NCBI RefSeq assembly: GCF_000321005.1
Contig: NZ_HE578909.1
Coordinates: forward strand, 1-64,000
Origin: Anaerococcus senegalensis JC48
Lineage (GTDB): Bacteria; Bacillota; Clostridia; Tissierellales; Peptoniphilaceae
Reading direction: 5' to 3'
Length of the DNA stretch: 64,000 nucleotides
Part shown: positions 1-64,000 of the stretch, piece by piece
Layout of the letters: the number at the start of each line of letters is the position of its first letter
How positions within the stretch are numbered: the stretch's first letter is position 1
Notes under the pieces: model-generated
The model's database searches: none
Told to the model about the DNA's origin: nothing
What the model saw: the letters and a program-made list of their open reading frames with translations, nothing else
Made by a program: the position numbers and the translations under genes

Positions 1-36
1 ATTAAAGGTTCATGTGTCATTTGTAATGACTATTTA

Positions 37-65
37 AGTCTACCACCTTTTTGAAAGCTTGTCAA
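37..65 (-). promoter_or_regulatory. Downstream promoter of the tandem pair
   Basis: The minus strand has TTGACA (plus 60-65), a 17-base spacer and TAGACT (37-42). The -35 boxes of this and the upstream promoter are 94 bases apart. The leader ACACATGAACCTTTAAT then runs off the window edge with no ribosome binding site or start codon, which fits a stable-RNA transcript. Confidence 0.55.
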
Positions 66-131
66 GTTTTTTTTAAGATTTTTTTCAAATTCTTTATTTA
101 ACTTATCGCTTTTCTTGGTGCCGACTATTAT

Positions 132-159
132 ATTATATCTCGTATTTTTTTATTGTCAA
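132..159 (-). promoter_or_regulatory. Upstream promoter of a tandem pair (stable-RNA type)
   Basis: On the minus strand a perfect -35 TTGACA (plus 154-159) is followed after 16 bases by a perfect -10 TATAAT (132-137). It reads off the left edge of the window. Together with the second promoter 94 bases downstream this is the arrangement usual for rRNA operons in Firmicutes. No coding sequence follows inside the window, so the target is inferred. Confidence 0.6.
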
Positions 160-205
160 GTTTTTTTTGAAGTTTTTTTAAAACTTTTTTCTTGACTATT
201 TTTGA

Positions 206-240
206 GATAAAAAATATAGCTGTTAATCAAACAGCTATAT
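206..240 (-). terminator. Terminator of the EF-G-like/glgB/ATP-grasp operon
   Basis: An 11-bp stem (ATATAGCTGTT / AACAGCTATAT, loop of five) at 214-240 is followed on the minus strand by TTTTTTATC. It lies about 45 bases after the stop codon of the ATP-grasp gene and separates that operon from the tandem promoters. Confidence 0.8.
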
Positions 241-286
241 TAGTATATTATCTTTTTTGACTTTTGTCAAATGTTTTTTTAGATTT

Positions 287-1606
287 TTATTTTTCTTTAA
301 TTTTCAAGGAACTTACAACATAGTATTCTCTAGCAGAACTTATTAAGGCTGCATTTCCTATTCTCATATATGGGGCTAAAAACTTTTCATTATAAGCAAA
401 TAAGCCTGTTACATAGGAGAAGTCTTCTAGTTTTGCTTTTTCATCTTCCATTTTCACAAATTTTAATGGTTTTACCATGTAATATTCTTGATATATATAA
501 TTTTTATCTTTTATTTCTTCTAAGATTTTTTCAAATTCTTTTTTATCATGCTCTTTTCCTACATATATACCATGAGACGCATAGCCTTGGATTGGTTTTA
601 GTATATATTTATCCTTGTTTTCTAATATTTTTTCTTTATCTTTTTGATAAGAAAATTTTTCAGTGTAAGGTATGTGTTTTTTTATAAATTCATTTTCTTT
701 TTCTGATAGTATTTTTTGACTTTCTTTTAGTCTTAGTATTCTGAAAATATCTTTTGTGTAGAACAAGGTTGACCTAAATGACCCTATAGTCATTATTTCA
801 TCATTTAAATATGATTCTATCAAATCTTTACCTATCTCTTTATTTTCTATTAGATCACTTGTTACAAGTCTTCTATATACTAAGTCAATTTTCATATCTT
901 CTATATATAGCCCATCTTCTTTTCTTTTTAGATCTTTTAAATCTGCAATTTTACAATTGTGTCCCTTTTTTTCAAAAAGTTTTTGTATTGTTTTAAATTC
1001 TATATTGTCAAATTCTATTATATCTACTATGGCTATATTTATTTTTTTTCTTGTATTTTTTGCCTTGTAATATAAATCTTCTATTGAATCTACTAGAGTT
1101 TGTAAAAGATCTATATGTTCTATTTCATATTTTTCTTTTAATTTTTCAATAGCTTTGGTTTCTTTCATTAAATCTGCTAAGGACTTATCTTCTAGCATTG
1201 CAGATGAGCCGTCTGTGTTTAATTCGCAAAATTTATAATCTTCTCTACCATCATACATTACATCAAATCTTGCTATTGGTGTTGATATATTATAGCCTGG
1301 ATCTTTTAATATTAATTTTTCTGTTAAAGGATCTAGGTCAAATATTTTTCTGTATGATTTATTTTCTACATATTCTTTTGTCACTTTTTCTACTATGGAC
1401 ATAAATATATCTATCATGTCTTCGTAAATCTTATAGTCTTCTTGGTTATAAAAATATGCATCATATAAGGTAGGTATTTCTTCTTCTTTATATGTTGCTC
1501 CATATGCTTTTCTATTTTTTAGTAATTTTTTGTAGTCGTTTTTGTATTCACTATAATTTTCATTTATTATTTTTATATAATTGTTTTTTATTTGGTCATT
1601 TATCAT
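287..1606 (-). CDS. Circularly permuted ATP-grasp ligase, glutathionylspermidine-synthase-like
   Basis: This 439-residue cytoplasmic protein resembles the C-terminal synthetase part of glutathionylspermidine synthase, a circularly permuted ATP-grasp fold that forms amide bonds with ATP. The diagnostic CELNTDGSSAM sits at residues 127-137. Near the C-terminus a KYILKPIQGYASHGIYVG segment matches the ATP-grasp lysine and glycine-rich loop, followed by IYQEYY. There is no amidase domain and no neighbour for spermidine or glutathione metabolism, so the substrate is unknown. It is the last gene of its operon, 19 bases after the DUF951 gene, and is followed by a terminator. Related single-domain proteins often serve peptide or cell-wall conjugation, but that role is not visible here. 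Confidence 0.75.
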   Translation of the reverse strand: MINDQIKNNYIKIINENYSEYKNDYKKLLKNRKAYGATYKEEEIPTLYDAYFYNQEDYKIYEDMIDIFMSIVEKVTKEYVENKSYRKIFDLDPLTEKLILKDPGYNISTPIARFDVMYDGREDYKFCELNTDGSSAMLEDKSLADLMKETKAIEKLKEKYEIEHIDLLQTLVDSIEDLYYKAKNTRKKINIAIVDIIEFDNIEFKTIQKLFEKKGHNCKIADLKDLKRKEDGLYIEDMKIDLVYRRLVTSDLIENKEIGKDLIESYLNDEIMTIGSFRSTLFYTKDIFRILRLKESQKILSEKENEFIKKHIPYTEKFSYQKDKEKILENKDKYILKPIQGYASHGIYVGKEHDKKEFEKILEEIKDKNYIYQEYYMVKPLKFVKMEDEKAKLEDFSYVTGLFAYNEKFLAPYMRIGNAALISSAREYYVVSSLKIKEK

Positions 1607-1625
1607 TAATTCCTGTTTTTCTCCT

Positions 1626-1850
1626 CTAATCTTCTGGATTGTAATTTACTATGGAAACAAATTTCCCATCTTTGTTTTGTATTTTTCTAATTCTTTTATC
1701 AAATTCTATTCTTTTTAGCCAAACTAATTTGTCACAACCTAGACATCTTAGTTTCATATCCGCTCCCATTCTTTCTATTTTCCATTTATTTTCTCCACAT
1801 GGGTGGGGCTTTTTCAGGCTTACTATGTCATTTAATTTATATTTTTTCAT
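1626..1850 (-). CDS. DUF951 family protein
   Basis: A 74-residue basic protein matching the DUF951 family of Firmicutes. It starts KKYKLNDIVSLKKPHPCGEN, then has a WKIERMGADMKLRCLGCDK segment whose Cys residues (HPCG and CLGC) could form a small metal-binding site. Function is unknown. In Firmicutes it is commonly found beside mscS-type channel genes or ychF, and here it overlaps the mscS gene by 14 bases, so translation is probably coupled. The length is normal for the family. Confidence 0.85.
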   Translation of the reverse strand: MKKYKLNDIVSLKKPHPCGENKWKIERMGADMKLRCLGCDKLVWLKRIEFDKRIRKIQNKDGKFVSIVNYNPED

Positions 1851-2703
1851 ATATTTCTTCTTCCAATAAACTGCTTTTTATTTTTCTTTCTTCCATTTCT
1901 ATTTTTATTAGCTCTCTTATTTTTCTTGAAATCTCCCACTGAGTTCCGATTTTTACAAGTGATGTTACTCTTACTGTATAGGAGAAATCTTTAAACTCTG
2001 TAATTTCAAAAAAACTAAGGTCTTCTATAAAGACATTTTTGTATTCAGGTATATTTTTTATTTTTTGTGATACTGATTCAATCATAGCTTTCACTTGCTC
2101 AAGTTTTGTATCATTGGATACGCAAAAATATGCCTCACTTCTTTGAGCTCCCCTGTTGTAGTTTTGAACATTTGTTATATTTGAATTTGGAATTATATGA
2201 AGAGAGCCATTGTAATCTCTTATTTTTGTAATTCTAAGGTTTACTTCTTCAACTGTTCCTTCTACCCCTGAACATGCAACCCATTCTCCAACTCTTAGTT
2301 TATCATCAAATATTATAAAGATTCCTTTTACAAAATCCGCTATTAAAGTTTGAGCTCCAAGAGCTATTGCTATACCTCCGATTCCTGCAGTCGCTATTAA
2401 ACTTGAGGTATTTATACCAAATATGTCCAAAATAATTGTTATTGCTATAAAAATTATTATTACCCTAACTGTTGAATAAAATACCTTTATTAAGGTTTCA
2501 AGTTTTGCTGAATTTCTATTTATTATCTTTTTATTCCTATTAAAAAATCTTATTATGATTTTATGAACAAGTTTTAAGGTTAGAAAACAAATTAGAGCTA
2601 CAATAAAAACCGAAATCAAATTTATCACTAATTTATTTCTCATAAATTCAGGCAATAAAGAGCTTTTGGCTACCATTTTGTCTATATCATTTATTTCATC
2701 CAT
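1837..2703 (-). CDS. mscS: Small-conductance mechanosensitive channel, MscS family
   Basis: A 288-residue membrane protein with three predicted transmembrane segments in the first 130 residues. The third is the Gly/Ala-rich pore helix (LIATAGIGGIAIALGAQTL), followed by the beta domain with DDKLRVGEWV and the family motif HIIPNSNITNVQNYNR. Such channels open under membrane tension and release solutes on osmotic downshock. The length matches short MscS/YkuT proteins. It overlaps the SGNH hydrolase gene by eight bases upstream and the DUF951 gene by 14 downstream, so it is in the middle of a coupled operon. Confidence 0.93.
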   Translation of the reverse strand: MDEINDIDKMVAKSSLLPEFMRNKLVINLISVFIVALICFLTLKLVHKIIIRFFNRNKKIINRNSAKLETLIKVFYSTVRVIIIFIAITIILDIFGINTSSLIATAGIGGIAIALGAQTLIADFVKGIFIIFDDKLRVGEWVACSGVEGTVEEVNLRITKIRDYNGSLHIIPNSNITNVQNYNRGAQRSEAYFCVSNDTKLEQVKAMIESVSQKIKNIPEYKNVFIEDLSFFEITEFKDFSYTVRVTSLVKIGTQWEISRKIRELIKIEMEERKIKSSLLEEEIYEKI

Positions 2704-3214
2704 CTATATCATCCTTTATTATTTTTTCAATTTTCTCTGCCAATTTTTGATGAAAAATCTTTCCCATATGAAGCCCATCTAGGTAGTAGGGGTCGATTTG
2801 CCTTGAATCTAAAATAAGGGCATTCAAAACATGCAATTTCTCTGCAAAATCATTTATTTTTTCATTTACATAAGCATATATTGGATAGGCATCTTCCTCT
2901 TCTAGAAGGGGTGGAATAATTATTAGATTTTTTTTGGCACTTGATAAGTCTAATATACTTTTGACATTAGAATATGCAAGATTTACACTTTCTCCATTCA
3001 AAAAATCATTTGAACCACCAAATATTATTAGATAATCTATATCTTTGTATTTATTTTTTATATTTTTATACCTTTTAACCATATCAGAACTTGTAGAACC
3101 ATTTAAACCAAGATTTATAATTTCAAAACCCGCCTTAGTTAAAAAGCGGGTGTAATCATTGCATTCTACAAGATATCCTTGGGTAAAGGAGTCTCCTAAG
3201 CAAATTATTTTCAT
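2696..3214 (-). CDS. SGNH/GDSL hydrolase
   Basis: A 172-residue esterase-like protein. Block I is LGDSFTQG (nucleophile Ser of GDS, residue 8), block III is GGSNDF, and the C-terminal catalytic pair is D-G-L-H at about residues 146-149. No signal peptide is visible, so it is probably cytoplasmic. The substrate cannot be told; relatives are lipases, acyl-thioesterases or carbohydrate esterases. It starts on the last base of the branching-enzyme gene stop (TAATG-type junction) and overlaps mscS. Confidence 0.88.
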   Translation of the reverse strand: MKIICLGDSFTQGYLVECNDYTRFLTKAGFEIINLGLNGSTSSDMVKRYKNIKNKYKDIDYLIIFGGSNDFLNGESVNLAYSNVKSILDLSSAKKNLIIIPPLLEEEDAYPIYAYVNEKINDFAEKLHVLNALILDSRQIDPYYLDGLHMGKIFHQKLAEKIEKIIKDDIDG

Positions 3215-5205
3215 TATTCTACCTTCTTTAAAGCGAGGGCTGTTCTTGATGGGATATAAATTTCAATTCCATCATAATCAGTATTTTTCAGATTTTTAGA
3301 TTCATAAATAACATCTTTTGAAATTCTACCAAGTCCACCAAATTCTTCATCATCAGTATCTAATATTACTTTAAATTTTCCCTTATCGTGAATTGGCACT
3401 TGGAAAGAATCATAGGAATTTTGTGGGTGGAAATTGAAAATATAAACTATATCTTTATTTCTGTAAGCTATAACTTTTCTATCATTATCTAGCCAAAGCC
3501 TAAAAATATCATTTCCTAATTGATTATCTTCTTTTATTTGATCAAGCATTTTTTCATCCCATTTTAATAGCCAATCATATTTTAATAAATCATTATCTGC
3601 CAATGACCAAAGACGTCTTGCATAATGGAAGGAATAATTATTTCCTTCTCTTGGAAAATCTATCCATTCAGGATGGCCAAATTCATTTCCCATAAAGTTT
3701 AAATATCCTTCAGCTCCCATAGAAATTGTAATCCATCTGATCATTTTATGAAGAGCAATGGCCCTATCTATAACAATATTGTGAGTTTTCTTTTCCATAT
3801 CCCAATACATAGAAGAATCTGCAAGTCTAAAAATTGTAGTTTTTGATCCTACAAGAGCTTGGTCGTGACTTTCTACATAAGAAATTCTTTTTTCTTCTGG
3901 TCTATAGGTTGAAAGTTCATACCACATTCTTCCCATATCCCAATCTTCATCACGCTTTTCTAGGGCCTTTTCCCAAAAATCTGGCATACCCATAGAAAGT
4001 CTATAGTCAAAACCAATTCCACCATCTTTTATAGGAAGGCACATTCCTGGCATAGCAGACATATCTTCAGCAATTGTAATAGCATTTTTCTTAACTTCTC
4101 TTATAAGTTCATTGGCAAGTTGTAGATAATTTATAGCTTCAATATCAGTATTCATAGAAAAATATTTTGAATAATTGTCAAAACTTTCTCCTCTTCCATG
4201 ATTTTTATAAATCATAGAAGTTACTCCATCAAACCTAAATCCATCAAAATGAAATTCTTCTAGCCAATATTTTATATTTGAAAGAAGAAAATGACATACT
4301 CCAGGTTTATTATAATCAAATAATTTAGAATCCCAATCAGGATGGTTACCCTCATCTCCTTCATGGAAAAATTGAAAATCTGTTCCATCAAATCTATTGA
4401 TTCCCTCAAGGGTATTTTTTACAGAATGAGAATGAACTAAATCCATTATCACATTTAGGCCCATTTGGTGAGCTGTATTTATTAATGATTTTAAATCATA
4501 ATTTTCTCCATACCATGAAGATGGGGCAAAGTAATTGGAAACTTGGTAACCAAAAGATCCATAGTAAGGATGTTCTGCTATAGCCATAAGTTGGATTGTA
4601 TTATAGCCTTCTTTTTTAATTCTTGGAAGAATATTTTTCTCGAATTCTTTATAAGTTCCAACTCCTTCTCTTTCACAAGCCATTCCAATATGGGCTTCAT
4701 AAATTAAAAGATTATCTTTTTTAATCTTAAACTTATCGTCAGTCCATTTGAATTTTTTTCTAGGATTTTCAATTATAGCTGAAAAATCTTGGTTTTCATC
4801 TCTTTCAACTCTTCTTGCAAAAAGAGGAATTCTATCTTGAAGTTTTTCACCATAATCAACCATAACCTTAACTCTAGATTTATGAGGGATAGTTCTTATA
4901 CCTTTAATAAAAATTTCCCAATCTCCATCATTTATTTTTTTTAGAGGATGAGAATGTCTATCCCAATTATTAAAGTCCCCAATTAGATAAAGACCTTTGG
5001 CATTTGGTGCCCATTCCCTATAAATCCAGCCTGTTTTTGTTTTATGAAAACCGTAATAATTGTGGGCATTGGCAAAATCTTTTAATTTTTCGCCTTTTTT
5101 TAAAAGCCTATTTTTTTGTTTTTTATATTCTTCCATCCTAAGGTCTATATCATTTTTGTAGTCCTTTATCCAAGGATCAATCTCAAAAATTTTCCAGTCT
5201 TTCAT
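3214..5205 (-). CDS. glgB: 1,4-alpha-glucan branching enzyme (GH13)
   Basis: A 663-residue glycogen branching enzyme, which cuts an alpha-1,4 chain and re-attaches it by an alpha-1,6 bond. The N-terminal CBM48 is seen in YREWAPNAKGLYLIGDFNNW. GH13 regions follow: DLVHSH, GFRFDGVTSM with the nucleophile Asp, TIAEDMS with the acid Glu, and YVESHDQ. The C-terminal beta domain ends in ALALKKVE. The YYGFH/REWAP/IGDFNNW wording and length look closer to the eukaryotic-type GBE than to the E. coli type, which is judged from memory. No glgA, glgC or glgP gene is nearby, so glycogen synthesis must be encoded elsewhere. It lies 24 bases after the EF-G-like gene. Confidence 0.93.
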   Translation of the reverse strand: MKDWKIFEIDPWIKDYKNDIDLRMEEYKKQKNRLLKKGEKLKDFANAHNYYGFHKTKTGWIYREWAPNAKGLYLIGDFNNWDRHSHPLKKINDGDWEIFIKGIRTIPHKSRVKVMVDYGEKLQDRIPLFARRVERDENQDFSAIIENPRKKFKWTDDKFKIKKDNLLIYEAHIGMACEREGVGTYKEFEKNILPRIKKEGYNTIQLMAIAEHPYYGSFGYQVSNYFAPSSWYGENYDLKSLINTAHQMGLNVIMDLVHSHSVKNTLEGINRFDGTDFQFFHEGDEGNHPDWDSKLFDYNKPGVCHFLLSNIKYWLEEFHFDGFRFDGVTSMIYKNHGRGESFDNYSKYFSMNTDIEAINYLQLANELIREVKKNAITIAEDMSAMPGMCLPIKDGGIGFDYRLSMGMPDFWEKALEKRDEDWDMGRMWYELSTYRPEEKRISYVESHDQALVGSKTTIFRLADSSMYWDMEKKTHNIVIDRAIALHKMIRWITISMGAEGYLNFMGNEFGHPEWIDFPREGNNYSFHYARRLWSLADNDLLKYDWLLKWDEKMLDQIKEDNQLGNDIFRLWLDNDRKVIAYRNKDIVYIFNFHPQNSYDSFQVPIHDKGKFKVILDTDDEEFGGLGRISKDVIYESKNLKNTDYDGIEIYIPSRTALALKKVE

Positions 5206-5229
5206 TATTTTGCCCCTTATTTTATAAAA

Positions 5230-7290
5230 TTATTCTTTTTTATTTGCCTCAACAATTTTTTCAGTTAAATCTTTTGGAACTTCTTCGTATTTTTCAAATT
5301 CCATTGAGAAAGATCCACGAGCCCCTGTCATTGACCTTAAATCTATAGAATAAGTTAATACTTCACTTTCTGGTGCTAGAGCTGATATTATTTGTGATCC
5401 ATCTTCTTGTGGATCCATTCCTAAAATTTTTCCACGTCTTTTGTTCATATCTCCCATAACATCGCCCATGTATTTTTCGTCAACTTTTATTTCAAGTTTC
5501 ATGATAGGCTCAAGTAATATTGGTTTTGCCTCTTCAATTCCTTTTTTAAAGGCAATTCTTGCAGCTGATTTGAAAGCTTGCTCGTTTGAATCTACTGGAT
5601 GGTAAGATCCATCGTATAATGTAGCCTTAATTCCAACAACCTTGTAACCTGCAAGAGGACCTTCGTCCATAGAATCTTTTAAACCTTTTTCCACTGCTGG
5701 GAAATAATTTTTTGGAACAGCCCCACCAAAAACTTCTTCTTCAAAAATAAATTCTTCATCACAAGGTTCAAATCTTACAAAAACATCACCATATTGGCCT
5801 GCACCACCGGATTGTTTTTTGTGTTTACCTTGAACATCTGATTTGCCCTTAATAGTTTCCCTATATGGAATTTTTAAATCAACAATTTTAGTATTAACAG
5901 AATAATTATCTTTTAACTTATCCATCAAAACTTCAAGTTGAACATTACCAAGTCCTGCCAAAACTTCTTGATGAGTTTCAACATCTCTTCTATCTTCAAA
6001 AGTTGGATCTTCTTCAGATAATTTTTTCAAAGCAGATGAAATTTTATCCTCATCATTTTTACTTTCAGCCTCTATTGCATAAAATAAAACTGGTTTTGGA
6101 TATTTAATTCTCTTATATTCGATAGGCTTGTCCTTTGTACATAAAGTATCTCCAGTTTGAAGACTTTCTTGTTTAGAAAATGCTCCAATATCTCCAGCGA
6201 CAATTCTTTCAGTTTTAAATTGTTCTTTTCCTCTTAAATAGAAAATATTAGAAGCCTTTAATTCCTTGTCCTTAGAAATATCATAGAAGGTTTGATCTTT
6301 TTTAATAGCTCCAGATAAAACCTTAAATAAAGATATTTTTCCCAAAAATGGATCGGCAATTGTTTTAAAAACAACTGCAGAAAAAGGGCTATCTTCACTA
6401 ACTGCAAATTCTTCATAATCATCTGTTACTCTAAAACCAATATTTGCAGCCTTGTGGTCTGGAGATGGCATAAATCTAGTAATAATATCTAATAATAAAT
6501 CAAGACCAATTTCCTTTTCTAAACTTCCAGCCAAAAGTGGAACAGCGCTACCATTTATAATAGCCTTTCTAAAACCTTCCTTGAATTCTTCTTCTGTAAA
6601 GCTTTCGCCGGAAAAATATTTATCCATTAACTCGTCATCACTTTCAGCAACAACCTCTAAAATTTCCTCATAAACAGCATCAACTTCTTCAACTCTAATT
6701 TCTGGTATTTCTATTTCTTCTCTTACGCCTTTATTATACTTATAAGCTTTTTTATCTATAACATCGATCAAACCTTCAAAGTTTTCACCTTCGCCAAGGG
6801 TCAAGGTTAGTGGGATTATTTTTTTAGAGAATTCAATGTGTAAGTCACTAACTGCTTGGTTAAAATTAGCATTTTCTTTATCTAATTTATTAACAAAAAT
6901 TATTCTTGGCAAAGAAATATTTTCTGTATATTTCCAATATTTTTCAGTTCCAACTTCAATTGGATTTTCTCCATCAATTACAAACAAAGCTGATTCACTT
7001 GCTCTAAGTGCATTTAAAACTTCACCTTCAAAGTCAAAAAATCCAGGAGCATCGATAAAGTTTACCTTATAATCTTTATATTCAACAGGAATTATTGAAG
7101 TTTGGATAGAAATTTTTCTTTTGATTTCTTGCTTTTCATAATCAGAAACTGTATTTCCGTCAGAAACTTTTCCTACCCTATCAATCGCCTTTGTATGGTA
7201 TAGTAAAGATTCAGTTAGGCTAGTTTTACCTGCTCCTGAATGCCCTACTAAAGCTAAATTCCTTAATTTGTTTGTTTTATAATCTTTCAT
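5230..7290 (-). CDS. Elongation factor G-like GTPase
   Basis: A 686-residue translational GTPase of the EF-G-like group, distinct from the housekeeping FusA. G1 is GHSGAGKT, G3 is DAPGFFDF, G4 is NKLDKE. EF-G domains II to V follow, including SGGAGQYGDVFVRFEP (domain IV) and GSFSMEFEKYEEVP (domain V). The start at 7290 is chosen because GGAGG lies nine bases before that ATG; the longer frame to 7332 has no such site. The G3 box has Phe where EF-G has the catalytic His (DTPGH), a feature of the EF-G-like family, so GTP hydrolysis may be slow or regulated. It is the first gene of the operon running to the ATP-grasp ligase. Confidence 0.9.
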   Translation of the reverse strand: MKDYKTNKLRNLALVGHSGAGKTSLTESLLYHTKAIDRVGKVSDGNTVSDYEKQEIKRKISIQTSIIPVEYKDYKVNFIDAPGFFDFEGEVLNALRASESALFVIDGENPIEVGTEKYWKYTENISLPRIIFVNKLDKENANFNQAVSDLHIEFSKKIIPLTLTLGEGENFEGLIDVIDKKAYKYNKGVREEIEIPEIRVEEVDAVYEEILEVVAESDDELMDKYFSGESFTEEEFKEGFRKAIINGSAVPLLAGSLEKEIGLDLLLDIITRFMPSPDHKAANIGFRVTDDYEEFAVSEDSPFSAVVFKTIADPFLGKISLFKVLSGAIKKDQTFYDISKDKELKASNIFYLRGKEQFKTERIVAGDIGAFSKQESLQTGDTLCTKDKPIEYKRIKYPKPVLFYAIEAESKNDEDKISSALKKLSEEDPTFEDRRDVETHQEVLAGLGNVQLEVLMDKLKDNYSVNTKIVDLKIPYRETIKGKSDVQGKHKKQSGGAGQYGDVFVRFEPCDEEFIFEEEVFGGAVPKNYFPAVEKGLKDSMDEGPLAGYKVVGIKATLYDGSYHPVDSNEQAFKSAARIAFKKGIEEAKPILLEPIMKLEIKVDEKYMGDVMGDMNKRRGKILGMDPQEDGSQIISALAPESEVLTYSIDLRSMTGARGSFSMEFEKYEEVPKDLTEKIVEANKKE

Positions 7291-7464
7291 AATAAAATAA
7301 CCTCCATTTAGTCGATGAAAACATTTTTTCATTCTATGTACTTTATATACCCAATTTATTAAATTTAACTAAAATATCTTTATAAAAAAAGCAGATTTTT
7401 TTGGTGTAAAAGTTTTTATTGTTAAAATTTCTTCTAAAAAAACTTATCAACTTAAAATTGCCCA

Positions 7465-7491
7465 CAAAAAAAGACTCAAACATGAGTCTAT
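7465..7491 (-). terminator. Terminator of the mannose PTS operon
   Basis: AGACTC / GAGTCT stem at 7472-7489 followed on the minus strand by TTTTTTTG. It overlaps the last codons of the DUF956 gene. Confidence 0.8.
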
Positions 7492-7856
7492 TTTTTTATT
7501 AAATTTTTAATCCCTCTTTTAATTACTTCAAAAAACGATAGGGACCTTCTTAATTTATTTGAATCTATATAATTATTTAAAGCTCTTAAAACTTTTTTAT
7601 TATCCTTACTTGTAAAAATAAAATTTCCACTTTCTTTTGTATGAATTGCAAATCTATTTATTTTTTTACCAAACAAAACAGATGCACTTACGAAAGAAAT
7701 TTCTGTATAAGGAATTTGTATATAATCTTCTAGATTTTTTTCATTATAATATTCAAAAGCCTTATCCCCTATCATTATATCTCCATCAGAAGTAAATCCA
7801 TTAAGGCATCTAGCCTTAATGGATAAATCTACTTTTTTATTTTGACTTTGAACCAT
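7488..7856 (-). CDS. DUF956 protein, mannose PTS accessory (ManO-like)
   Basis: A 122-residue protein of the DUF956 family, which in Firmicutes is almost always the last gene of a mannose-type PTS operon. A PH-like fold is expected; conserved segments here are GDIMIGDKAFEYYNEKN and IPYTEISFVSASV. The role is thought to be regulatory or in complex assembly, with no proven reaction. Its ATG overlaps the IID stop codon (TAATG), so it is translationally coupled. Confidence 0.88.
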   Translation of the reverse strand: MVQSQNKKVDLSIKARCLNGFTSDGDIMIGDKAFEYYNEKNLEDYIQIPYTEISFVSASVLFGKKINRFAIHTKESGNFIFTSKDNKKVLRALNNYIDSNKLRRSLSFFEVIKRGIKNLIKK

Positions 7857-8785
7857 TACATGATTCCAAGTACAGATGCAATAATTCCTATAATAAATAG
7901 GGCAACAATTATAACAATTGGAGATACATTTTTCTTTAATAATTTACAAATTCCAAGAGTAAGAAGTACTGGAACAAGTCCTGGTATTAATTGATTTAAG
8001 TTATCTTGTAAAGTTGTAACTTTTACTTGATCAAGTCCTGCTGATCCTAATTGATCATAAAGTTTAAAGGCTTCTTGAAGTCCTTTACTTCCACTTGATA
8101 GAGAATTCCAATCAATATATGAACCTGCTTGTTGAGTTACTTCGGAAACATTTACTGTAAATGTAACATTTACCCATCTTTGAACTAAAGCACCTACTAT
8201 AAACATACCTACAATTGATGCAACTAAGTTTACTTTTCCTAAAAGTCCACCAGATAAATCTTTAGTTATTTCATTTCCTACTTTATAACCAAACTCTTGA
8301 CTCTTCCATTCAAATAACATTCTTATAATATTCCATAATACAAAGAATAATATTGGTCCAATAGGATTTCCTGTAAGTGCCATTGATGCACCGAGAGCAC
8401 CTATTATTGGTCTTGCTGTAAACCAGAAAACTGGATCACCAACACCTGCTAAAGGTCCCATCATTCCGACTTTTACAGAGTTTATTGTTTTATCTTCTAT
8501 AGGAGCACCATTTGCTCTTTCTTCTTCCATAGCAAGAGTAACTCCCATTACAGGGCTTGATAGATATGGGTGAGTATTATAAAACTCTAGGTGTCTTTTT
8601 AGTGCAGATTTTCTGTCTTCATCTGATTTGTATAATTTTTTGATAGCAGGAATTATTGAATAACACCAACCACCATTTTGCATACGTTCATAATTCCAAG
8701 AACCTTGTAGGAGTTGATGACGATTAAATACTTTTATCCTATCAGATCTTGATAATTCTATTCTTTTTTCATTTACTTCAGTCAT
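7856..8785 (-). CDS. manZ: PTS mannose-family transporter subunit IID
   Basis: A 309-residue IID membrane subunit. It carries the family features HQLLQGSWNYERMQNGGWCY near the N-terminus, a cytoplasmic region with FYNTHPYLSSPVMG, then the MMGPLAGVGDPVFW signature. Hydrophobic segments are concentrated near residues 120-210 and 260-309. With IIC it forms the sugar channel for mannose, glucose, fructose or amino sugars; exact specificity cannot be read. The gene sits eight bases after IIC with its own AGGAGG site. Confidence 0.95.
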   Translation of the reverse strand: MTEVNEKRIELSRSDRIKVFNRHQLLQGSWNYERMQNGGWCYSIIPAIKKLYKSDEDRKSALKRHLEFYNTHPYLSSPVMGVTLAMEEERANGAPIEDKTINSVKVGMMGPLAGVGDPVFWFTARPIIGALGASMALTGNPIGPILFFVLWNIIRMLFEWKSQEFGYKVGNEITKDLSGGLLGKVNLVASIVGMFIVGALVQRWVNVTFTVNVSEVTQQAGSYIDWNSLSSGSKGLQEAFKLYDQLGSAGLDQVKVTTLQDNLNQLIPGLVPVLLTLGICKLLKKNVSPIVIIVALFIIGIIASVLGIM

Positions 8786-8793
8786 ATTTCCTC

Positions 8794-9603
8794 CTAATAA
8801 TCATTTATAATATCGCCAAGTGGATCTCCAGTATTATTTGATCCATTTGATGAAGATGATTCTTTAAGTTTTAAATAAATAAGAGCAAGTGAAAATCCTA
8901 CTACACCAAGTCCAATTAGTGTTAGTTGTGGGATTGCTGCAACTGCAAAACCAATGGCAAAAAATGGCCAAGTTTCTTTTGTACTCATCATATTAATTAC
9001 CATTGCATAACCTACTGCTGCAACCATTCCTCCACCTACTTCCATACCATGTGTTAACCAATCAGGCATAGAATTTAAAACTCCTGTTACAACTTTTGGT
9101 GATACGAAACAAAGTGCTGCTGCAGGAATTGCAATTCTAAGTCCTTGCATTAAAACTGCAAGCATATGAAGAACTTCTATTTTTCTAAAATTACCATCTT
9201 CTGCTGCTGCATCCATTCCGTGAACTATTGGAATTGATAAAGTTCTTGCTATCATTGTTAAAAATAGACCTGCTACTGAAAGTGGTATAGCTACTGCTAT
9301 TGATGTATTTATAGCATTGTTTATATTTCCTGATCCATCTTGTAAAGCTAAAACCATAATTATAGAGCTCGCTACTGATGCAAGGGCTGCATCTGGAGCT
9401 ACAGCTGCTCCTACATTTGCCCAACCAAGAGCGATCATTTGAAGAGCACCTCCAAGCATAATTCCTTCTTTTAAATGTCCACTTACAAGTCCAATCAAAG
9501 TACAAGCTACGATTGGTTGGTGAAATTGGAATTGGTCTAAGATTCCTTCCATACCTGCAAGTAGAGCAACCATAACAATTAAAATAATACTAATTGCTGA
9601 CAT
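8794..9603 (-). CDS. manY: PTS mannose-family transporter subunit IIC
   Basis: A 269-residue hydrophobic IIC subunit. Typical elements are GMEGILDQFQFHQPIVACTL, IMLGGALQMIALGWANVGAA and the GGMVAAVGYAMVINMM segment. It is almost entirely transmembrane with a short Ser/Asn-rich cytoplasmic tail. It forms the sugar-translocating unit with IID and receives phosphate through IIB. The start lies nine bases after the IIAB stop with a GGAGG site, as usual for manXYZ operons. Confidence 0.95.
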   Translation of the reverse strand: MSAISIILIVMVALLAGMEGILDQFQFHQPIVACTLIGLVSGHLKEGIMLGGALQMIALGWANVGAAVAPDAALASVASSIIMVLALQDGSGNINNAINTSIAVAIPLSVAGLFLTMIARTLSIPIVHGMDAAAEDGNFRKIEVLHMLAVLMQGLRIAIPAAALCFVSPKVVTGVLNSMPDWLTHGMEVGGGMVAAVGYAMVINMMSTKETWPFFAIGFAVAAIPQLTLIGLGVVGFSLALIYLKLKESSSSNGSNNTGDPLGDIINDY

Positions 9604-9612
9604 AATTCCTCC

Positions 9613-10614
9613 TTAAGCCAAACCAAGTTCTGATTTTGCTTTTTTCATAATATTTTTAAAGTTTTCCGGTTGATTTGCTGGAACTTTTCTAACATCAATT
9701 TTTACTCCCTTATCGAGTAATTTTTCATAAGTTTCAACATCTTCCTTACCCATAGAAACTGTAGAAGTTACATAAGCTTTTCCTTGTGAGTGAGACATTG
9801 ATCCAAGATTTACTTCTTTTAAATCAGCTCCCAAATCAATAAGTGCTAGGGCATCTTGTGGTGTTTCAAATAATAACATAGCTCTTGTATCACCAAAACG
9901 TGGATCTTTAAAAATTTCTGCCATTTTCCAAACTGGTACAACGTGAGCTTTAACTCCTGGAGGTGCTGCCTCCATTATCATTGATTTACGAAGTTCATCC
10001 TCACTTACATTGTCACTTACAACAATAATCCTTGAAGGATTTGTTGCCTTTGTCCAACTTGTAGCAACTTGTCCATGAAGTAATCTTGTATCAATCCTTG
10101 CTAGGACAATATTAATTTTTCCGCTTCCTATTACAGTTCCTTCTGGAATCGATCCCGAAACTGTTGGAACATTTTCTTTAACATCTTCTTTTTGATTTGA
10201 ATTGTTATAGTCGTCCATCAAGGATTCTGGTTTTGTTTTTACTCCCTCTTTGGCAGGTTCTAACAAGGCTTTTGCAAGATCGTGTGATTTTTCTTCCATA
10301 AGTCTTGAACCTAGCGCTTCAATTAACATGGGTAAATTAAGTCCGGTAAGAACTGCCCAATTTTCTTCGTGACCATCCATAAGAGCTGAAACTTGATTAA
10401 ATGGTGTTCCACCCCATAGGTCAACTAAGAAAAGTATCTCTTGGCAATCAAGTTTTTTGACTTTTTCTTCAAGTTCAGCCCTTAAATCATCAGGACCCAT
10501 TGAAGGTAAGAGAACTGCTGTTTCTAATTTTTCTTGTTCTCCGAAAATCATTTCACCAGATTGTCTTATACCATTAGCAAATTCACCGTGACTTGCCAGT
10601 ATAATACCTATCAT
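9613..10614 (-). CDS. manX: PTS mannose-family fused subunit IIAB
   Basis: A 333-residue cytoplasmic phosphocarrier. Residues 1-125 are IIA with the phospho-acceptor His in LASHGEFANG (His9) and VDLWGGTPFN. A linker of about 40 residues rich in charged and polar residues joins it to IIB (from about 165), which has ARIDTRLLHGQVATSW with its phospho-His and EAAPPGVKAHVVPV. It passes phosphate from HPr to the incoming sugar. It is the first gene of the operon, with AAGGAGGGGAG before the ATG. No dedicated regulator lies next to it, and no catabolite operator could be recognised upstream. Confidence 0.95.
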   Translation of the reverse strand: MIGIILASHGEFANGIRQSGEMIFGEQEKLETAVLLPSMGPDDLRAELEEKVKKLDCQEILFLVDLWGGTPFNQVSALMDGHEENWAVLTGLNLPMLIEALGSRLMEEKSHDLAKALLEPAKEGVKTKPESLMDDYNNSNQKEDVKENVPTVSGSIPEGTVIGSGKINIVLARIDTRLLHGQVATSWTKATNPSRIIVVSDNVSEDELRKSMIMEAAPPGVKAHVVPVWKMAEIFKDPRFGDTRAMLLFETPQDALALIDLGADLKEVNLGSMSHSQGKAYVTSTVSMGKEDVETYEKLLDKGVKIDVRKVPANQPENFKNIMKKAKSELGLA

Positions 10615-10784
10615 TTACTCCCCTCCTTAAATTATATTGATTTATTTTATAAACCTAATTTAATTCTACACTATTTTTCGAAAATTTTTAAATATTTTTT
10701 TAAAATCATTTTTTTCCTATTAATGAGATAAAATTTATTTAAGAGTATAGTCCTAGTAATAAATATTAAAGAAAGGATTTATTA

Positions 10785-13643
10785 ATGGAAAAATATAACT
10801 TAATAAAAAATAAAAATTATGAAAAACTTGGTCTGGATGTTTTTTTGTATGAGCACAAAAAATCTGGAGCAAGAATTAATTATATAAAAACAGATGACAA
10901 AAATAAAACTTTTGCCATAGCTTTTAAAACTCCCCCTGAATCTTCAAAGGGAATTTCTCACATTTTGGAACACTCTGTTTTAAATGGATCAAAAAAATAT
11001 AGGACTAAAGAGCCTTTTATGGATATGGTCTCTTCAAGTCTTCAAACTTTTTTAAATGCAATGACCTATCCTGACAAAACTGTTTATCCTGTGGCAAGCG
11101 AAAACGACAAGGACTTTTTTAATCTGCAAGATGTTTATTTGGATGCAGTTTTTAATCCAAGAGTTTTAAATAAGGAAGAAATTTTCTTACAAGAAGGAAA
11201 ATCTATAAAAATTGATGAAGATGGAAAATTTTCTGTATCTGGAGTTGTTTATAATGAAATGAAGGGAGCTATTACAAATCCTGATACTCACATTATAAAT
11301 GAAATAAATAAATACCTTTATAAAGATTCTTGCTACCAATATATTTCAGGTGGAAAACCCTATGATATTTCAAAATTATCCTACGAAGAATTTTTAGATT
11401 ATTACAAAAGATTTTACCACCCATCCAACGCCGATATTTTCTATTATGGGGATATGGATATTGAAAAATATTTAAAAAATCTTGATGAAGAATATTTATC
11501 TAATTATGATAAAAAAGAAATTATAGCTGATTGTAAAGTTAAGGAAAATTATTACCAAAAACCAATTTTCACATCTTTTCAATCAAATAATGAAGATAAA
11601 AATAAATCTTATCTAACATATTCTTTTTTAACCAACAAAAGATCAAATATAAAAGACCAATTGGCAAATACCATTTTATCAATTGCCCTTTTTAATTCAG
11701 ATTCTTCCGAAATTTCCCAAAGAATTTACAAGGAAATTTCTCCTGAAAGTTTTTATGCAAGAACAGGTTACGGGGATATATCTTCCATTCAAATTACTGC
11801 CCAAGGCACATCATATGAAAATTTGGATATCTTTGTTCAAATCATAGAAGAAGAACTTAAAAAATATGCTCACCACATTCCAAAAGATTCTCTAAGAGCA
11901 GCCCACGCTCTTTTTGATTTTTCACAAAGAGATCAAATAAATTCAGCTACAAAGGGAATTGAATATATACTAATGCACAATTTGGATAATGAAATTTTTG
12001 AAAGTTTAAATTTGATTGATTATATAAATGAATTGGGTGATTTGATTGAAACTGATTATTTCGAAAAACAAGTAGAGAAATATTTTCTTAATAACAAGAC
12101 TAAATTAGTTCTTGTAGCAAAAGCTGATAAAAATCATTTTAAAAATATAGAAGAAAAAATCGACCAGGACTTAGAAGATTTGAAAAAATCATTATCAAAT
12201 GATCAAATCGAAGATTTAAAGAAAAAAGAAGAAAAATTAAAAGCCTTCCAAGAAAAAGAAGATTCAAAAGAAGACAAAGAAACAATACCAAGTCTTGAAA
12301 TTAGTGACATAGATCTTGAAATAGAAAAAGTTCCAAGAAAAATCGAAGATGATAATTTTAAATTTATCTATCACGACCTTGATAGTGCAGGAATGATTTA
12401 TAGTGAATTATTTTTTGATATAAACCATCTAGACATTGAAAAGCTCAAATACCTTTGCCTAATTTCAGACTTTTTGGGATCAATCGATACAAAAAAATAT
12501 TCCTACCAAAAATTGGATGATATAATTCCAATAAATATGGCAGGTCTTAATTTCACCATCCAAAATATAAAAAATAAGGACGGAGAGATTAACAATTTTA
12601 TAAAAATTTCCTTTAAAACTACCCTTGATAGGTACGAAAATTCTCTTGAAATAACAAAAGAAATAATGGAAAACACTGATTTTTCAGATGAAAAAAGAAT
12701 TAAGGATATTTTAAAACAAATTAAGGCAATGTTTGAGATGAATATGTATGATTCTGGTCATAGCCTTTCTTTAACTCGTTCTTTTTCACATTTTGATAAA
12801 CTTTCATACATCAAAGATGAGCTTACAGGCTTTGGCTACTATGAATTTATAAAGAAAATTTCCAAAAATGTAGAGGATGATTTTATTAAATTTAAAGAAA
12901 AATTGGAAGATTTGCATAAAGAAATTTTCTCAAAAAATCTATTAATCAATATAACATCATCTAAAAATGATTATATAAAGGCAAAAGAGATTATTAAAAA
13001 AGAATTCTCTAACCTTGATGAAATAAAAAAGGAAAAAGCTCAAATCAAATTTGAAAAATCTTATTATAAGGAAGGAATAATTTCTGATGCTAATGTAAAT
13101 TATGTATCTATGGGAGGAGATTTGAAAGAATTTTCTGATAAGAAATTAAATATTTTAGCCCTTTCCTCATCAATTATTTCAAATCCCTACCTACATGATT
13201 TAATTCGTGCAAAAGGCGGAGCTTATGGAGCAGGTCTTATGATTGATAAGTACGGAAATATTGGAACATATTCTTACAGAGACCCACACATTAAAAAAAC
13301 AGTGGAAAATTACAAAAAAATCCCTCAAATTTTGGAAAATTTAAGGCTTGATCCAAATGATTTGAAAAACCAAAAAATTTCAAAAATGGGTTCATATTTA
13401 AAACCACAATCTCTTCAAGCCAAGGGATCTTTAGATTTTATAAGATATTTACAAGGTTTTTCTTATAAAGAACTTGAAGAAAAACTTATGGATATTAAAA
13501 ATGCAAGTTTAGATGATATAATGAATTTAAGAGATGATTACAATAATATTTTAGAAAAAGATAATTTAACAGTTTTTGGAAACAGAGAAAAAATTCTAGA
13601 AAATAAAGAATATTTTGATAATATTATAGACCTTAATTCTTAA
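10785..13643 (+). CDS. M16C zinc metalloprotease (PreP/insulinase family)
   Basis: A 952-residue single-chain M16C peptidase resembling presequence protease and the Firmicutes homologues. The inverted zinc motif HILEH gives His59, Glu62 and His63, and the distal Glu lies in GVVYNEMKG. The four M16 half domains are joined by a charged helical hinge near residues 460-515 (many Lys and Glu). The C-terminal half has AKGGAYGAGLMIDKYG. No signal peptide is seen, so it probably degrades peptides in the cytoplasm. It is a single-gene unit with AAAGGA before the ATG and is transcribed away from the PTS operon. Confidence 0.92.
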   Translation: MEKYNLIKNKNYEKLGLDVFLYEHKKSGARINYIKTDDKNKTFAIAFKTPPESSKGISHILEHSVLNGSKKYRTKEPFMDMVSSSLQTFLNAMTYPDKTVYPVASENDKDFFNLQDVYLDAVFNPRVLNKEEIFLQEGKSIKIDEDGKFSVSGVVYNEMKGAITNPDTHIINEINKYLYKDSCYQYISGGKPYDISKLSYEEFLDYYKRFYHPSNADIFYYGDMDIEKYLKNLDEEYLSNYDKKEIIADCKVKENYYQKPIFTSFQSNNEDKNKSYLTYSFLTNKRSNIKDQLANTILSIALFNSDSSEISQRIYKEISPESFYARTGYGDISSIQITAQGTSYENLDIFVQIIEEELKKYAHHIPKDSLRAAHALFDFSQRDQINSATKGIEYILMHNLDNEIFESLNLIDYINELGDLIETDYFEKQVEKYFLNNKTKLVLVAKADKNHFKNIEEKIDQDLEDLKKSLSNDQIEDLKKKEEKLKAFQEKEDSKEDKETIPSLEISDIDLEIEKVPRKIEDDNFKFIYHDLDSAGMIYSELFFDINHLDIEKLKYLCLISDFLGSIDTKKYSYQKLDDIIPINMAGLNFTIQNIKNKDGEINNFIKISFKTTLDRYENSLEITKEIMENTDFSDEKRIKDILKQIKAMFEMNMYDSGHSLSLTRSFSHFDKLSYIKDELTGFGYYEFIKKISKNVEDDFIKFKEKLEDLHKEIFSKNLLINITSSKNDYIKAKEIIKKEFSNLDEIKKEKAQIKFEKSYYKEGIISDANVNYVSMGGDLKEFSDKKLNILALSSSIISNPYLHDLIRAKGGAYGAGLMIDKYGNIGTYSYRDPHIKKTVENYKKIPQILENLRLDPNDLKNQKISKMGSYLKPQSLQAKGSLDFIRYLQGFSYKELEEKLMDIKNASLDDIMNLRDDYNNILEKDNLTVFGNREKILENKEYFDNIIDLNS

Positions 13644-13710
13644 ATATATGAATTTTCTTTTTAATATATTTAAGCTTTGCCATTATATATTAAATAAATA
13701 TTAAAGATGA

Positions 13711-13738
13711 TTTAAGATTTTAAGCTTTCGGGTATAAT
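13711..13738 (+). promoter_or_regulatory. Promoter of the xpaC-telA unit
   Basis: TATAAT at 13733-13738 is preceded at 16 bases by TTTAAG (13711-13716), a weak -35. The predicted start of transcription is only about 10 bases before the Shine-Dalgarno AAGGAG, so the leader is very short. Confidence 0.5.
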
Positions 13739-13755
13739 TTTATTAAGGAGTGTTT

Positions 13756-14874
13756 ATGACAAATTTTGATAAAGAAAATGAAAAATCTTTGGAAAATAGC
13801 CTAAATAAGGCTATAAACGACATGGATTTTTCTGATATTAGTGAAAAATTAAAAAATAGCTTAGATAATTTTATTGATAAAACTATGGCTTTTATAAATT
13901 ATAGACCAAATAATAAAGCTCTAGTACAAACCAAAAACCCTCAGGTTTGTGTGCAAAATTTACCCGAAAAAACCAAATCTGGACTTTTGAAAACTGGTGG
14001 CATTTTTTCATTTATAGTAACTTTTGCATCTAGCATGTCTTTTATTGATGGAGATCCTGATATGTTTTCAAATTTAATTATGGCTATAGTTTTTGGAGTT
14101 TTTGGAGTTTTTTCTTGGAAAAGAGCAAAGGAAATTGACACAATTTCTAAAGATTACACTAGATTTCTAAGAGAGCTTGGTCATAATACTGTAATTCCCG
14201 TAAGAGATTTGGCATCATCAGTTCAAAAATCTGAAAAAGATACAATAAAAGAGCTTATGTATATGATGGATAAGGGATATTTTAAACAAGCAAGAATTGT
14301 AGAAAATGATTCATTGTTTTTGCTTGATATCCCAACTTTCAAATTATACAAAACTCAAAAGTCCCAACTTCCCCATACAAGTTATGAGGAAAATAAAAAA
14401 ATAGAAAATCAAGCACATGATGAAAACAGCAAAAATAAAGCTGAAAATATATTAAAAACTTCAAGGGAAAACTTAAATTCGATCAATCTTTCAATTTCAA
14501 GAATAAAAAACAGAGATTTTCTTGAAAAGGTAATAGAGATTAAAAAAACCATAGAAAACATTGTAAATATAGTAAAAAGATATCCAGAAAAGTCCTATAT
14601 TTTGGATAAATTTATCGATTATTATTTGCCAACAACTGTCAAATTAATTGATGCCTATACAGAATACGAGATAATGGAATCAAATGATCCAAAAATTAAA
14701 AATTCTCTTTCAGAAATAGAATCTTCCATACAAACAATCAATGAGGCCTTTGGAAAAATCCAATTGGAACTTATGGAAGATAGGACTATGGATATAAAGA
14801 CTGATATAGATACAATGAAGCTTTTGTTAAATCAAGAAGGATATTTAGAAAAAGATTGGAGCAAAGATGAGTGA
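13756..14874 (+). CDS. xpaC: XpaC family protein (5-bromo-4-chloroindolyl phosphate hydrolysis protein)
   Basis: A 372-residue protein of the XpaC family, partner of TelA/YaaN. It has an N-terminal helical part, two hydrophobic segments (about residues 78-95 and 104-118), a region with YTRFLRELGHNTVIPVRDLA, and a C-terminal coiled-coil half. The ATG at 13756 is chosen because AAGGAG is five bases upstream; the longer frame starts with a GTG inside that site. The biochemical role is unknown; the family name comes from a colour phenotype. It overlaps telA by eight bases, as in B. subtilis, where the pair are neighbours. Confidence 0.85.
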   Translation: MTNFDKENEKSLENSLNKAINDMDFSDISEKLKNSLDNFIDKTMAFINYRPNNKALVQTKNPQVCVQNLPEKTKSGLLKTGGIFSFIVTFASSMSFIDGDPDMFSNLIMAIVFGVFGVFSWKRAKEIDTISKDYTRFLRELGHNTVIPVRDLASSVQKSEKDTIKELMYMMDKGYFKQARIVENDSLFLLDIPTFKLYKTQKSQLPHTSYEENKKIENQAHDENSKNKAENILKTSRENLNSINLSISRIKNRDFLEKVIEIKKTIENIVNIVKRYPEKSYILDKFIDYYLPTTVKLIDAYTEYEIMESNDPKIKNSLSEIESSIQTINEAFGKIQLELMEDRTMDIKTDIDTMKLLLNQEGYLEKDWSKDE

Positions 14875-15973
14875 TATTAAATTAAGGTTAGATGGAGCCG
14901 ACCAAGATCCAAAACTAGAAGAAGTTTCTTATGACAAAAAAATTAAAATAGATAAATCTATCAAATTTTCACCAGAAGAAGAAAAACAAATTGACGATTT
15001 TTCTAAAAAAATAAATCTAGAAGATTCAAATATAATTTTACAATATGGGGTTGGAGCTCAAAAAAAGATTTCGAATTTTTCAGAAAAAACTTTAAACACC
15101 GTAAAAAATAAAGATCTTGGTGAAATTGGTGGGCTTTTAGATAGTGTAGTAACTGAGATAAAATCAATGGATCAAGATGATAGTGGAGTTTTTGGATTTT
15201 TTAAAAAACAAAAATCTAAAATGGAAAATATGAAATTAAGATATCAGTCAACAGAAAAAAATATTGATGAAATTTCCAAGGCCTTGGATAATCATCAAAT
15301 AACTCTGCTTAAAGATATTTCCATGCTAGATCAAATGTATGAATTAAATGAAGATTACTACAAGGAACTTTCTATGTATATAGAAGCTGGAAATAGAAAA
15401 CTTCAAAAAACTTTCGAAAAGGATATTCCTGAGCTTGAAAATAAGGCGCAAACATCAAATCTTCCAATGGATGCTCAAAAGGCAAATGACCTAAAAGCTC
15501 AAGCAAATAGATTTGAGAAAAAACTTCACGATCTAGATTTAACAAGAATGGTTTCAATGCAAATGGCTCCACAAATTAGGATGGTTCAATCATCAAATTC
15601 AATTATGGCTGAAAAAATCCAAACAACAATTGTAAATACAATTCCTCTTTGGAAAAATCAAATGGTTCTAGCCCTTGGCATGAGCCACACAGAACAAGCA
15701 ATACGCGCCCAAGAAGCTGTAACAAATCTAACTAATGATTTATTAAAATCAAATGCTGACAAATTAAAACAAAACACAATCGATACAGCAAGAGCAACAG
15801 AACGCGGTATAATAGACCTTGATACAATCAAACACACAAACGACACTTTGATTGAAGCCATCGATGAAGTAAGAACTATTCAAATAGAAGGAAAGAAAAA
15901 CAGAGAAGATGCCAAAAATGAACTTGGTAGACTTGAAGAAGAATTAAAAAGAAATTTATTAAAAAATAGTTAG
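14867..15973 (+). CDS. telA: TelA family protein (toxic anion resistance)
   Basis: A 368-residue cytoplasmic, largely helical protein of the TelA/KlaA/YaaN family, linked to tolerance of tellurite, phage or cell-wall-active agents. Conserved pieces are LLDSVVTEIKSMD, LDQMYELNEDYYKELSMYI, and the C-terminal QMAPQIRMVQSSNSIMAEKI and IPLWKNQMVLALG. Coiled-coil propensity is high throughout. It starts inside the end of xpaC, so the two are coupled. Confidence 0.93.
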   Translation: MSDIKLRLDGADQDPKLEEVSYDKKIKIDKSIKFSPEEEKQIDDFSKKINLEDSNIILQYGVGAQKKISNFSEKTLNTVKNKDLGEIGGLLDSVVTEIKSMDQDDSGVFGFFKKQKSKMENMKLRYQSTEKNIDEISKALDNHQITLLKDISMLDQMYELNEDYYKELSMYIEAGNRKLQKTFEKDIPELENKAQTSNLPMDAQKANDLKAQANRFEKKLHDLDLTRMVSMQMAPQIRMVQSSNSIMAEKIQTTIVNTIPLWKNQMVLALGMSHTEQAIRAQEAVTNLTNDLLKSNADKLKQNTIDTARATERGIIDLDTIKHTNDTLIEAIDEVRTIQIEGKKNREDAKNELGRLEEELKRNLLKNS

Positions 15974-15981
15974 GAGAAAAA

Positions 15982-16242
15982 ATGGCAGAAAAAATAGAAT
16001 TCAAATTTGACACTCAGCTTTTAATAGCAGGAGAAGATTTAGACGAAGACGAAATTTTTGATCATATAACAGAAAATTTTGAAGGAGATAGTCTCCTTGC
16101 AGTTGGAGATGAGGATTTAATAAAAATTCACTTTCACACAAATAGACCATGGGAAATATTAGAATATGGCCAATCAATTGGAGATATATTTGATGTAGTA
16201 GTAGAAAATATGCAAAGACAAGCAGATGGACTAAAAGGATAA
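15982..16242 (+). CDS. Stand-alone FakA/DAK2-type C-terminal domain protein
   Basis: An 86-residue acidic protein that looks like one domain of the fatty-acid kinase FakA (YloV/DAK2 family). The characteristic run is GEDLDEDEIFDHI, GDSLLAVGDEDLIKIHFHTN, then ILEYGQSIGDIFDVVVENM. In FakA this domain follows the kinase domain and ends in NM..Q, as here. No kinase part is present and there is no sign of truncation: AGGAG lies seven bases before the ATG, nine bases after telA, and a strong terminator follows the stop. It may bind a partner or lipid-kinase complex; the role is inferred. FakB-type DegV proteins are its usual functional companions, and one is encoded at 59040-59906. Confidence 0.75.
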   Translation: MAEKIEFKFDTQLLIAGEDLDEDEIFDHITENFEGDSLLAVGDEDLIKIHFHTNRPWEILEYGQSIGDIFDVVVENMQRQADGLKG

Positions 16243-16246
16243 AGAA

Positions 16247-16279
16247 AAAAGACAGGAATTTTTCCTGTCTTTTTGTTTG
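16247..16279 (+). terminator. Terminator of the xpaC-telA-FakA-domain unit
   Basis: A 12-bp perfect stem AAAAGACAGGAA / TTCCTGTCTTTT (16247-16274) with a 4-base loop and T-rich tail. The same AAAGACAGGA stem recurs at 17440-17465 on the other side of corA. Confidence 0.9.
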
Positions 16280-16301
16280 TCTTGGAATAAAAAATTATAC
16301 T

Positions 16302-16340
16302 CTGAGATCTCTCGACTCATTTCATTCGCTCGAGATGGGT
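16302..16340 (+). repeat. Partial copy of dispersed palindromic element (core only)
   Basis: Read on the minus strand this is ACCCATCTCGA, 16 bases of variable sequence, then GAGAGATCTCA. It is the same core as in the elements at 39448-40075, 50334-50493 and 58576-58747, but the outer parts are not recognisable. It lies in the spacer between two convergent units. Confidence 0.75.
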
Positions 16341-16404
16341 ATGTGTTCGATTTTTTTATCGTCAAAGTTTATATATTAATAATGCATGTGTCCTACTTTT
16401 CTTT

Positions 16405-17355
16405 TTACCTATCAAATTTTTTAAATAATAAATAAACCAAAATTACACTAATTAAAGAAATTCCAATCACATAAAGATAACCAAAATGCCATTTTAACTC
16501 TGGCATATTTTCAAAATTCATTCCATACCAGCCGGTTATTATTGTGATTGGTGTAAAAATCGTAGTAACAACCGTCAAAACTTTCATGGTATTATTCATA
16601 GAAAGATCCATCTTTGATGTATAAGAATCTTTTACATTTGTAATATATCCACTTAAATAAGAAATATTTGAAGAATATCTTTCAACTCTAAATAAAACTG
16701 ATTTTAAATGCTTTATATCATCGTCATCAAAAATTTCATTTTCATTTTCCATAAAAACTTCCAAGGTATCAAGAAGTCTTTCGTAGGAAGCATACAAATT
16801 AAGGGCCTTGTGCCTGTTATCAGAAATTACTTCTATACTATTTCTGAAATTTCTATTTTTTATAATAGCATCTTCTACATCAGCTGTTGAATTTTTAATT
16901 TGGTTAAAAATTCTTGTATGATTATTAACTAGAGAAGTAATAAAATATTTCAAAAGTCTTCCTGGAGACCTTGCTGAAAATTTCTTTGTAAGCATTTTTC
17001 TAAAAGCCTCTGTTGTTGATTGATCTCTATCATATAAATCAACAATAATAAGCCTATTATTTTCTATGTAAAATCCTATTAGGTCTGATGTTTCAAGATT
17101 TCCCATAATATCCAGCATTTCAAGAATGGCAAAGGTATAATTATCTTCAACTGCCATATAAGATTTTTTTGCAGTATCTGACATAAGTAAATCAATTATG
17201 GCATCATCTAGGTTATAAGTTTTGGCAAAATCAATAAAGCTTGCCTTGCCCAAATACATTAAGTAAAAATCATCATCTTCTATAACATCATAAAAACTGG
17301 ATATATCAGTCATTTCAAACCCATTATCCGTATCAAATTTATATATATAATCCAT
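16405..17355 (-). CDS. corA: CorA family magnesium/divalent cation channel
   Basis: A 316-residue protein with the CorA layout: a large soluble N-terminal domain, a long helix, and two transmembrane segments at the C-terminus. The selectivity motif is YGMNF, followed by ENMPE in the periplasmic-type loop (about residues 282-290). The last segment ends in LLFKKFDR. CorA pentamers carry Mg2+ inward; some family members move other divalent ions. It is a single gene with AAAGGAG before the ATG, and is bounded on both sides by terminators with the same stem sequence. Confidence 0.93.
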   Translation of the reverse strand: MDYIYKFDTDNGFEMTDISSFYDVIEDDDFYLMYLGKASFIDFAKTYNLDDAIIDLLMSDTAKKSYMAVEDNYTFAILEMLDIMGNLETSDLIGFYIENNRLIIVDLYDRDQSTTEAFRKMLTKKFSARSPGRLLKYFITSLVNNHTRIFNQIKNSTADVEDAIIKNRNFRNSIEVISDNRHKALNLYASYERLLDTLEVFMENENEIFDDDDIKHLKSVLFRVERYSSNISYLSGYITNVKDSYTSKMDLSMNNTMKVLTVVTTIFTPITIITGWYGMNFENMPELKWHFGYLYVIGISLISVILVYLLFKKFDR

Positions 17356-17437
17356 TTTTTCTCCTTTGTTAGGAAATTTTATATATCTATTATAACTATA
17401 TGAATTATAAAAAATAAGTCAAATAATCATTAATATG

Positions 17438-17466
17438 AAAAAGACAGGAAATAAATCCTGTCTTTA
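17438..17466 (-). terminator. Terminator of the GntR-ABC operon
   Basis: Stem AAAGACAGGA / TCCTGTCTTT (17440-17465) with a 6-base loop and a minus-strand TTTTTC tail, directly after the permease stop codon. The stem is identical to that of the terminator at 16247. Confidence 0.85.
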
Positions 17467-18096
17467 AAAATCTTTATTTTCAAAAATTTTAATTGAAGAA
17501 AAAATTGAAAGTAGATGAAAAATTATAGTTATGGCAAATATCAATAGAGCTAAAAGAGTCTTATCCATGCTTAAACCCTTATTTACATATTCCAAAATCC
17601 ATTCTTTGTTTGAAGAGATGGTTGAGAAAAATGCAAATACGACAAAGTATAAAATCACAAAGATAAACCTTGCCTTTTCTGCCCCAAACTTATACATCAA
17701 AGGAAGTTCAATAACCCCAACTATGCTAGTTATGAAAAATAGGGATGATATAATTAAGAGCATGGGGATTTCTTTTGTAAGAGGATTTTTGTCAAATCCA
17801 ACTACAAAAGCTAGACCTATTGCAAAAAGAGCCATAAATAAAATCATCAAATACCTTGAAATAACAATTTTTTTCCTAGAAATTCCACTTGATACTAAAT
17901 ATTTATTTGTTGAATATTGGTTGTCAATTCCAAAAACCATACCCAAAAGTATTACTGGAACTAGGATAAAAAATAAGGGAATTAAAACCAATTGATTTTC
18001 CTTATAAAAATAAAGTCCCAAGGCAATTATAATTACAAATTGTAAAATTAAGGCTTTTTTTATTGAAATCAAATCTTTATATATCAAGGCTTTCAT
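17464..18096 (-). CDS. ABC-2 type permease of a GntR-controlled exporter
   Basis: A 210-residue membrane protein with about six transmembrane segments. It has the layout of small ABC-2 permeases found with YtrA-type regulators: a short cytoplasmic start, then FVIIALGLYFYKENQLVLIP, an intracellular loop with GIDNQYSTNKYLVSSGISRKK, and four more hydrophobic segments. The substrate is unknown; relatives respond to cell-wall antibiotics or bacteriocins. Its start overlaps the ATPase gene by 20 bases. Confidence 0.85.
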   Translation of the reverse strand: MKALIYKDLISIKKALILQFVIIIALGLYFYKENQLVLIPLFFILVPVILLGMVFGIDNQYSTNKYLVSSGISRKKIVISRYLMILFMALFAIGLAFVVGFDKNPLTKEIPMLLIISSLFFITSIVGVIELPLMYKFGAEKARFIFVILYFVVFAFFSTISSNKEWILEYVNKGLSMDKTLLALLIFAITIIFHLLSIFSSIKIFENKDF

Positions 18097-18943
18097 TGTA
18101 TTTCTCCTTTATCATGTAAACCATAATCTCCTCAACACTTGCCTTTTCAACCTCAAGACTTTCAGGAAGTAATTGTTTTTTTACCAAACATTCCTTGCCA
18201 AATTTATAATCTCTCACAGAAATTATGGCACTTTTATCTAGGCTCTCAAATTCTTCTTTGGAAAGAGAAACTATACCGTACTCTTCCTCCAAAATATCCT
18301 TACTTTCTACAAAAATTAATTTTCCCCTATGTATAAAGGCAATTCCATCAGCAATTTTTTCCAAATCTGACAATATATGGGATGAAATCATAATGCTATT
18401 ATTTTCATCTTGGATAAATTCTAAAAGTATATCCAAAATATCATCCCTTGCAACAGGATCGAGCCCGCTTGTCGCCTCATCCAAAATTAAAAGCTCTGCC
18501 TTATGACTTAAGGCCAAAGTCAAAGACAATTTCATCTTCATACCTCTAGAAAAAGTAGAAATTTTCTTTTTTTCTGGAAGATTAAATCTTTTAACAAGCT
18601 TATTAAATTTTTCCTTCTCCCAATAATTTCCATAATACATAGCATGAAATTTTTCCACTTCATTAATGTTAAGCTCTTGGGGAAAGAAAAAATCTTCAAA
18701 AACAAAGGCAATTTTTTTCTTCTCATCTTCTGTCAAATCTTCAATTTTTTTACCAAAAATATAAATTTGCCCAGAATCTTTTTTCATATCTCCTAAAATC
18801 AACTTTATTGTAGTAGATTTTCCAGCTCCATTTTCTCCAATATATCCAAGGATAGACCCTCTTTTGATATTTAAATCCAAAGGTCCAAGATAAAAATCAT
18901 TCAAAGATTTGCTAAGGCTTTTTATTTTTAATATATCATTCAT
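18077..18943 (-). CDS. ABC transporter ATP-binding protein of the GntR operon
   Basis: A 288-residue ABC ATPase. Walker A is GENGAGKST, signature FSRGMKMKLSLTLAL (SRGM replaces the usual SGGQ, as in many drug-export ATPases), Walker B LLILDEAT, and switch His in SSHIL. The last 60 residues form the extra C-terminal part common in BcrA/YtrB-like ATPases. It works with the permease encoded just downstream. It overlaps the GntR gene by eight bases. Confidence 0.93.
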   Translation of the reverse strand: MNDILKIKSLSKSLNDFYLGPLDLNIKRGSILGYIGENGAGKSTTIKLILGDMKKDSGQIYIFGKKIEDLTEDEKKKIAFVFEDFFFPQELNINEVEKFHAMYYGNYWEKEKFNKLVKRFNLPEKKKISTFSRGMKMKLSLTLALSHKAELLILDEATSGLDPVARDDILDILLEFIQDENNSIMISSHILSDLEKIADGIAFIHRGKLIFVESKDILEEEYGIVSLSKEEFESLDKSAIISVRDYKFGKECLVKKQLLPESLEVEKASVEEIMVYMIKEKYNESLDI

Positions 18944-19313
18944 AATCTTGCTCCAATATATCTATAAGAGAACTAATTTCTTTTTTTGAAATTCCTGCAA
19001 GTTTAGACAATTTAATAACTTCTCTTAGATGGTCTTCAATTTTTAATGAAAATTTCTCTCTGATTAATTCTGGATTTTGATCTTTAATAAAATTTCCTTT
19101 TCCAGGAACAGAATTAATAAGTCCATCTTTTTCAAGTTCATCATAAGCCCTTTTCGTTGTAGCTACACTAACTCTAAGCTCTTTTGCCAAAAGTCTAATA
19201 GAAGGTAGGGCCTTGTCTTTTTCTATCTCGTCATTTAAAATTGCATCTCTTATTTGATTTTTGATTTGTAAATATATAGGATCTTTACTCGAGTATTTGA
19301 TCTTAATATCCAT
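18936..19313 (-). CDS. GntR family regulator, YtrA subfamily
   Basis: A 125-residue repressor-type protein. Residues 1-72 are a winged helix-turn-helix: IYLQIKNQIRDAILNDEI, LPSIRLLAKELRVSVATTKR and YDELEKDGLINSVPGKGNFI. The short C-terminal helical part of about 45 residues is the YtrA-type dimerisation region without a ligand domain. It is the first gene of the exporter operon, with AGGAGG before the ATG. A palindrome over its promoter suggests autoregulation. Confidence 0.93.
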   Translation of the reverse strand: MDIKIKYSSKDPIYLQIKNQIRDAILNDEIEKDKALPSIRLLAKELRVSVATTKRAYDELEKDGLINSVPGKGNFIKDQNPELIREKFSLKIEDHLREVIKLSKLAGISKKEISSLIDILEQDYE

Positions 19314-19324
19314 TTATTCCTCCT

Positions 19325-19349
19325 ACTGTTCATAGTGTACATTAACAGT
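19325..19349. promoter_or_regulatory. Candidate GntR operator
   Basis: Inverted repeat ACTGTT (19325-19330) and AACAGT (19344-19349) separated by 13 bases covers the -10 box of the promoter. Position and symmetry fit an operator for the YtrA-type repressor encoded next to it; binding is inferred. Confidence 0.6.
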
Positions 19350-19362
19350 TAAAGATTGTCAA
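19334..19362 (-). promoter_or_regulatory. Promoter of the GntR-ABC operon
   Basis: Minus strand TTGACA (plus 19357-19362), 17-base spacer, TACACT (19334-19339). It stands about 25 bases before the GntR start codon. Confidence 0.8.
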
Positions 19363-19451
19363 GTCCTAGCCTAAAGCTAGCTATTTAAAAATTAAATTTA
19401 TTTTAATTCCTATAAAAATCAAAACTTTCATATGAATTTTTTTATTTTTAA

Positions 19452-19518
19452 ATAAAAAAACACCCATTTCGGGTGAAAGTAAAGTCTAGCTTTTAAACTT
19501 TTCTTCATTCGAAATGGG
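19452..19518 (-). terminator. Terminator of the asr operon with an overlapping alternative hairpin
   Basis: On the minus strand CACCC GAAAT GGGTG followed by TTTTTTT forms a short terminator (plus 19461-19475). Upstream on the transcript, CCCATTTCG (plus 19510-19518) can pair with CGAAATGGG (19463-19471), which would use up part of the terminator stem. Whether this is a switch or a chance match is open. Confidence 0.65.
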
Positions 19519-19528
19519 GTTTTAATTT

Positions 19529-19999
19529 TTATTTTACAAAATCATTGTACCATTGGTGGATTAATTTGATGTGACCTCTTTCTTCTGCCTCAACTCTATC
19601 GATTAATTCTGGTTCAAAGTCAGGAACTATTGTTCTTACTTCTTTAATAAAAAGAATTGTATCTTTTTCAATTCCTATAGAAAATCTATAAATATCTATT
19701 GGATCATCTCCAACATTTGATGAATCAAAATTAAATATTTGATCAATCATTGATTGGATATAAGATTTGTATTCATCATCGTATTCTTTATCAATTGATT
19801 GGTTGTTATCAATTTTTTCTGACAAATTTTTGTATAAAACTTCGTGATGAGTTTCTTGCTCAGCTAAAAATTCAAAGAATTCTCTATTTTTTTTGTCATC
19901 TGAGAATTTTTTTGCCATTTCTTCATAAAATTTTTGACCATTTTGTTCTAGTTTTACTAATGTTTCTAGTAAATCTTTTGGTTGAAATTGTGATCTCAT
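19529..19999 (-). CDS. Ferritin-like / rubrerythrin-type diiron protein
   Basis: A 156-residue all-helical protein with the ferritin-like pattern: LVKLEQNGQKFYEEMAKKF, then AEQETHHEVLYKNL in the first half, and VEAEERGHIKLIHQWYNDF in the second. The E..H pairs are the expected diiron ligands. The rubredoxin-like Cys4 domain of classical rubrerythrin is absent. It lies nine bases after asrC and shares its terminator, so it may protect the sulfite reductase clusters from oxidants or handle iron; this is inferred from context. Confidence 0.85.
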   Translation of the reverse strand: MRSQFQPKDLLETLVKLEQNGQKFYEEMAKKFSDDKKNREFFEFLAEQETHHEVLYKNLSEKIDNNQSIDKEYDDEYKSYIQSMIDQIFNFDSSNVGDDPIDIYRFSIGIEKDTILFIKEVRTIVPDFEPELIDRVEAEERGHIKLIHQWYNDFVK

Positions 20000-20008
20000 A
20001 TAAGCTCC

Positions 20009-21034
20009 TTATTTTACATTTTTGTGATCTTCTACTTTCATTACATTTATTGAAGATCTATATTCTTTTTCTGTCCAATTAATTCTATCAGCTATTAGAC
20101 ACTCTGGATTTAAGTCAACATCTTTTAACATCATTTTTTTGAAAGTTGGGAAACCTACTCTATCTATTAAATGTCCACCATGCATATAAACAGGTTTATT
20201 ATCAAGTACATAGGCAGAGAAATCTTTCCAATTTTTCATCATTTGAATTACAGCATCTTCGTCCATCCATCTTGCGAACATTTGTCCCATTCTTGGGAAT
20301 TGCTTTCCGGTTCTTCCACCAATTATTACATTCCACATTTTTCTATCTGGTCTTTTCCATGCAGAATTTGGACATCTTGTTACACATTCTCCACATCCAA
20401 CACAGCAACATGGATCTTTATCTACTTTACCTTGTTCATTTAGTGATAATACCCTTGTTGCTACAGCTTTGCATCTATCAACACAAGCTCCACAACCTAT
20501 ACAACGATCAATATCATAAACTGGCTTTGTAACACCAATAAATCCAAAATCTGTAAAGTGAGCTTTTACACAGTCATTTGGGCAACCTGTAACTGCAACT
20601 TTTATTTGATAAGGTGATTCATATATTATTTTTTCTAATTTATCTGCAAGTCTTTGTGTATTTTGTGCAGCTTTTATACAATGTCTTCCACCAATACAAG
20701 CCATAATATTTCTTGGCCCAATATATGGATATCCTTCGTCATTGTATACAATTTCTACATCTCTGCTTCCTTCAATTTCTTCTATGTATGGTCTTATGAT
20801 TTCATTTACTTTTGGAATATCTTCGTATTTTATTCCTGTAATATTAAAAGTTTGTCTTGTACCAAAATGAAAATTTCCATCTCCATATTTTTGACAAAGC
20901 ATTTGTACCATTTCTAACCATTTTGCATCTACCAAAGCTCCAGGAGATCTTAATTGTAGTAAAAATTCCCCAGGTATTTTAGATTGGCGATAACAATTAT
21001 TTCTAACTTTTGCTACATTAATATCTAATGTCAT
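20009..21034 (-). CDS. asrC: Anaerobic sulfite reductase subunit C
   Basis: A 341-residue siroheme and iron-sulfur subunit that reduces sulfite to sulfide. The siroheme/4Fe-4S ligands are CIGGRHC and CPNDC (C-x5-C, C-x3-C). A two-cluster ferredoxin insert has CIGCGACVDRC and CCVGCGECVTRC. The nitrite/sulfite reductase ferredoxin-like half domain is at the start (PGEFLLQLRSPGALV). It is the third gene of asrABC with ten bases to asrB. Confidence 0.96.
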   Translation of the reverse strand: MTLDINVAKVRNNCYRQSKIPGEFLLQLRSPGALVDAKWLEMVQMLCQKYGDGNFHFGTRQTFNITGIKYEDIPKVNEIIRPYIEEIEGSRDVEIVYNDEGYPYIGPRNIMACIGGRHCIKAAQNTQRLADKLEKIIYESPYQIKVAVTGCPNDCVKAHFTDFGFIGVTKPVYDIDRCIGCGACVDRCKAVATRVLSLNEQGKVDKDPCCCVGCGECVTRCPNSAWKRPDRKMWNVIIGGRTGKQFPRMGQMFARWMDEDAVIQMMKNWKDFSAYVLDNKPVYMHGGHLIDRVGFPTFKKMMLKDVDLNPECLIADRINWTEKEYRSSINVMKVEDHKNVK

Positions 21035-21043
21035 AATCTCTCC

Positions 21044-21877
21044 TTAATCTAGTAAGTCTTTTGCAACTGTATAAGGGAAAACTGGGCCATCTAAACAAAC
21101 ATATGTTTCATTTATTCTACAATGTCCACATTTTCCTACTGCACAAGACATTTTTCTTTCAAAACTTGTCCAAATTTTATCTTCTGTTACACCTTCTTTT
21201 ATTAAGGCAAGAGATGTAAATTTCATCATAATTGGAGGGCCTACCATAACTACTGCATAGTTTCCATCAAATGATTTTAACGGAAGATCAGGAATAAATG
21301 CTGTTACCATTCCTTTTTTAAATCCATCAACTTCTTCATTATCTAGTGAATAAACAGTACTTATTTTTTCTTGATTTTTCCATTCTTCTAAATTTTCTTT
21401 GAACAAAACTGATTCATGATTTTTAAATCCTAAAATTAAATTTAATGATTCGAATTCATTTGGATTTTCTTTTATGTATTCTATTAAACCTTTTACAGGG
21501 CTTACTCCTGTACCACCAGCAATAACAATTACATTTTTACCTTTCAATTTATCAATTGGCCAACCATTTCCATATGGTCCTCTTAGATAAATTCTATCAC
21601 CTGGAGTTGATTTGAAAAGCTCAGATGTAACTTCACCAACATTTCTTATAGTCATTTCTACATAGCCTTCTCCCATTCCTGAAACAGAAATTGGAGCCTC
21701 ACCAATTTTGGCAAGAGATACTTGTAAAAATTGACCAGGTTCTACTTTTTTATCAAATTCTACTTTGAAAGTCCATTCATTATTTGTGTGTTTTTTGATA
21801 TCCAAAATTTCATAAGATTTTGGTAAAACATAATTTAAATAATCATCTGTTGATCTTTTTATTTCATTTTTTTGCAT
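21044..21877 (-). CDS. asrB: Anaerobic sulfite reductase subunit B
   Basis: A 277-residue FAD/NAD(P)H-binding electron-transfer subunit of the PyrK/HydG type. FAD site around RGPYGNGWP, NAD site IVIAGGTGVSPVKGLIEY, and a C-terminal 2Fe-2S site CAVGKCGHCRINETYVC. It passes electrons to AsrA and AsrC. Its start overlaps the asrA stop codon by one base. Confidence 0.96.
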   Translation of the reverse strand: MQKNEIKRSTDDYLNYVLPKSYEILDIKKHTNNEWTFKVEFDKKVEPGQFLQVSLAKIGEAPISVSGMGEGYVEMTIRNVGEVTSELFKSTPGDRIYLRGPYGNGWPIDKLKGKNVIVIAGGTGVSPVKGLIEYIKENPNEFESLNLILGFKNHESVLFKENLEEWKNQEKISTVYSLDNEEVDGFKKGMVTAFIPDLPLKSFDGNYAVVMVGPPIMMKFTSLALIKEGVTEDKIWTSFERKMSCAVGKCGHCRINETYVCLDGPVFPYTVAKDLLD

Positions 21878-22917
21878 TATTTTACCTCACTTCTTACTTT
21901 TTCTAATTCTTTACTTACCTTGTTAATTGTTTCTGGATAAGAAATCAATTGTGGGCAGTGAGCTGAACATCTTCCACAACCTACGCACATTGGGCCATCG
22001 CCAAATCTCTTGTTGTGAGCGTAGATTTTATGCATGATTTTATATCTGTATCTTTCTTTCAATTGGTTTCTAAAATGTCCACCACCAGCTACAAGATCAA
22101 AATCTTTAGTCATACAAGATGCATTTGTTCTTCTTCTTTCACCAACACGTCTATTTAAAGTATAAGTAACATCTCTTGTTGTAAAACATGTACAAGTTGA
22201 ACAAGAAGTTGTACATGATCCACATCCTATACATCTTGAATTATATTCATCCCAAATATCAGAATTTGCAATTAAATTTGCTTCTTTATCATCTTTTATT
22301 TGCGGGAATATAACTTTTAATTCGTTTTCTTCTGGGAATTTCAAATCAAACTTTTTATTTGAAAATGCTGATAAGTCTAAATCATCTTCTACTTTTATAT
22401 TCATAGATCCATCATCATTAAATCTAAATGCATATGTATAATTATCTGTTTTGTTTGCATCACATGATACACAAAAACAATTTCTATCAAGGTCTGATTG
22501 GCATTCTAATAGAGCGTAATGAACTTTATTTTTACGTCTTTTATAGAACATATCTTCGAATGGTCCATTTTTTATGAAAATATCATCTAAGTGTTTAATC
22601 GCATTTATATCACAAGCTCTTGCAAAAACCAAAACTTCTTTTTTGTAAGGTTGTTTTGTTTCTGTATAATCATCTTCTGTAAAGTAAAATAAGTTTTCAG
22701 TCATTGGAAGTAGAGCTTCCTTAGCTGAATATGTAGATTTTTCTTTATACTCTATTTCATCAAAACTTTGTACATTTTCGTACATTATTGTATCCATATT
22801 ACAATATCTTCCACCATTTTTTATTCTTTTTGGTGCAAAAATTGTGTATTTGGATTTTAGGATTTCAAATAAATCCTTGGCCTCATCTTTTTTGATAAGA
22901 TAATCTGTATAAGCCAT
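21877..22917 (-). CDS. asrA: Anaerobic sulfite reductase subunit A
   Basis: A 346-residue iron-sulfur subunit with two 4Fe-4S motifs, CIGCGSCTTSC (followed by STCTCF) and CVGCGRCSAHCP. The N-terminal half shares the fold of hydrogenase beta-type and AsrA proteins. The start at 22917 is chosen because TAGGAGG lies six bases upstream; the longer frame to 22995 runs through the AT-rich leader and a palindrome. First gene of asrABC plus the ferritin-like gene. Confidence 0.94.
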   Translation of the reverse strand: MAYTDYLIKKDEAKDLFEILKSKYTIFAPKRIKNGGRYCNMDTIMYENVQSFDEIEYKEKSTYSAKEALLPMTENLFYFTEDDYTETKQPYKKEVLVFARACDINAIKHLDDIFIKNGPFEDMFYKRRKNKVHYALLECQSDLDRNCFCVSCDANKTDNYTYAFRFNDDGSMNIKVEDDLDLSAFSNKKFDLKFPEENELKVIFPQIKDDKEANLIANSDIWDEYNSRCIGCGSCTTSCSTCTCFTTRDVTYTLNRRVGERRRTNASCMTKDFDLVAGGGHFRNQLKERYRYKIMHKIYAHNKRFGDGPMCVGCGRCSAHCPQLISYPETINKVSKELEKVRSEVK

Positions 22918-22980
22918 ATATCCTCCTAAAAATAATTTAAGAAATTTGATAGCAAGTATCATCTTCCTATGAAACTTAAA

Positions 22981-23006
22981 AAATTTTATAGACACCTATA
23001 AAATTT
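22981..23006. promoter_or_regulatory. Perfect palindrome upstream of asrA
   Basis: AAATTTTATAG (22981-22991), ACAC, CTATAAAATTT (22996-23006): a perfect 11-bp inverted repeat 64 bases before the asrA start codon. It may be an operator or a leader hairpin. No regulator gene is adjacent. Confidence 0.5.
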
Positions 23007-23138
23007 TTTAACAAACGTTATTTTATTACAAATTAAGTATATCATTAAATAATAGTTAATAAAAGTATATCAATAATAAATTTTGAATTATATATTTTTT
23101 TAAATTAATTATTTGAAATTTCAATATTTATCAAATTA

Positions 23139-23168
23139 AAAAAGTCTAGTATAAAACTAGACTTTTTA
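23139..23168 (-). terminator. Terminator of the polysaccharide cluster
   Basis: AAAGTCTAGT / ACTAGACTTT stem (23141-23165), loop of five, minus-strand T-tail beginning TTTTTAA. It directly follows the SH3 lipoprotein gene. Confidence 0.85.
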
Positions 23169-23642
23169 TTATTGAATATCTGTTAATAATTCTGTTAAGA
23201 TATATCCTTCATATTCTCCATAAGAAACTTTTGACCATTCACCACTAATTTCTGTCCTTTGTATTTCTACTCCAGGCTGAACAGTTGCTACAATTTCTGA
23301 TTCTGTATCCATTTCTCTTCTTATATTTGAAATATCTTTTACAGTAAATATTCCTTGAGCATTTTCTTGATTATTTTCTTCTTTTGGATTTTCTACATTT
23401 TCATTTTGATCATTAGAATTATTTTTTTCATTTTCAACCTTTTCCAATGACCCTTCTTGTGTATCAGAAGGTGTGCTTTCTTTTTTAGAATCATTATTTT
23501 TTTGATCTTTATAACTTACACTTGTTGATATTGGATTTGATTTTTTATTTTCATCTGGGTGTCTTTGTGATACATATTCATCTTTTTTGCATGCTGAAAG
23601 TGTCAAAGACAAGGCTAATATTAATAAAATTTTCTTTTTCAT
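23169..23642 (-). CDS. SH3-domain lipoprotein
   Basis: A 157-residue secreted lipoprotein. The signal peptide ILLILALSLTLSAC has a lipobox LSAC with Cys18. A low-complexity linker rich in Asn, Glu, Lys and Ser (about residues 25-95) leads to a bacterial SH3 domain at the C-terminus (FTVKDISNIRREMDTESEIV ... GEWSKVSYGEYEGYILTELL). Such SH3b domains bind cell-wall peptides. It is the last gene of the envelope cluster, ten bases after the CpsD-like gene. Confidence 0.85.
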   Translation of the reverse strand: MKKKILLILALSLTLSACKKDEYVSQRHPDENKKSNPISTSVSYKDQKNNDSKKESTPSDTQEGSLEKVENEKNNSNDQNENVENPKEENNQENAQGIFTVKDISNIRREMDTESEIVATVQPGVEIQRTEISGEWSKVSYGEYEGYILTELLTDIQ

Positions 23643-23651
23643 TTTTTCTCC

Positions 23652-24254
23652 TTAATTATCTGTAGTAATTATGCCAGATATTTCGCAATCCACATTTTCA
23701 AGCTTTCTGATTGATGAATTGAGTCTTTTTTTTCTAAAATCTTTTTTATTGGCTAAGACAATTACAAAATCTGAAAGGCTTGGATAAAAATTTGCATCAT
23801 CGTAATTTTCGTTATTTGATGTATCCAAAAATATATAGTCATATTTTTCTTTTAATGAAGAAAATATACTTTCTATCCTCTCATAGTTCATAATGTTATG
23901 AACATCATCTCTTTTATTTGGAGCAAGAATTAAATCTAAATTTTTTTGAAAATGATCTTTTACTATAAAGTTTTCATATGGTTTTTCTTTTTCTAAAATA
24001 TCAAAAAATCCTCTATCAAAATCAATATCGCAAAGCTCTCCAAGTACTGGATTTCTAAAATCAGCCTCAATTATTATTACTTTGTAATCATCTTTCGATA
24101 AACTTCTTGCAAGATTTAAAATCAATGATGTTTTGTTAATCTTCTCGCTTGATGAAACAAATTGAACTAATGAATTTTTCTTTGTAATTTCCAAAAAATT
24201 TTTCTTTAACTTTTCAAAAGATTTGATTATTTCGTCATTTTTTTTGTTAAACAT
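23652..24254 (-). CDS. CpsD/CapB-like ATPase with degenerate Walker A
   Basis: A 200-residue protein that aligns by eye with the tyrosine autokinase CpsD/CapB family that partners Wzz proteins. The Walker A' motif VIIIEADFRNP and Walker B YDYIFLDTS are kept. The Walker A site reads SSSEKINKTS, with Lys and Thr present but without the glycines of P-x-G-E-G-K-T/S. The Tyr-rich C-terminal tail is absent; the protein ends SGIITTDN. It overlaps the Wzz-like gene by eight bases, as in capsule operons. It is probably a pseudokinase or scaffold. Confidence 0.7.
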   Translation of the reverse strand: MFNKKNDEIIKSFEKLKKNFLEITKKNSLVQFVSSSEKINKTSLILNLARSLSKDDYKVIIIEADFRNPVLGELCDIDFDRGFFDILEKEKPYENFIVKDHFQKNLDLILAPNKRDDVHNIMNYERIESIFSSLKEKYDYIFLDTSNNENYDDANFYPSLSDFVIVLANKKDFRKKRLNSSIRKLENVDCEISGIITTDN

Positions 24255-25149
24255 CTATATCACCATCATCATATTTTGGAATATCTGCTATTATTGTATA
24301 TTCTTTATTATTTTCTTTATTTTCGTAAATTTCTAAATCTTCTTCATCTTCATTAGCGCTATCTACATATTTAAAAGATTGGTCATAGTCAATTTTTTCT
24401 TCTTGAATTTCTTCATTATCATAATTATGGTCTTCTACTTGTTCATCTACATCATATTCTTTGACATATGAATCTTCAAAATTTTCTTCATTTATAACAT
24501 CTTCGTATGAATCTTCTTCGTATTCATAATTATCTGTACCATCTTCTTCAAAAACCACTTTTCTAACAAGTCTTTGATCGGTATTATCTTCATCTTCATC
24601 AATTTTAGAATTTCTAATAAATAATAATAGAGATCCAAAAATAAAATATGTTAAAAATCCTGCAAGACCCATTTTTAATACGTCTTTGTTGGTTGTTTTA
24701 ACTAAAGTTGCATTTGGATAAGCATGATCAATTATAAATGAATCTGCCTTATACAATTCATTAATTACAGAAACTGTTATTTCTGCATATTCATCAGCTA
24801 TATCTTCTGCCCTAAGTTTTACAGAATCTTCCACATTTATATTTAAAATGTGAGTATTTGGTATAGCTTGTATTTGCACTTTTTTATCTAGATCTGCTTC
24901 ATTTATATCTAGTTTTAAATTTTCTATTACTCTTTTTTTGATTGCATTAGAATTTACTGTCTCTGCATAAGTAAAGGTAGTCTTATCTTGATCTTTTATT
25001 TTTTCATTTGATGTTGTAAGTATTTTTGCTTGAGCCTTGTATTTTTTAAATCCAAAACGATCAGATAAAAAATAAAATCCAATCCCAAGTATAAGCCCAA
25101 AAATTAAAGACTTTTGTATAACAACAAATATCGATTCTTTCTTTTTCAT
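24247..25149 (-). CDS. Wzz/CapA-like polysaccharide chain-length protein with acidic tail
   Basis: A 300-residue membrane protein with the Wzz layout: transmembrane segment near residues 12-28 (SLIFGLILGIGFYF), an external region of about 120 residues (ending SFIIDHAYPNATLVK) and a second transmembrane segment near 160-178 (GLAGFLTYFIFGSLLLFI). After it comes a cytoplasmic tail of about 120 residues dominated by Asp and Glu with many Tyr. The start at 25149 follows GGAGGTTAGG, which is formed from the end of the upstream gene. With the CpsD-like protein it should control polymer length; the long acidic tail is unusual. Confidence 0.72.
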   Translation of the reverse strand: MKKKESIFVVIQKSLIFGLILGIGFYFLSDRFGFKKYKAQAKILTTSNEKIKDQDKTTFTYAETVNSNAIKKRVIENLKLDINEADLDKKVQIQAIPNTHILNINVEDSVKLRAEDIADEYAEITVSVINELYKADSFIIDHAYPNATLVKTTNKDVLKMGLAGFLTYFIFGSLLLFIRNSKIDEDEDNTDQRLVRKVVFEEDGTDNYEYEEDSYEDVINEENFEDSYVKEYDVDEQVEDHNYDNEEIQEEKIDYDQSFKYVDSANEDEEDLEIYENKENNKEYTIIADIPKYDDGDIDV

Positions 25150-25150
25150 C

Positions 25151-25930
25151 CTAACCTCCAAAATATTTTGCCCCTTCTAGCATTTTTTTTCTTGCTGTCT
25201 TTTTATCAATTTTTTCCATGAATTTTTCATGATTTTTCAAAAAATATTCTATATATAGCCTATAAGATTTTGGGAAAAGTGCTTTTGCAAGTTGACCTTT
25301 ATCAAAAAACATTTTTTCATTATAGCCATTAAACCATGTAGAATTATCATTGTAAACTTTTGCTATAAGCTTTGTTGAAGTTCTAAATTTTAATTTATTT
25401 TTAAAACCATCTCTTATAAATAAGGAATCTTCACCGGACCCATTTTCAGTTCCTGCTCCAAAATATGTTGAAAATGACATATTATATTTTTCAATTTTTT
25501 CTCTTCTAAATACAAAATGAACAGATCCATATTTTAATGAATTAAAAAATTTCAACTCCCCATCGTTTTTCACCTTAATAATCTCTTTATTATCTTGATA
25601 AATTATTGTTTTCATTATAAAAAAGTCAGTATCAGGATGGTTTTTAAATTCACTTTCTATCTTTTCAACATAGTCATCTTCAAATACTTCATCATCATCG
25701 CACAAAACTATTAGATCAGCCTTAGAATTTAATAGCCCAAGATTTCTACTCCTACCAAGTCCCCTGGTATTTGTTGAAATCATTCTAATTTTATTTTCCT
25801 TATCATAAATCTCTTCATAAGAATTATGATCTGTTTGATTTATAATAAGACAATCAGAGTTTATATTTAATTTTTTATAAAAATCTATGGATTTTTGTCC
25901 CATAGTCGATACTAATACTTCTATTTTCAT
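25151..25930 (-). CDS. Glycosyltransferase family 2 (short)
   Basis: A 259-residue GT2-like protein. It begins MKIEVLVSTMGQKSIDF and has the GT-A pattern NTRGLGRSRNLGLLNSKADL followed by CDDDEVFEDDYVE, which supplies the metal-binding DxD. A later FGAGTENGSGEDSLFI segment fits the acceptor side. The start at 25930 lies two bases after the stop of the preceding gene; the longer frame would overlap it. No membrane segment is seen. It likely adds one sugar to the polysaccharide built by this cluster. Confidence 0.8.
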   Translation of the reverse strand: MKIEVLVSTMGQKSIDFYKKLNINSDCLIINQTDHNSYEEIYDKENKIRMISTNTRGLGRSRNLGLLNSKADLIVLCDDDEVFEDDYVEKIESEFKNHPDTDFFIMKTIIYQDNKEIIKVKNDGELKFFNSLKYGSVHFVFRREKIEKYNMSFSTYFGAGTENGSGEDSLFIRDGFKNKLKFRTSTKLIAKVYNDNSTWFNGYNEKMFFDKGQLAKALFPKSYRLYIEYFLKNHEKFMEKIDKKTARKKMLEGAKYFGG

Positions 25931-25931
25931 A

Positions 25932-27077
25932 TTATCTTGTTGATTCCGCCTTTTCCCAAGTTGGTTTTGACTTTCCACTTATCTCATTATAAGCTCCCTT
26001 AATTTGAGCAAGCATCATAAGGCTATAATATAAGGGAAAATATAAAATTTTTGACTTTGAGTTTGTAATATGTCCCAAAAATGCCAAAAGATAAAATAAA
26101 ATTTGTCCTAGCATTGTTATTTGATAAAAAATTCCACTTTTTACTAAAAATATATTTACAACAAATAAAACTATATGGAAAAATGCTTGTAAAAATCTTA
26201 AAGTTTTATGATTAAAATGGAAAAATGAAAACCAGCCATACTTAAATATATTTAGTCTTTTCAAATTTGTAAAAATATTGGTAAAGATTCTTCTTTGCAT
26301 CCTTACTTTTCTTTTAAATTCATCTTTTGTTGTTGCTCCTGCTTTTTCTACAGCAATTGCATCCTTATTAAACAAGGCTCTTTTTTTATTTAGCCCTGCA
26401 TAAAGAGGCATTTCATAATCATGAGATGAAACTAAATTATAATGTCTATAATCTTTTTTTCTACAAGCATAAATAGCACCATTTCCTGCTGCTATGGTAG
26501 AAATTTTTGATTCAATCTCACGCATTCTAAGTTCTAAATCCCAATAAGTATTTTCTGCAACAACTGATGATATTTGATCATCTTTTTTATAAATTAAGGA
26601 TCCACAAACATATTCAACATCATCAGATGTAAAATATGATACCAATTCTTTAATTGCATCTTCCTTAAACATTGAATTTGCATCAGAAAATACAATAATT
26701 TCTCCATTAGCTACATGGACTGCCTCATCTTGAGCATTAGTTTTTCCAAAATGATCTTTTGCAGTATTAATTTTTATATCAAATTTCGGATGATCTTTAA
26801 TAAATTTTTCGCAAATTTCTACTGTCCTATCATCAGAACAATCATTTGCAATAATTATTTCTAGATTTTCATAATCTGATTTAATAATATTTTCAAGTTT
26901 TTTCTCAATTACCTTTTCTTCATTATAGGCAGATATAACCATTGATACCTTGGGCCTATAAGAATAATCTTTTTTATTTTTTCTTTTTAAAATTTTATCT
27001 AAAACAATTAAAGTTAAAGGATAGCCAATCATTGCATAAAAAAGTGCAAAGGCTGAAATCCAAAACAAAATTTTCAT
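25932..27077 (-). CDS. Membrane glycosyltransferase family 2
   Basis: A 381-residue processive-type GT2. An N-terminal transmembrane segment (WISAFALFYAMIGYPLTLIV) is followed by the GT-A domain: VSMVISAYNEEKVIE, ANDCSDDRT, VFSDANSMF (D-x-N in the DxD place), and the QRRIFTN motif similar to Q-x-x-R-W. Three or four hydrophobic segments close the protein. The ATG at 27077 has AGAGGAA upstream; the longer frame begins at a TTG. First gene of the envelope polysaccharide cluster. Confidence 0.85.
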   Translation of the reverse strand: MKILFWISAFALFYAMIGYPLTLIVLDKILKRKNKKDYSYRPKVSMVISAYNEEKVIEKKLENIIKSDYENLEIIIANDCSDDRTVEICEKFIKDHPKFDIKINTAKDHFGKTNAQDEAVHVANGEIIVFSDANSMFKEDAIKELVSYFTSDDVEYVCGSLIYKKDDQISSVVAENTYWDLELRMREIESKISTIAAGNGAIYACRKKDYRHYNLVSSHDYEMPLYAGLNKKRALFNKDAIAVEKAGATTKDEFKRKVRMQRRIFTNIFTNLKRLNIFKYGWFSFFHFNHKTLRFLQAFFHIVLFVVNIFLVKSGIFYQITMLGQILFYLLAFLGHITNSKSKILYFPLYYSLMMLAQIKGAYNEISGKSKPTWEKAESTR

Positions 27078-27156
27078 ATAAATTCCTCTTTTTTTCAAAT
27101 TCTCATATTCTAATTTTACACTATAAGCTGATTTTTTTAAAGTTTTAGAAATTTAA

Positions 27157-27183
27157 AAAAGACGGTTTAAACCGCCTTTTAAA
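27157..27183 (-). terminator. Terminator after uppP
   Basis: Plus-strand AAAAGACGGTTT and AAACCGCCTTTT (27157-27180) form a stem with one mismatch (read on the minus strand AAAAGGCGG / CCGTCTTTT), followed by a T-tract. It lies just after the uppP stop. Confidence 0.8.
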
Positions 27184-27188
27184 TTTTT

Positions 27189-28073
27189 TTATTTAATTAT
27201 TATAAAATATAAAAATACTATTATAGCAAGACCTATTCTATATTTTCCAAAAATTATAAAGTCATTTTTTTGAACATATGATATAAATTTCTTTATTACT
27301 ATATAAGCAACAATAAAACTTAATATCATTCCAATGATTATTAATATCCATTCATAACCTGTAAATCCTGATACATTTTTAATAACTTTTAATAAAGTTG
27401 CTCCAAGCATAGTTGGAATTGCCAAAAAGAATGAAAATTCTGCACTAGCTGATCTTGAAAGTCCCAAAATCATAGCACCAATTATTGTTGCAGCTGATCT
27501 TGATGTTCCTGGAATCATAGCCAAAACTTGAAAACATCCTATGAAAAATGCTGTTTTATATGAAATTAAGGAAAGATTATCTATCCTTTTTTTGTTTTCA
27601 TTTTTATTTTTCTTTTCAAGTAAAATTATTCCAATTCCCCACAAAAATAACATTAGGGCAACTACCATAGGATTAAATAAATAAGCATCTATTATATCAT
27701 CTAATAATAATCCCAAAACTCCTGCAGGAATTACACCAATTATTACTCTTTTCCAAAGATCCATTGTATCTTTATGTGGATGAGTTAATCTGTAATATAT
27801 TTTTGATTGACCATTTAAATTTTCATAATTTTTCGGAAAATATTTTTGAGTCTTTTCAAAATCCCAAGGGTTTAATTTTCTAAAGTATAAAACTACTACT
27901 GATAAAATTGCCCCTAATTGAATTATTACATTAAAAGCATTGGCAAACTTTTCTGGTTCAAGTTTTACAAATTCATTTACCAAAATTAAATGCCCAGTTG
28001 ATGAAACTGGCAAAAATTCGGTGACCCCTTCTACAATTGAAAGGATAAATACTTTTATTAAATCTAAAATCAT
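27189..28073 (-). CDS. uppP: Undecaprenyl-diphosphatase
   Basis: A 294-residue integral membrane protein of the UppP/BacA family, which dephosphorylates undecaprenyl pyrophosphate to recycle the lipid carrier of cell-wall synthesis and gives bacitracin tolerance. The two active-site motifs are EGVTEFLPVSSTGHL (residues 15-29) and PGTSRSAATI. Length and eight-helix pattern are normal. Its ATG overlaps the restored stop of the TtcA-like gene as ATGA, and its GGAGG lies inside that gene. Confidence 0.95.
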   Translation of the reverse strand: MILDLIKVFILSIVEGVTEFLPVSSTGHLILVNEFVKLEPEKFANAFNVIIQLGAILSVVVLYFRKLNPWDFEKTQKYFPKNYENLNGQSKIYYRLTHPHKDTMDLWKRVIIGVIPAGVLGLLLDDIIDAYLFNPMVVALMLFLWGIGIILLEKKNKNENKKRIDNLSLISYKTAFFIGCFQVLAMIPGTSRSAATIIGAMILGLSRSASAEFSFFLAIPTMLGATLLKVIKNVSGFTGYEWILIIIGMILSFIVAYIVIKKFISYVQKNDFIIFGKYRIGLAIIVFLYFIIIK

Positions 28074-28878
28074 TTTTCAAATTCCTCCAAAAATGAATGT
28101 TTTTCACCATTTATTTGATATCCCAAAATCATATCGCAATTTACATTTTCTGCTGATCTTAGAATTGATTTTTCTATATTTGGTATGTCATCTTTTAATT
28201 CTTCAATAAGATTTTTTATTTTTTTCTTGTATAAGACTCACTTTTTTTTGTAACAGTGCAAGCACAATTTAGGGCATTTAATCCAATATAATCACGCCAA
28301 GCTATTACATCTTTTTCTTCTATAAAATACATGGGTCTTATAAGTTCCATTCCATCAAAATTTTGCGCTAATAATTTTGGTTTCATTGTTTTAAAGTTTC
28401 CAGCATATAAAACATTCATAAGTGTTGTTTCTATTGCATCATTCATGTGATGACCCAAAGCTACTTTATTACATCCAAGCTCTTTTGCCTTGGCATACAA
28501 AAATCCTCTTCTCATCCTAGCGCACATATAACAAGGATAATCTCCAGAAATTTTTTCGCTAATTTCGAAAACATCTGAATCGAAAATTTTAGCTGGAATA
28601 TTTAAATATTTTAAATTTTTTTCCAAAAGATTTCTATTTTCCTCATCATAACCTGGATCCATACAGATATATTCAACTTCAAAATCTACATTTGAATGTT
28701 TGTGCAATTCTTCTACAAGTTTTGCAGTTAAAAGTGAATCTTTTCCTCCAGAAATTGCACAAGCAACCTTGTCTCCTTCATTTATTAATTCATATTTTTT
28801 TACAGCCTTAATAAATTTTGACCATATTTCTTTTCTATATTTTTTTATTATTGATCTTTCTATTTCTACTAATTCCAT
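28070..28878 (-). CDS. TtcA-family tRNA thiolation ATPase, frameshifted near the C-terminus
   Basis: A PP-loop ATPase related to TtcA, which makes 2-thiocytidine in tRNA. The PP-loop is SGGKDSLL, the catalytic pair CYMC, and a further Cys pair lies in LNCACT. The open frame stops at 28216 after 220 residues, at a run of seven T (28219-28225, A on the coding strand). Adding one A there restores 49 more residues (IKNLIEELKDDIPNIEKSIL ... KHSFLEEFEK) typical of the family, ending in a TGA that overlaps the uppP ATG. Either the base count in the homopolymer is wrong, the strain is mutated, or slippage expresses the full protein. It is coupled by TAATG to the MBL gene. Confidence 0.8.
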
Positions 28879-29669
28879 TATAACTCCACTATAGTTGAAG
28901 GTGCATGTCTTTTTGCAACTTCTAATTTTATATCTCTATTTGTATCTAGTCCACAAGATTTTAGGTAATTGTCTACTGTTATTTTACAAAGCTCTTTCGA
29001 ATTATTCGTTTCTGATAAATGGGCTAGAAAAATTTTTTCATTTTTTCCTTCTAAAGCATCTGCCAAAAATTTAGCTGATTGATCGTTTGATAAATGTCCC
29101 ATTTTTCCCATAATCCTAATTTTCATAGGATATGTATAAGGTCCTCTTTTTAAAGCTTCCAAATCATGGTTTGCCTCAAAATAATACACATCAGATCCTT
29201 TTATTTCATTTAAAATCCTATCATCAATTATTCCAGTATCGGTTAAAACAGTAATTTTTTTATTATCCAAATATAAAATGAAACCAACAGGCTCATTTGC
29301 ATCATGATGAATTGAAATTGGAAAAATATCAAAAGAATTAAAATTCAAAAATGAATTTGACTTAAATAATTTAATATTTTCTTCTTTCAATTTTCCACAT
29401 CTTTTTATAAAAGAAAGCCAAGTTCCCTTATTTGCATAAATTGGAATATCATATCTTCTACTCATAACAGCAGCTCCTTTTACATGATCCGCATGTTCGT
29501 GAGTTAAAAAAATTGCATCTATATCGTTTGGCTTTTCACCGATTTGAGATAAAAGATTTTCAATTTTTCTTCCAGAAAATCCACAATCAATCAAAATCTT
29601 TGAACCATTGTGTTCAACAAAAACAGAATTTCCTGAAGATCCTGAAGCTAGAGAACAAAATTTACTCAT
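28878..29669 (-). CDS. MBL-fold hydrolase, YycJ/WalJ type
   Basis: A 263-residue metallo-beta-lactamase-fold protein. The metal motif is THEHADHVKG, with SSGNSVFVEHNGSKILIDCG at the N-terminus and HLSETNNS near the C-terminus, all typical of the YycJ/WalJ group. These are probably nucleases or hydrolases acting near DNA replication and cell-wall control. The walRK genes that often accompany it are not in this window. Confidence 0.88.
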   Translation of the reverse strand: MSKFCSLASGSSGNSVFVEHNGSKILIDCGFSGRKIENLLSQIGEKPNDIDAIFLTHEHADHVKGAAVMSRRYDIPIYANKGTWLSFIKRCGKLKEENIKLFKSNSFLNFNSFDIFPISIHHDANEPVGFILYLDNKKITVLTDTGIIDDRILNEIKGSDVYYFEANHDLEALKRGPYTYPMKIRIMGKMGHLSNDQSAKFLADALEGKNEKIFLAHLSETNNSKELCKITVDNYLKSCGLDTNRDIKLEVAKRHAPSTIVEL

Positions 29670-29713
29670 AATACTTCCTATCTATTATTTTAAAAATATT
29701 TTAACATAAAAAT

Positions 29714-29740
29714 ATGTAAGATTTTAGAAAAATCTTACAT
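29714..29740 (-). terminator. Hairpin terminator after the Cof-type phosphatase
   Basis: Perfect stem ATGTAAGATTT / AAATCTTACAT with a five-base loop, followed on the minus strand by ATTTTTATG. It lies 43 bases after the stop of the HAD gene. Confidence 0.65.
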
Positions 29741-29782
29741 AAATAACTAATCATATAATACTTTTTTTAAATTAACTTTCAA

Positions 29783-30598
29783 TCACTTGTCAAAAAATAC
29801 TTTTTCCAAAATATCAAAAACTCCATCTTGGTCATTTGAATAATCTGAAACAATATCAACCATTTCTTTTACACTTTTTCTACCATTTGAGCAAGTTGCA
29901 GAAATTCCTGCAATTTCAAGCATTGACTTATCATTATTAGAATCTCCAATAGCAAGAGTTGAATTAATATCAATATTTAAAATTTTACAAAGTCTCTCAA
30001 GAGCTTGCCCCTTGTCAGCTTCTTTATTTAAAACCTCAAAAACTTCCGGCACATTTCTTACAGTTTGATAAGTTTTCAAAAGATTTTTATTGTGATTTTT
30101 TTCAAATTCATCAACTATTTCCCTATCACCCATAATTGTAATTCTATCAACACTTTGATTTTTATTTTTCTCATCAAATTTTTCAATAGGCATTTTTAAA
30201 AGTTTTGATTCAAATTGAAAATGTTTATTTATATTGTCGCTATTATTGTACAAATTATATTTATTATAAATTCCAATTTGAAGCTTGTCATTTATTATTT
30301 TTTTAAGATTTAAATAATCATCTATATGAAGGATTTTCTTGGAAATATCTGATTTGTCCTTGTTTTTTATAACAAGAGATCCGGTATTGGTTATTGAATA
30401 ATCATCATTAGAAAATAAATTCAAACGATCAAGAATCCAAGAAAATCCACCCACAGGTCTTCCAGTTGCAATTACAACAAAAATCCCCTTATCTCTTAAT
30501 TTTTTTATAATTTTAAAATTTTTCTCAGAAACATTTTTATCAGAACTCAAAAGCGTCCCATCAAGGTCGATAGCTACAAGTTTTATATTTTTATCCAT
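29783..30598 (-). CDS. Cof-type HAD-IIB phosphatase
   Basis: A 271-residue cytoplasmic phosphatase. Motif I is AIDLDGTLLSS, motif II ATGR, and motif IV IGDSNNDKSMLE, with a C2B-type cap between. Family members dephosphorylate sugar phosphates or flavin nucleotides; the substrate here is unknown. It is a single gene with a start at GTAAAA-ATGG and terminators on both sides. Confidence 0.9.
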   Translation of the reverse strand: MDKNIKLVAIDLDGTLLSSDKNVSEKNFKIIKKLRDKGIFVVIATGRPVGGFSWILDRLNLFSNDDYSITNTGSLVIKNKDKSDISKKILHIDDYLNLKKIINDKLQIGIYNKYNLYNNSDNINKHFQFESKLLKMPIEKFDEKNKNQSVDRITIMGDREIVDEFEKNHNKNLLKTYQTVRNVPEVFEVLNKEADKGQALERLCKILNIDINSTLAIGDSNNDKSMLEIAGISATCSNGRKSVKEMVDIVSDYSNDQDGVFDILEKVFFDK

Positions 30599-30663
30599 TT
30601 TTACTCCTAACTTAAATCTATTTTTATTCTATCACATAAAATTATTTATTTTAAAATATAAAA

Positions 30664-30692
30664 AATAAGCCCTATTATAAAGGCTTATTAAT
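30664..30692 (-). terminator. Terminator of the PPC/HAD-CpXC/HemZ operon
   Basis: AATAAGCC / GGCTTATT stem (30664-30689) followed on the minus strand by TTTTTTATATT. It overlaps the end of the HemZ gene. Confidence 0.75.
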
Positions 30693-31979
30693 AAAATTTT
30701 TTATTAATTTATTCTTATCAGAAATTTCTTTTTCTATATTTTTATAATAATCTCTTAGATTTCTTTCGTTTCTATATTTTTTCCCATTCATTAATTTTGA
30801 ATTTGCATTCATTCCAAGACCTATTATATTTTCTAGCTCTTCATTTATCAAAATATTATATCTTTGAGCGGTATTCCCTTTTTCGTAACCTACATTTTCC
30901 AAATTTCCTATAATATTTTTTTGCCTATAAAGATAATAGGGTTCATATGAATTTTCTTTGGTAAATTTTTCTATATCTTTTGAAATTTTTATAGCATCAT
31001 TACTATTTCCATTTATATTTTCTTCAAAATATTTAGACCCAACTTTTTGAGCTAGAGCGTGAAAAGTTATATTATCAGGATTTAAATCCTTTAAAATTTC
31101 AAAATTTTTCCTAAAACTTTCTCTACTTTCTCCAAAAAGACCAATTATAAAATCCATATTTATAATAAAACCCAAATCTTTAGCATACTCATAAATTTTT
31201 ATAAAGTTTTCAAAATCAATCGGCCTATTTACATTTTCTAAAACATTTTTTGAAAAAGTTTGAGGATTTAGAGAAATTCTTCCTACATTTTTTTCCTTAA
31301 ATAAGTCCAATTTTTCAAAATCTAAGGTATCTTCTCTGCCTGCTTCTAAGGTAAATTCGTCAAAAGTAAATTTTTCATTTAATAAAGATAAAATCTTATC
31401 CAATTCTTTAACAGATAAATTTGAAGGAGTTCCTCCTCCTAAATAAATTGTATCCAATTTTTGATCTATCTTTATCCCTTTTATTTCTTTTAATAAAAAA
31501 TCTACATATTGATTTTTATCTACTGCCTTTGACACAATAGTAGGATAAGAACAGTACCTACACCTTTGAGGGCAAAAAGGAATATTTATATAAAGATTAA
31601 AAGATTTTGGATTAAAATTTAGTCTATCCTGGCTTTCTTTTACACTTTTTAAAAGATTAATTTTTTCATCACTTACTTTATAAATATTTTTCAAATCTTC
31701 TAAACTGTGATTTTTGAGAAGTTTTGATGGTTTTGACCCTGTCAAAATTCCCCAAGGAGAAGATTTTTTTGATTCATCTTTTAAAATTTCAAATAAAATT
31801 TCTTTTAATTTTAAATTAGAATCAAAAAAGTAAGACTTATCTTTTGTAGTAATAAGTCCATTTTTAATTGAAATATCACCATTTTCTTCTACAAAAGAAA
31901 AGTCTTTTTTATCATAAAAAATATTTAAAATATCATATACAATTTTTCTTAAATTTTCATTTTCTAAATATATTTTCAT
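30675..31979 (-). CDS. hemZ: HemZ-like oxygen-independent coproporphyrinogen dehydrogenase (radical SAM)
   Basis: A 434-residue radical SAM protein of the HemN/HemZ family. The cluster motif is CPQRCRYCSYP (C-x3-C-x2-C), preceded by the HemZ N-terminal domain with WGILTGSKPSKL. LGGGTPSNLS, EAGREDTL and the QTF segment are conserved. It may convert coproporphyrinogen III, although many Firmicutes homologues in genomes without heme synthesis have other or unproven roles. It overlaps the HAD-CpXC gene by four bases (ATGA). Confidence 0.85.
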   Translation of the reverse strand: MKIYLENENLRKIVYDILNIFYDKKDFSFVEENGDISIKNGLITTKDKSYFFDSNLKLKEILFEILKDESKKSSPWGILTGSKPSKLLKNHSLEDLKNIYKVSDEKINLLKSVKESQDRLNFNPKSFNLYINIPFCPQRCRYCSYPTIVSKAVDKNQYVDFLLKEIKGIKIDQKLDTIYLGGGTPSNLSVKELDKILSLLNEKFTFDEFTLEAGREDTLDFEKLDLFKEKNVGRISLNPQTFSKNVLENVNRPIDFENFIKIYEYAKDLGFIINMDFIIGLFGESRESFRKNFEILKDLNPDNITFHALAQKVGSKYFEENINGNSNDAIKISKDIEKFTKENSYEPYYLYRQKNIIGNLENVGYEKGNTAQRYNILINEELENIIGLGMNANSKLMNGKKYRNERNLRDYYKNIEKEISDKNKLIKNFINKPL

Positions 31980-33253
31980 ATTTCTTTTACTATTTTCCTA
32001 GCCCAGTTTTGATCTATCACTTCTGTATTTTTTATATCTATGAAAGGAATATATTTTTCATACAAACTTTCATACAAATCGCTTATAAAGGGCATTTTAA
32101 ATTTACCCTCTTTACTATTTATAATAAATTCATTATCTTTATAATAAATTTTTAAAATATCATCATTATTAAATTTAAAATCTGGACTTTGCATCAATAC
32201 CAATTTCATTATTTCAACTATATTATCAATTTTTCCATCATTAAAAATCGAAATTTTTTCTTTCAAATCATTATCATCTTGGCACATTCTTATCAAAAAA
32301 TCACTAGCCTTATTTTTATTAAACTTATCCAAAAGTTTCAAAGAAGACTTAAAAGCAAGCTGATTTCTTTTTTGACTAAATTTAGGATCATTTACAAACA
32401 TTAATTTTTTGTCATTATCTGTATAAACATACCTATAATTTAATTTAAATAATTTTTTACAAGAAGGACATTCGATAAGGCCAATATTTTCTAGAAAATC
32501 TTTAGCATTTATAGAAAAAACTGCAGTTGGCAAAGATTTTGTAAAATTTGCCCCACAAGATGGACATGATAATTTAAAATCTTTATTTCTATTATCTATT
32601 TTTTCATTATTTTTTATATATGATAAAAATTCATCAAGTGATGAAAAAACCAAGTCTGCTTGACTTTTAATAAGCTCAGATTCATCCAAATCAATTATTA
32701 AAACGACTTTAGCGCCACTTTTTTTGGCTGCTTTTACTCCTGCCAAGGAGTCTTCAATAATATAAGTTTTATTTTTATCTGCACCAATTTTTTCCATTGC
32801 CAAATTAAAAATTTGCGGATCAGGTTTTCCTTTTGTGATATCATCTGATGAAATTATTTCATCAAAATAATCTCTCACTCCTTCCCTATCAAGTAAAAAA
32901 TCAATTCTACTTTTTATAGAAGATGATGCAAGAGCAATATTTTTATTATTTTCTCTCAAATATAATAATAAATTCAAAAGTCCTGGTTTTTTTAAACTGT
33001 AATCAAGCTCATTAAATTTTTTATCTCTCAATTCATTTAAATTTTTACGTATTCTAATAGCCTCTTTTTCATCCATGGAAAAATTTTCTACCATATAAGC
33101 TATTGATTCATTGCTTTGTTTACCAGATAAACGAACTTTATCTTCTAATCCAAAAATAAATCCTTCTTTTTTTGCAATATCTAACCAAGTTTGATAATAA
33201 AATTTTTCAGTATCAAAAATGGTTCCATCCATATCAAAAATAAAATTATCCAT
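31976..33253 (-). CDS. HAD hydrolase fused to a CpXC zinc-binding domain
   Basis: A 425-residue two-part protein. Residues 1-215 are a beta-phosphoglucomutase-like HAD phosphatase: FDMDGTIFDTE, ASSSIK, KGKPDPQIF and EDSLAGVKAA. From about residue 225 a CpXC domain follows, with CPSCGANFTK and CPSCKKLFKLNYRYVYTD providing four Cys, then an extra helical C-terminal part of about 130 residues. The start at 33253 is the ATG just after the preceding stop; the longer frame uses a TTG. The fusion is continuous with no frameshift. Substrate unknown. Confidence 0.82.
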   Translation of the reverse strand: MDNFIFDMDGTIFDTEKFYYQTWLDIAKKEGFIFGLEDKVRLSGKQSNESIAYMVENFSMDEKEAIRIRKNLNELRDKKFNELDYSLKKPGLLNLLLYLRENNKNIALASSSIKSRIDFLLDREGVRDYFDEIISSDDITKGKPDPQIFNLAMEKIGADKNKTYIIEDSLAGVKAAKKSGAKVVLIIDLDESELIKSQADLVFSSLDEFLSYIKNNEKIDNRNKDFKLSCPSCGANFTKSLPTAVFSINAKDFLENIGLIECPSCKKLFKLNYRYVYTDNDKKLMFVNDPKFSQKRNQLAFKSSLKLLDKFNKNKASDFLIRMCQDDNDLKEKISIFNDGKIDNIVEIMKLVLMQSPDFKFNNDDILKIYYKDNEFIINSKEGKFKMPFISDLYESLYEKYIPFIDIKNTEVIDQNWARKIVKEI

Positions 33254-33254
33254 A

Positions 33255-33701
33255 TTAAAACTCAATTAAATTCAATCCCAATTCTTCATCAAATTTTCTA
33301 TTGATATCACCATCAATTATTGTTACAAAAATTTCTGCTGTCAAAGAAATTACAGCTTCATTTAGATGTCCTGCTATAGCGTCTCCAGAAATTCCTCCAG
33401 TTAGAGCATTGGTTTTCGCTTTTCCACAAGTAATGTGTAAATGAGTATAAAGTTTTCCATCTTTATTAGAAATATTTCCACAAAGATTTGCAATTTCTAA
33501 ATCTTCTTCATATTTTTTTATTTTATAATCTTTAGTTTTTGGGTCAAAAAGTCCAAGATCAAGATTATCAGTTGCCCCAATTCCTGTCAAAAAACCTGCC
33601 TTAACATTTTCTTTTTCAAGAATATTTCTAACAGATTCAACAAGCTTGTCGCCCTTTTTTAATCTAATAACTAATTTATCACCAAATCTTTTATAAATCA
33701 T
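33255..33701 (-). CDS. PPC/DUF296 domain protein
   Basis: A 148-residue protein made only of the PPC (plants and prokaryotes conserved, DUF296) domain. Conserved features are RLKKGDKLVESV, AGFLTGIGA, LCGNIS and the histidine pair in THLHITCG, plus AGHL, which form the probable metal site. Prokaryotic PPC proteins are trimeric; some are linked to DNA or small-molecule binding, but function is unproven. It opens the operon with the HAD-CpXC and HemZ genes, with AAAGGA before the ATG. Confidence 0.88.
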   Translation of the reverse strand: MIYKRFGDKLVIRLKKGDKLVESVRNILEKENVKAGFLTGIGATDNLDLGLFDPKTKDYKIKKYEEDLEIANLCGNISNKDGKLYTHLHITCGKAKTNALTGGISGDAIAGHLNEAVISLTAEIFVTIIDGDINRKFDEELGLNLIEF

Positions 33702-33835
33702 AAAAAAATCCTTTCATTTTTCAATTTGAATTTCGCATTCTTTAAACATTATACCCAAACATAAGATAGTTGTTGATTTTTAAAATTAAATTTTTAATTT
33801 TTATTTTTAAAATAAATTATTTTATTAAATTAATA

Positions 33836-34267
33836 CTTCGTAATGTTAGAGCGGAGGAAATGGGGGAGTTTCGATTCTCCCCCTTTTTTCTCCCCTTAAC
33901 GACCCCCTCTTTTTTGCCCCCCTGCAACCGACCATTGCATGGAGCTTTTCTTGTAAGAAGCTTCGCTTCTTTCAAGTTTTTAAAGTTTAATTGCTATTTA
34001 AAAATAATTATGATTTCGGGTAAATTCTTAGAGAAATTTTTTTAACCTTAGTAGTTATTTTTTCTCTTTTAATGAACTTTGAATTTATTTTCGGTATTTA
34101 TTTTTATTAAATTCGGATAATTAAATTAAAAAGTGAAAGAAACGTAAGTTTCTTTCTAATTTTTGCTCCCTGCAAGGGCCGGTTAAGGGGGTTCGTTAAA
34201 AGGGGTTTAAGGGGAAAAATTGTGGGGACAATCGGAAGTCCCCTAATCTGTCCCCTTAATAACGAAG
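33836..34267. mobile_element. 432-bp non-coding element with long GC-rich terminal inverted repeats (MITE-like)
   Basis: The ends begin CTTCGT (33836) and ACGAAG (34262-34267). Inside each end is a stem-loop (GGGGGAG/CTCCCCC at 33862-33883; GGGGAC/GTCCCC at 34224-34243), then CCCCTTAA, AACGA-CCCC and TTGCA-GGAGC in the same order on opposite strands, giving imperfect inverted arms of about 90 bases. The AT-rich middle holds two more hairpins (GAAGC/GCTTC near 33957; GAAAGAAAC/GTTTCTTTC near 34137). No credible gene lies inside. The C/G runs are very unlike the flanks. Confidence 0.65.
33862..33889 (+). terminator. Terminator-like hairpin in the left arm of the inverted-repeat element
   Basis: GGGGGAG (33862-33868), eight-base loop TTTCGATT, CTCCCCC (33877-33883), TTTTTT. 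It is a textbook rho-independent terminator on the plus strand, but no plus-strand gene ends nearby. Confidence 0.6.
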
Positions 34268-34327
34268 AATTATATAATTACGAAAATAAAATATAAGATT
34301 AAAAAATCAAAAAAATCAGCATTTAAA

Positions 34328-34352
34328 AAAGGACTATTTCTAGTCCATTTTT
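34328..34352 (-). terminator. Terminator of the ECF S-component gene
   Basis: GGACTA / TAGTCC stem (34331-34346) followed on the minus strand by TTTTTTAAATG. It overlaps the last codons of the gene. Confidence 0.75.
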
Positions 34353-34882
34353 ACTCTTTTTGCTACTGCAATTGCAAATATACTTGCAACTATTACAGAA
34401 ATTATTCCGTTTATTGAGGAAACTCCCAGTTTTTGCAAAACTTCTACCATATTTGCTTCAAATGATAAGCCCATAGCTATTTTATTTTTTATAAATGTGT
34501 ACAATAAATAAAGAATTATATATGTTACTTGCCCACAAAATCCAGCAAGGGCTGCTTTTAATTTTTCGTTTTTAATTTTTACTTTTTTAAAGACTAGACC
34601 TGCAACAAAACCCATCATAAATTTATTTATGAAAGTAAATGGAGCTGATGCAAAATAAAGTGGATTTGTTAAATCAAAAATTGCAGAACCTATTCCTGCA
34701 GCAAGTCCACCAAGTCCTGGTCCTAAAATTATTCCTCCTAAAAGACAAAATACATTTCCCAAATGAAATCTTGTATCTCCCATTGGTGTTTTTAGTGGAA
34801 TTTGAAAAAATGCTGAAAAAATAAATACCAAGGCTATAAAAAGTCCTGTGTATGTAATTTTTTTTGTAGTTAATTTATTCAT
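34340..34882 (-). CDS. ECF transporter S component
   Basis: A 180-residue membrane protein with five to six transmembrane segments and the pattern of an ECF-type vitamin-uptake substrate-binding component. TGLFIALVFIFSAF is the first helix, and DTRFHLGNVFCLLGGIILGP with GGLAAGIGSAIFDL is the conserved loop region. It needs the shared EcfA/EcfA'/EcfT module, which is not in this window. The ligand cannot be assigned and no riboswitch is visible upstream. The ATG at 34882 follows GGGAGGATTT; the longer frame starts at a TTG. Confidence 0.82.
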   Translation of the reverse strand: MNKLTTKKITYTGLFIALVFIFSAFFQIPLKTPMGDTRFHLGNVFCLLGGIILGPGLGGLAAGIGSAIFDLTNPLYFASAPFTFINKFMMGFVAGLVFKKVKIKNEKLKAALAGFCGQVTYIILYLLYTFIKNKIAMGLSFEANMVEVLQKLGVSSINGIISVIVASIFAIAVAKRVKMD

Positions 34883-35100
34883 AAATCCTCCCAATAAATT
34901 TATTATTACTAATCAATTATATATTATATTTTAAATTGTGTAAATATTTCATTTTCTCTTATAAATTTTTATAAATATTCAAAATTTACTTTCTTTAATT
35001 TCTTAAATTTTATCGTAAAATATTAGAATGTAACATGGGTTACAGAATTTTATTTATTTTTTTAATATAATGAATTTAAAATAGTTTAAAGGAGTTTTAA

Positions 35101-35757
35101 ATGAGTGAATTTTTAGGACCAATACATTTTATGATGTATGATAAGATAAAGTTTCAAGATAAAATAACAAATTTTATTTTGGATGGAAATACAAAAGAAA
35201 TCGATGAAAAAATTTCCCCTGTTTCAACAGATAATTTGGAAAATTTAATCGACCAAGAAAATATTCACGGTTGGCTTGATTCAAAAATTGATGTTGTTGA
35301 AAATAGACTTGCCTATGCAATAAAAAATAGTCAAGACACAAAAGAAAAGTTATTTGAATTTGGAAAAAAACAAGCAGATGGAAAAAATTTCTCTAATTAT
35401 AATGAAATTTTTGAGGATTTAAATACAATGATGCTTGATGGAATGCCTTGTGATAACGGACTTTCTGCAACAATCGATGAAAATGGAGATTTATTTTTAA
35501 TTACAAATGTAAATACTCACGAAAAATATTTCAAAGATTTTATAAATCCAGATGATTCTCTTTCAAATACTTGTGAAGGAGGCCACAGTCACGATCACCA
35601 CGAAGCTTTTGAAATTAATAAAAATGGTTTTGAATTAAAAGAAGAAAAATCCCCATACCATGAATTTAGATATGAATTTTTGAAGGGATATTTCCATAAT
35701 TCCCCTTATGGAGTAGACCTTGTTGGTGGAATTAATTATAGGATTTACAAAAAATAA
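35101..35757 (+). CDS. Protein of unknown function with His-rich segment
   Basis: A 218-residue soluble acidic protein that I do not recognise. It starts MSEFLGPIHFMMYDKI, has a helical middle (residues about 40-125), then DNGLSATIDENGDLFLITN, a CEGGHSHDHHEAFEI segment with four His and one Cys that could bind metal, and ends YHEFRYEFLKGYFHNSPYGV followed by DLVGGINYRIYKK. No signal peptide or membrane segment is seen. GGAG lies eight bases before the ATG, and it is a single-gene unit with a terminator shared with the convergent ABC operon. Confidence 0.8.
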   Translation: MSEFLGPIHFMMYDKIKFQDKITNFILDGNTKEIDEKISPVSTDNLENLIDQENIHGWLDSKIDVVENRLAYAIKNSQDTKEKLFEFGKKQADGKNFSNYNEIFEDLNTMMLDGMPCDNGLSATIDENGDLFLITNVNTHEKYFKDFINPDDSLSNTCEGGHSHDHHEAFEINKNGFELKEEKSPYHEFRYEFLKGYFHNSPYGVDLVGGINYRIYKK

Positions 35758-35768
35758 ATCAGAGTTTA

Positions 35769-35798
35769 AAAAGAGCAAGAATAAACTTGCTCTTTTTT
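35769..35798. terminator. Bidirectional terminator
   Basis: AAAAGAGCAAG (35769-35779), six-base loop, CTTGCTCTTTT (35786-35796). It serves the plus-strand His-rich gene and the minus-strand NatAB-like operon. Confidence 0.88.
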
Positions 35799-37026
35799 AT
35801 CTATTATTTTTTATTTTTTTAATTTTTAATTTTTTTCCTCTTCCAAATAATTTGTTTGTTGAATAATTTAGAATGTTTTTCTTATATACTCTTGCAGCAA
35901 CTATATACATTAGAATTATTCCAAGCAATAAAATTACTAGGGAAATCATTCCTTGGAAAAGACTTGCATTTTCGTAAATCAATCTCATTGGCATGAAAAA
36001 TGTTGATAAGAATGGAATATATGAAAGTATTTTTATAAATAAATTTGGTTCGCTTCCTACAAATGATGTTGAAATAAAATAGCAAAACATTATTATTAGC
36101 ATAATTGGTGTTGCCATTTTTCCAGCGTCTTCTTGTTTTTGTACCAAAGATCCAAGCATGGCTGAAAGGATTATATATAAAATCAATCCCAAAACCATAA
36201 ATAAAACTATTTCAATAACCAAGTTTGTGTTTATTCCCTTGAATAAATCAGAAATATTTAAATCTAACATTGAACTTATCTTATCATAAAAACCTGTAAA
36301 TTTAATTATAGCAAATCCTACAAGTCCCAAAATTAAATATATGCCAAAATGAACGAGCATGGCAAGGATAGTTCCAAAAATTTTTCCTGCCATATAAGTT
36401 CCTGCCCTTACTGATGAGAAAATAAATTCAAGCATTTTTGATCCCTTTTCTATTGCTATATCTTGCATTATTATTTGTGAATAAAAAATTAATACAAAAT
36501 ACATAACAAAAATTGTAGCAAATAGAGCAACCATATTTCCAGGATTTTTTAGATTATCTTTTATTTCATGAAGCTTAACTTGAGGTTTTTGGCTAATTAT
36601 TGCATTTTGCTTGGCATTTATATTTGAATTTTTCAAGTTTTCTTTTCTTTGCATGGACTCTGCCAAAGAATTTATAACAAGCATTGGGGTTTTTGCTGTT
36701 GTATCTCCATAATAATCAAAATTTAAAAGTCCATCTTTATTTTTCACTTCAAGGTAAGCTGAAATTTCCTTATCATCAAGGGCTTTTTTGGCCTCATTTT
36801 TTTCCTTAAATTCAAAATCTACCATAGGATTATTTTGGAAATTTTCCTTATATTTCTCCTCACTTACAATAGCAATTGTGTCAGGAGTCTTGGTTGAATA
36901 GGAAATATAAGAAACTATTCCAATAATTACTGCCATTATAAAAGGCATAAGAACCATAACCCAAAAAGAACCAGATTTTAGATGTTTTTTTAAGGTATCA
37001 ATAGATACAGTCATAAATCTATTCAT
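35797..37026 (-). CDS. NatB-like ABC-2 permease
   Basis: A 409-residue ABC exporter permease. A first transmembrane segment (FWVMVLMPFIMAVIIGIVSY) is followed by an external domain of about 130 residues and then five transmembrane segments from about residue 165, matching the NatB/ABC-2 family 3 layout. GSKMLEFIFSSVRAG is the conserved cytoplasmic loop. NatAB proteins export sodium or drugs; the substrate here is inferred. The ATG at 37026 lies inside the end of the ATPase gene after AGGTGG. Confidence 0.88.
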   Translation of the reverse strand: MNRFMTVSIDTLKKHLKSGSFWVMVLMPFIMAVIIGIVSYISYSTKTPDTIAIVSEEKYKENFQNNPMVDFEFKEKNEAKKALDDKEISAYLEVKNKDGLLNFDYYGDTTAKTPMLVINSLAESMQRKENLKNSNINAKQNAIISQKPQVKLHEIKDNLKNPGNMVALFATIFVMYFVLIFYSQIIMQDIAIEKGSKMLEFIFSSVRAGTYMAGKIFGTILAMLVHFGIYLILGLVGFAIIKFTGFYDKISSMLDLNISDLFKGINTNLVIEIVLFMVLGLILYIILSAMLGSLVQKQEDAGKMATPIMLIIMFCYFISTSFVGSEPNLFIKILSYIPFLSTFFMPMRLIYENASLFQGMISLVILLLGIILMYIVAARVYKKNILNYSTNKLFGRGKKLKIKKIKNNR

Positions 37027-37909
37027 TTTCTTCCACCTTTCTTGCAAAAATTTCATTTAATGTTGGAGGTGATTGGTCAAAATATGGAACAAAACCTATA
37101 CTATCGACAATTTTTTTGAAAATTATCTTAGCATAATCCTCTTCTTTTAAAATAAAAGTCCATTTATCTCCATCTTGTGAAATCATTTCAATATTTTCGT
37201 CATTTAGGAAAAACAAATCCTCGCTTGATTCAACAACTAATTTATTCCTTTCATAAGAATTTCTGATTTCTTGAGGAGATCCGTTTAAAACTATATTTCC
37301 TTTTTTTAACATGATTAATTTTTTGCAAAGACTTTCCACATTTTCCATATTGTGAGATGAGAACATAATTGTTGTTCCTTCTTTGTTTACATCTTTAATT
37401 ATTTTTTCCAAAAGTCTAATATTATATGGATCAAGACCTGAAAATGGCTCATCCAAAATAACAAATTCTGGTTTATAAATTAAAGCACATAGAAGTTGAA
37501 CTTTTTGTTGGTTTCCTTTGGAAAGCTCTTTTATTTTTGATGATAATTTTCCATCAATTTCAAAATAATCAAACCATTCTTTTAATTTTTGATCTGAAAT
37601 TTTTTCCATTTTATTTAATTTTGCAAAATATCTAATTTGATCTTCAACTTTTCTTTTAGGATCTAAAGATCTTTCCTCTGGCAAAAAACCAATTTTTTCT
37701 AAAGGAACTTTTGAAAATTTCTTGCCATTATAAGTAATATTACCTTCATATTTTGTATAAAAGTTCATTATACATCTAAATAGGGTCGATTTTCCTGCAC
37801 CATTTTGGCCTATAACTCCAAAAAGTTCCCCATCTTTTACTTCAAAATCTACTCTTTTTAAAGCATCAAGATCGCCAAAACTTTTACTTAGCTTATCTAC
37901 TTTTAGCAT
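37019..37909 (-). CDS. NatA-like ABC transporter ATP-binding protein
   Basis: A 296-residue ABC ATPase with Walker A GQNGAGKST, signature LSKGNQQKVQLLCAL, Walker B FVILDEPFSGLDP and switch SSHNME. The LSKGNQQK signature is typical of NatA/YhaQ-type exporters. The last 90 residues form an additional C-terminal domain. It precedes the permease gene with an eight-base overlap. Confidence 0.93.
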   Translation of the reverse strand: MLKVDKLSKSFGDLDALKRVDFEVKDGELFGVIGQNGAGKSTLFRCIMNFYTKYEGNITYNGKKFSKVPLEKIGFLPEERSLDPKRKVEDQIRYFAKLNKMEKISDQKLKEWFDYFEIDGKLSSKIKELSKGNQQKVQLLCALIYKPEFVILDEPFSGLDPYNIRLLEKIIKDVNKEGTTIMFSSHNMENVESLCKKLIMLKKGNIVLNGSPQEIRNSYERNKLVVESSEDLFFLNDENIEMISQDGDKWTFILKEEDYAKIIFKKIVDSIGFVPYFDQSPPTLNEIFARKVEENE

Positions 37910-37971
37910 AAATGCTCCTTAATTTTGTAAAAACCTATTCATGATTATTTTAACATACAAATTGTAATAAA

Positions 37972-38001
37972 AAAAGATAAGAAATTATTCCTTATCTTTC
38001 T
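37972..38001 (-). terminator. Terminator after the nucleoside-hydrolase-like/FUSC pair
   Basis: AAAGATAAG (37974-37982) and CTTATCTTT (37992-38000) stem followed on the minus strand by TTTTATTAC. It overlaps the end of the FUSC gene. Confidence 0.75.
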
Positions 38002-38503
38002 GTTTTTCAAACTTTATAAATTTTAAAATTTCAAAATCTATTGAATTAACTAAAATGGCAACTAAAACTCCGACCAAGGTATCAAAAACCCTGTTTACTG
38101 CAAAATCAATTGCCCCAAAATTTTCTCCTGCATGATTAATTGACACCGATGCCAAGACTATACACATTATAGAAATTGCATTAGGTTTTTCTAATGAAGA
38201 AACTAGCCAAATTAAAAATGCCATAATTACAGAGAGCAAAAAATACTCTTCTATTTCATTTGTAAGATTTTTCTTTACAAACAAAAGATATAAAAAACCA
38301 ACAAAACCACCAATAAAAGTCCCCAAAATTCTATTTAGCCCAATATCAATAGAATCTGTCACATCATTTTTAGTACAAATTATTGCAGCAATAGCTGAGT
38401 AAAATGGAAGAGCACTAGCTGACCTAAAATGCGAAATAGTAAATGACAAAAAAACTGCTAAAGAAGTTTTAAAAATTCTTTGTCCAGGTCTTTTAAAATT
38501 CAT
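37985..38503 (-). CDS. FUSC/aromatic-acid-exporter-like membrane protein
   Basis: A 172-residue membrane protein with about five transmembrane segments and a charged C-terminus (KFIKFEKQKDKE). It resembles the N-terminal membrane half of the FUSC/ArAE (DUF939) proteins: GQRIFKTSLAVFLSF, FYSAIAAIICTKND, GLNRILGTFIGGFVG and VNRVFDTLVGVLVAIL. The soluble half of larger members is missing, but short forms are common in Firmicutes. Substrate unknown. Its start overlaps the upstream gene by four bases. Confidence 0.82.
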   Translation of the reverse strand: MNFKRPGQRIFKTSLAVFLSFTISHFRSASALPFYSAIAAIICTKNDVTDSIDIGLNRILGTFIGGFVGFLYLLFVKKNLTNEIEEYFLLSVIMAFLIWLVSSLEKPNAISIMCIVLASVSINHAGENFGAIDFAVNRVFDTLVGVLVAILVNSIDFEILKFIKFEKQKDKE

Positions 38504-39360
38504 ATTTCTAACCTATTTAATAAAAAGTCAAAGAATGTTTGATCATTTACTCTATTTGCCACGTATTTTTTATTTTTAGAATTTATTTCACTAATAGCTC
38601 CCCTATCAAACTCTTCGTTTACATTGATAGATTTTTCTTCAAAAATAAAGGCTTGAGGTTTTACTACCATGTAAAGCAAAATAGCTGCCTTCAATTCCCT
38701 TTCATTTTTTGGATACATCTTATAAATTTCTTTTATTTTATTTAAAACTGAATCAGAATATGTTTTTTTCAAAATCTTATCTGGCAAAGACAAAGAATTT
38801 GAAAGATCTATTGGCAAAATAAAAGTATCAATGTTTTCTTTTAAAACAATATTTGCAGCCTTTGGATCTGTAAAAAAATTAAATTCTGAAGATTTAGTAA
38901 TATCACCAGATGAAAAATTTGATCCTAAAATAAAAATATGGTCTATATAATCTACAAAATCATCATATTTTTCTATAGCTTTTCCTATATTTGTAAGAGG
39001 ACCTGTTGCAATAATATCAAGCCTTCCGCAATCTCTTGCTAAATTATAAAGAAAATCTTCAGGATCTTCTTCTGACAAGTAGTCATCTTCTTTATCAAAA
39101 ATCACAGAATTTTCTCCCCTAGTCAAAATTTCTTGATTTTTCAAATTAGAAGATGACCCCTCACAAATTGGTAAAATTAAATCTTCCATACAAGTCATAG
39201 ACAAGATATTTAAAGCGGCACTTTTTGCATCCATGAAAGAATTTACGCTAGAAATCCCAACAATCTCAAACTCATTAGAATTAAAAGCAAGCTTTAACAT
39301 CAAAATTTCTGATAAACTAAAATTAGTATCTATATAAACAAATGGTTTTTCCTTTTCCAT
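38500..39360 (-). CDS. Inosine-uridine nucleoside hydrolase-like protein lacking catalytic Asp residues
   Basis: A 286-residue protein with the nucleoside hydrolase fold: LDIIATGPLTNIGKAI, HIFILGSNF, SSEFNFFTDPKAANIVL and FILPIDLSN. The N-terminal metal and catalytic site, DxDxGxDD in active enzymes, reads DTNFSLSE at residues 11-18, so three Asp are Asn, Ser and Glu. The late Asp in an H-D-P motif is also missing (ILLYMVVKPQAF). No frameshift is present. It is probably a catalytically inactive relative or binds a ligand. It is coupled with the FUSC gene. Confidence 0.75.
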   Translation of the reverse strand: MEKEKPFVYIDTNFSLSEILMLKLAFNSNEFEIVGISSVNSFMDAKSAALNILSMTCMEDLILPICEGSSSNLKNQEILTRGENSVIFDKEDDYLSEEDPEDFLYNLARDCGRLDIIATGPLTNIGKAIEKYDDFVDYIDHIFILGSNFSSGDITKSSEFNFFTDPKAANIVLKENIDTFILPIDLSNSLSLPDKILKKTYSDSVLNKIKEIYKMYPKNERELKAAILLYMVVKPQAFIFEEKSINVNEEFDRGAISEINSKNKKYVANRVNDQTFFDFLLNRLEI

Positions 39361-39447
39361 AATTCACTTCCTTTAATAAAAATTATACTAATATAAAGGA
39401 ATTTTTCTATTGATAAAATTTAAGGATTAAAGAAATAAAAAAATTAT

Positions 39448-40075
39448 TTGAATTACTAAAGAAATCAAAAATTAAAAAAATAAACTAAACAAAAGAGATC
39501 TCTCCACAAGGTCAAGATGGGTAATACGTAAATATGATTTAAGCTAAAGTTTGAATTGTAGGATTAGATTTTCTTAAATATTTAAATCAGTAATTAATAA
39601 AAATATAAAATTTTAAAATTTAAATAATCAAAAAAAACATCCTTCAGAAATAAACTCATTCCTAAAGTCACCCATCTCGAGCCAAGCCGAGAGATCTCAT
39701 TGCTTAAGTAATGCGAATAATTCAAAAATTCATTGGAATTACTAAAGAAATCAAAAATTAAAATATAAACCAAACAAAAGAAATCTCTCCACTCACTTCG
39801 TTCGGTCGAAATGGGGGATTTGTATATATAGTTTTAAGCTAAAGTTTAAATTATTCGGTTTATTTTTCTTACATATTTAAAGTCAATAAATACAAAAAGA
39901 TTTTAATAAATCAATCAAAACATTCTTCAAAACTAAACCCAAGAGCAAATTACCCATCTTGAGCCGATAAATATGCTCTGATTTGCCACATTTATCCCTA
40001 AAACTATTGGAAAATACGAAAAATTTTGCAAAGCAAATGGGTTTTAGTAGCCGAGAGATCTCATAGCTTAAATTT
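39448..40075. repeat. Tandem pair of dispersed palindromic element units
   Basis: Two diverged direct copies begin GAATTACTAAAGAAATCAAA at about 39450 and 39736, offset 286 bases. Each carries one core in each orientation: 39495-39522 and 39670-39699 in unit 1, 39780-39815 and 39952-40063 in unit 2. The last core of unit 2 is split by about 85 extra bases (39966-40048). Unit 1 and 2 also share the AAGCTAAAGTTT block. This explains nearly all of the 776-base gap without genes between 39361 and 40137. Confidence 0.75.
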
Positions 40076-40107
40076 ATAAGATAAATTCTGTAACTTAGAT
40101 AAATAAA

Positions 40108-40136
40108 AAATAGGCTAATAAACTTAGCCTATAAAA
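40108..40136 (-). terminator. Terminator of the M20 amidohydrolase gene
   Basis: TAGGCTAA / TTAGCCTA stem (40111-40131), minus-strand tail TTTTTTATTTATC, just after the stop codon. Confidence 0.8.
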
Positions 40137-40137
40137 A

Positions 40138-41301
40138 TTAATTATTATTTAACCAATTAATAGCACTTGTCAAAAATAAACCTACACCTATTGGCATGGC
40201 ATCCTCTGAAAAATCTACTTTTGGACTGTGGTGAGAATAATCATTTCCTGGAACTTTTGAATTTAGTAGGAAATAAACTGTAGGAACTTTTCTTGAAACA
40301 AAGGCCATATCCTCACTTGCCATTAGTCTTTCTCCAGAAATCATTTCAATATCAGATGATTTTTCTACATATTCAACAAGCTCTTTTGTAAGGTCTGGAT
40401 CTGAATAAAGTGAAGGAACTGAGGCAAAATATTCCAAATTAACTTCACATTCACTTGCCTTTGAAACTCCTTCTACAATTTCATCAATTCTTTTTAATAA
40501 TTTTTCCCTAATTTCTGGGTCATAAGTTCTCATAGTTCCTTGTAAAATTGCTGTATCAGGAATAATATTTGAATTTGAACCTGAAGAAAATTGTCCAAAT
40601 GTTAAAGTTGTATGTTTTGAAGGATTTGCATCACGACTTATAAGTTGATTAAATTGTTGATAAATCATAACTCCTGCATTAATAGGATCTTTTGTTGTGT
40701 GAGGATAACCACCATGTCCTCCTTGACCCTTAATTGTAACTTTAAAATTATCACAACTTGTTGCCATATATCCTTCATAATAAGAAACTGATCCAGCCTC
40801 ATGAGTTAGGTTTGTGTGAAGGGCAAGTGCAACATCAACCCCATCAAGTACACCTTCTTCAATCATCATCTTTGATCCCTTAAAAATTTCTTCAGCAGGT
40901 TGAAACATAAATCTTACCTCGCCCTTAAAATCTTTTTTGTGTTTTGCTAGTAATTTTGCACTAATAAGGCCAATAGATGTATGAAGATCATGTCCACAAG
41001 TGTGGGCTACCCCCTTATTTTTTGATGAAAAATCTAGGCCGCTTTCTTCATCCATTGGAAGAGCGTCCATATCTGCCCTAATTAAAATTCTTTTACCAGG
41101 ACCCTTTTCTCCTTTGATAGTAGCTTGAACCCCACTTTCTCCAACCTCTTTTATTTCAGCCCCGATTTCTTTTAAATTTTTTATTACAAATTCCTTAGTT
41201 TGAGGTAAGGCTAAACCCAATTCTGGATTTTCATGTATATGTCTACGATTTTTAACTAATTCATTTTTGAATTCTTCTGCTTCTTTAAAATAATTTGTCA
41301 T
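40138..41301 (-). CDS. M20 family amidohydrolase/carboxypeptidase
   Basis: A 387-residue zinc amidohydrolase of the N-acyl-amino-acid hydrolase/HipO group (M20D). Motifs are RRHIHENPELGL, RADMDALPMDE, AHTCGHDLHTS, FQPAEE and the late MASEDMAF and DYSHHSPKVDF metal sites. Relatives remove acyl groups from amino acids or cut dipeptides such as indole-acetyl-amino acids. The ATG at 41301 follows GAAAGGATGATATTT; the longer frame to 41334 lacks a ribosome site. A single-gene unit. Confidence 0.92.
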   Translation of the reverse strand: MTNYFKEAEEFKNELVKNRRHIHENPELGLALPQTKEFVIKNLKEIGAEIKEVGESGVQATIKGEKGPGKRILIRADMDALPMDEESGLDFSSKNKGVAHTCGHDLHTSIGLISAKLLAKHKKDFKGEVRFMFQPAEEIFKGSKMMIEEGVLDGVDVALALHTNLTHEAGSVSYYEGYMATSCDNFKVTIKGQGGHGGYPHTTKDPINAGVMIYQQFNQLISRDANPSKHTTLTFGQFSSGSNSNIIPDTAILQGTMRTYDPEIREKLLKRIDEIVEGVSKASECEVNLEYFASVPSLYSDPDLTKELVEYVEKSSDIEMISGERLMASEDMAFVSRKVPTVYFLLNSKVPGNDYSHHSPKVDFSEDAMPIGVGLFLTSAINWLNNN

Positions 41302-41603
41302 AAATATCATCCTTTCTTTTCTTTTAAAATACAAAAAGCTTTTTTAAAAGACTTTTTGTTAGCAATAAAAAAGACATAATAATGAGATTTTTATTCCTTA
41401 ATATTTATACCCTATTTTTATCTTTAAATAAAAAAAACTATTAGCTTAATTTTTCCCATTATTTTAATATAGTTTGTCCACATAATAGTTTGATAAAATA
41501 CAAATTATCTAAATATTTATAAAAAAATAGACAAATTTCACGAATATTTACAAATATTTATTTATAATATAAAATTGTATTTAAAGAATTTTAGGAGGGA
41601 GAA
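41302..41603. other. Divergent intergenic region between the amidohydrolase and PTS EIIC genes
   Basis: About 300 AT-rich bases. On the plus strand TATAAT at 41563-41568 with GGAGGGAG 12-19 bases upstream of the EIIC start is a probable promoter and ribosome site. An ACAAAAAG / CTTTTTGT hairpin stands at 41331-41359 in the leader of the amidohydrolase gene. No other gene is seen. Confidence 0.5.
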
Positions 41604-42626
41604 ATGAAAAAATTTTTAAAAAGAAAAGGAATAAGTTTATCGGCAAAAGTTTATTTTATTGATGCCTTAGGATCAATGGCCTTTGGACTTTTCGCAACAC
41701 TTTTGGTAGGGACAATATTAAATACAATTGGAAACTCCTTTGGAATTGACTTTTTATCTAAAACTATCTGGCCCCTTGCCCAAGAAGCAACCGGCCCTGC
41801 AATAGCAGTTTCGATTGCCTACGCCCTAAATGCTGACAGATTAATTTTATTTTCATCAACAATAGTAGGACTTGCCGCAAATAAATTGGGCGGCCCCATG
41901 GGAGTTTTTATAGCGACCTTAATTTCTGTAGAAATTGCAAAAATAATTTCAAAAGAAACAAAAATTGACATAGTACTAACCCCAATTGTTACAGTTTTAG
42001 TTGGAGTATTTATAGCAAATTTAGTTGGACCTTTTATCCAAGCTCTAATGACAAAAATCGGAATTATAATAATGGATGCAACCAAACAAAAACCCTTTAT
42101 CATGGGAATAATTGTTTCAGTAATTGTAGGAATAGCTTTAACCTTTCCAATTTCATCAGCTGCTCTTTGTATGACCATAAGCCTTTCAGGTCTTGCTGCA
42201 GGAGCTGCAACAGTTGGTTGCTGTTGCCAAATGATTGGCTTTGCAGTAACTTCATTTAAAGAAAACAAAACCCAAGGCTTAATTGCCCAAGGACTTGGAA
42301 CAAGCATGTTACAAATGCCAAATATAATGAGAAATCCAAAAATATTAATCCCACCAACCCTCGCATCAGCAATACTTGGACCATTTTCAACAATAATATT
42401 TAAACTTGAAAATTCCCCAATAGGAGCTGGCATGGGAACATGCGGTTTGGTAGGACAAATTTCAACCTTCACAGCAATGAGCTCCATCCCATTTTTTAAA
42501 TTATTATCAACAATAATAATCATGCATATAATTTTACCAGCCCTAGTTTCATTAATAATTTATTATTTCGTTAAAAAAATAGGCTGGATAAAAGATGGGG
42601 ATATGAAATTGGATTTTTCTAAATAA
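41604..42626 (+). CDS. PTS EIIC-type sugar transporter (EIIC_2 family)
   Basis: A 340-residue membrane protein of about ten transmembrane segments belonging to the PTS_EIIC_2 family. Its typical features are DALGSMAFGLFATLLVGTIL, WPLAQEATGPAIAVSIAYAL, and the Gly/Cys-rich AAGAATVGCCCQMIGFA and IGAGMGTCGLVGQ stretches. No IIA or IIB gene is adjacent, so phosphotransfer, if any, depends on proteins encoded elsewhere; some members may be plain permeases. GGAGGGAG lies six bases before the ATG, and a strong bidirectional terminator follows. Confidence 0.88.
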   Translation: MKKFLKRKGISLSAKVYFIDALGSMAFGLFATLLVGTILNTIGNSFGIDFLSKTIWPLAQEATGPAIAVSIAYALNADRLILFSSTIVGLAANKLGGPMGVFIATLISVEIAKIISKETKIDIVLTPIVTVLVGVFIANLVGPFIQALMTKIGIIIMDATKQKPFIMGIIVSVIVGIALTFPISSAALCMTISLSGLAAGAATVGCCCQMIGFAVTSFKENKTQGLIAQGLGTSMLQMPNIMRNPKILIPPTLASAILGPFSTIIFKLENSPIGAGMGTCGLVGQISTFTAMSSIPFFKLLSTIIIMHIILPALVSLIIYYFVKKIGWIKDGDMKLDFSK

Positions 42627-42651
42627 ACATTCAAATACTTTATCAAATTTA

Positions 42652-42694
42652 AAAATGGACTATGCATATAATTTACATAGTCCATTTTTTTATT
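42652..42694. terminator. Bidirectional terminator
   Basis: AAAATGGACTATG (42652-42664), 11-base loop, CATAGTCCATTTT (42676-42688), T-tracts on both strands. It serves the EIIC gene and the convergent pair of small membrane proteins. Confidence 0.88.
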
Positions 42695-42890
42695 TGTCAT
42701 CTTCTATATTATTTATTAAATTATTTACATCAGAAAAATCTAAAAATATTACAAAATTTAATATATTTGCAACAAATTTTGATATTTTATATTTTAAAGT
42801 CTTTTTACTTTTTTTCTTATTTTTTTCAGCTTGGTAAGCTACAAATAAAACTGAAAATACAGTCAAAATAATAAAAATTAAATCTATCAT
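42690..42890 (-). CDS. Small membrane protein (66 aa)
   Basis: A 66-residue protein: one N-terminal hydrophobic segment (DLIFIILTVFSVLFVAY), a strongly basic stretch (EKNKKKSKKTLKYK), then a second mildly hydrophobic segment (FVANILNFVIFL) and an acidic tail. I do not recognise it. Its ATG lies three bases after the stop of another small membrane gene, and both end at the bidirectional terminator, so they form a two-gene operon. Confidence 0.6.
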   Translation of the reverse strand: MIDLIFIILTVFSVLFVAYQAEKNKKKSKKTLKYKISKFVANILNFVIFLDFSDVNNLINNIEDDK

Positions 42891-42893
42891 AGA

Positions 42894-43070
42894 TTAATCT
42901 CTATTTTTTCCTGTAAATTTTTTTATACAAAAATATACAATAGCAAAAGCAAAGTAACTTATACTTGCATTTGTGTTATAAAAATCAATATCTAAGATTA
43001 GATTTAAAATTAAAGTTATTAGAAAAACTCCACCCATTACTGTTAATGTTTCATTTAAAGGATTTTTCAT
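42894..43070 (-). CDS. Small membrane protein (58 aa)
   Basis: A 58-residue protein found by reading the minus strand: MKNPLNETLTVMGG, then hydrophobic VFLITLILNLILDI, an Asn-rich linker, hydrophobic SYFAFAIVYFCI and basic KKFTGKNRD. Two transmembrane segments are likely. AAAGGAG lies about 12 bases before the ATG. It is followed by the 66-residue membrane gene after three bases. No family is recognised. Confidence 0.6.
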   Translation of the reverse strand: MKNPLNETLTVMGGVFLITLILNLILDIDFYNTNASISYFAFAIVYFCIKKFTGKNRD

Positions 43071-43230
43071 AAAATAGTCATCTCCTTTATTTTCTATAAA
43101 ATAATCTCAAAATTATTTTACCGTAACAACATCCTATTAAAGACTTACCCGATATAAGATTGTTCAAACGTTTAATATTTTTTAGATAAGTAATTTATCT
43201 TTTATTTTTAAAAATTTTCTTCTTTTCTTT

Positions 43231-43540
43231 AGTCTGAGGGGTAAATATTAAAATAGTGCTACTGGCATATTTTTAAGCTAATTTACACGCTAAATTAACA
43301 TTCATTTTTTAATAAATTAGCTTATTACTTTGTTTTTCTTAATTTATTTCTTCGTTTTTCTCCGTAGGATAAATATTAAAAACGTCCATATAGGGACCTT
43401 TTTAAGCTATTTATCTGCTAATTATCATTCTTTTTGTAATGATTTAGCATATTATTTTATTTTGCTTTTTGTAATTCTCTGTTTGACTCCGCGGGGTAAT
43501 TATTAAAAACGTGCAACTGGCACGTTTTTAATATTTATCT
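43231..43540 (-). repeat. Three diverged tandem copies of a terminator-bearing unit
   Basis: Units begin at about 43239, 43368 and 43494 with GGTAAATATT, GATAAATATT and GGTAATTATT (spacing 129 and 126). Each is preceded by a TCTGAGG, CTCCGTAGG or CTCCGCGGG block and contains a hairpin: AAAATAGTGC-TACTGGC-ATATTTTT, AAAAACGTCC-ATATAG-GGACCTTTTT and AAAAACGTGC-AACTG-GCACGTTTTT. Units 1 and 2 continue with AAGCTA-TTTA and a TAGC hairpin. The last hairpin (43504-43532) is the terminator of the sigma-factor gene, the others are upstream-facing duplicates. Confidence 0.7.
43502..43534 (-). terminator. Terminator of the sigma-factor gene
   Basis: TTAAAAACGTGC and GCACGTTTTTAA form a 12-bp perfect stem with a five-base loop immediately after the stop codon of the sigma gene. 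Confidence 0.85.
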
Positions 43541-44540
43541 AATCTTGATCGCTGTATTGTTTTAGTTTTCCTAGGGCTTGGTTTTCTATTTGTCTGATTC
43601 TTTCTCTAGATAGATTGTATATTGTTCCTATTTCTTCCAATGTTTTTGGTTTTTCGCTATCTAGTCCGTATCTATAGATTATTATTTGTTTTTCTCTATC
43701 TGATAATTGGTCTAGAGCCTTCATTAGGAAATCTTCCATATCTTTTTTTAGGATTTGATCGTCTACTGGGATTGAATCATCTCCTACCATATCCATTAGC
43801 TCATCACCTGTTGAGTCTTCTGAGTCTAAATTTATATTTAGGCTTGTTGAATTTACTTGATTTCTGTTTATTAGGAATAAATCATCAGCTTGTTTTTTGT
43901 CTATTCCTTCTTGTTTTAAAATCTTGTATAATTCTTCTTCACTTGCTTCTGGATTTGCTTTTAATATTTGTTTTAATTTGTTTAATTTCAAATATTTTCC
44001 AGCTGGTATTCTTATTGTATGCCCTTCTTTATTGATTGCTTTTCTTATTGCCTTGTCAATCCACTTGTAGGCGTAGGTTGTAAATTTGTATCCCAAGCTT
44101 AAATCAAATTTTTCTGCAGCTCTTATCATTCCAAGCATTCCAGATTGAACTAAGTCTTCTAGTTCAAGATCGTTTCCATGTGAACGATAAAAGTATGAGG
44201 CTCTACTTCTTACAAGTCCTTGGTTTTTATCTACCAAGGCCCCAAGGGCGTTTTGATTTCCTTGTTGAAATTGTTCTACAATTTGCTCATTTGACAAATC
44301 AGAAAGCCTAATTATATCACTTCTTTTTTTTGCCACTAGGGAATTTTTTATTTTTTGTATATTTTCTTCTTCGTTTTCTTCTAATTTTTCGTCTTCTAAG
44401 TATTGATCAAATTCTTCTTTTTCATCTTCTGTTAGGCCTTTATATAATTTTTCAGCCCCTTTTTGATCAATATCTTCTTCGTCAAAGAAATCTTTAAATT
44501 TTTCAAAGATTTCTTCATCATTAAAATTTATTTTATCCAT
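43539..44540 (-). CDS. Sigma-70 family RNA polymerase sigma factor, RpoD-like
   Basis: A 333-residue sigma factor. An acidic N-terminal part (residues 1-75) has no clear region 1.1 match. Region 2 runs from LVDKNQGLVRSRASYFYR through DLVQSGMLGMIRAAEKFD and YKFTTYAYKWIDKAI, then TIRIPAGKYLKLNKL (region 3 entry), and region 4 LDQLSDREKQIIIYRYG with the helix-turn-helix TLEEIGTIYNLSRERIRQIE. Region 2.4 differs from the housekeeping YATWWIRQAITRAI, so promoter preference may differ. It lies after yacP, where B. subtilis has sigH. Its terminator is triplicated. Confidence 0.9.
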   Translation of the reverse strand: MDKINFNDEEIFEKFKDFFDEEDIDQKGAEKLYKGLTEDEKEEFDQYLEDEKLEENEEENIQKIKNSLVAKKRSDIIRLSDLSNEQIVEQFQQGNQNALGALVDKNQGLVRSRASYFYRSHGNDLELEDLVQSGMLGMIRAAEKFDLSLGYKFTTYAYKWIDKAIRKAINKEGHTIRIPAGKYLKLNKLKQILKANPEASEEELYKILKQEGIDKKQADDLFLINRNQVNSTSLNINLDSEDSTGDELMDMVGDDSIPVDDQILKKDMEDFLMKALDQLSDREKQIIIYRYGLDSEKPKTLEEIGTIYNLSRERIRQIENQALGKLKQYSDQD

Positions 44541-44631
44541 ATAACCACCATAAATTTGGTCTGCCTAAGCAGCCAAGTTCTTATAAAAATGATTTGAATT
44601 TTTATAAATTGAATTTATCTACCTTTACCAT

Positions 44632-45156
44632 TTATTTTTCCAAGTCTTTTTTTATATCGTCAAGTTTTTTTATTATATTATCTGATAAGGGAAATTGCTT
44701 GAAATTATTTGAAAAGTCTTTTTTTTGACTTCTTTTTATTTTTACCCTTTTATTTAAAAGATCATTCCTAAGCTCAAGGGCAGTAATCCTACTTGCTCCT
44801 CTTTCAAAGGCAAGTGATTGGACTTGCCCATCGTCGGTTACAACTTTTACATTGTGGCGACGGGCGTATTGGTTGGTCATTTTTTCGATGTAGGTGTCAG
44901 CCGTTTGAAATTTTTTGGTATAGACAATCTCTACTCCTAATTTTTCAAATATATTTTCTTTTTCACCATCAGAATTGTAGGCATCAAAAACTACGACCAC
45001 TTTTTCGTTTGAAAGAGAGGCATATTCTGCCATCTCGTCTATTAATTTTTCACGAGCAAGCTCTAGGGAATTTTCTTTTATATGATTTAAGTCAGGCCAA
45101 GAGTTTATTATGTTATAGCCATCAACATAGGTTATATTTTTTTTAGTTAAAGCCAT
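44632..45156 (-). CDS. YacP-like NYN domain RNase
   Basis: A 174-residue NYN/PIN-fold protein like B. subtilis YacP (Rae1), a ribosome-associated endoribonuclease. Conserved acidic positions are YVDGYNIINSWPDL, VVVFDAYNS and VVTDDGQVQSLAFERGA, with TADTYIEKMT between. A basic tail follows. It overlaps rlmB by 14 bases and keeps the order cysS-rlmB-yacP-sigma seen across Firmicutes. Confidence 0.9.
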   Translation of the reverse strand: MALTKKNITYVDGYNIINSWPDLNHIKENSLELAREKLIDEMAEYASLSNEKVVVVFDAYNSDGEKENIFEKLGVEIVYTKKFQTADTYIEKMTNQYARRHNVKVVTDDGQVQSLAFERGASRITALELRNDLLNKRVKIKRSQKKDFSNNFKQFPLSDNIIKKLDDIKKDLEK

Positions 45157-45856
45157 TTTGTCTTAGACTTTCATAGATTGCGATTGCACTTGCTACCGAT
45201 GCGTTTAATGAATTTATTTTGCCAAGCATGGGTATTTTTATTAGTCCATCGCAATTTTCTCTTACAAGTCTTGAAAGTCCCTTTCCTTCATTACCAACAA
45301 CTAGGGCGATTTTTCCTGTAAGATCTGTTTGGGTAATATCGCCATCAGCTTCTCCAGCTAATCCATAAACCCAAAAATTTTCTTCTTTTATTTCTTTTAT
45401 GGCCCTATTTATATTTTTAACCATGGCTATGTCTATGTTGTTGATTGCTCCAGCACTTGTCTTATATACTGTTGAATTTACTTTGGCAGATCTTCTTTCT
45501 GAAATAACTATTCCATCAAAACCAAAGGCCTCTGCACTTCTAATTATTGCACCAAGATTGTGTGGATCTTCTATTTGATCTAAAATCATTAGCCTTTTTT
45601 TATCTTTTAAATCATCCAGGTCCTTGTATTTGTAATCTTCTACTTCGATTTCTACACCTTGGTGGTTGCCAGAAATTCTTGAAAAATAATCCTTGTCCTC
45701 ATAAAATATTGGCACATTTTTATCTTCTAATTTATTTATAATCTTATCAATTAACTTGTGATTTTTACCCTTGTTATCAAGGATGTGGGCTTTTTTTATA
45801 TTTTCCCCTGCATCAATGGTTTCAAGTACAGATTTTCTTCCATATATGCTTGCCAT
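45143..45856 (-). CDS. rlmB: 23S rRNA (guanosine-2'-O-)-methyltransferase RlmB
   Basis: A 237-residue SPOUT methyltransferase that methylates G2251 of 23S rRNA. An N-terminal substrate-binding domain (IYGRKSVLETIDAGENIKKA) is followed by the knotted domain with DQIEDPHNLGAIIRSAEAFG, VVGNEGKGLSRLV and IPMLGKINSLNASVASAIA. It overlaps cysS by one base. The mini-III gene mrnC usually found between cysS and rlmB is absent here. Confidence 0.95.
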   Translation of the reverse strand: MASIYGRKSVLETIDAGENIKKAHILDNKGKNHKLIDKIINKLEDKNVPIFYEDKDYFSRISGNHQGVEIEVEDYKYKDLDDLKDKKRLMILDQIEDPHNLGAIIRSAEAFGFDGIVISERRSAKVNSTVYKTSAGAINNIDIAMVKNINRAIKEIKEENFWVYGLAGEADGDITQTDLTGKIALVVGNEGKGLSRLVRENCDGLIKIPMLGKINSLNASVASAIAIYESLRQNGFN

Positions 45857-47274
45857 TATTTAAGCTCCCACTTGGTTCCTTCTCTGGTATCCTTAATTAT
45901 AATTCCCATATCAGAAAGTTTGTCACGAATCTCATCAGCCTTTGCAAAATCTTTTGCTTTTTTTGCTTCTTTTCTTTGATCAATTAATTCATTTATCAAA
46001 TCTTCATCAAGGGAATCGTCTGTTTTTTTCCTATTTTCTATCCCAAGCACATCTTCAAGTTTTATGAATAAATCTCTTGTTTTTTCTACAAATTCTTTTG
46101 AAGAATTTGAATCTAGTTTGGTATTGGCAAATTTTGAAATTTCAAATAAAACTGTAAAGGCATCTGCAGTGTTTAAATCATCATCCATTACTTTTCTAAA
46201 ATTATTTTCAAAATTATCAAGCTCTTTTAGCAAATCTTTTTCTTCATCTTTTAAATTTCCACTTGCCTTTTCTAAAAGATCATCCATCCTAAATTTGGCA
46301 TTGTTTAATCTTTCTAGGGAATTTTTTGCTTGCTCTATTATTTCTCTTGTGAAATTTATTGGAAGTCTATAACCTGCAGATAATAGCCAAAATCTTACAA
46401 CCATTAGGTCATATTCTTTTTTGATATCGTGGAGGGTAAAGAAATTGCCCAAAGATTTGCTCATTTTTGTTCCATCAACTTGGATCATTCCGTTGTGCAT
46501 CCAATAATTTGCAAATTTTTTGCCTGATCTTGTTTCTGATTGGGCAATTTCATTTTCGTGGTGAGGAAATTGTAAATCTTCTCCACCAGCGTGAAGGTCG
46601 ATTGTCTCTCCCAATAATTTTTTGCTCATGGTTGAACATTCTATATGCCAGCCCGGTCTACCCTTGCCCCAAGGAGAATCCCAAGAAATTTCTCCTTCTT
46701 TTTTTGCTTTTTTCCAAAGGGTAAAATCCATAGGATTTCTTTTTTTGCCCTTATCCTTATCATCTAATCTATTTGATGCGCCTTCTCTTAAATCTTCAAT
46801 GTTTTTTCCTGAAAGATGGCCATAGTCTTTTGCTTTTGAAATATCAAAATAAACATCTCCATCAGATTCATAGGCACAATCCTTATCTACCAATTCTTTT
46901 ACAAATTCTATAATATCATCCATAGTTTCTGTAGCTTTTGGGTGGATAGTATCCTCTTCATCAAGATTTAAGTCTTTTGCATCTTCCATATAAGCTTTTA
47001 TATACTTATCTGTAACTTCTTTAGTTGATATATTATCTTTTATGGCCTTGTTTATAATTTTATCATCAACATCTGTAAAATTTACTACGTATTTTACATC
47101 ATTTCCTAGATATTTTAAATATCTTCTCATTGTATCAAAAATTACCAAAGGACGGGCATTTCCTATGTGCATATAATCATAAACTGTTGGGCCGCATACA
47201 TACATTCTTACCTTATTTTCATCGATTGTTTTGAAATCTTCTTTTTGTCTTGTGAATGTATTATATATTTTCAT
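45856..47274 (-). CDS. cysS: Cysteinyl-tRNA synthetase
   Basis: A 472-residue class I synthetase. Zinc ligands and HIGH signature are in YVCGPTVYDYMHIGNAR, the tRNA and zinc site includes PGWHIECS and HAGGEDLQFPHHENE, and the KMSKS loop is TKMSKSLGNFF. Length is normal. It starts two bases after the gltX stop within the gltX-cysS-rlmB-yacP operon. Confidence 0.97.
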   Translation of the reverse strand: MKIYNTFTRQKEDFKTIDENKVRMYVCGPTVYDYMHIGNARPLVIFDTMRRYLKYLGNDVKYVVNFTDVDDKIINKAIKDNISTKEVTDKYIKAYMEDAKDLNLDEEDTIHPKATETMDDIIEFVKELVDKDCAYESDGDVYFDISKAKDYGHLSGKNIEDLREGASNRLDDKDKGKKRNPMDFTLWKKAKKEGEISWDSPWGKGRPGWHIECSTMSKKLLGETIDLHAGGEDLQFPHHENEIAQSETRSGKKFANYWMHNGMIQVDGTKMSKSLGNFFTLHDIKKEYDLMVVRFWLLSAGYRLPINFTREIIEQAKNSLERLNNAKFRMDDLLEKASGNLKDEEKDLLKELDNFENNFRKVMDDDLNTADAFTVLFEISKFANTKLDSNSSKEFVEKTRDLFIKLEDVLGIENRKKTDDSLDEDLINELIDQRKEAKKAKDFAKADEIRDKLSDMGIIIKDTREGTKWELK

Positions 47275-47275
47275 C

Positions 47276-48757
47276 TTAAAAATTTTCCTTAACGTAATTT
47301 AATCTTTCGATCATTTTTTCCTTGCCCATAATAACAAAGGCATTTACAAGTTCTGGGCCATGAACATTTCCTGTAAGTCCTGCCCTAACTGGGAACCATA
47401 AATTCTTTCCTTTTATTCCTGTTTCTTTTTGGATTGATTTCATTATGGTTTTTGCAAAATCTAGACTAACTTCATCAACTTCTTCAAGTTTTCCAATAAA
47501 GGCATCAAATAAAGTTTTAGCCTCATCTGTCTTTATAGCTTCAACTGCTTCATCAGTCCATTTCATATCTTTATCATCTACATAATAAACATAAGCTTCA
47601 TCCTTGATATCAGAAAATTTATCAATTGCTGATTGCCAAGTAGCTGCAAGTAGATTTAATTTTTCTTCTGGATAATCTTCTGTGAAAAATCCTGCTTCAA
47701 TACAATATGGTTTAATTGCAGCTGCCAAATCTTCAACGCTCATTTCCCTTACATAATGACCGTTAACCCAATCAAGTTTTCTTACATCAAAAACTGCTCC
47801 TGTTTTATTTACCCTATCAAAAGTAAATTGGTCAGCAAGTTCTTCCATTGTAAAAATTTCTTCTTCACTATCAGGTGACCAACCCAAAAGAGCCAAATAA
47901 TTTATAAGTCCTTCTGGTAAATATCCTCTTTCGATGAAATCTTCAACCATTCCATCTCCATTTCTCTTAGAATATTTTTTGTGATCTTTATTTAAAACTG
48001 TAGGAAGGTGGATATATTCTGGAGCTTCCCATCCAAAAGCTTGGTATAAAAATACGTGTTTTGGAGTTGAAGAAATCCATTCATCCCCTCTTACAACGTG
48101 GGTAATTCCCATTTCGTGATCATCAACAATTACTGCAAAGTGATATGTTGGATACCCGTCTTCTTTTATCAAAACTTGGTCGTCCATATCATTTGTATTA
48201 AAGGTGATTTTCCCTTTAATTCTATCTTCAAAAGTAATATCTGTATCTTTTGGAAGTTTTAATCTTACAGTATATTTTTCACCATTTGCAATTTTTTCTT
48301 TTGCTTCTTCCAATGTAAGTGAACGGCAAAGTCCATCATATTTTGGTGTAAGACCATCAGCTTTTTGTCTTGCTCTTAAATTATCAAGTCTTTCCTTTGA
48401 GCAGAAGCAATAATAAGCCTTGCCTTCTTCAATTAATTTTTCTATATATTTATCATAAATTCCAGCCTTAACCCTATCAGATTGGATATAAGGACCAAAG
48501 TCTCCTTTTTCAGTAACTTCCCCATTTTCATCAAGCATAACGCCTTCGTCAATTTCAATTCCTGACCATTTTAAAGTCTTCAATAAATTTTCCAAGGCTC
48601 CTTCAACAAATCTTGTTCTATCTGTATCTTCAATTCTTAAAAGCATTTTTCCACCAGTATGTCTTGCATAAAGGTAATTAAAAAGTGCTGTTCTAAGTCC
48701 ACCTATGTGGAGGTAACCTGTTGGTGATGGTGCAAATCTAACTCTTGTTTCTGTCAT
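47276..48757 (-). CDS. gltX: Glutamyl-tRNA synthetase
   Basis: A 493-residue class I synthetase. The HIGH signature is FAPSPTGYLHIGGLRTALFN, and the KMSKS equivalent is KDHKKYSKRNGDGMV (YSKR). Cys/His positions CFCSKE fit the zinc-binding insertion. GGAGG lies six bases before the ATG, with a -10 TATAAT (48784-48789, minus strand) 27 bases upstream. It is the first gene of its operon. In genomes without GlnRS this enzyme also charges tRNA-Gln; that is not shown here. Confidence 0.97.
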   Translation of the reverse strand: MTETRVRFAPSPTGYLHIGGLRTALFNYLYARHTGGKMLLRIEDTDRTRFVEGALENLLKTLKWSGIEIDEGVMLDENGEVTEKGDFGPYIQSDRVKAGIYDKYIEKLIEEGKAYYCFCSKERLDNLRARQKADGLTPKYDGLCRSLTLEEAKEKIANGEKYTVRLKLPKDTDITFEDRIKGKITFNTNDMDDQVLIKEDGYPTYHFAVIVDDHEMGITHVVRGDEWISSTPKHVFLYQAFGWEAPEYIHLPTVLNKDHKKYSKRNGDGMVEDFIERGYLPEGLINYLALLGWSPDSEEEIFTMEELADQFTFDRVNKTGAVFDVRKLDWVNGHYVREMSVEDLAAAIKPYCIEAGFFTEDYPEEKLNLLAATWQSAIDKFSDIKDEAYVYYVDDKDMKWTDEAVEAIKTDEAKTLFDAFIGKLEEVDEVSLDFAKTIMKSIQKETGIKGKNLWFPVRAGLTGNVHGPELVNAFVIMGKEKMIERLNYVKENF

Positions 48758-49071
48758 AAGTCCTCCTTAAAAATATTAATTTTATTATATAATATCTTGA
48801 CTAATTTATAAACTTATATTTTTTTAAACTTTTCATAAATTTATCTAAAAATAACGAAAAGTAAAGGGAGTGCAAAACTCACTCCCTCCCAAATACTGCT
48901 TTTATTTTAGCATAAAATATATTTTTTTTCAAGATTTATTATCAATTACAAAGATTTATATTTTAAAAATTTTATTTTTAAATTTTATTTCAATTTTTTC
49001 CTCTAATATATTTATGTTATAATACGAGAAAGTGTTTCTGCTTATTCAAATAAAATTATAAGGAAAATATC
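48758..49071. other. Divergent intergenic region gltX / ABC permease
   Basis: It holds the gltX promoter (minus TATAAT at 48784-48789), a GC-rich hairpin GGGAGTG / CACTCCC (48866-48886) that lies upstream of both genes and terminates neither, and an extended -10 TGTTATAAT (49015-49023) for the plus-strand ABC genes. No T-box or other leader structure and no small gene is seen. Confidence 0.55.
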
Positions 49072-49752
49072 ATGTTAAAATCGCTAATAAAATTCAACTT
49101 CAAGATAATTTTTAAAGACAAAATTTCTATATTTTGGTCAATAATTCTTCCCCTAGTTTTTTTGCTTATTAATTCTCACAAAAAAATTGATATCAATGAA
49201 GCTTTAATCTATTGTGCCTATATAATAGTAACTTCCTATATTTATGGGGTGGGATTAAGGGCCCTAAGACAAAGAGAAAGTGGTATGTGTAAATTTATTT
49301 TCGGCCTAAATTATCAAAAAACAAAATATTTTGGGGCTCTTCTAATATCACAAATTATTTATGCAAGTCTTTGCAGCCTAATATTTTGCATCGGCGCAAG
49401 CTTTGTTCTTAAAATAAGTTTTTTAAAACTTTTTTCCTACGATATGGTATTAGTTTTTCTTTTGATAAATATAGGATTTTTATCTTATAACCTAACTCTT
49501 TTAAAAGATGTCCACGTAAATTCTATTTCAACTATAACCGATATTTGCGTATTTGTCGGAGTTTTTCTTTTAAATAGCCCTTCAAAAATCAATCTTATAA
49601 ATCCTTTTTATCAAATATTTTTATTGATAAATGCCCTAATAGATAAAAATTTTTCCTATATAGGAATTTATATTTTAATATTTGTCTTAACTAGTGTTTT
49701 ATCCCTATATTCAATAAAAAATTTCAGTCCATTTTCAAAGGAGCGTAGATGA
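49072..49752 (+). CDS. Small ABC-2-like permease
   Basis: A 226-residue membrane protein with six transmembrane segments and a permease-type arrangement: a basic cytoplasmic start (LIKFNFKIIFKDKI), a first segment ISIFWSIILPLVFLLI, a cytoplasmic loop with GLRALRQRESGMCKFIFGL, and five further segments. It is paired with an ABC ATPase gene that overlaps its stop as ATGA. The substrate is unknown. Similar two-gene exporters handle lantibiotics or lipids. Confidence 0.75.
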   Translation: MLKSLIKFNFKIIFKDKISIFWSIILPLVFLLINSHKKIDINEALIYCAYIIVTSYIYGVGLRALRQRESGMCKFIFGLNYQKTKYFGALLISQIIYASLCSLIFCIGASFVLKISFLKLFSYDMVLVFLLINIGFLSYNLTLLKDVHVNSISTITDICVFVGVFLLNSPSKINLINPFYQIFLLINALIDKNFSYIGIYILIFVLTSVLSLYSIKNFSPFSKERR

Positions 49753-50327
49753 TGTTTAGTGTTTTTAATATAGAAACTTTGATTTTCAAAATAAATAGAA
49801 TAGATTTTTCAGATAAAATAAATTATATTTGCGACAAAAATGGTTCAGGAAAAACTCTTTTTTTGGATAGCCTTTATTTTGATAATAAGGTTAGGATAGA
49901 ACCTCATATAGACAAAAAAGATATAATCTATCTAAGCCAACATTTTTCTTTTTATGAAAGAGTAAAAGTAAAAGATTTTGTGGAATTTTTTGACCAAATA
50001 AATAATGAAAATCTTCTAGAAAAAATAAGAAAAAATTCTTACATAAATAATTTTATAAATGAAAATTTCGATAAAACCCTCTACCACCTATCAGGTGGAG
50101 AATTTAAATTTTTATATTTGATTTTACTTCTATTTACTGATAAAAAATTATACTTATTAGATGAACCCTTTAATGAACTTGATAAAGAAAAAGCAAAATA
50201 CATAGCAAATTTAATCAAAGATTTAAACAAAAATGGCAAAAAAATAATAATAACCAACCACTATGATTTGGGATTATTTGAAGAAAAAGATATAAAAAAA
50301 ATAAGGCTATTAGACCATACAGTCTAA
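49749..50327 (+). CDS. Compact ABC transporter ATP-binding protein
   Basis: A 192-residue ABC ATPase, shorter than the usual 220-300. Walker A CDKNGSGKT, Q-loop YLSQHF, signature LSGGEFKFLYLIL, Walker B LYLLDEPFNELD and switch His TNHYD are all present, so it should be active. AAAGGAG lies before two adjacent ATG codons at 49749 and 49752; either may be used. Its last codons form part of a terminator hairpin (50305-50333), which is one of the direct repeats around the mobile element. Confidence 0.85.
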   Translation: MMFSVFNIETLIFKINRIDFSDKINYICDKNGSGKTLFLDSLYFDNKVRIEPHIDKKDIIYLSQHFSFYERVKVKDFVEFFDQINNENLLEKIRKNSYINNFINENFDKTLYHLSGGEFKFLYLILLLFTDKKLYLLDEPFNELDKEKAKYIANLIKDLNKNGKKIIITNHYDLGLFEEKDIKKIRLLDHTV

Positions 50328-50333
50328 ATAGTC
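50305..50333. repeat. Terminator hairpin, left copy flanking the palindromic element
   Basis: 29-base hairpin with GGCTATTAGAC and GTCTAAATAGTC arms. It matches 24 of 29 bases with the right copy at 50494-50522, and includes the end of the ABC ATPase gene. Positions 9 and 20 differ but keep pairing (G-C here, A-T in the right copy). Confidence 0.7.
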
Positions 50334-50493
50334 CAGAGTATAGACAAAGTCAGTTTACTAATTCAAAAATAGAATTAAGCTAAAACCCATCTCGACTAAG
50401 TGAGTGAAACGAACGCATGGAGAGATCTCATTAGATTTCTCCGTTCGTTTTACTCGGTCGAAACTGGCAGATTTTAGTTTGTCAACAGTCTGA
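50334..50493. mobile_element. 160-bp palindromic element with terminal inverted repeats
   Basis: It starts CAGAGTATAGACAAAGTCA and ends in the reverse complement of CAGACTGTTGACAAACTAA (14 of 19 positions match). The middle has two inverted halves, CCCATCTCGAC...GGAGAGATCTCA (50386-50430) and GATTTCTCCGTTCGTTTT...GTCGAAA (50434-50463). It is non-coding. The same 45-base core, without a mismatch, occurs in the element at 58576-58747. Confidence 0.75.
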
Positions 50494-50522
50494 GGCTATT
50501 AAACCCTAGAGTTTAAATAGCC
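50494..50522. repeat. Terminator hairpin, right copy flanking the palindromic element
   Basis: GGCTATTAAAC and GTTTAAATAGCC arms. It is also the end and terminator of the radical SAM gene on the minus strand, so both convergent genes end in the same kind of hairpin with the element between them. Confidence 0.7.
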
Positions 50523-51394
50523 CTGCCAATATTTTTTGAATCTAGGATTTTTTCGTCTAGATTTTCTATGACGTCTTCTAATTTTTTTATCATTTTTTCT
50601 TTGTTTCTCATGTGAGATGTTACTTTTACAAGATTTACTATGTGGCCTGATGAGTAGAGGACATTTCCCGGAACTTCTAGATTTTTTAATAATTCTATTT
50701 GTTCTTCTAGATTTTCTCTGTTTGTTGTTTCTTTAAAATCTCCTTCTTCTCTCATTTCATATAATTTTGACCCTCTTTGGACGTCTGTACTCATTATAAA
50801 AATTCCTATTGGTGGATAAAGGTTTAAAAATTTTGCAGTTTCTCTTGCGTTTTCTATTGAATTTCCATTTCCTGCAACTCCTTGCATTACTATGGCATTG
50901 TAGGTCATATTGGCATATTTCATTTTCTCTATGCCTTTTTTATAATCATCAAGGTCAGCTCCCTTATCAAGCCAATCTAAAACTTTTTGATTTCCCGTTT
51001 CTACCCCAAACCAAAGCTCATTATAGCCTTTTTCTCTTAAGAGTTTTAAATCTTCCTTTGTTTTATTTTTTAAATTATAAAAACTCGCGTAGGATGTTAT
51101 GGTTTTTACTTCTGGGATATATTTGTGGATCAAATCGGCAATTTCTACCAATTTTTGAGTCGAAAGAACAAAAGGATCTCCATTTAATAAATAAATTCTT
51201 TCAATTTGCCTTGGATAGGTCATGGAAATTTCTAAAATATCACTTTCTATATCCTTTAAAGGAGAAATTCCAAAATTTGTCATATGATACATAGTACAAA
51301 AGGCACACTTGTTGTGGGAACAGCCGTAAGTTACTTCCAAAAGTGGTGTGTAGGCCTCAAGTGGTGGTCTATAAACTTGTCCTGTGTAATGCAT
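50513..51394 (-). CDS. Radical SAM protein
   Basis: A 293-residue radical SAM protein. The cluster motif CSHNKCAFC has spacing C-x4-C-x2-C instead of the usual C-x3-C-x2-C. LLNGDPFVL and ELWFGVETGNQKVL are the following SAM and substrate strands, and RGSKLYEMREEGDF is near the C-terminus. The family resembles uncharacterised radical SAM proteins of anaerobes; substrate unknown. It follows the threonine aldolase gene by four bases and ends in a repeated hairpin. Confidence 0.85.
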   Translation of the reverse strand: MHYTGQVYRPPLEAYTPLLEVTYGCSHNKCAFCTMYHMTNFGISPLKDIESDILEISMTYPRQIERIYLLNGDPFVLSTQKLVEIADLIHKYIPEVKTITSYASFYNLKNKTKEDLKLLREKGYNELWFGVETGNQKVLDWLDKGADLDDYKKGIEKMKYANMTYNAIVMQGVAGNGNSIENARETAKFLNLYPPIGIFIMSTDVQRGSKLYEMREEGDFKETTNRENLEEQIELLKNLEVPGNVLYSSGHIVNLVKVTSHMRNKEKMIKKLEDVIENLDEKILDSKNIGRAI

Positions 51395-51398
51395 AATA

Positions 51399-52409
51399 CT
51401 AAATCCTTTCTAAAAATTCTTCTATTTCTTTTTCTTGGCTTTTGTAAGTTGTTACAAATCTTGCTACGAATTTATCTGCTCTTTTTTCTCCAACTTCAAA
51501 ATAGGTAAATTCTTCCCATTTTTTTATATCTTCTTTTGAAATTTCTACGAAAACTTGGTTTGATTCAAATTCATAAGCGAGCTTGTAGCCTTTTTCTTCA
51601 AAGCCTTGAGCTAATTTTTCTGCCATTTTGTAGGCTTTTTTTGCTCCTTTTATATACAAATCATCTTGGAAGAGCCTTTCAAACATCATTCCTGTTACAA
51701 ATCCTTTGGCAAGCATGGCTCCCTTTTGTTTTTGTAAATTTCTAAAATTTTTCTTCAAATTATCATTTACAATTACAAGGGCTTCGCCAAACATCAGACC
51801 GTTTTTGGTTCCTCCAAAATAAAATATATCGCAAAGTTTGGTCAAATCTTTAAATTTCAAATCTGATTTTTCATTTGCAATTGCATGAGCAAGCCTTGCC
51901 CCGTCCATAAATAAATATAAGTCATGTTTTTTACAAAAATCGTAAATTTCTTCCAAATCTTTTTTACTATAAAGAGTACCAACTTCTGTTGTGTTTGATA
52001 TATAAACTTTTCTTGGAACTGTGTGGTGTTCGTTGGTAAAAGATTTATATTTTTCTTCCAATAATTTTTTTGTAATTTTACCGTCATCTGTTGGAATTGT
52101 TTCAATTTTTATTCCACAAGCCTCGATTGCTCCTGATTCTTGGTCTTCGATATGGCCACTTGTTGCAGAAATTATGGATTCTTGTGCCATCATTCCTACA
52201 CTTGCTCCAAGAATATTTGCTCCTGTTCCTCCGTGAATAAAATATATATCTACATTTTCATCTTCTAATTTTTCTTTGATTAATCTCTCAGCGTTTTTGC
52301 TGTGATCATCAACCCCATAGCCTGGATTTATTTGGTCAAGATTTTCTTTTATATAATCTAAAATTTCTGGATAACAAATATCAGAATAGTCATTTCTAAA
52401 ATTAAACAT
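51399..52409 (-). CDS. ltaE: Low-specificity L-threonine aldolase
   Basis: A 336-residue PLP enzyme of the beta-eliminating lyase/threonine aldolase family, which splits threonine or allo-threonine into glycine and acetaldehyde. Motifs are RNDYSDICYPEIL, GTGANILGASVGM, TSGHIEDQESGAIE, LFMDGARLAHA and FYFGGTKNGLMFGEA with the PLP-lysine. It forms a two-gene unit with the radical SAM gene. Length is normal. Confidence 0.93.
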   Translation of the reverse strand: MFNFRNDYSDICYPEILDYIKENLDQINPGYGVDDHSKNAERLIKEKLEDENVDIYFIHGGTGANILGASVGMMAQESIISATSGHIEDQESGAIEACGIKIETIPTDDGKITKKLLEEKYKSFTNEHHTVPRKVYISNTTEVGTLYSKKDLEEIYDFCKKHDLYLFMDGARLAHAIANEKSDLKFKDLTKLCDIFYFGGTKNGLMFGEALVIVNDNLKKNFRNLQKQKGAMLAKGFVTGMMFERLFQDDLYIKGAKKAYKMAEKLAQGFEEKGYKLAYEFESNQVFVEISKEDIKKWEEFTYFEVGEKRADKFVARFVTTYKSQEKEIEEFLERI

Positions 52410-52576
52410 ATCTTCTCCTTATAAAAAACGATTTTCTTATTTCTACCATACATTTTTCATAGTTTTTTTCCATTCTTTAAATTTTTAATAATGATAAGGG
52501 AGATAATTAAGATAATTTCATTTAGAATAATCCATTTAATTTATTTATAAAATCAATATATTAAATTTTCCCAAAG

Positions 52577-52607
52577 AAAAAACCAAAGTATTAAACTTTG
52601 GTTTTAA
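52577..52607 (-). terminator. Terminator of the P-type ATPase unit
   Basis: AAAACCAAAGT / ACTTTGGTTTT stem (52579-52605), loop of five, minus-strand TTTTTTCTTTG tail. It overlaps the end of the ATPase gene. Confidence 0.85.
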
Positions 52608-54676
52608 AATTTGTATTTTTTCATATTATCGCTTGCTATTGCAACTGTAGATATATTGTGCAAGAGGGCTGATTGGGTATTTGTTATAAATGAACCCAAG
52701 CCTAGTCCGATTAATAGGGTATTGAAAGCTATTATTCTTTCATAATCCTTTCTAACTCTTTTATCTACACTTTTTGAAAGTTTTACAAGGTCAACTAATT
52801 CTTTTAATGAATCAGTTTTTATGGAAACATCGGAAATTTCTTTTGCAAGGTCTGCTCCTTTAGACATTGAAATTCCTACATCAGCTTGGGATAGGGCGAT
52901 TGAATCATTAACTCCATCTCCTATCATAATTACTTTTCTTCCCATATCTTTCATTTTTTTGATATATTCTTCCTTATCTTCTGGAAGAACTTGAGATTTG
53001 TAAAAGTCTAGGTCAAGTTTCTTGCTTACAGCTCTTGCAGAATTTTCATTATCTCCTGTTAGCATTGCGATATGAGTAAAGCCTAATTTTCTAAGCTTTG
53101 AAACAGTTTCTTTTGCATCTTTTCTAATTGGATCATCAACACATAAGACTGCCAACAATTTATTGTCAAAGGCCATAAATAAAAGTGAATATTCTTCTTT
53201 TAAAGAATTAATCAAATCGCCTTGGTCAGGGCTTATTTTTATTTTTTCATCTTCCAAAATAAAATGTTCGCTTCCAATTAAGGCTGGTTTTCCATCAATT
53301 GTAGATTTTATTCCATGAGCCATTACATATTCTGGCTTAGAGTGCATTTCTTCATGGTGAAGATTTTTCTCTTTTGCTTTTTTTACAACTGCCCTTGCTA
53401 TAGAATGTGGGAAATGTTCTTCAAGACAAGCAGCAATTCTTAAGGCCTCATCTTCATCAATATCAAAAGAAATTACTCTTTTAACTTCAGGTTCTGACTT
53501 GGTCAAAGTTCCAGTTTTATCAAAAATAATGGTATCTGCCTTTGCTATACTTTCAAAATATTTTCCACCCTTTACAAGGATATTTTCATCTCCTGCTTGG
53601 CTTATAGCCTTCATATAAGCTATAGGAATTGTAAGTTTTAGGGCGCAAGAATAATCAACCATTAAAAATGATTTTGCTTTTATAAAATTACGAGTTAATA
53701 AATATGTTAAACCTGCCCCAATAAAGGAATATTTTACCAAAGAATCTGCCATAGACTCAGCCTTTATTTGTGCCAAGGATTTATTTTTCTCACTATCTTC
53801 AATCAATTTTATAATATGGTTTAATCTAGAATCATCATATTTTTTCTTACTTCTTACAAGAAGGTCTCCCTCTTCAAGGACTGTTCCTGCAAAAACAGAT
53901 GATTTTTCATTTTTTTCTACAGCCTTGGATTCTCCTGTAAATGAAGATTCATTAACCATACCAAAACCTTCAACAACTTCTCCATCAACAGGAATTGTTG
54001 TTCCCATAGAAACATAAATCAAATCACCAATTTCAACTTCTTTTAGGTGTTTAAAGACTTTTTTGCCCCCATCTTTTACTAAAACTTGATCAATATTTAG
54101 GGCTAGTGAAGATTTTAAATTTAACCTTGATTTTTTCAAAGTATAATCTTCAAGCTCTTCTCCCAAAGATAAAAGGGCCATAATGCTTGCAGCATCTGCA
54201 AATTGACCTGTTACAATTGAAACTGAAATTGCACTCGCATCCAAAAGAGCCACATCCATTTTTCTATTTTTTAAAGATTTTAACCCTTCTTTTACGAAAG
54301 GATAAGCCCTTAAAATTGTAAAAAATGGCCTAAGTGGCATTGGCATAATTTTTCCAAAAATTATCCTCTTGTATGCTGCATTTCTTAGTATATGAAAAAT
54401 TGACTTATCAACTTGTGGGATAAAGTCTGCATCATCAATTTCAAAATCATCCAAAGATTTTAGATCAAAGTCAAGAATAAATCTTGCTATTTCTCCAATA
54501 TAATCCTCATCATAATTTATTATAATAGATTTTGAAATTGTAGAGATTTGACAAAATTTTACACCTTTAACTTTTTCGATTTTGTACTTTAATTTATTAA
54601 CGTTAGAATCTTTAAGATAGTCTTCAAACAAAAACCTAGATCTACCGAGGGTTCTAGCCTTTATAGACGCTCTCAT
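52604..54676 (-). CDS. Heavy-metal translocating P-type ATPase (P1B)
   Basis: A 690-residue P1B ATPase. There is an N-terminal HMA-like domain without the usual CxxC, then transmembrane segments. The actuator has SFTGESKAV. The metal-selecting helix reads VDYSCALKL, with Ser-Cys-Ala in place of Cys-Pro-Cys. The phosphorylated Asp is in IFDKTGTLTKSEP, and the hinge is MLTGDN with VMIGDGVNDSIALSQ. Metal specificity is unclear; SCA types may move Mn, Fe or Zn. It lies two bases after a DUF6110-like gene, a pairing seen with similar ATPases. Confidence 0.9.
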   Translation of the reverse strand: MRASIKARTLGRSRFLFEDYLKDSNVNKLKYKIEKVKGVKFCQISTISKSIIINYDEDYIGEIARFILDFDLKSLDDFEIDDADFIPQVDKSIFHILRNAAYKRIIFGKIMPMPLRPFFTILRAYPFVKEGLKSLKNRKMDVALLDASAISVSIVTGQFADAASIMALLSLGEELEDYTLKKSRLNLKSSLALNIDQVLVKDGGKKVFKHLKEVEIGDLIYVSMGTTIPVDGEVVEGFGMVNESSFTGESKAVEKNEKSSVFAGTVLEEGDLLVRSKKKYDDSRLNHIIKLIEDSEKNKSLAQIKAESMADSLVKYSFIGAGLTYLLTRNFIKAKSFLMVDYSCALKLTIPIAYMKAISQAGDENILVKGGKYFESIAKADTIIFDKTGTLTKSEPEVKRVISFDIDEDEALRIAACLEEHFPHSIARAVVKKAKEKNLHHEEMHSKPEYVMAHGIKSTIDGKPALIGSEHFILEDEKIKISPDQGDLINSLKEEYSLLFMAFDNKLLAVLCVDDPIRKDAKETVSKLRKLGFTHIAMLTGDNENSARAVSKKLDLDFYKSQVLPEDKEEYIKKMKDMGRKVIMIGDGVNDSIALSQADVGISMSKGADLAKEISDVSIKTDSLKELVDLVKLSKSVDKRVRKDYERIIAFNTLLIGLGLGSFITNTQSALLHNISTVAIASDNMKKYKF

Positions 54677-54677
54677 C

Positions 54678-55019
54678 CTAATCCTCTTTAGCTTCTTCTT
54701 TTAACTCTTCCTTTACTTCTTCTTTAATTTTTTCTTCAGCTTCTTTTTTAGCTACATTTTCAATATCAAGATTTGCCTTTGCTTCAGCTTCAAGTCTTTC
54801 TTCAATTTCATTTTTAACCTTAGCTTCTGCAACAATATCATCAGTTGTAAGCTTAATATTTTCTACAGTTTTATCGACTGCTCCCTTAGCCTTTAGTCCT
54901 TGTTGAACTGTAGCTACTGCAGCTTTTTTTGCAAATTTTGATGTAAGAATTTTTCCACCAATTGCTCCTGCTAATACTCCTGCGCCTGCACTTAAAATTT
55001 TCTTGTTTACTTTAATCAT
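54678..55019 (-). CDS. DUF6110-like protein, partner of P-type ATPase
   Basis: A 113-residue protein. A glycine/alanine-rich hydrophobic segment (ILSAGAGVLAGAIGGKILTS) could be membrane-embedded, followed by a basic patch and a long Lys/Glu/Ala helix from about residue 45 to the end, likely a coiled coil. Such short proteins commonly precede P1B ATPase genes in Firmicutes and are grouped as DUF6110 (from memory). AGGAAGAG lies before the ATG. It could be a metal chaperone or regulator; no metal site is evident. Confidence 0.6.
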   Translation of the reverse strand: MIKVNKKILSAGAGVLAGAIGGKILTSKFAKKAAVATVQQGLKAKGAVDKTVENIKLTTDDIVAEAKVKNEIEERLEAEAKANLDIENVAKKEAEEKIKEEVKEELKEEAKED

Positions 55020-55141
55020 CTCTTCCTCCTATGATTTAAAATTATATCAGTATTATTCTAGCAAAATTTTTTATATTTTAAAAGTTAAAATTTCTGTAGT
55101 TATTAAAGGCAAAAATACAAAAAATCTTGAGAATTTTATAT

Positions 55142-55195
55142 TCTAAAAGGAAGACCCTCGCAAATTTATTTTTTGCAAAAGTCCTCCTTTTAAAA
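55142..55195 (-). terminator. Terminator of the feo operon
   Basis: AAAAGGAAGAC (55145-55155) and GTCCTCCTTTT (55181-55191) pair with one mismatch, plus an inner GCAAA/TTTGC stem. On the minus strand it follows the small Cys-rich gene. Confidence 0.75.
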
Positions 55196-55200
55196 AACAA

Positions 55201-55392
55201 TCAGTCACAATATGGGCATGATTTCTTTTTTGTTTTTTCTTTTTTGCTATGGCAAGTAGTTGATGAACAAGAACTTTTTTGTGCACAATCCTTGCATCCA
55301 AAATTTGATCCTTCTTTTATAAATCTTGTATAGATTATATAAGAGCAAATGCCCAATATTACTAGCAAAAATATCCATGATTGTAAGTTCAT
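55201..55392 (-). CDS. FeoB-associated Cys-rich membrane protein
   Basis: A 63-residue protein with one N-terminal transmembrane segment (SWIFLLVILGICSYIIYTRF) and a cytoplasmic tail with eight Cys (CKDCAQKSSCSSTTC and CPYC) that could bind iron or a cluster. This is the FeoB-associated Cys-rich family, typically the last gene of feo operons. It lies 24 bases after feoB. Confidence 0.9.
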   Translation of the reverse strand: MNLQSWIFLLVILGICSYIIYTRFIKEGSNFGCKDCAQKSSCSSTTCHSKKEKTKKKSCPYCD

Positions 55393-55416
55393 AAAATCAT
55401 CCCTTTCTATTTTTTA

Positions 55417-57567
55417 CTATTTTCTAGCTAAATTTAATTTATAAGTTCTCTTTTCTTCTTTATATTTAACAGGTCTAAATATTAAGTATAAGATTGCTGC
55501 TAAAACAATTAAAGAAAGTATTGTCATAATTGAAAATTCTTTATAAACAAAGAAGTTTGCTAAATGATAGAAAACAAAGGCAATAGCATAGGCATATGTC
55601 ATTTGATATCCTATTGCAATTAAAGTCCATCTATTGTTGTTCATTTCTGTTTTTATAGCTCCAACTGCTGCGAAACATGGCATACAAAGCATATTGAAAA
55701 GTAAGAATGAATATCCAGCAACTGGTGTTCCTATGGCTTGGTTGAAAGCTGTAATTAATTGTCTATTTGTTTCATCAAGATCTGCTCCAATTCCAAGAAC
55801 AACACCCATTGTTGAAACTACATTTTCTTTTGCAACGAATCCTGTAATTGTTGCTACTGCTGATTGCCATTGTCCAAATCCTAATGGTTTAAATAAAACT
55901 GCTATATATCCACCCAAAACTGCAAGTATTGAGTTTTCTGATTCAGCTTCTACCAATTTAAATGAGAAGTCGAAGTTTGATAAGAACCAAATAATTATTG
56001 ATGATACTAAAATTATTGTTCCTGCTCTTTTTACAAAGGCCATTCCTTTATTAAACATATCTCTTAAAACTGAAGTAACTCTTGGTGCGTGATATGGTGG
56101 AAGTTCCATAACAAATGGAGCTGGATCTGATGCAAATTCTTTAAATTTCTTTAAAATAATTCCAGAAATTATTACAGAAACTATTCCAATTATATAAAAT
56201 GAAAATGTCACCAAAGCTTGGTTTTCTTTGAAAAATGCTCCAGCGATTAAAGCTATTACTGGAAGTTTTGCAGAACATGGCATAAAAGATGTAGTTATAA
56301 TTGTAATTCTTCTATCTCTTTCATTTTCGATTGTTCTTGATGATTGGATTCCAGGAACTGAACATCCTGTACCTATCATAACTGGTATAAATGATTTTCC
56401 AGAAAGTCCAAATCTTCTAAATACCCTATCCATTACAAAGGCAACTCTTGCCATGTATCCTATATCTTCAAGAATTGAAAGTTGGGCAAATAATACTAAC
56501 ATTTGTGGTAAGAATCCTAATACTGCACCAACTCCTGATATAATTCCGTCTGTTGCAAGACTAACTAAAACGTCACTGATTCCAATATTTGTTAGAAAAT
56601 CTGCAACAGCAGGTGTCATTGTATCTTCAAAAAATCCATTTACGGCATCAGTCGCCCCAGTTCCTATAGTTGAAATTGCTATATAATAAATAACAAACAT
56701 TACAAGGGCAAAAATTGGAAGTCCCAAAATCCTATTTGTAACTATCTTATCGATTTTATCAGTTGTTGAAAGCTTTGGTGGAGCTTTTTTAAGAACTTTT
56801 TCTCCAACTTCTCCAAGAGCTTCATATCTTTCAGTAGTTACAATACCTTCAGCTACGTCATCTTCTATTTTTTCAAAATCTTCTCTTATCTTATTAATAT
56901 TTTCTTTCTTATCAGCTGATAAAGAAATATTTTCAAACATATCTTCATCATTTTCAAAGGCCTTGATTGACAAATATCTTTCAAGTTTAGAATCAACAGA
57001 TCCAGAAATTTCACTAGAAATTTTTTCCAAAGCTTCTTCTAATTCTCCAGAATATTTTAAAGGATTTGGTAAAGATAATTTATTTTCTGATTTTACAATC
57101 TCATTTATTAAGTCCTTTGTACCTTGTTTTTTGTTAGCAACAATTTCTACAACAGGACAATCTAAAATTTTAGAAAGATTATCTTTATCAATAACATCGC
57201 CGTTTGATTTAACTATATCCATCATATTCAAGGCAATAATTGTTGGAATTCCAAGTTCAATTAATTGGCTTGTAAGATATAAGTTTCTTATAAGATTTGA
57301 TCCATCAACAAGATTTACAATAAGATCAGGTCTTTGGTCAACCAAATATCCTCTTGAAACAACTTCTTCCATTGTATAAGGGGAAAGTGAATAAATTCCT
57401 GGTAAATCTTGGATAATAATATCCTTGTGTCCTTTTAATTTTCCTTCTTTTTTATCAACTGTAACTCCTGGCCAGTTTCCTACTCTTTGGCTTGAACCTG
57501 TAAGTTCATTAAAAAGAGTGGTTTTTCCTGAATTAGGGTTACCAGCTAAAGCAACCGTATAAGTCAT
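55417..57567 (-). CDS. feoB: Ferrous iron transporter FeoB
   Basis: A 716-residue membrane protein. The N-terminal G domain has GNPNSGKTTLFNELTG, the G2 Thr in NWPGVTVDKKEG, DLPGIYSL and NMMD. The GDI linker ends near residue 250, then the Nucleoside-gate-like membrane half begins with TNRILGLPIFALVMFVIYY and includes IGTGCSVPGIQSSRT and FMPCSAKLPV. It imports Fe2+. It is coupled to feoA by one base. Confidence 0.97.
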   Translation of the reverse strand: MTYTVALAGNPNSGKTTLFNELTGSSQRVGNWPGVTVDKKEGKLKGHKDIIIQDLPGIYSLSPYTMEEVVSRGYLVDQRPDLIVNLVDGSNLIRNLYLTSQLIELGIPTIIALNMMDIVKSNGDVIDKDNLSKILDCPVVEIVANKKQGTKDLINEIVKSENKLSLPNPLKYSGELEEALEKISSEISGSVDSKLERYLSIKAFENDEDMFENISLSADKKENINKIREDFEKIEDDVAEGIVTTERYEALGEVGEKVLKKAPPKLSTTDKIDKIVTNRILGLPIFALVMFVIYYIAISTIGTGATDAVNGFFEDTMTPAVADFLTNIGISDVLVSLATDGIISGVGAVLGFLPQMLVLFAQLSILEDIGYMARVAFVMDRVFRRFGLSGKSFIPVMIGTGCSVPGIQSSRTIENERDRRITIITTSFMPCSAKLPVIALIAGAFFKENQALVTFSFYIIGIVSVIISGIILKKFKEFASDPAPFVMELPPYHAPRVTSVLRDMFNKGMAFVKRAGTIILVSSIIIWFLSNFDFSFKLVEAESENSILAVLGGYIAVLFKPLGFGQWQSAVATITGFVAKENVVSTMGVVLGIGADLDETNRQLITAFNQAIGTPVAGYSFLLFNMLCMPCFAAVGAIKTEMNNNRWTLIAIGYQMTYAYAIAFVFYHLANFFVYKEFSIMTILSLIVLAAILYLIFRPVKYKEEKRTYKLNLARK

Positions 57568-57792
57568 CTATTCCTCCACTATTATGTTTTTTGCATCTTC
57601 TTTTCTAAGAGTCAATTCATAACCACGTAAATTAACTTGGATAGGATCTCCTAATGGGGCAATTTTTCTTACATAAATCTCAGTTTTTTTTGTAATCCCC
57701 ATATCCATAATTCTTCTTATGGTAGCTCCATCTCCTTTAATTTTTTTAATAACAGCACTTTCTCCTACTGCTACATCTTTTAAAGATTTCAT
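57568..57792 (-). CDS. feoA: FeoA domain protein (second copy)
   Basis: A 74-residue SH3-like FeoA: LKDVAVGESAVIKKIKGDG, RRIMDMGITKKTEIYVRKIA and the conserved GDPIQVNLRGYELTLRKEDA. The start overlaps the end of the first feoA as TAATG. It is thought to contact the FeoB G domain. Closer to the FeoA consensus than the upstream copy. Confidence 0.93.
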   Translation of the reverse strand: MKSLKDVAVGESAVIKKIKGDGATIRRIMDMGITKKTEIYVRKIAPLGDPIQVNLRGYELTLRKEDAKNIIVEE

Positions 57793-58013
57793 TAATTTAT
57801 CTCCTTAACATATATTCTCTTAGCTAAATCTTTGTTTAGTGCATATTTACTATTATCAACCATAATAATATAATTTACTCCATCAAAGAAAAATAATTTA
57901 ATTGTCTTTCCCTTTACAAAACCTAGATTTGATAAGTGAGTTTTTATCTCATCATCTCCTTTGATTTTTATAACTTCTGCTTCTTGTCCATTATTTAATA
58001 AGGTAATTGGCAT
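57792..58013 (-). CDS. feoA: FeoA domain protein (first copy)
   Basis: A 73-residue FeoA-like protein: MPITLLNNGQEAEVIKIKG, THLSNLGFVKGKTIKLFFF and IIMVDNSKYALNKDLAKRI. The G-x-P-I motif of FeoA is replaced by VNYIIM, so it is the more divergent copy. It opens the feo operon. Two Fur-like boxes lie about 190-250 bases upstream. Confidence 0.85.
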   Translation of the reverse strand: MPITLLNNGQEAEVIKIKGDDEIKTHLSNLGFVKGKTIKLFFFDGVNYIIMVDNSKYALNKDLAKRIYVKEIN

Positions 58014-58198
58014 CTGTTCCTTCTTTCTATAATTAATTAGTTCGACTATTACTATAACAAATTTGAATTAATGGCTTATAAATGTGATTTTTTTATAATA
58101 ATATTCAATATCAACAATCTCTCAAAAAAAGAAAACCAGCTTAAGCTAAACTGGGCAATTATTATATTTGAGTTAATAATAGTTTATGTAAAAAACAA

Positions 58199-58213
58199 TG
58201 ATAAAAATTATCA
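58199..58213. promoter_or_regulatory. Fur-like box 1 upstream of feoA
   Basis: TGATAAAAATTATCA is a 7-1-7 type palindrome close to the Fur consensus. About 186 bases before the first feoA start. Confidence 0.55.
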
Positions 58214-58244
58214 CTATCTTCATTTACGATTATACAACCAATTT

Positions 58245-58261
58245 ATGATAGTGAATATCAT
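58245..58261. promoter_or_regulatory. Fur-like box 2 upstream of feoA
   Basis: ATGATAGTGAATATCAT is a near-perfect palindrome, 46 bases from the first box, resembling Fur-family operators. The feo promoter itself could not be pinned down. Confidence 0.5.
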
Positions 58262-58555
58262 TATATTGGCTTTCTTTTTTAATTTTACAAATATTTATAA
58301 AAAATTTCTGTTTTTTTCTTTGTTTGGAAAAATTTGTATAGCTTTACCCTTTAAAAATAAGCCTTATTAATAATATTTAAAAAAATAAGGCCTTTATTGT
58401 ATTTTATGTTTATTACAATTTTTTATCATAATCTTTCAATTAAAAAATTACTTTATAAAATTTTTTTTATTTTTAAAATAAAAGAAAAGAGGTCTTAGTG
58501 AAAATTTACTTCTTGTATAAAACCATTTAATAATTTCCCATTTAAATAAGATAAA

Positions 58556-58575
58556 AAAAGCCTCCTAAAGCTTTT
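58556..58575. repeat. Terminator hairpin, left copy flanking the second palindromic element
   Basis: AAAAGC-CTCCTAAA-GCTTTT, 20 bases. It matches the right copy at 58748-58767 in 19 of 20 positions. Confidence 0.75.
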
Positions 58576-58747
58576 CAGAGCGTAGACAAAGTCAGTTTAA
58601 TAATTAATTAATGATTCAAAAAATAAAATTACGCTAAAACCCATCTCGACTAAGTGAGTGAAACGAACGCATGGAGAGATCTCAAGAGATTTCTCCGCCC
58701 GTTGCACTCGGTCGAAATGAGAAAATTTTTAGTTTGTCAACAGTCTG
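58576..58747. mobile_element. 172-bp palindromic element with terminal inverted repeats
   Basis: Start CAGAGCGTAGACAAAGTCA, end the reverse complement of CAGACTGTTGACAAACTAA (14 of 19 match). It has the same layout as the element at 50334-50493 and an identical 45-base core (58640-58684), followed by the inverted half GATTTCTCCGCCCGTTG...GTCGAAA. Non-coding. Confidence 0.78.
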
Positions 58748-58767
58748 AAAAGCCTCCTAAGGCTTTT
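58748..58767. repeat. Terminator hairpin, right copy flanking the second palindromic element
   Basis: AAAAGCCT-CCTA-AGGCTTTT, a better stem than the left copy, with T-rich tail. Neither copy follows a gene end on the plus strand. Confidence 0.75.
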
Positions 58768-59039
58768 TATTCCAATTTATCTTAATTATTATCGAGAAAT
58801 CTCAAAACTTTTTCATAGCTCTTTAAATTCACCTAAAAGCTTAAACTTTCTGTGCTTTTGTAATAATTTTAAGGATGCTTATGCCATATCAAACACAATC
58901 ACCCAGTTAAGATAGTTTTTAGCCTAATTTTTTATAAATAAATTAAAAACTAACTTTTCTATACTAGCTACTTATATTTCAATTTTTTTTCAATTTTTTT
59001 GGCATTTTAAAATTTTTTCAGCTTATATAGGCTAGAAAT

Positions 59040-59906
59040 TTATTTTATTGGAAATACTGAGCAAAATACTACCCCATCTCCCAAGTGAACTCCTATTACT
59101 GGGGTTACGTCTATTATTTTAAAGTCTAGGGCTTTTTTAATTTCTTTTTCTAGTCCTTCTTTTAATATTTCTATTTCATCTTCACTGTCTGCCCCGCCTA
59201 TTATTATTTGGTAGGAGTCGTATTTTTTACATAATTTTTGTATGTATTTTATTAATTCCTTGTAAGATTTCTTTTTCCCTGTCACTTTTTTTCTTAATTT
59301 TATTTCCCCATCTTCTATGCACAAGACAGGTGAAAATGAAATTAAATTTGCAAGTTTAACTAGGGTTTTGGGCAGTCTTCCCCCTCTTTGCAAGGCATCT
59401 AGGTTTTTTACAACTCCTGTTACATTTGCATATTTTAGGTTATCTAGGCTTTTTTTGTAGATTTCATCAAGTCCTAGACCATTTTTTGCATATTCTGAGG
59501 CTTTTATTACTGGATAAATCGCTGCAATTGTTGCTGTATATGAGTCTATTACTTTAACTTTCGCATCTTTTCTTTTTTCTAGAAACTCATCTTTCATAAG
59601 TTCCATCATTTGGTTCATTCCTGAAAATTTTTTACTTATCGAAAAAACCAGAAAATTCCTATAGCCTTTTTGGTATTCATTTTCTAGTAAGTTTAAAAAT
59701 TCTCCCGGTCCTGGCGTTGATGTTGTTACTCTTTCCTTACTTTCTTTGTATTTTTTTAAGAATTCTTCCCTACTTAATTCGTAAAGGTCTGTATAGGACT
59801 TGTCTTTGAAATTTATTTTAAAAGGAAGAATTGATATATCGTATTCTTTTGCCATTTCAAGGTCTATATTGCACCCTGAATCTGCTATTATTTTTACTTT
59901 TTCCAT
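59040..59906 (-). CDS. DegV family fatty-acid-binding protein (FakB-like)
   Basis: A 288-residue DegV/FakB protein, which binds one fatty acid for phosphorylation by FakA. Conserved features are KIIADSGCNIDLEMAKEYDI, TSTPGPGEFL (acyl-binding TS-P-P), the FSISKKFSGM segment, LDALQRGGRLPK and the late VIGVHLGDGVV. GGAGAAG precedes the ATG. It is a single gene between the repeat region and the broken ilvB. The FakA kinase is not in this window, only the FakA-like domain at 15982-16242. Confidence 0.93.
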   Translation of the reverse strand: MEKVKIIADSGCNIDLEMAKEYDISILPFKINFKDKSYTDLYELSREEFLKKYKESKERVTTSTPGPGEFLNLLENEYQKGYRNFLVFSISKKFSGMNQMMELMKDEFLEKRKDAKVKVIDSYTATIAAIYPVIKASEYAKNGLGLDEIYKKSLDNLKYANVTGVVKNLDALQRGGRLPKTLVKLANLISFSPVLCIEDGEIKLRKKVTGKKKSYKELIKYIQKLCKKYDSYQIIIGGADSEDEIEILKEGLEKEIKKALDFKIIDVTPVIGVHLGDGVVFCSVFPIK

Positions 59907-60136
59907 TACTTCTCCATTTTTTTCTTTTCAAATTCTCAATTTTTCTAAACTATACTGTTTCAAATTTTTAAAACAATTTTATTAAGAATATTTTACTTAA
60001 TTTTTGCATAATTTTAAAAATAAATGCTTGATTTTTCATAAATCTATAGTATTACAAAATTATAAAGCTATGATGTGGAAAAGTAAGCTAGATGAATTTT
60101 TAGAGAGACATTGGCTGGTGAAAAATGTTAAGGATT

Positions 60137-61654
60137 CTAGTATGAAAAATCACAAGCTCCTAAGGATTTTGAAAGCTTTATGTAGTCAATATTTTCCTCC
60201 ATATTAGTTCCCGAAAACCTGTCATTATATAAAAGATGTTGCCATTGTCTTACCATGCCCAAAGTCTTATTGTTCATAACAACGGTTATAACTTTTATAT
60301 TGTTATTTACTGCTGTAATAATTTCATTGAAATTCATATTAAAAGACCCATCTCCCGTTATCAAAACAACATTTCTATCAGGATTTCCAACTTTAGCTCC
60401 CATGGCTGCCCCATAACCAAATCCCATAGTTCCAAGTCCACCACTTGTCAAAAAAGACCTTGGTTTTGTTCTTCCACAATATTGGGCTGTCCACATTTGG
60501 TGCTGGCCAACATCTGTTACAAAAATCATATCTTCTCCTAAAGTTTTGGAAATATATTTTATAACTTGGTGGGGTTTTATCTTATACTCACTATCTTCCG
60601 GCCTATAATCTTCTTTTCTAAGCTAATTTATATAATCAAGCCAGTCACGTCTTTCTTTTTTTTCAATTTTTGGTAAAAGAGCATTCAAAACTTCCTTAAC
60701 ATCTCCCACAAGTTTATAGTCTGCATAAATATTTTTATCAATTTCTGACTTATCAATGTCGATATGGATTATTTTTGCATTTTTTGCAAATTTTTTGGTA
60801 TTTAGGGCAACCCTGTCAGAAAACCTAACTCCACAAGCTATCAACAAATCACATTCATTAATGGCATTGTTGGTGGAATATTTCCCATGTATTCCAAGCA
60901 TGCCAAGATTTAATTCATCCTCATATCCCAAAACTCCAATTCCCATAATTGTGTTACAGGCAGGAATATTTGAAAGCTTGATTAATTTTCTCAATTCCTT
61001 GAAACTTTCTGATGCAGTAACTCCACCACCTGAATAAATGATTGGTTTTTTTGAAGAATTTATACACTTTGCAATTTCTAAAATCTCATCTTCATTGACT
61101 AGCTCTTTTTTTTCTTCTTTCAAACTTTCCTTTTTTTCATAGTTACAAAGCTCTGCCATGATATCGCTTGGGATATCAATCAAAACTGGTCCCTTTCTTC
61201 CAGAATTTGCAATCATAAAGGCCCTTCTTATAGTATCTTGGAGAAATTTTACATCCCTTACTATAAAATTATGCTTGGTAATTGGCATTGTTATTCCCAT
61301 TATGTCAATTTCTTGGAAAGAATCCTTGCCCAAAAGTTTTCTTCCAGCATTTCCTGTTATACAAACCAGGGGAATTGAATCCATAAAAGCTGTTGCAATT
61401 CTTGTTACAATATTTGTAGCTTCAGGTCCTGATGTAGCCAAAACTAGGCCAACTTTTCCAGTCGATCTAGCATAGCCATCAGCTGCGTGGGCTGCCCCTT
61501 GCTCGTGACTTGTCCTTACAAGTTTTAACTTATCTTTATAATCGTAAAGAGCATCAAAAACTTGGATAACAGAGCCACCAGGGTAGCCAAAAATTGTATC
61601 AACACCTTCATCAATCAAGGTTTTTACTATTATTTCTGCCCCTCGTATTTTCAT
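60137..61654 (-). pseudogene. ilvB: Acetolactate synthase large subunit, disrupted (ilvB pseudogene)
   Basis: A thiamine-diphosphate enzyme frame broken in two places. The N-terminal 343 residues start MKIRGAEIIVKTLIDEGVDT, with the catalytic Glu in RTSHEQGAAHAADGYA and SGPEATN, and end at an in-frame TAG (60623-60625). The frame then continues without a shift through LRKEDYRPEDSEYKIKPHQV, MIFVTDVGQHQMWTAQ and the ThDP motif GDGSFNMNFNE ... VMNN. It stops at residue 505 in LGACDFSY, about 65 residues short of normal. No ilvN or ilvC follows. The T-box leader is intact. Confidence 0.88.
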
Positions 61655-62121
61655 AAAAGCTATTCCTTTCTAAAATTTCTAACACATTTGTAAAACTAAC
61701 TTACCCCTTTTAAAAAACCCAATAAAAAAAGTCCCTTGTCTAATGACAAAGGACGAATTATCGCGGTACCACCTTTTTTCTTATTTTTTTGTATAAAAAT
61801 AAGCTCTCAAACATCTAACAATGCAGGGTTACGATAACGCCAACCACGGCGGCAAATCTTACTTTAAGTTCAGATTAACATAAGAAAAAGGATTTTCAAG
61901 CTCATTTTAAATGTAGGTTTCCACCAACCGCCTACTCTCTGTGATTCTCCATGACTTTACTCTTTTTGAAATTTTGTCAAATCTTTTTTGAAATTTTTAC
62001 GAATATTTTCTATAATTATTGAAAATTAGAATTCTAAAATACAAAATAATATGTAAAATTAAAATCCTCATGCAAAAAGATAGAAAAAATTTAATTCTAA
62101 ATTTTCATGAGGATTTATAGA
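61655..62121. other. Intergenic region between ilvB and AI-2E-family gene
   Basis: It is occupied by the T-box leader (61724-61975). The remaining bases to 62121 are AT-rich; they contain a TTTCATGAGGATTT region at the end of the AI-2E gene and no further gene. Confidence 0.5.
61724..61975 (-). ncRNA. T-box leader of ilvB
   Basis: Minus-strand leader with the T-box element AAGGTGGTACCGCG (plus 61762-61775), the stem I apical region AGAGAGTAGGCGGTTGGTG (near 61928-61946) and a terminator whose GTCCTTTGTC / GACAAGGGAC arms lie at 61731-61754 with a minus-strand TTTTTTT tail. In the specifier region GAGCTTGAAAATCC the triplet ATC (61891-61893) could code for Ile; this is tentative. It should switch ilvB on when the uncharged cognate tRNA builds up. 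Confidence 0.9.
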
Positions 62122-62634
62122 TTAAGATTTTTTATCTTCTATTTTTTCATCTTGATTTTTTTCAAATTCAAAAGCCTTCCTAACTTCCAAAAAAGTTCCA
62201 ATCATCATTGAAACTATTGGCCCTACAAGAGCTCCAAGGCCCGGAGATAGGAAAATCATAAAAGCTATGGTTATTAAAATTGTCAAAAATGGATTAAGAC
62301 CGATTGTTCTTCCCAAAATTATTGGCTCTATAATTTGTTTGATTATAAAGGTTAGGGCAAATAAAATCCCAAGAGAGAAGCCAAGTTTCATATTTCCCAT
62401 AAAAATTTCTATAATAGCCCAGGGAATCATAACCATGCCCGCTCCTAAAACTGGAAGTAGGTCCACAAAAGCTATTAAAATGGCGATTAAAATAAAATAT
62501 TTTATTTTCAAAATCCCAAGTCCAATAGCCAAAACTACAAAATTTATTATCGATGAAATTAAAAGAGCCCTTAGCATATCTTTTAGACCAAGGCCTGTCT
62601 CTTTTAAATATTTTTTCAAAAATTCTTTTTTCAT
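62122..62634 (-). CDS. AI-2E/PerM family membrane protein, half length
   Basis: A 170-residue protein matching only the C-terminal half of AI-2E family permeases (usually 340-380 residues). It has LGLKDMLRALLISS, IAILIAFVDLLPVLGAGMVM and the hallmark IKQIIEPIILGRTIGLNPFL and LGALVGPIVSMMIG. The N-terminal half is not encoded upstream in any frame. The gene has its own TATAAT (62671-62676) with TTGTTC 16 bases upstream and an AAAGGA site, so the short form is expressed. Function unknown. Confidence 0.8.
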   Translation of the reverse strand: MKKEFLKKYLKETGLGLKDMLRALLISSIINFVVLAIGLGILKIKYFILIAILIAFVDLLPVLGAGMVMIPWAIIEIFMGNMKLGFSLGILFALTFIIKQIIEPIILGRTIGLNPFLTILITIAFMIFLSPGLGALVGPIVSMMIGTFLEVRKAFEFEKNQDEKIEDKKS

Positions 62635-62670
62635 ATTATTCCTTTCAAATACTTCAAATTGGGTATTTAT

Positions 62671-62698
62671 ATTATACTAATAATAAAAATTTGAACAA
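62671..62698 (-). promoter_or_regulatory. Promoter of the AI-2E-family gene
   Basis: Minus strand TTGTTC (plus 62693-62698), 16-base spacer, TATAAT (62671-62676), about 35 bases before the ATG at 62634. Confidence 0.6.
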
Positions 62699-62720
62699 TT
62701 TGTTCAAAAAAGAGGTGTGT

Positions 62721-63767
62721 ATGAAAAAAATTTTGAAAATTTTCCTAATCCTAATAGGAGTTTTTTTATTAGGATTTTTGATTCTTTTATCCTATCTTTG
62801 GATTAGAGAATATAGGCCAGAAAAAATTGAGGATGTAAAAGTATATGGTAAGGGAGAAGATATTCCTGAAATTGGCAAAAATTATAGGGCTATGACTTGG
62901 AATATAGGCTATGGAGGCCTTGATAAGGATACGGACTTTTTTATGGATGGGGGTCAAATGGTTTTTCCCATAAATAAAAATCACGTAGAAAAATCAATCG
63001 ACCATATAATTTCTACCAGCAAAAATATAGATGCTGATATAAAATTATTTCAAGAAGTAGACTATGATTCTAAAAGGTCTTTTCACATAAATCAAGTGGA
63101 AAAATTAAGGGAAAATCTCTTGGGATCATCAACTTTTGCCCTAAACTTTAAAACAGATTTTATCCCCTACCCAATCCCACCAATGGGAAAAGTCCAATCG
63201 GGCATAATGACTCAAACTGCTTTTGAAATAAAAAAATCGAAAAGATACCAACAAGAAATCCCCCACAAATTTCCAACAAGACTTGTAAACTTAAAAAGAG
63301 CCTTTAATCCATCCTATATTGATATCAAAAACTCGGACAAGAAACTTGTAATAGTAAATGTTCACCTTGATGCCTACGAATCAGGAAATAAGGGAAGAGT
63401 TGCCCAAACAAAAGAAATAATAGATTTTATAAACAAGGAATATAAAAAAGGAAATTACCTTATCGTTGGAGGAGATTTTAACCAAGAACTTTCAGGAAAA
63501 TTCAAAAAACTCCCAGAAGGAATTTGGAACCCAAGTCCCTTCCCAAAAGAAATGTTGACAAAAAATATAAAACTTTACTATGACAAAAATGGAAAAACAT
63601 CTGTAGTAAATGACAAACCCTACACAGGAAAAAATGCCTACCTTTCAACTATAGATGGATTTTTGGCAACAGATAATATCAAGATAAAAACCATAAAAAC
63701 CCAAACAAAAGAAAATTTCCAATACTCCGACCACAATCCAGTTGTAATGGAATTTGTATTAAAATAA
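62721..63767 (+). CDS. Membrane-anchored endonuclease/exonuclease/phosphatase (EEP) family protein
   Basis: A 348-residue protein with an N-terminal anchor (ILKIFLILIGVFLLGFLILL) followed by an extracellular EEP domain: AMTWNIGYGGLDKD, IKLFQEVDYDS (metal Glu), VNVHLDAY (catalytic His), IVGGDFNQ and the C-terminal SDHNPVVMEF. EEP proteins cleave phosphodiesters in nucleic acids or lipids. The ATG at 62721 has AGAGGTG upstream; the longer frame reads through the opposite promoter and gene start. A bidirectional terminator follows. Confidence 0.88.
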   Translation: MKKILKIFLILIGVFLLGFLILLSYLWIREYRPEKIEDVKVYGKGEDIPEIGKNYRAMTWNIGYGGLDKDTDFFMDGGQMVFPINKNHVEKSIDHIISTSKNIDADIKLFQEVDYDSKRSFHINQVEKLRENLLGSSTFALNFKTDFIPYPIPPMGKVQSGIMTQTAFEIKKSKRYQQEIPHKFPTRLVNLKRAFNPSYIDIKNSDKKLVIVNVHLDAYESGNKGRVAQTKEIIDFINKEYKKGNYLIVGGDFNQELSGKFKKLPEGIWNPSPFPKEMLTKNIKLYYDKNGKTSVVNDKPYTGKNAYLSTIDGFLATDNIKIKTIKTQTKENFQYSDHNPVVMEFVLK

Positions 63768-63777
63768 AAGATAATAT

Positions 63778-63810
63778 AAAAGCCTTGATAATTTCTATCA
63801 AGGCTTTTAA
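63778..63810. terminator. Bidirectional terminator at the right end
   Basis: AAAAGCCTTGATA (63778-63790), five-base loop, TATCAAGGCTTTT (63796-63808). It serves the EEP gene and the minus-strand HAD gene that enters from the right edge. Confidence 0.9.
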
Positions 63811-63815
63811 AAATT

Positions 63816-64000
63816 CTAAATTATCCCCTTATCTTTCAAATAATAATAAATCCCATCATCATCAACGCTTTTACAAATATCGTAGGAAACTTTTTTCAAA
63901 TCTCTTGACCCATTTTCCATACAAATTCCATATCCAACAGCCTCAAACATCTCCAAATCATTATTGCCATCACCAAAAGCAAGGCACTCATCCTTTTTAA
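63816..64000 (-). CDS. HAD phosphatase, Cof type, 3' end only
   Basis: The last 61 codons of a minus-strand gene that continues beyond the right edge. The translated end reads KKDECLAFGDGNNDLEMFEAVG ... YYYLKDKGII, with the GDGNNDLEM motif IV of Cof-like HAD-IIB hydrolases. Stop TAG at 63816-63818. The start and cap domain are outside the window. Confidence 0.85.
   Translation of the reverse strand, partial: KKDECLAFGDGNNDLEMFEAVGYGICMENGSRDLKKVSYDICKSVDDDGIYYYLKDKGII

What the first reader, a model, noticed from the sequence alone, without database searches (positions are those of the whole stretch)
58556..58767. Second full copy of the element, again flanked by a duplicated terminator hairpin (copy D)
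The 172-bp element shares an identical 45-base core and the same terminal repeats with copy C, yet the flanking 20-base direct repeat is a different hairpin (AAAAGCCTCCTAAGGCTTTT, 19 of 20 identical). Two independent copies with different but duplicated terminators suggest a rule: the element targets or carries along the local terminator. This would be a terminator-seeking MITE, mobilised by a transposase in trans.
Basis: partly seen in the sequence, partly recalled or inferred. Interest (0 to 1): 0.75.

Follow-up and report, generated by a model that had tools for sequence, protein, structure and literature searches.

The report
Hairpin-duplicating IS1182-type mini-transposon
A short mobile DNA element lands on the small hairpins that end genes and copies the whole hairpin, so each gene keeps its stop signal; its likely mover is a known transposase family, and the length of the copied DNA follows the target hairpin rather than a fixed number of bases.

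Summary
Copy D is a 172-bp element (58576-58747) between two 20-bp copies of one hairpin (19/20 identical). I found 12 such elements in the genome (genus Anaerococcus, by inference); 11 of 12 are bracketed, by eye, by a duplicated hairpin that differs between sites. A relative about 97% identical lacks copy D, and Anaerococcus ihuae lacks copy C; each has one hairpin there. So the hairpin is the target and is duplicated, not carried along. Congeners hold an IS1182-family insertion sequence (about 1.6 kb) with matching ends and the same behaviour; none was found in the window's genome. Streptococcus phages Javan87 and Javan90 differ at one site by such an IS plus a 26-bp hairpin copy. Of 70 IS1182 loci with ends called, 48 have exact repeats of 16-52 bp, and all 48 are centred on the target's dyad. 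IS1272 of the same family is reported to delete its target hairpin; this group duplicates it. Target choice and duplication are shown by sequence; attack at the feet of an extruded hairpin is inferred.

The parts
58556..58575 (.). left copy of the duplicated target hairpin (AAAAGCCTCCTAAAGCTTTT)
   Evidence: single copy in the empty site of G002
58576..58747 (+). copy D: non-autonomous element, subfamily A, 172 bp, too short for a transposase gene
58576..58590 (+). terminal inverted repeat CAGAGCGTAGACAAA
58733..58747 (-). terminal inverted repeat CAGACTGTTGACAAA (minus strand)
58633..58684 (+). 52-base stretch identical in copies C and D
   Evidence: (sequence), position read
58748..58767 (.). 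right copy of the duplicated target hairpin (AAAAGCCTCCTAAGGCTTTT), identical to the empty site
50304..50333 (.). copy C, left copy of its 30-bp target hairpin
50334..50492 (+). copy C: the other element of subfamily A in the window, 159 bp
50493..50522 (.). copy C, right copy of its 30-bp target hairpin (25 of 30 identical to the left copy)

Best explanation
Copy D is a non-autonomous transposon (MITE) moved in trans by an IS1182-family DDE transposase that chooses its target by palindromic fold. Insertion duplicates the whole palindrome, so the element sits between two complete hairpins. Shown by sequence: the palindrome is the target, one copy stands in the allele without the element, the duplication is centred on its dyad, and its length varies from site to site. 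Inferred (my estimate about 0.6): the target is extruded as a cruciform or hairpin; the transposon 3' ends join at the two 5' feet, which lie close together at the four-way junction whatever the arm length; gap filling then copies the arm. This would also explain safe landing at gene ends, because each neighbouring gene keeps a hairpin.
For: Own genome: 11 of 12 elements with duplicated hairpins by eye. Automated ungapped test: above the 99% point of 1143 mismatched flank pairs in 11 of 12 own (one of these by a 6-bp repeat without hairpin), 35 of 40 congener and 5 of 6 IS copies. Empty sites: copy D in G002 overlaps by 20 bp, copy C in G003 by 31 bp; phage Javan87 versus Javan90, 26 bp, flank-joined model found letter for letter. 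Autonomous partner: NCBIfam IS1182 435.5 bits against a cut-off of 270; 18-bp end consensuses of the IS (6 copies) and of MITE subfamily B (21 copies) agree at 17 of 18 at both unequal ends. Generality: 48 exact repeats of 16-52 bp among 70 loci with ends called, dyad offset 0.0 in 48 of 48 against 4.3% of 2000 random windows within 1 base. Cut context AAN|A. 41 of 44 sites lie outside ORFs of 100 aa or more, against 27% of random positions.
Against: C1:1343121-1343417 has only a 6-bp repeat and no hairpin. L083, L092/L156, L129, L139, L141, L146, L168 and L176 have two different hairpins (recombination or assembly suspected, not proved); L085 and L089 have only part of a second copy. 20 of 70 loci did not pass the repeat test, through miscalled ends, different hairpins or no visible repeat (L161, L175). 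No IS1182 transposase was found in the window's genome. 9 of 44 targets failed my terminator-like criterion and 5 of 44 have no gene end facing them within 400 bp; the strict scan finds no terminator at copy D. Stem extent and repeat length correlate only moderately (Spearman 0.46), so the end of pairing alone does not set the cut; the A at the cut may matter. No biochemistry was done. Each empty site could in principle be a precise excision rather than a pre-insertion state.
Confidence: 0.85

Rival explanations
1. The element carries the hairpins as part of its own ends (transduced terminators).
For: Hairpins abut both ends in nearly all copies.
Against: The hairpin differs from site to site, and the alleles without the element already hold that local hairpin.
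Confidence: 0.02
2. The transposase makes a long, variable staggered cut in ordinary B-form DNA and prefers palindromic sequence as a two-fold symmetric binding site; no extruded structure is needed.
For: Symmetry about the dyad and the AAN|A cut context would also follow from binding two half-sites.
Against: Repeat length runs from 16 to 52 bp, 1.5 to 5 helical turns, which a fixed transpososome would hardly span; base preferences fade beyond the first few bases inside the cut. IS1272 is reported to remove the arm at the same kind of target (PMC5678879, PMC4923244).
Confidence: 0.2
3. The target is a hairpin in single-stranded DNA at a replication fork or transcription bubble rather than a cruciform in duplex DNA.
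For: The sites lie at gene ends; a single-strand hairpin has the same feet.
Against: No strand bias was tested here; duplication of the whole arm on both sides fits a two-strand cruciform more simply.
Confidence: 0.15
4. The copies are immobile repeats shaped by recombination between pre-existing tandem terminators.
For: Some copies have two different hairpins.
Against: Alleles without the element carry one hairpin, and the Javan87/Javan90 pair differs only by IS plus 26 bp in the stretch compared.
Confidence: 0.02

Closest known systems
IS1272 and TnSha1 (IS1182 family, staphylococci), stem-loop-replacing transposition (PMC5678879: abstract, section 22, section 29 part 1 and passages seen; PMC4923244: passages seen)
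   Same: IS1182-family transposase; palindromes or terminator hairpins of differing sequence as targets; often just after genes.
   Different: IS1272 is reported to remove the target stem-loop and leave no target duplication; the group here duplicates the whole stem-loop. PMC5678879 draws that outcome only as a possible pathway (Fig 13, pathway b, legend seen).
Other IS1182-family elements named by annotation in the hits: ISEfa7 (Enterococcus plasmids), IS1562 (note on the Javan87 transposase)
   Same: Found by the same transposase query (about 48% and 52% identity); the Javan87 copy duplicates a 26-bp hairpin.
   Different: ISEfa7 ends and target repeats were not examined here.
Bacterial MITEs in general (for example RUP in pneumococcus; recalled, only the listing of PMC3049150 seen)
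   Same: Short, terminal inverted repeats, no gene, thought to be moved by a transposase in trans.
   Different: Here the target is a hairpin and the target duplication is long and of variable length; short fixed duplications are usual (recalled).

Membership tests
IS1182 family (autonomous partner in congeners) | transposase profile NF033551 above its cut-off | tested here: met
   435.5 bits against 270, one G009 protein
IS1182 family (autonomous partner in congeners) | Pfam DUF772 and DDE_Tnp_1_6 domains | tested here: met
   E 8.4e-25 and 3.2e-24
IS1182 family (autonomous partner in congeners) | palindromic targets, as reported for some members | tested here: met
   dyad offset 0.0 in 48 of 48 exact repeats of the wider set; 5 of 6 congener copies with duplicated hairpins
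IS1182 family (autonomous partner in congeners) | catalytic DDE residues and strand-transfer activity | not tested
   no residue mapping and no assay
MITE | short, terminal inverted repeats, target duplication, no transposase gene | tested here: met
   172 bp, ends and repeats as; 172 bp cannot hold a transposase gene
MITE | ends shared with an autonomous element | tested here: met
   15-bp end core shared by subfamily A (copy D); 17 of 18 at both ends for subfamily B
MITE | observed movement by that transposase | not testable with these tools
   needs an assay
IS1272-type stem-loop-replacing elements | target hairpin deleted, no target duplication | tested here: not met
   duplicated hairpins at both ends; by contrast 8 of 8 examined copies of the second Anaerococcus IS1182 clade show no such repeat
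REP / TnpA-REP (RAYT) elements | Y1 HUH transposase partner | not tested
   no search for such a gene was made

The most novel reading that the evidence does not exclude
A DDE transposase group for which the length of the target duplication is set by the folded structure of the target: it integrates at the two 5' feet of an extruded cruciform, so the duplication is the whole palindrome, 16 to 52 bp. One family, IS1182, would then hold both outcomes of one structure-directed reaction, arm deletion (IS1272) and arm duplication (this group).
Probability: 0.6. Interest if true: 0.75.

Novelty: new variant of a known kind. Interest (0 to 1): 0.64.

Why it matters
Target duplications of cut-and-paste transposons are normally short and of fixed length because the enzyme's geometry sets them (general knowledge). 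Here the target's own palindrome appears to set position and, largely, length, in several bacterial groups and in phages, with a phage pair as a before-and-after record. It gives a testable case of DNA-shape-directed integration, suggests how an element can land on gene-end hairpins without harming the genes beside them, and gives a simple rule (hairpin, element, same hairpin) for finding such elements.

Tried and rejected
Elements of 1.76-1.85 kb in G003 with the same ends first looked autonomous, but by their ORFs carry an IS110-like (L052, L054) or an IS3-like (L051) element nested inside the MITE (these two family names are from memory of the protein sequences, no family search was run). 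Carried-along hairpins were rejected by the empty sites. Of the 35 terminal-pattern hits, 14 had no partner and were not counted (the reversed control pattern gave 11); of the 20 BLAST matches, 9 are core-only repeats without the CAGA ends and were not counted. L102 was dropped because its right end looked false; L095 and L099 show one end only. In one search two own elements were entered with starts a few bases off; with mended coordinates one more passes, 11 of 12, while C1:528846-529097 is seen by eye only. In one search, ends look miscalled in L121, L140, L149, L150, L167, L170, L174, L177, L191 and L199; they stay in the denominator of 70. L123 and L156 look like the same copies as L091 and L092, and L121 as L094, so the congener set and the wide set overlap. 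L100 and L110 of the second clade look like one site in two genomes. A possible bias in which hairpin copy decays relative to gene direction was not clear enough to claim. Ten literature searches listed no paper that, by title or abstract, describes whole-hairpin duplication by IS1182 elements; most listed papers were not opened. The held library lacks most subscription reviews, and I recall, without a call, that IS catalogues list long variable repeats for this family.

Full report
Observation. The window holds copy D at 58576-58747, flanked by AAAAGCCTCCTAAAGCTTTT and AAAAGCCTCCTAAGGCTTTT (19 of 20 identical). Copies C (50334-50492) and D share an identical 52-base stretch. A palindromic 20-mer repeated at this distance occurs once in the window and in 0 of 10 block shuffles. 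The strict terminator scan finds none at the site, so 'terminator' is a reading of shape and place.

Genome-wide count. BLAST (20 matches, 11 of them pieces of 7 elements, 9 core-only) and the terminal pattern CAGASYGTWGACAAA (35 hits with up to 2 mismatches, 14 unpaired; reversed control 11) give 12 elements of 146-322 bp in the window's genome. By eye 11 of 12 lie between two copies of a hairpin that differs from site to site; the exception, C1:1343121-1343417, has a 6-bp repeat only. The automated ungapped test puts 11 of 12 above the 99% point of 1143 mismatched flank pairs, that exception included, and 7 of 12 above the largest value (10 and 7 of 12 with two starts a few bases off). Two interiors occur (subfamilies A and B) with the same ends and the same behaviour.

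Congeners. The pattern with at most one mismatch occurs in 27 of 31 genomes of the genus, the window's own included (its list of places was cut within G004). I fetched 40 stretches chosen from the G002 and G003 places; 38 of them held 40 elements. 37 of 40 are bracketed by duplicated hairpins by eye; 35 of 40 pass the automated test, one of these (L085) by a 7-bp partial repeat. L083, L085 and L089 do not show two full copies of one hairpin.

Empty sites. In G002 (about 97% identical around the site) copy D is absent: the two flanks of copy D overlap on one 20-bp hairpin identical to the right copy. In G003 copy C is absent and its flanks overlap on one hairpin by 31 bp. G002 holds an element at terminator C in the opposite orientation, either a second hit or an inversion.

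Autonomous partner. PF13751 transposases occur in 14 of 31 genomes of the genus and not in the window's; the IS1182 profile also finds none in the window's genome. Thirty of 48 matches were fetched. Six have both CAG-type ends (1558-1597 bp) and 5 of these 6 have duplicated hairpins; L092 has two different ones. The transposase is IS1182 by NCBIfam, 435.5 bits against 270, with DUF772 and DDE_Tnp_1_6. End consensuses: IS CAGACTGTaGACAAAGTA and CAGAgCGtcGACAAACCC (6 copies); MITE B CAGACTGTTGAcAAAGTA and CAGAGCGTAGACAAACCC (21 copies). The two unequal ends match in register, which ties the MITEs to this IS. Subfamily A (28 copies), to which copy D belongs, shares the 15-bp core.

Generality. 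A scan with an alignment of three transposases found 161 relatives; the best 80 were kept, mostly Firmicutes, with two Cellvibrio loci. Ends were called in 70 (4 without ends, 6 too near a contig edge). Fifty of 70 exceed the maximum of the shuffled-pair null (1381 pairs) and 48 have exact repeats of 16-52 bp. All 48 are centred on the dyad of the target palindrome with offset 0.0; 4.3% of 2000 random windows fall within one base. Repeat length and stem extent correlate moderately (Spearman 0.46). The cut context is AAN|A on both sides and the pairs 3-5 bases inside the cut are formed in 48 of 48. Of 44 sites with at least 600 bp on each side, 41 lie outside ORFs of 100 aa or more (27% for random positions), 39 have a gene end facing the site within 400 bp, and 35 meet a simple terminator-like criterion.

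Phage before-and-after pair. Of 14 phage records with a match I fetched five. Javan87, Javan256, YS387 and phiJH1301-3 have exact hairpin repeats of 26, 22, 24 and 18 bp; YS225 has 21 of 22. Javan90 lacks the Javan87 copy; 905 bases of flank-joined sequence with one 26-bp hairpin are found in it letter for letter. The record lengths differ by 1564 bases, which is 1538 plus 26. Searches with flanks of phiJH1301-3 and YS387 listed no allele that I followed up.

Contrast. A second IS1182 clade in Anaerococcus (290.5 bits; 27% identity to the first over 335 positions) has ends GGGGCTGTTGCA and no duplication in 8 of 8 examined copies (a ninth, interrupted copy left out); most flanks are an A-rich and a T-rich stretch, as expected if a hairpin was replaced. 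This resembles published IS1272 behaviour (PMC5678879, PMC4923244).

Mechanism. That hairpins are chosen and duplicated is shown by sequence. That the enzyme attacks the 5' feet of an extruded structure is inferred from variable length with fixed symmetry; Wan et al. (PMC5678879) drew this as possible pathway b. Mobilisation of copy D in trans is inferred from shared ends and the absence of a local transposase; the source may have been lost or transient.

Novelty. Palindrome targeting by IS1182 members is known. Whole-hairpin duplication with structure-set length was not seen in the listings of ten searches of the held library, which lacks most subscription reviews. I file it as a new variant of a known kind.

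Noticed in passing
L052 and L054 (G003): An IS110-like element (413-aa ORF; family name from memory) sits at the same point of the GAGATCTC core in two separate MITE copies, which would fit site-specific targeting of the MITE core.
   Followed up: partly
L051 (G003): A multi-ORF IS3-like element (family name from memory) is nested inside another MITE copy; the outer element still has its duplicated hairpins.
   Followed up: partly
L129, L139, L141, L146, L156 (= L092), L168, L176: IS1182 copies with two different complete hairpins, one at each end; recombination between copies is suspected.
   Followed up: partly
L009, L012-L016, L018-L020 (window's genome): The GAGATCTC / GGTCGAGATGGG core also occurs without the CAGA ends, in some with inserted modules (ACTAAAACACGTTTGC...), suggesting a separate modular repeat family.
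   Followed up: no
window 43201-43515: Three imperfect repeats spaced about 127 bp; part resembles, by eye, the inner module of the elements at C2:110772 and C3:174968.
   Followed up: no
L201 (G002), terminator of copy C: An element of the same family sits at the same terminator as copy C but in the opposite orientation.
   Followed up: partly
L094 / L121 (Anaerococcus ihuae): An IS1182 copy with an open 506-aa frame has lost its right end up to a second copy of its hairpin; such a copy could serve MITEs in trans while being stuck itself.
   Followed up: no
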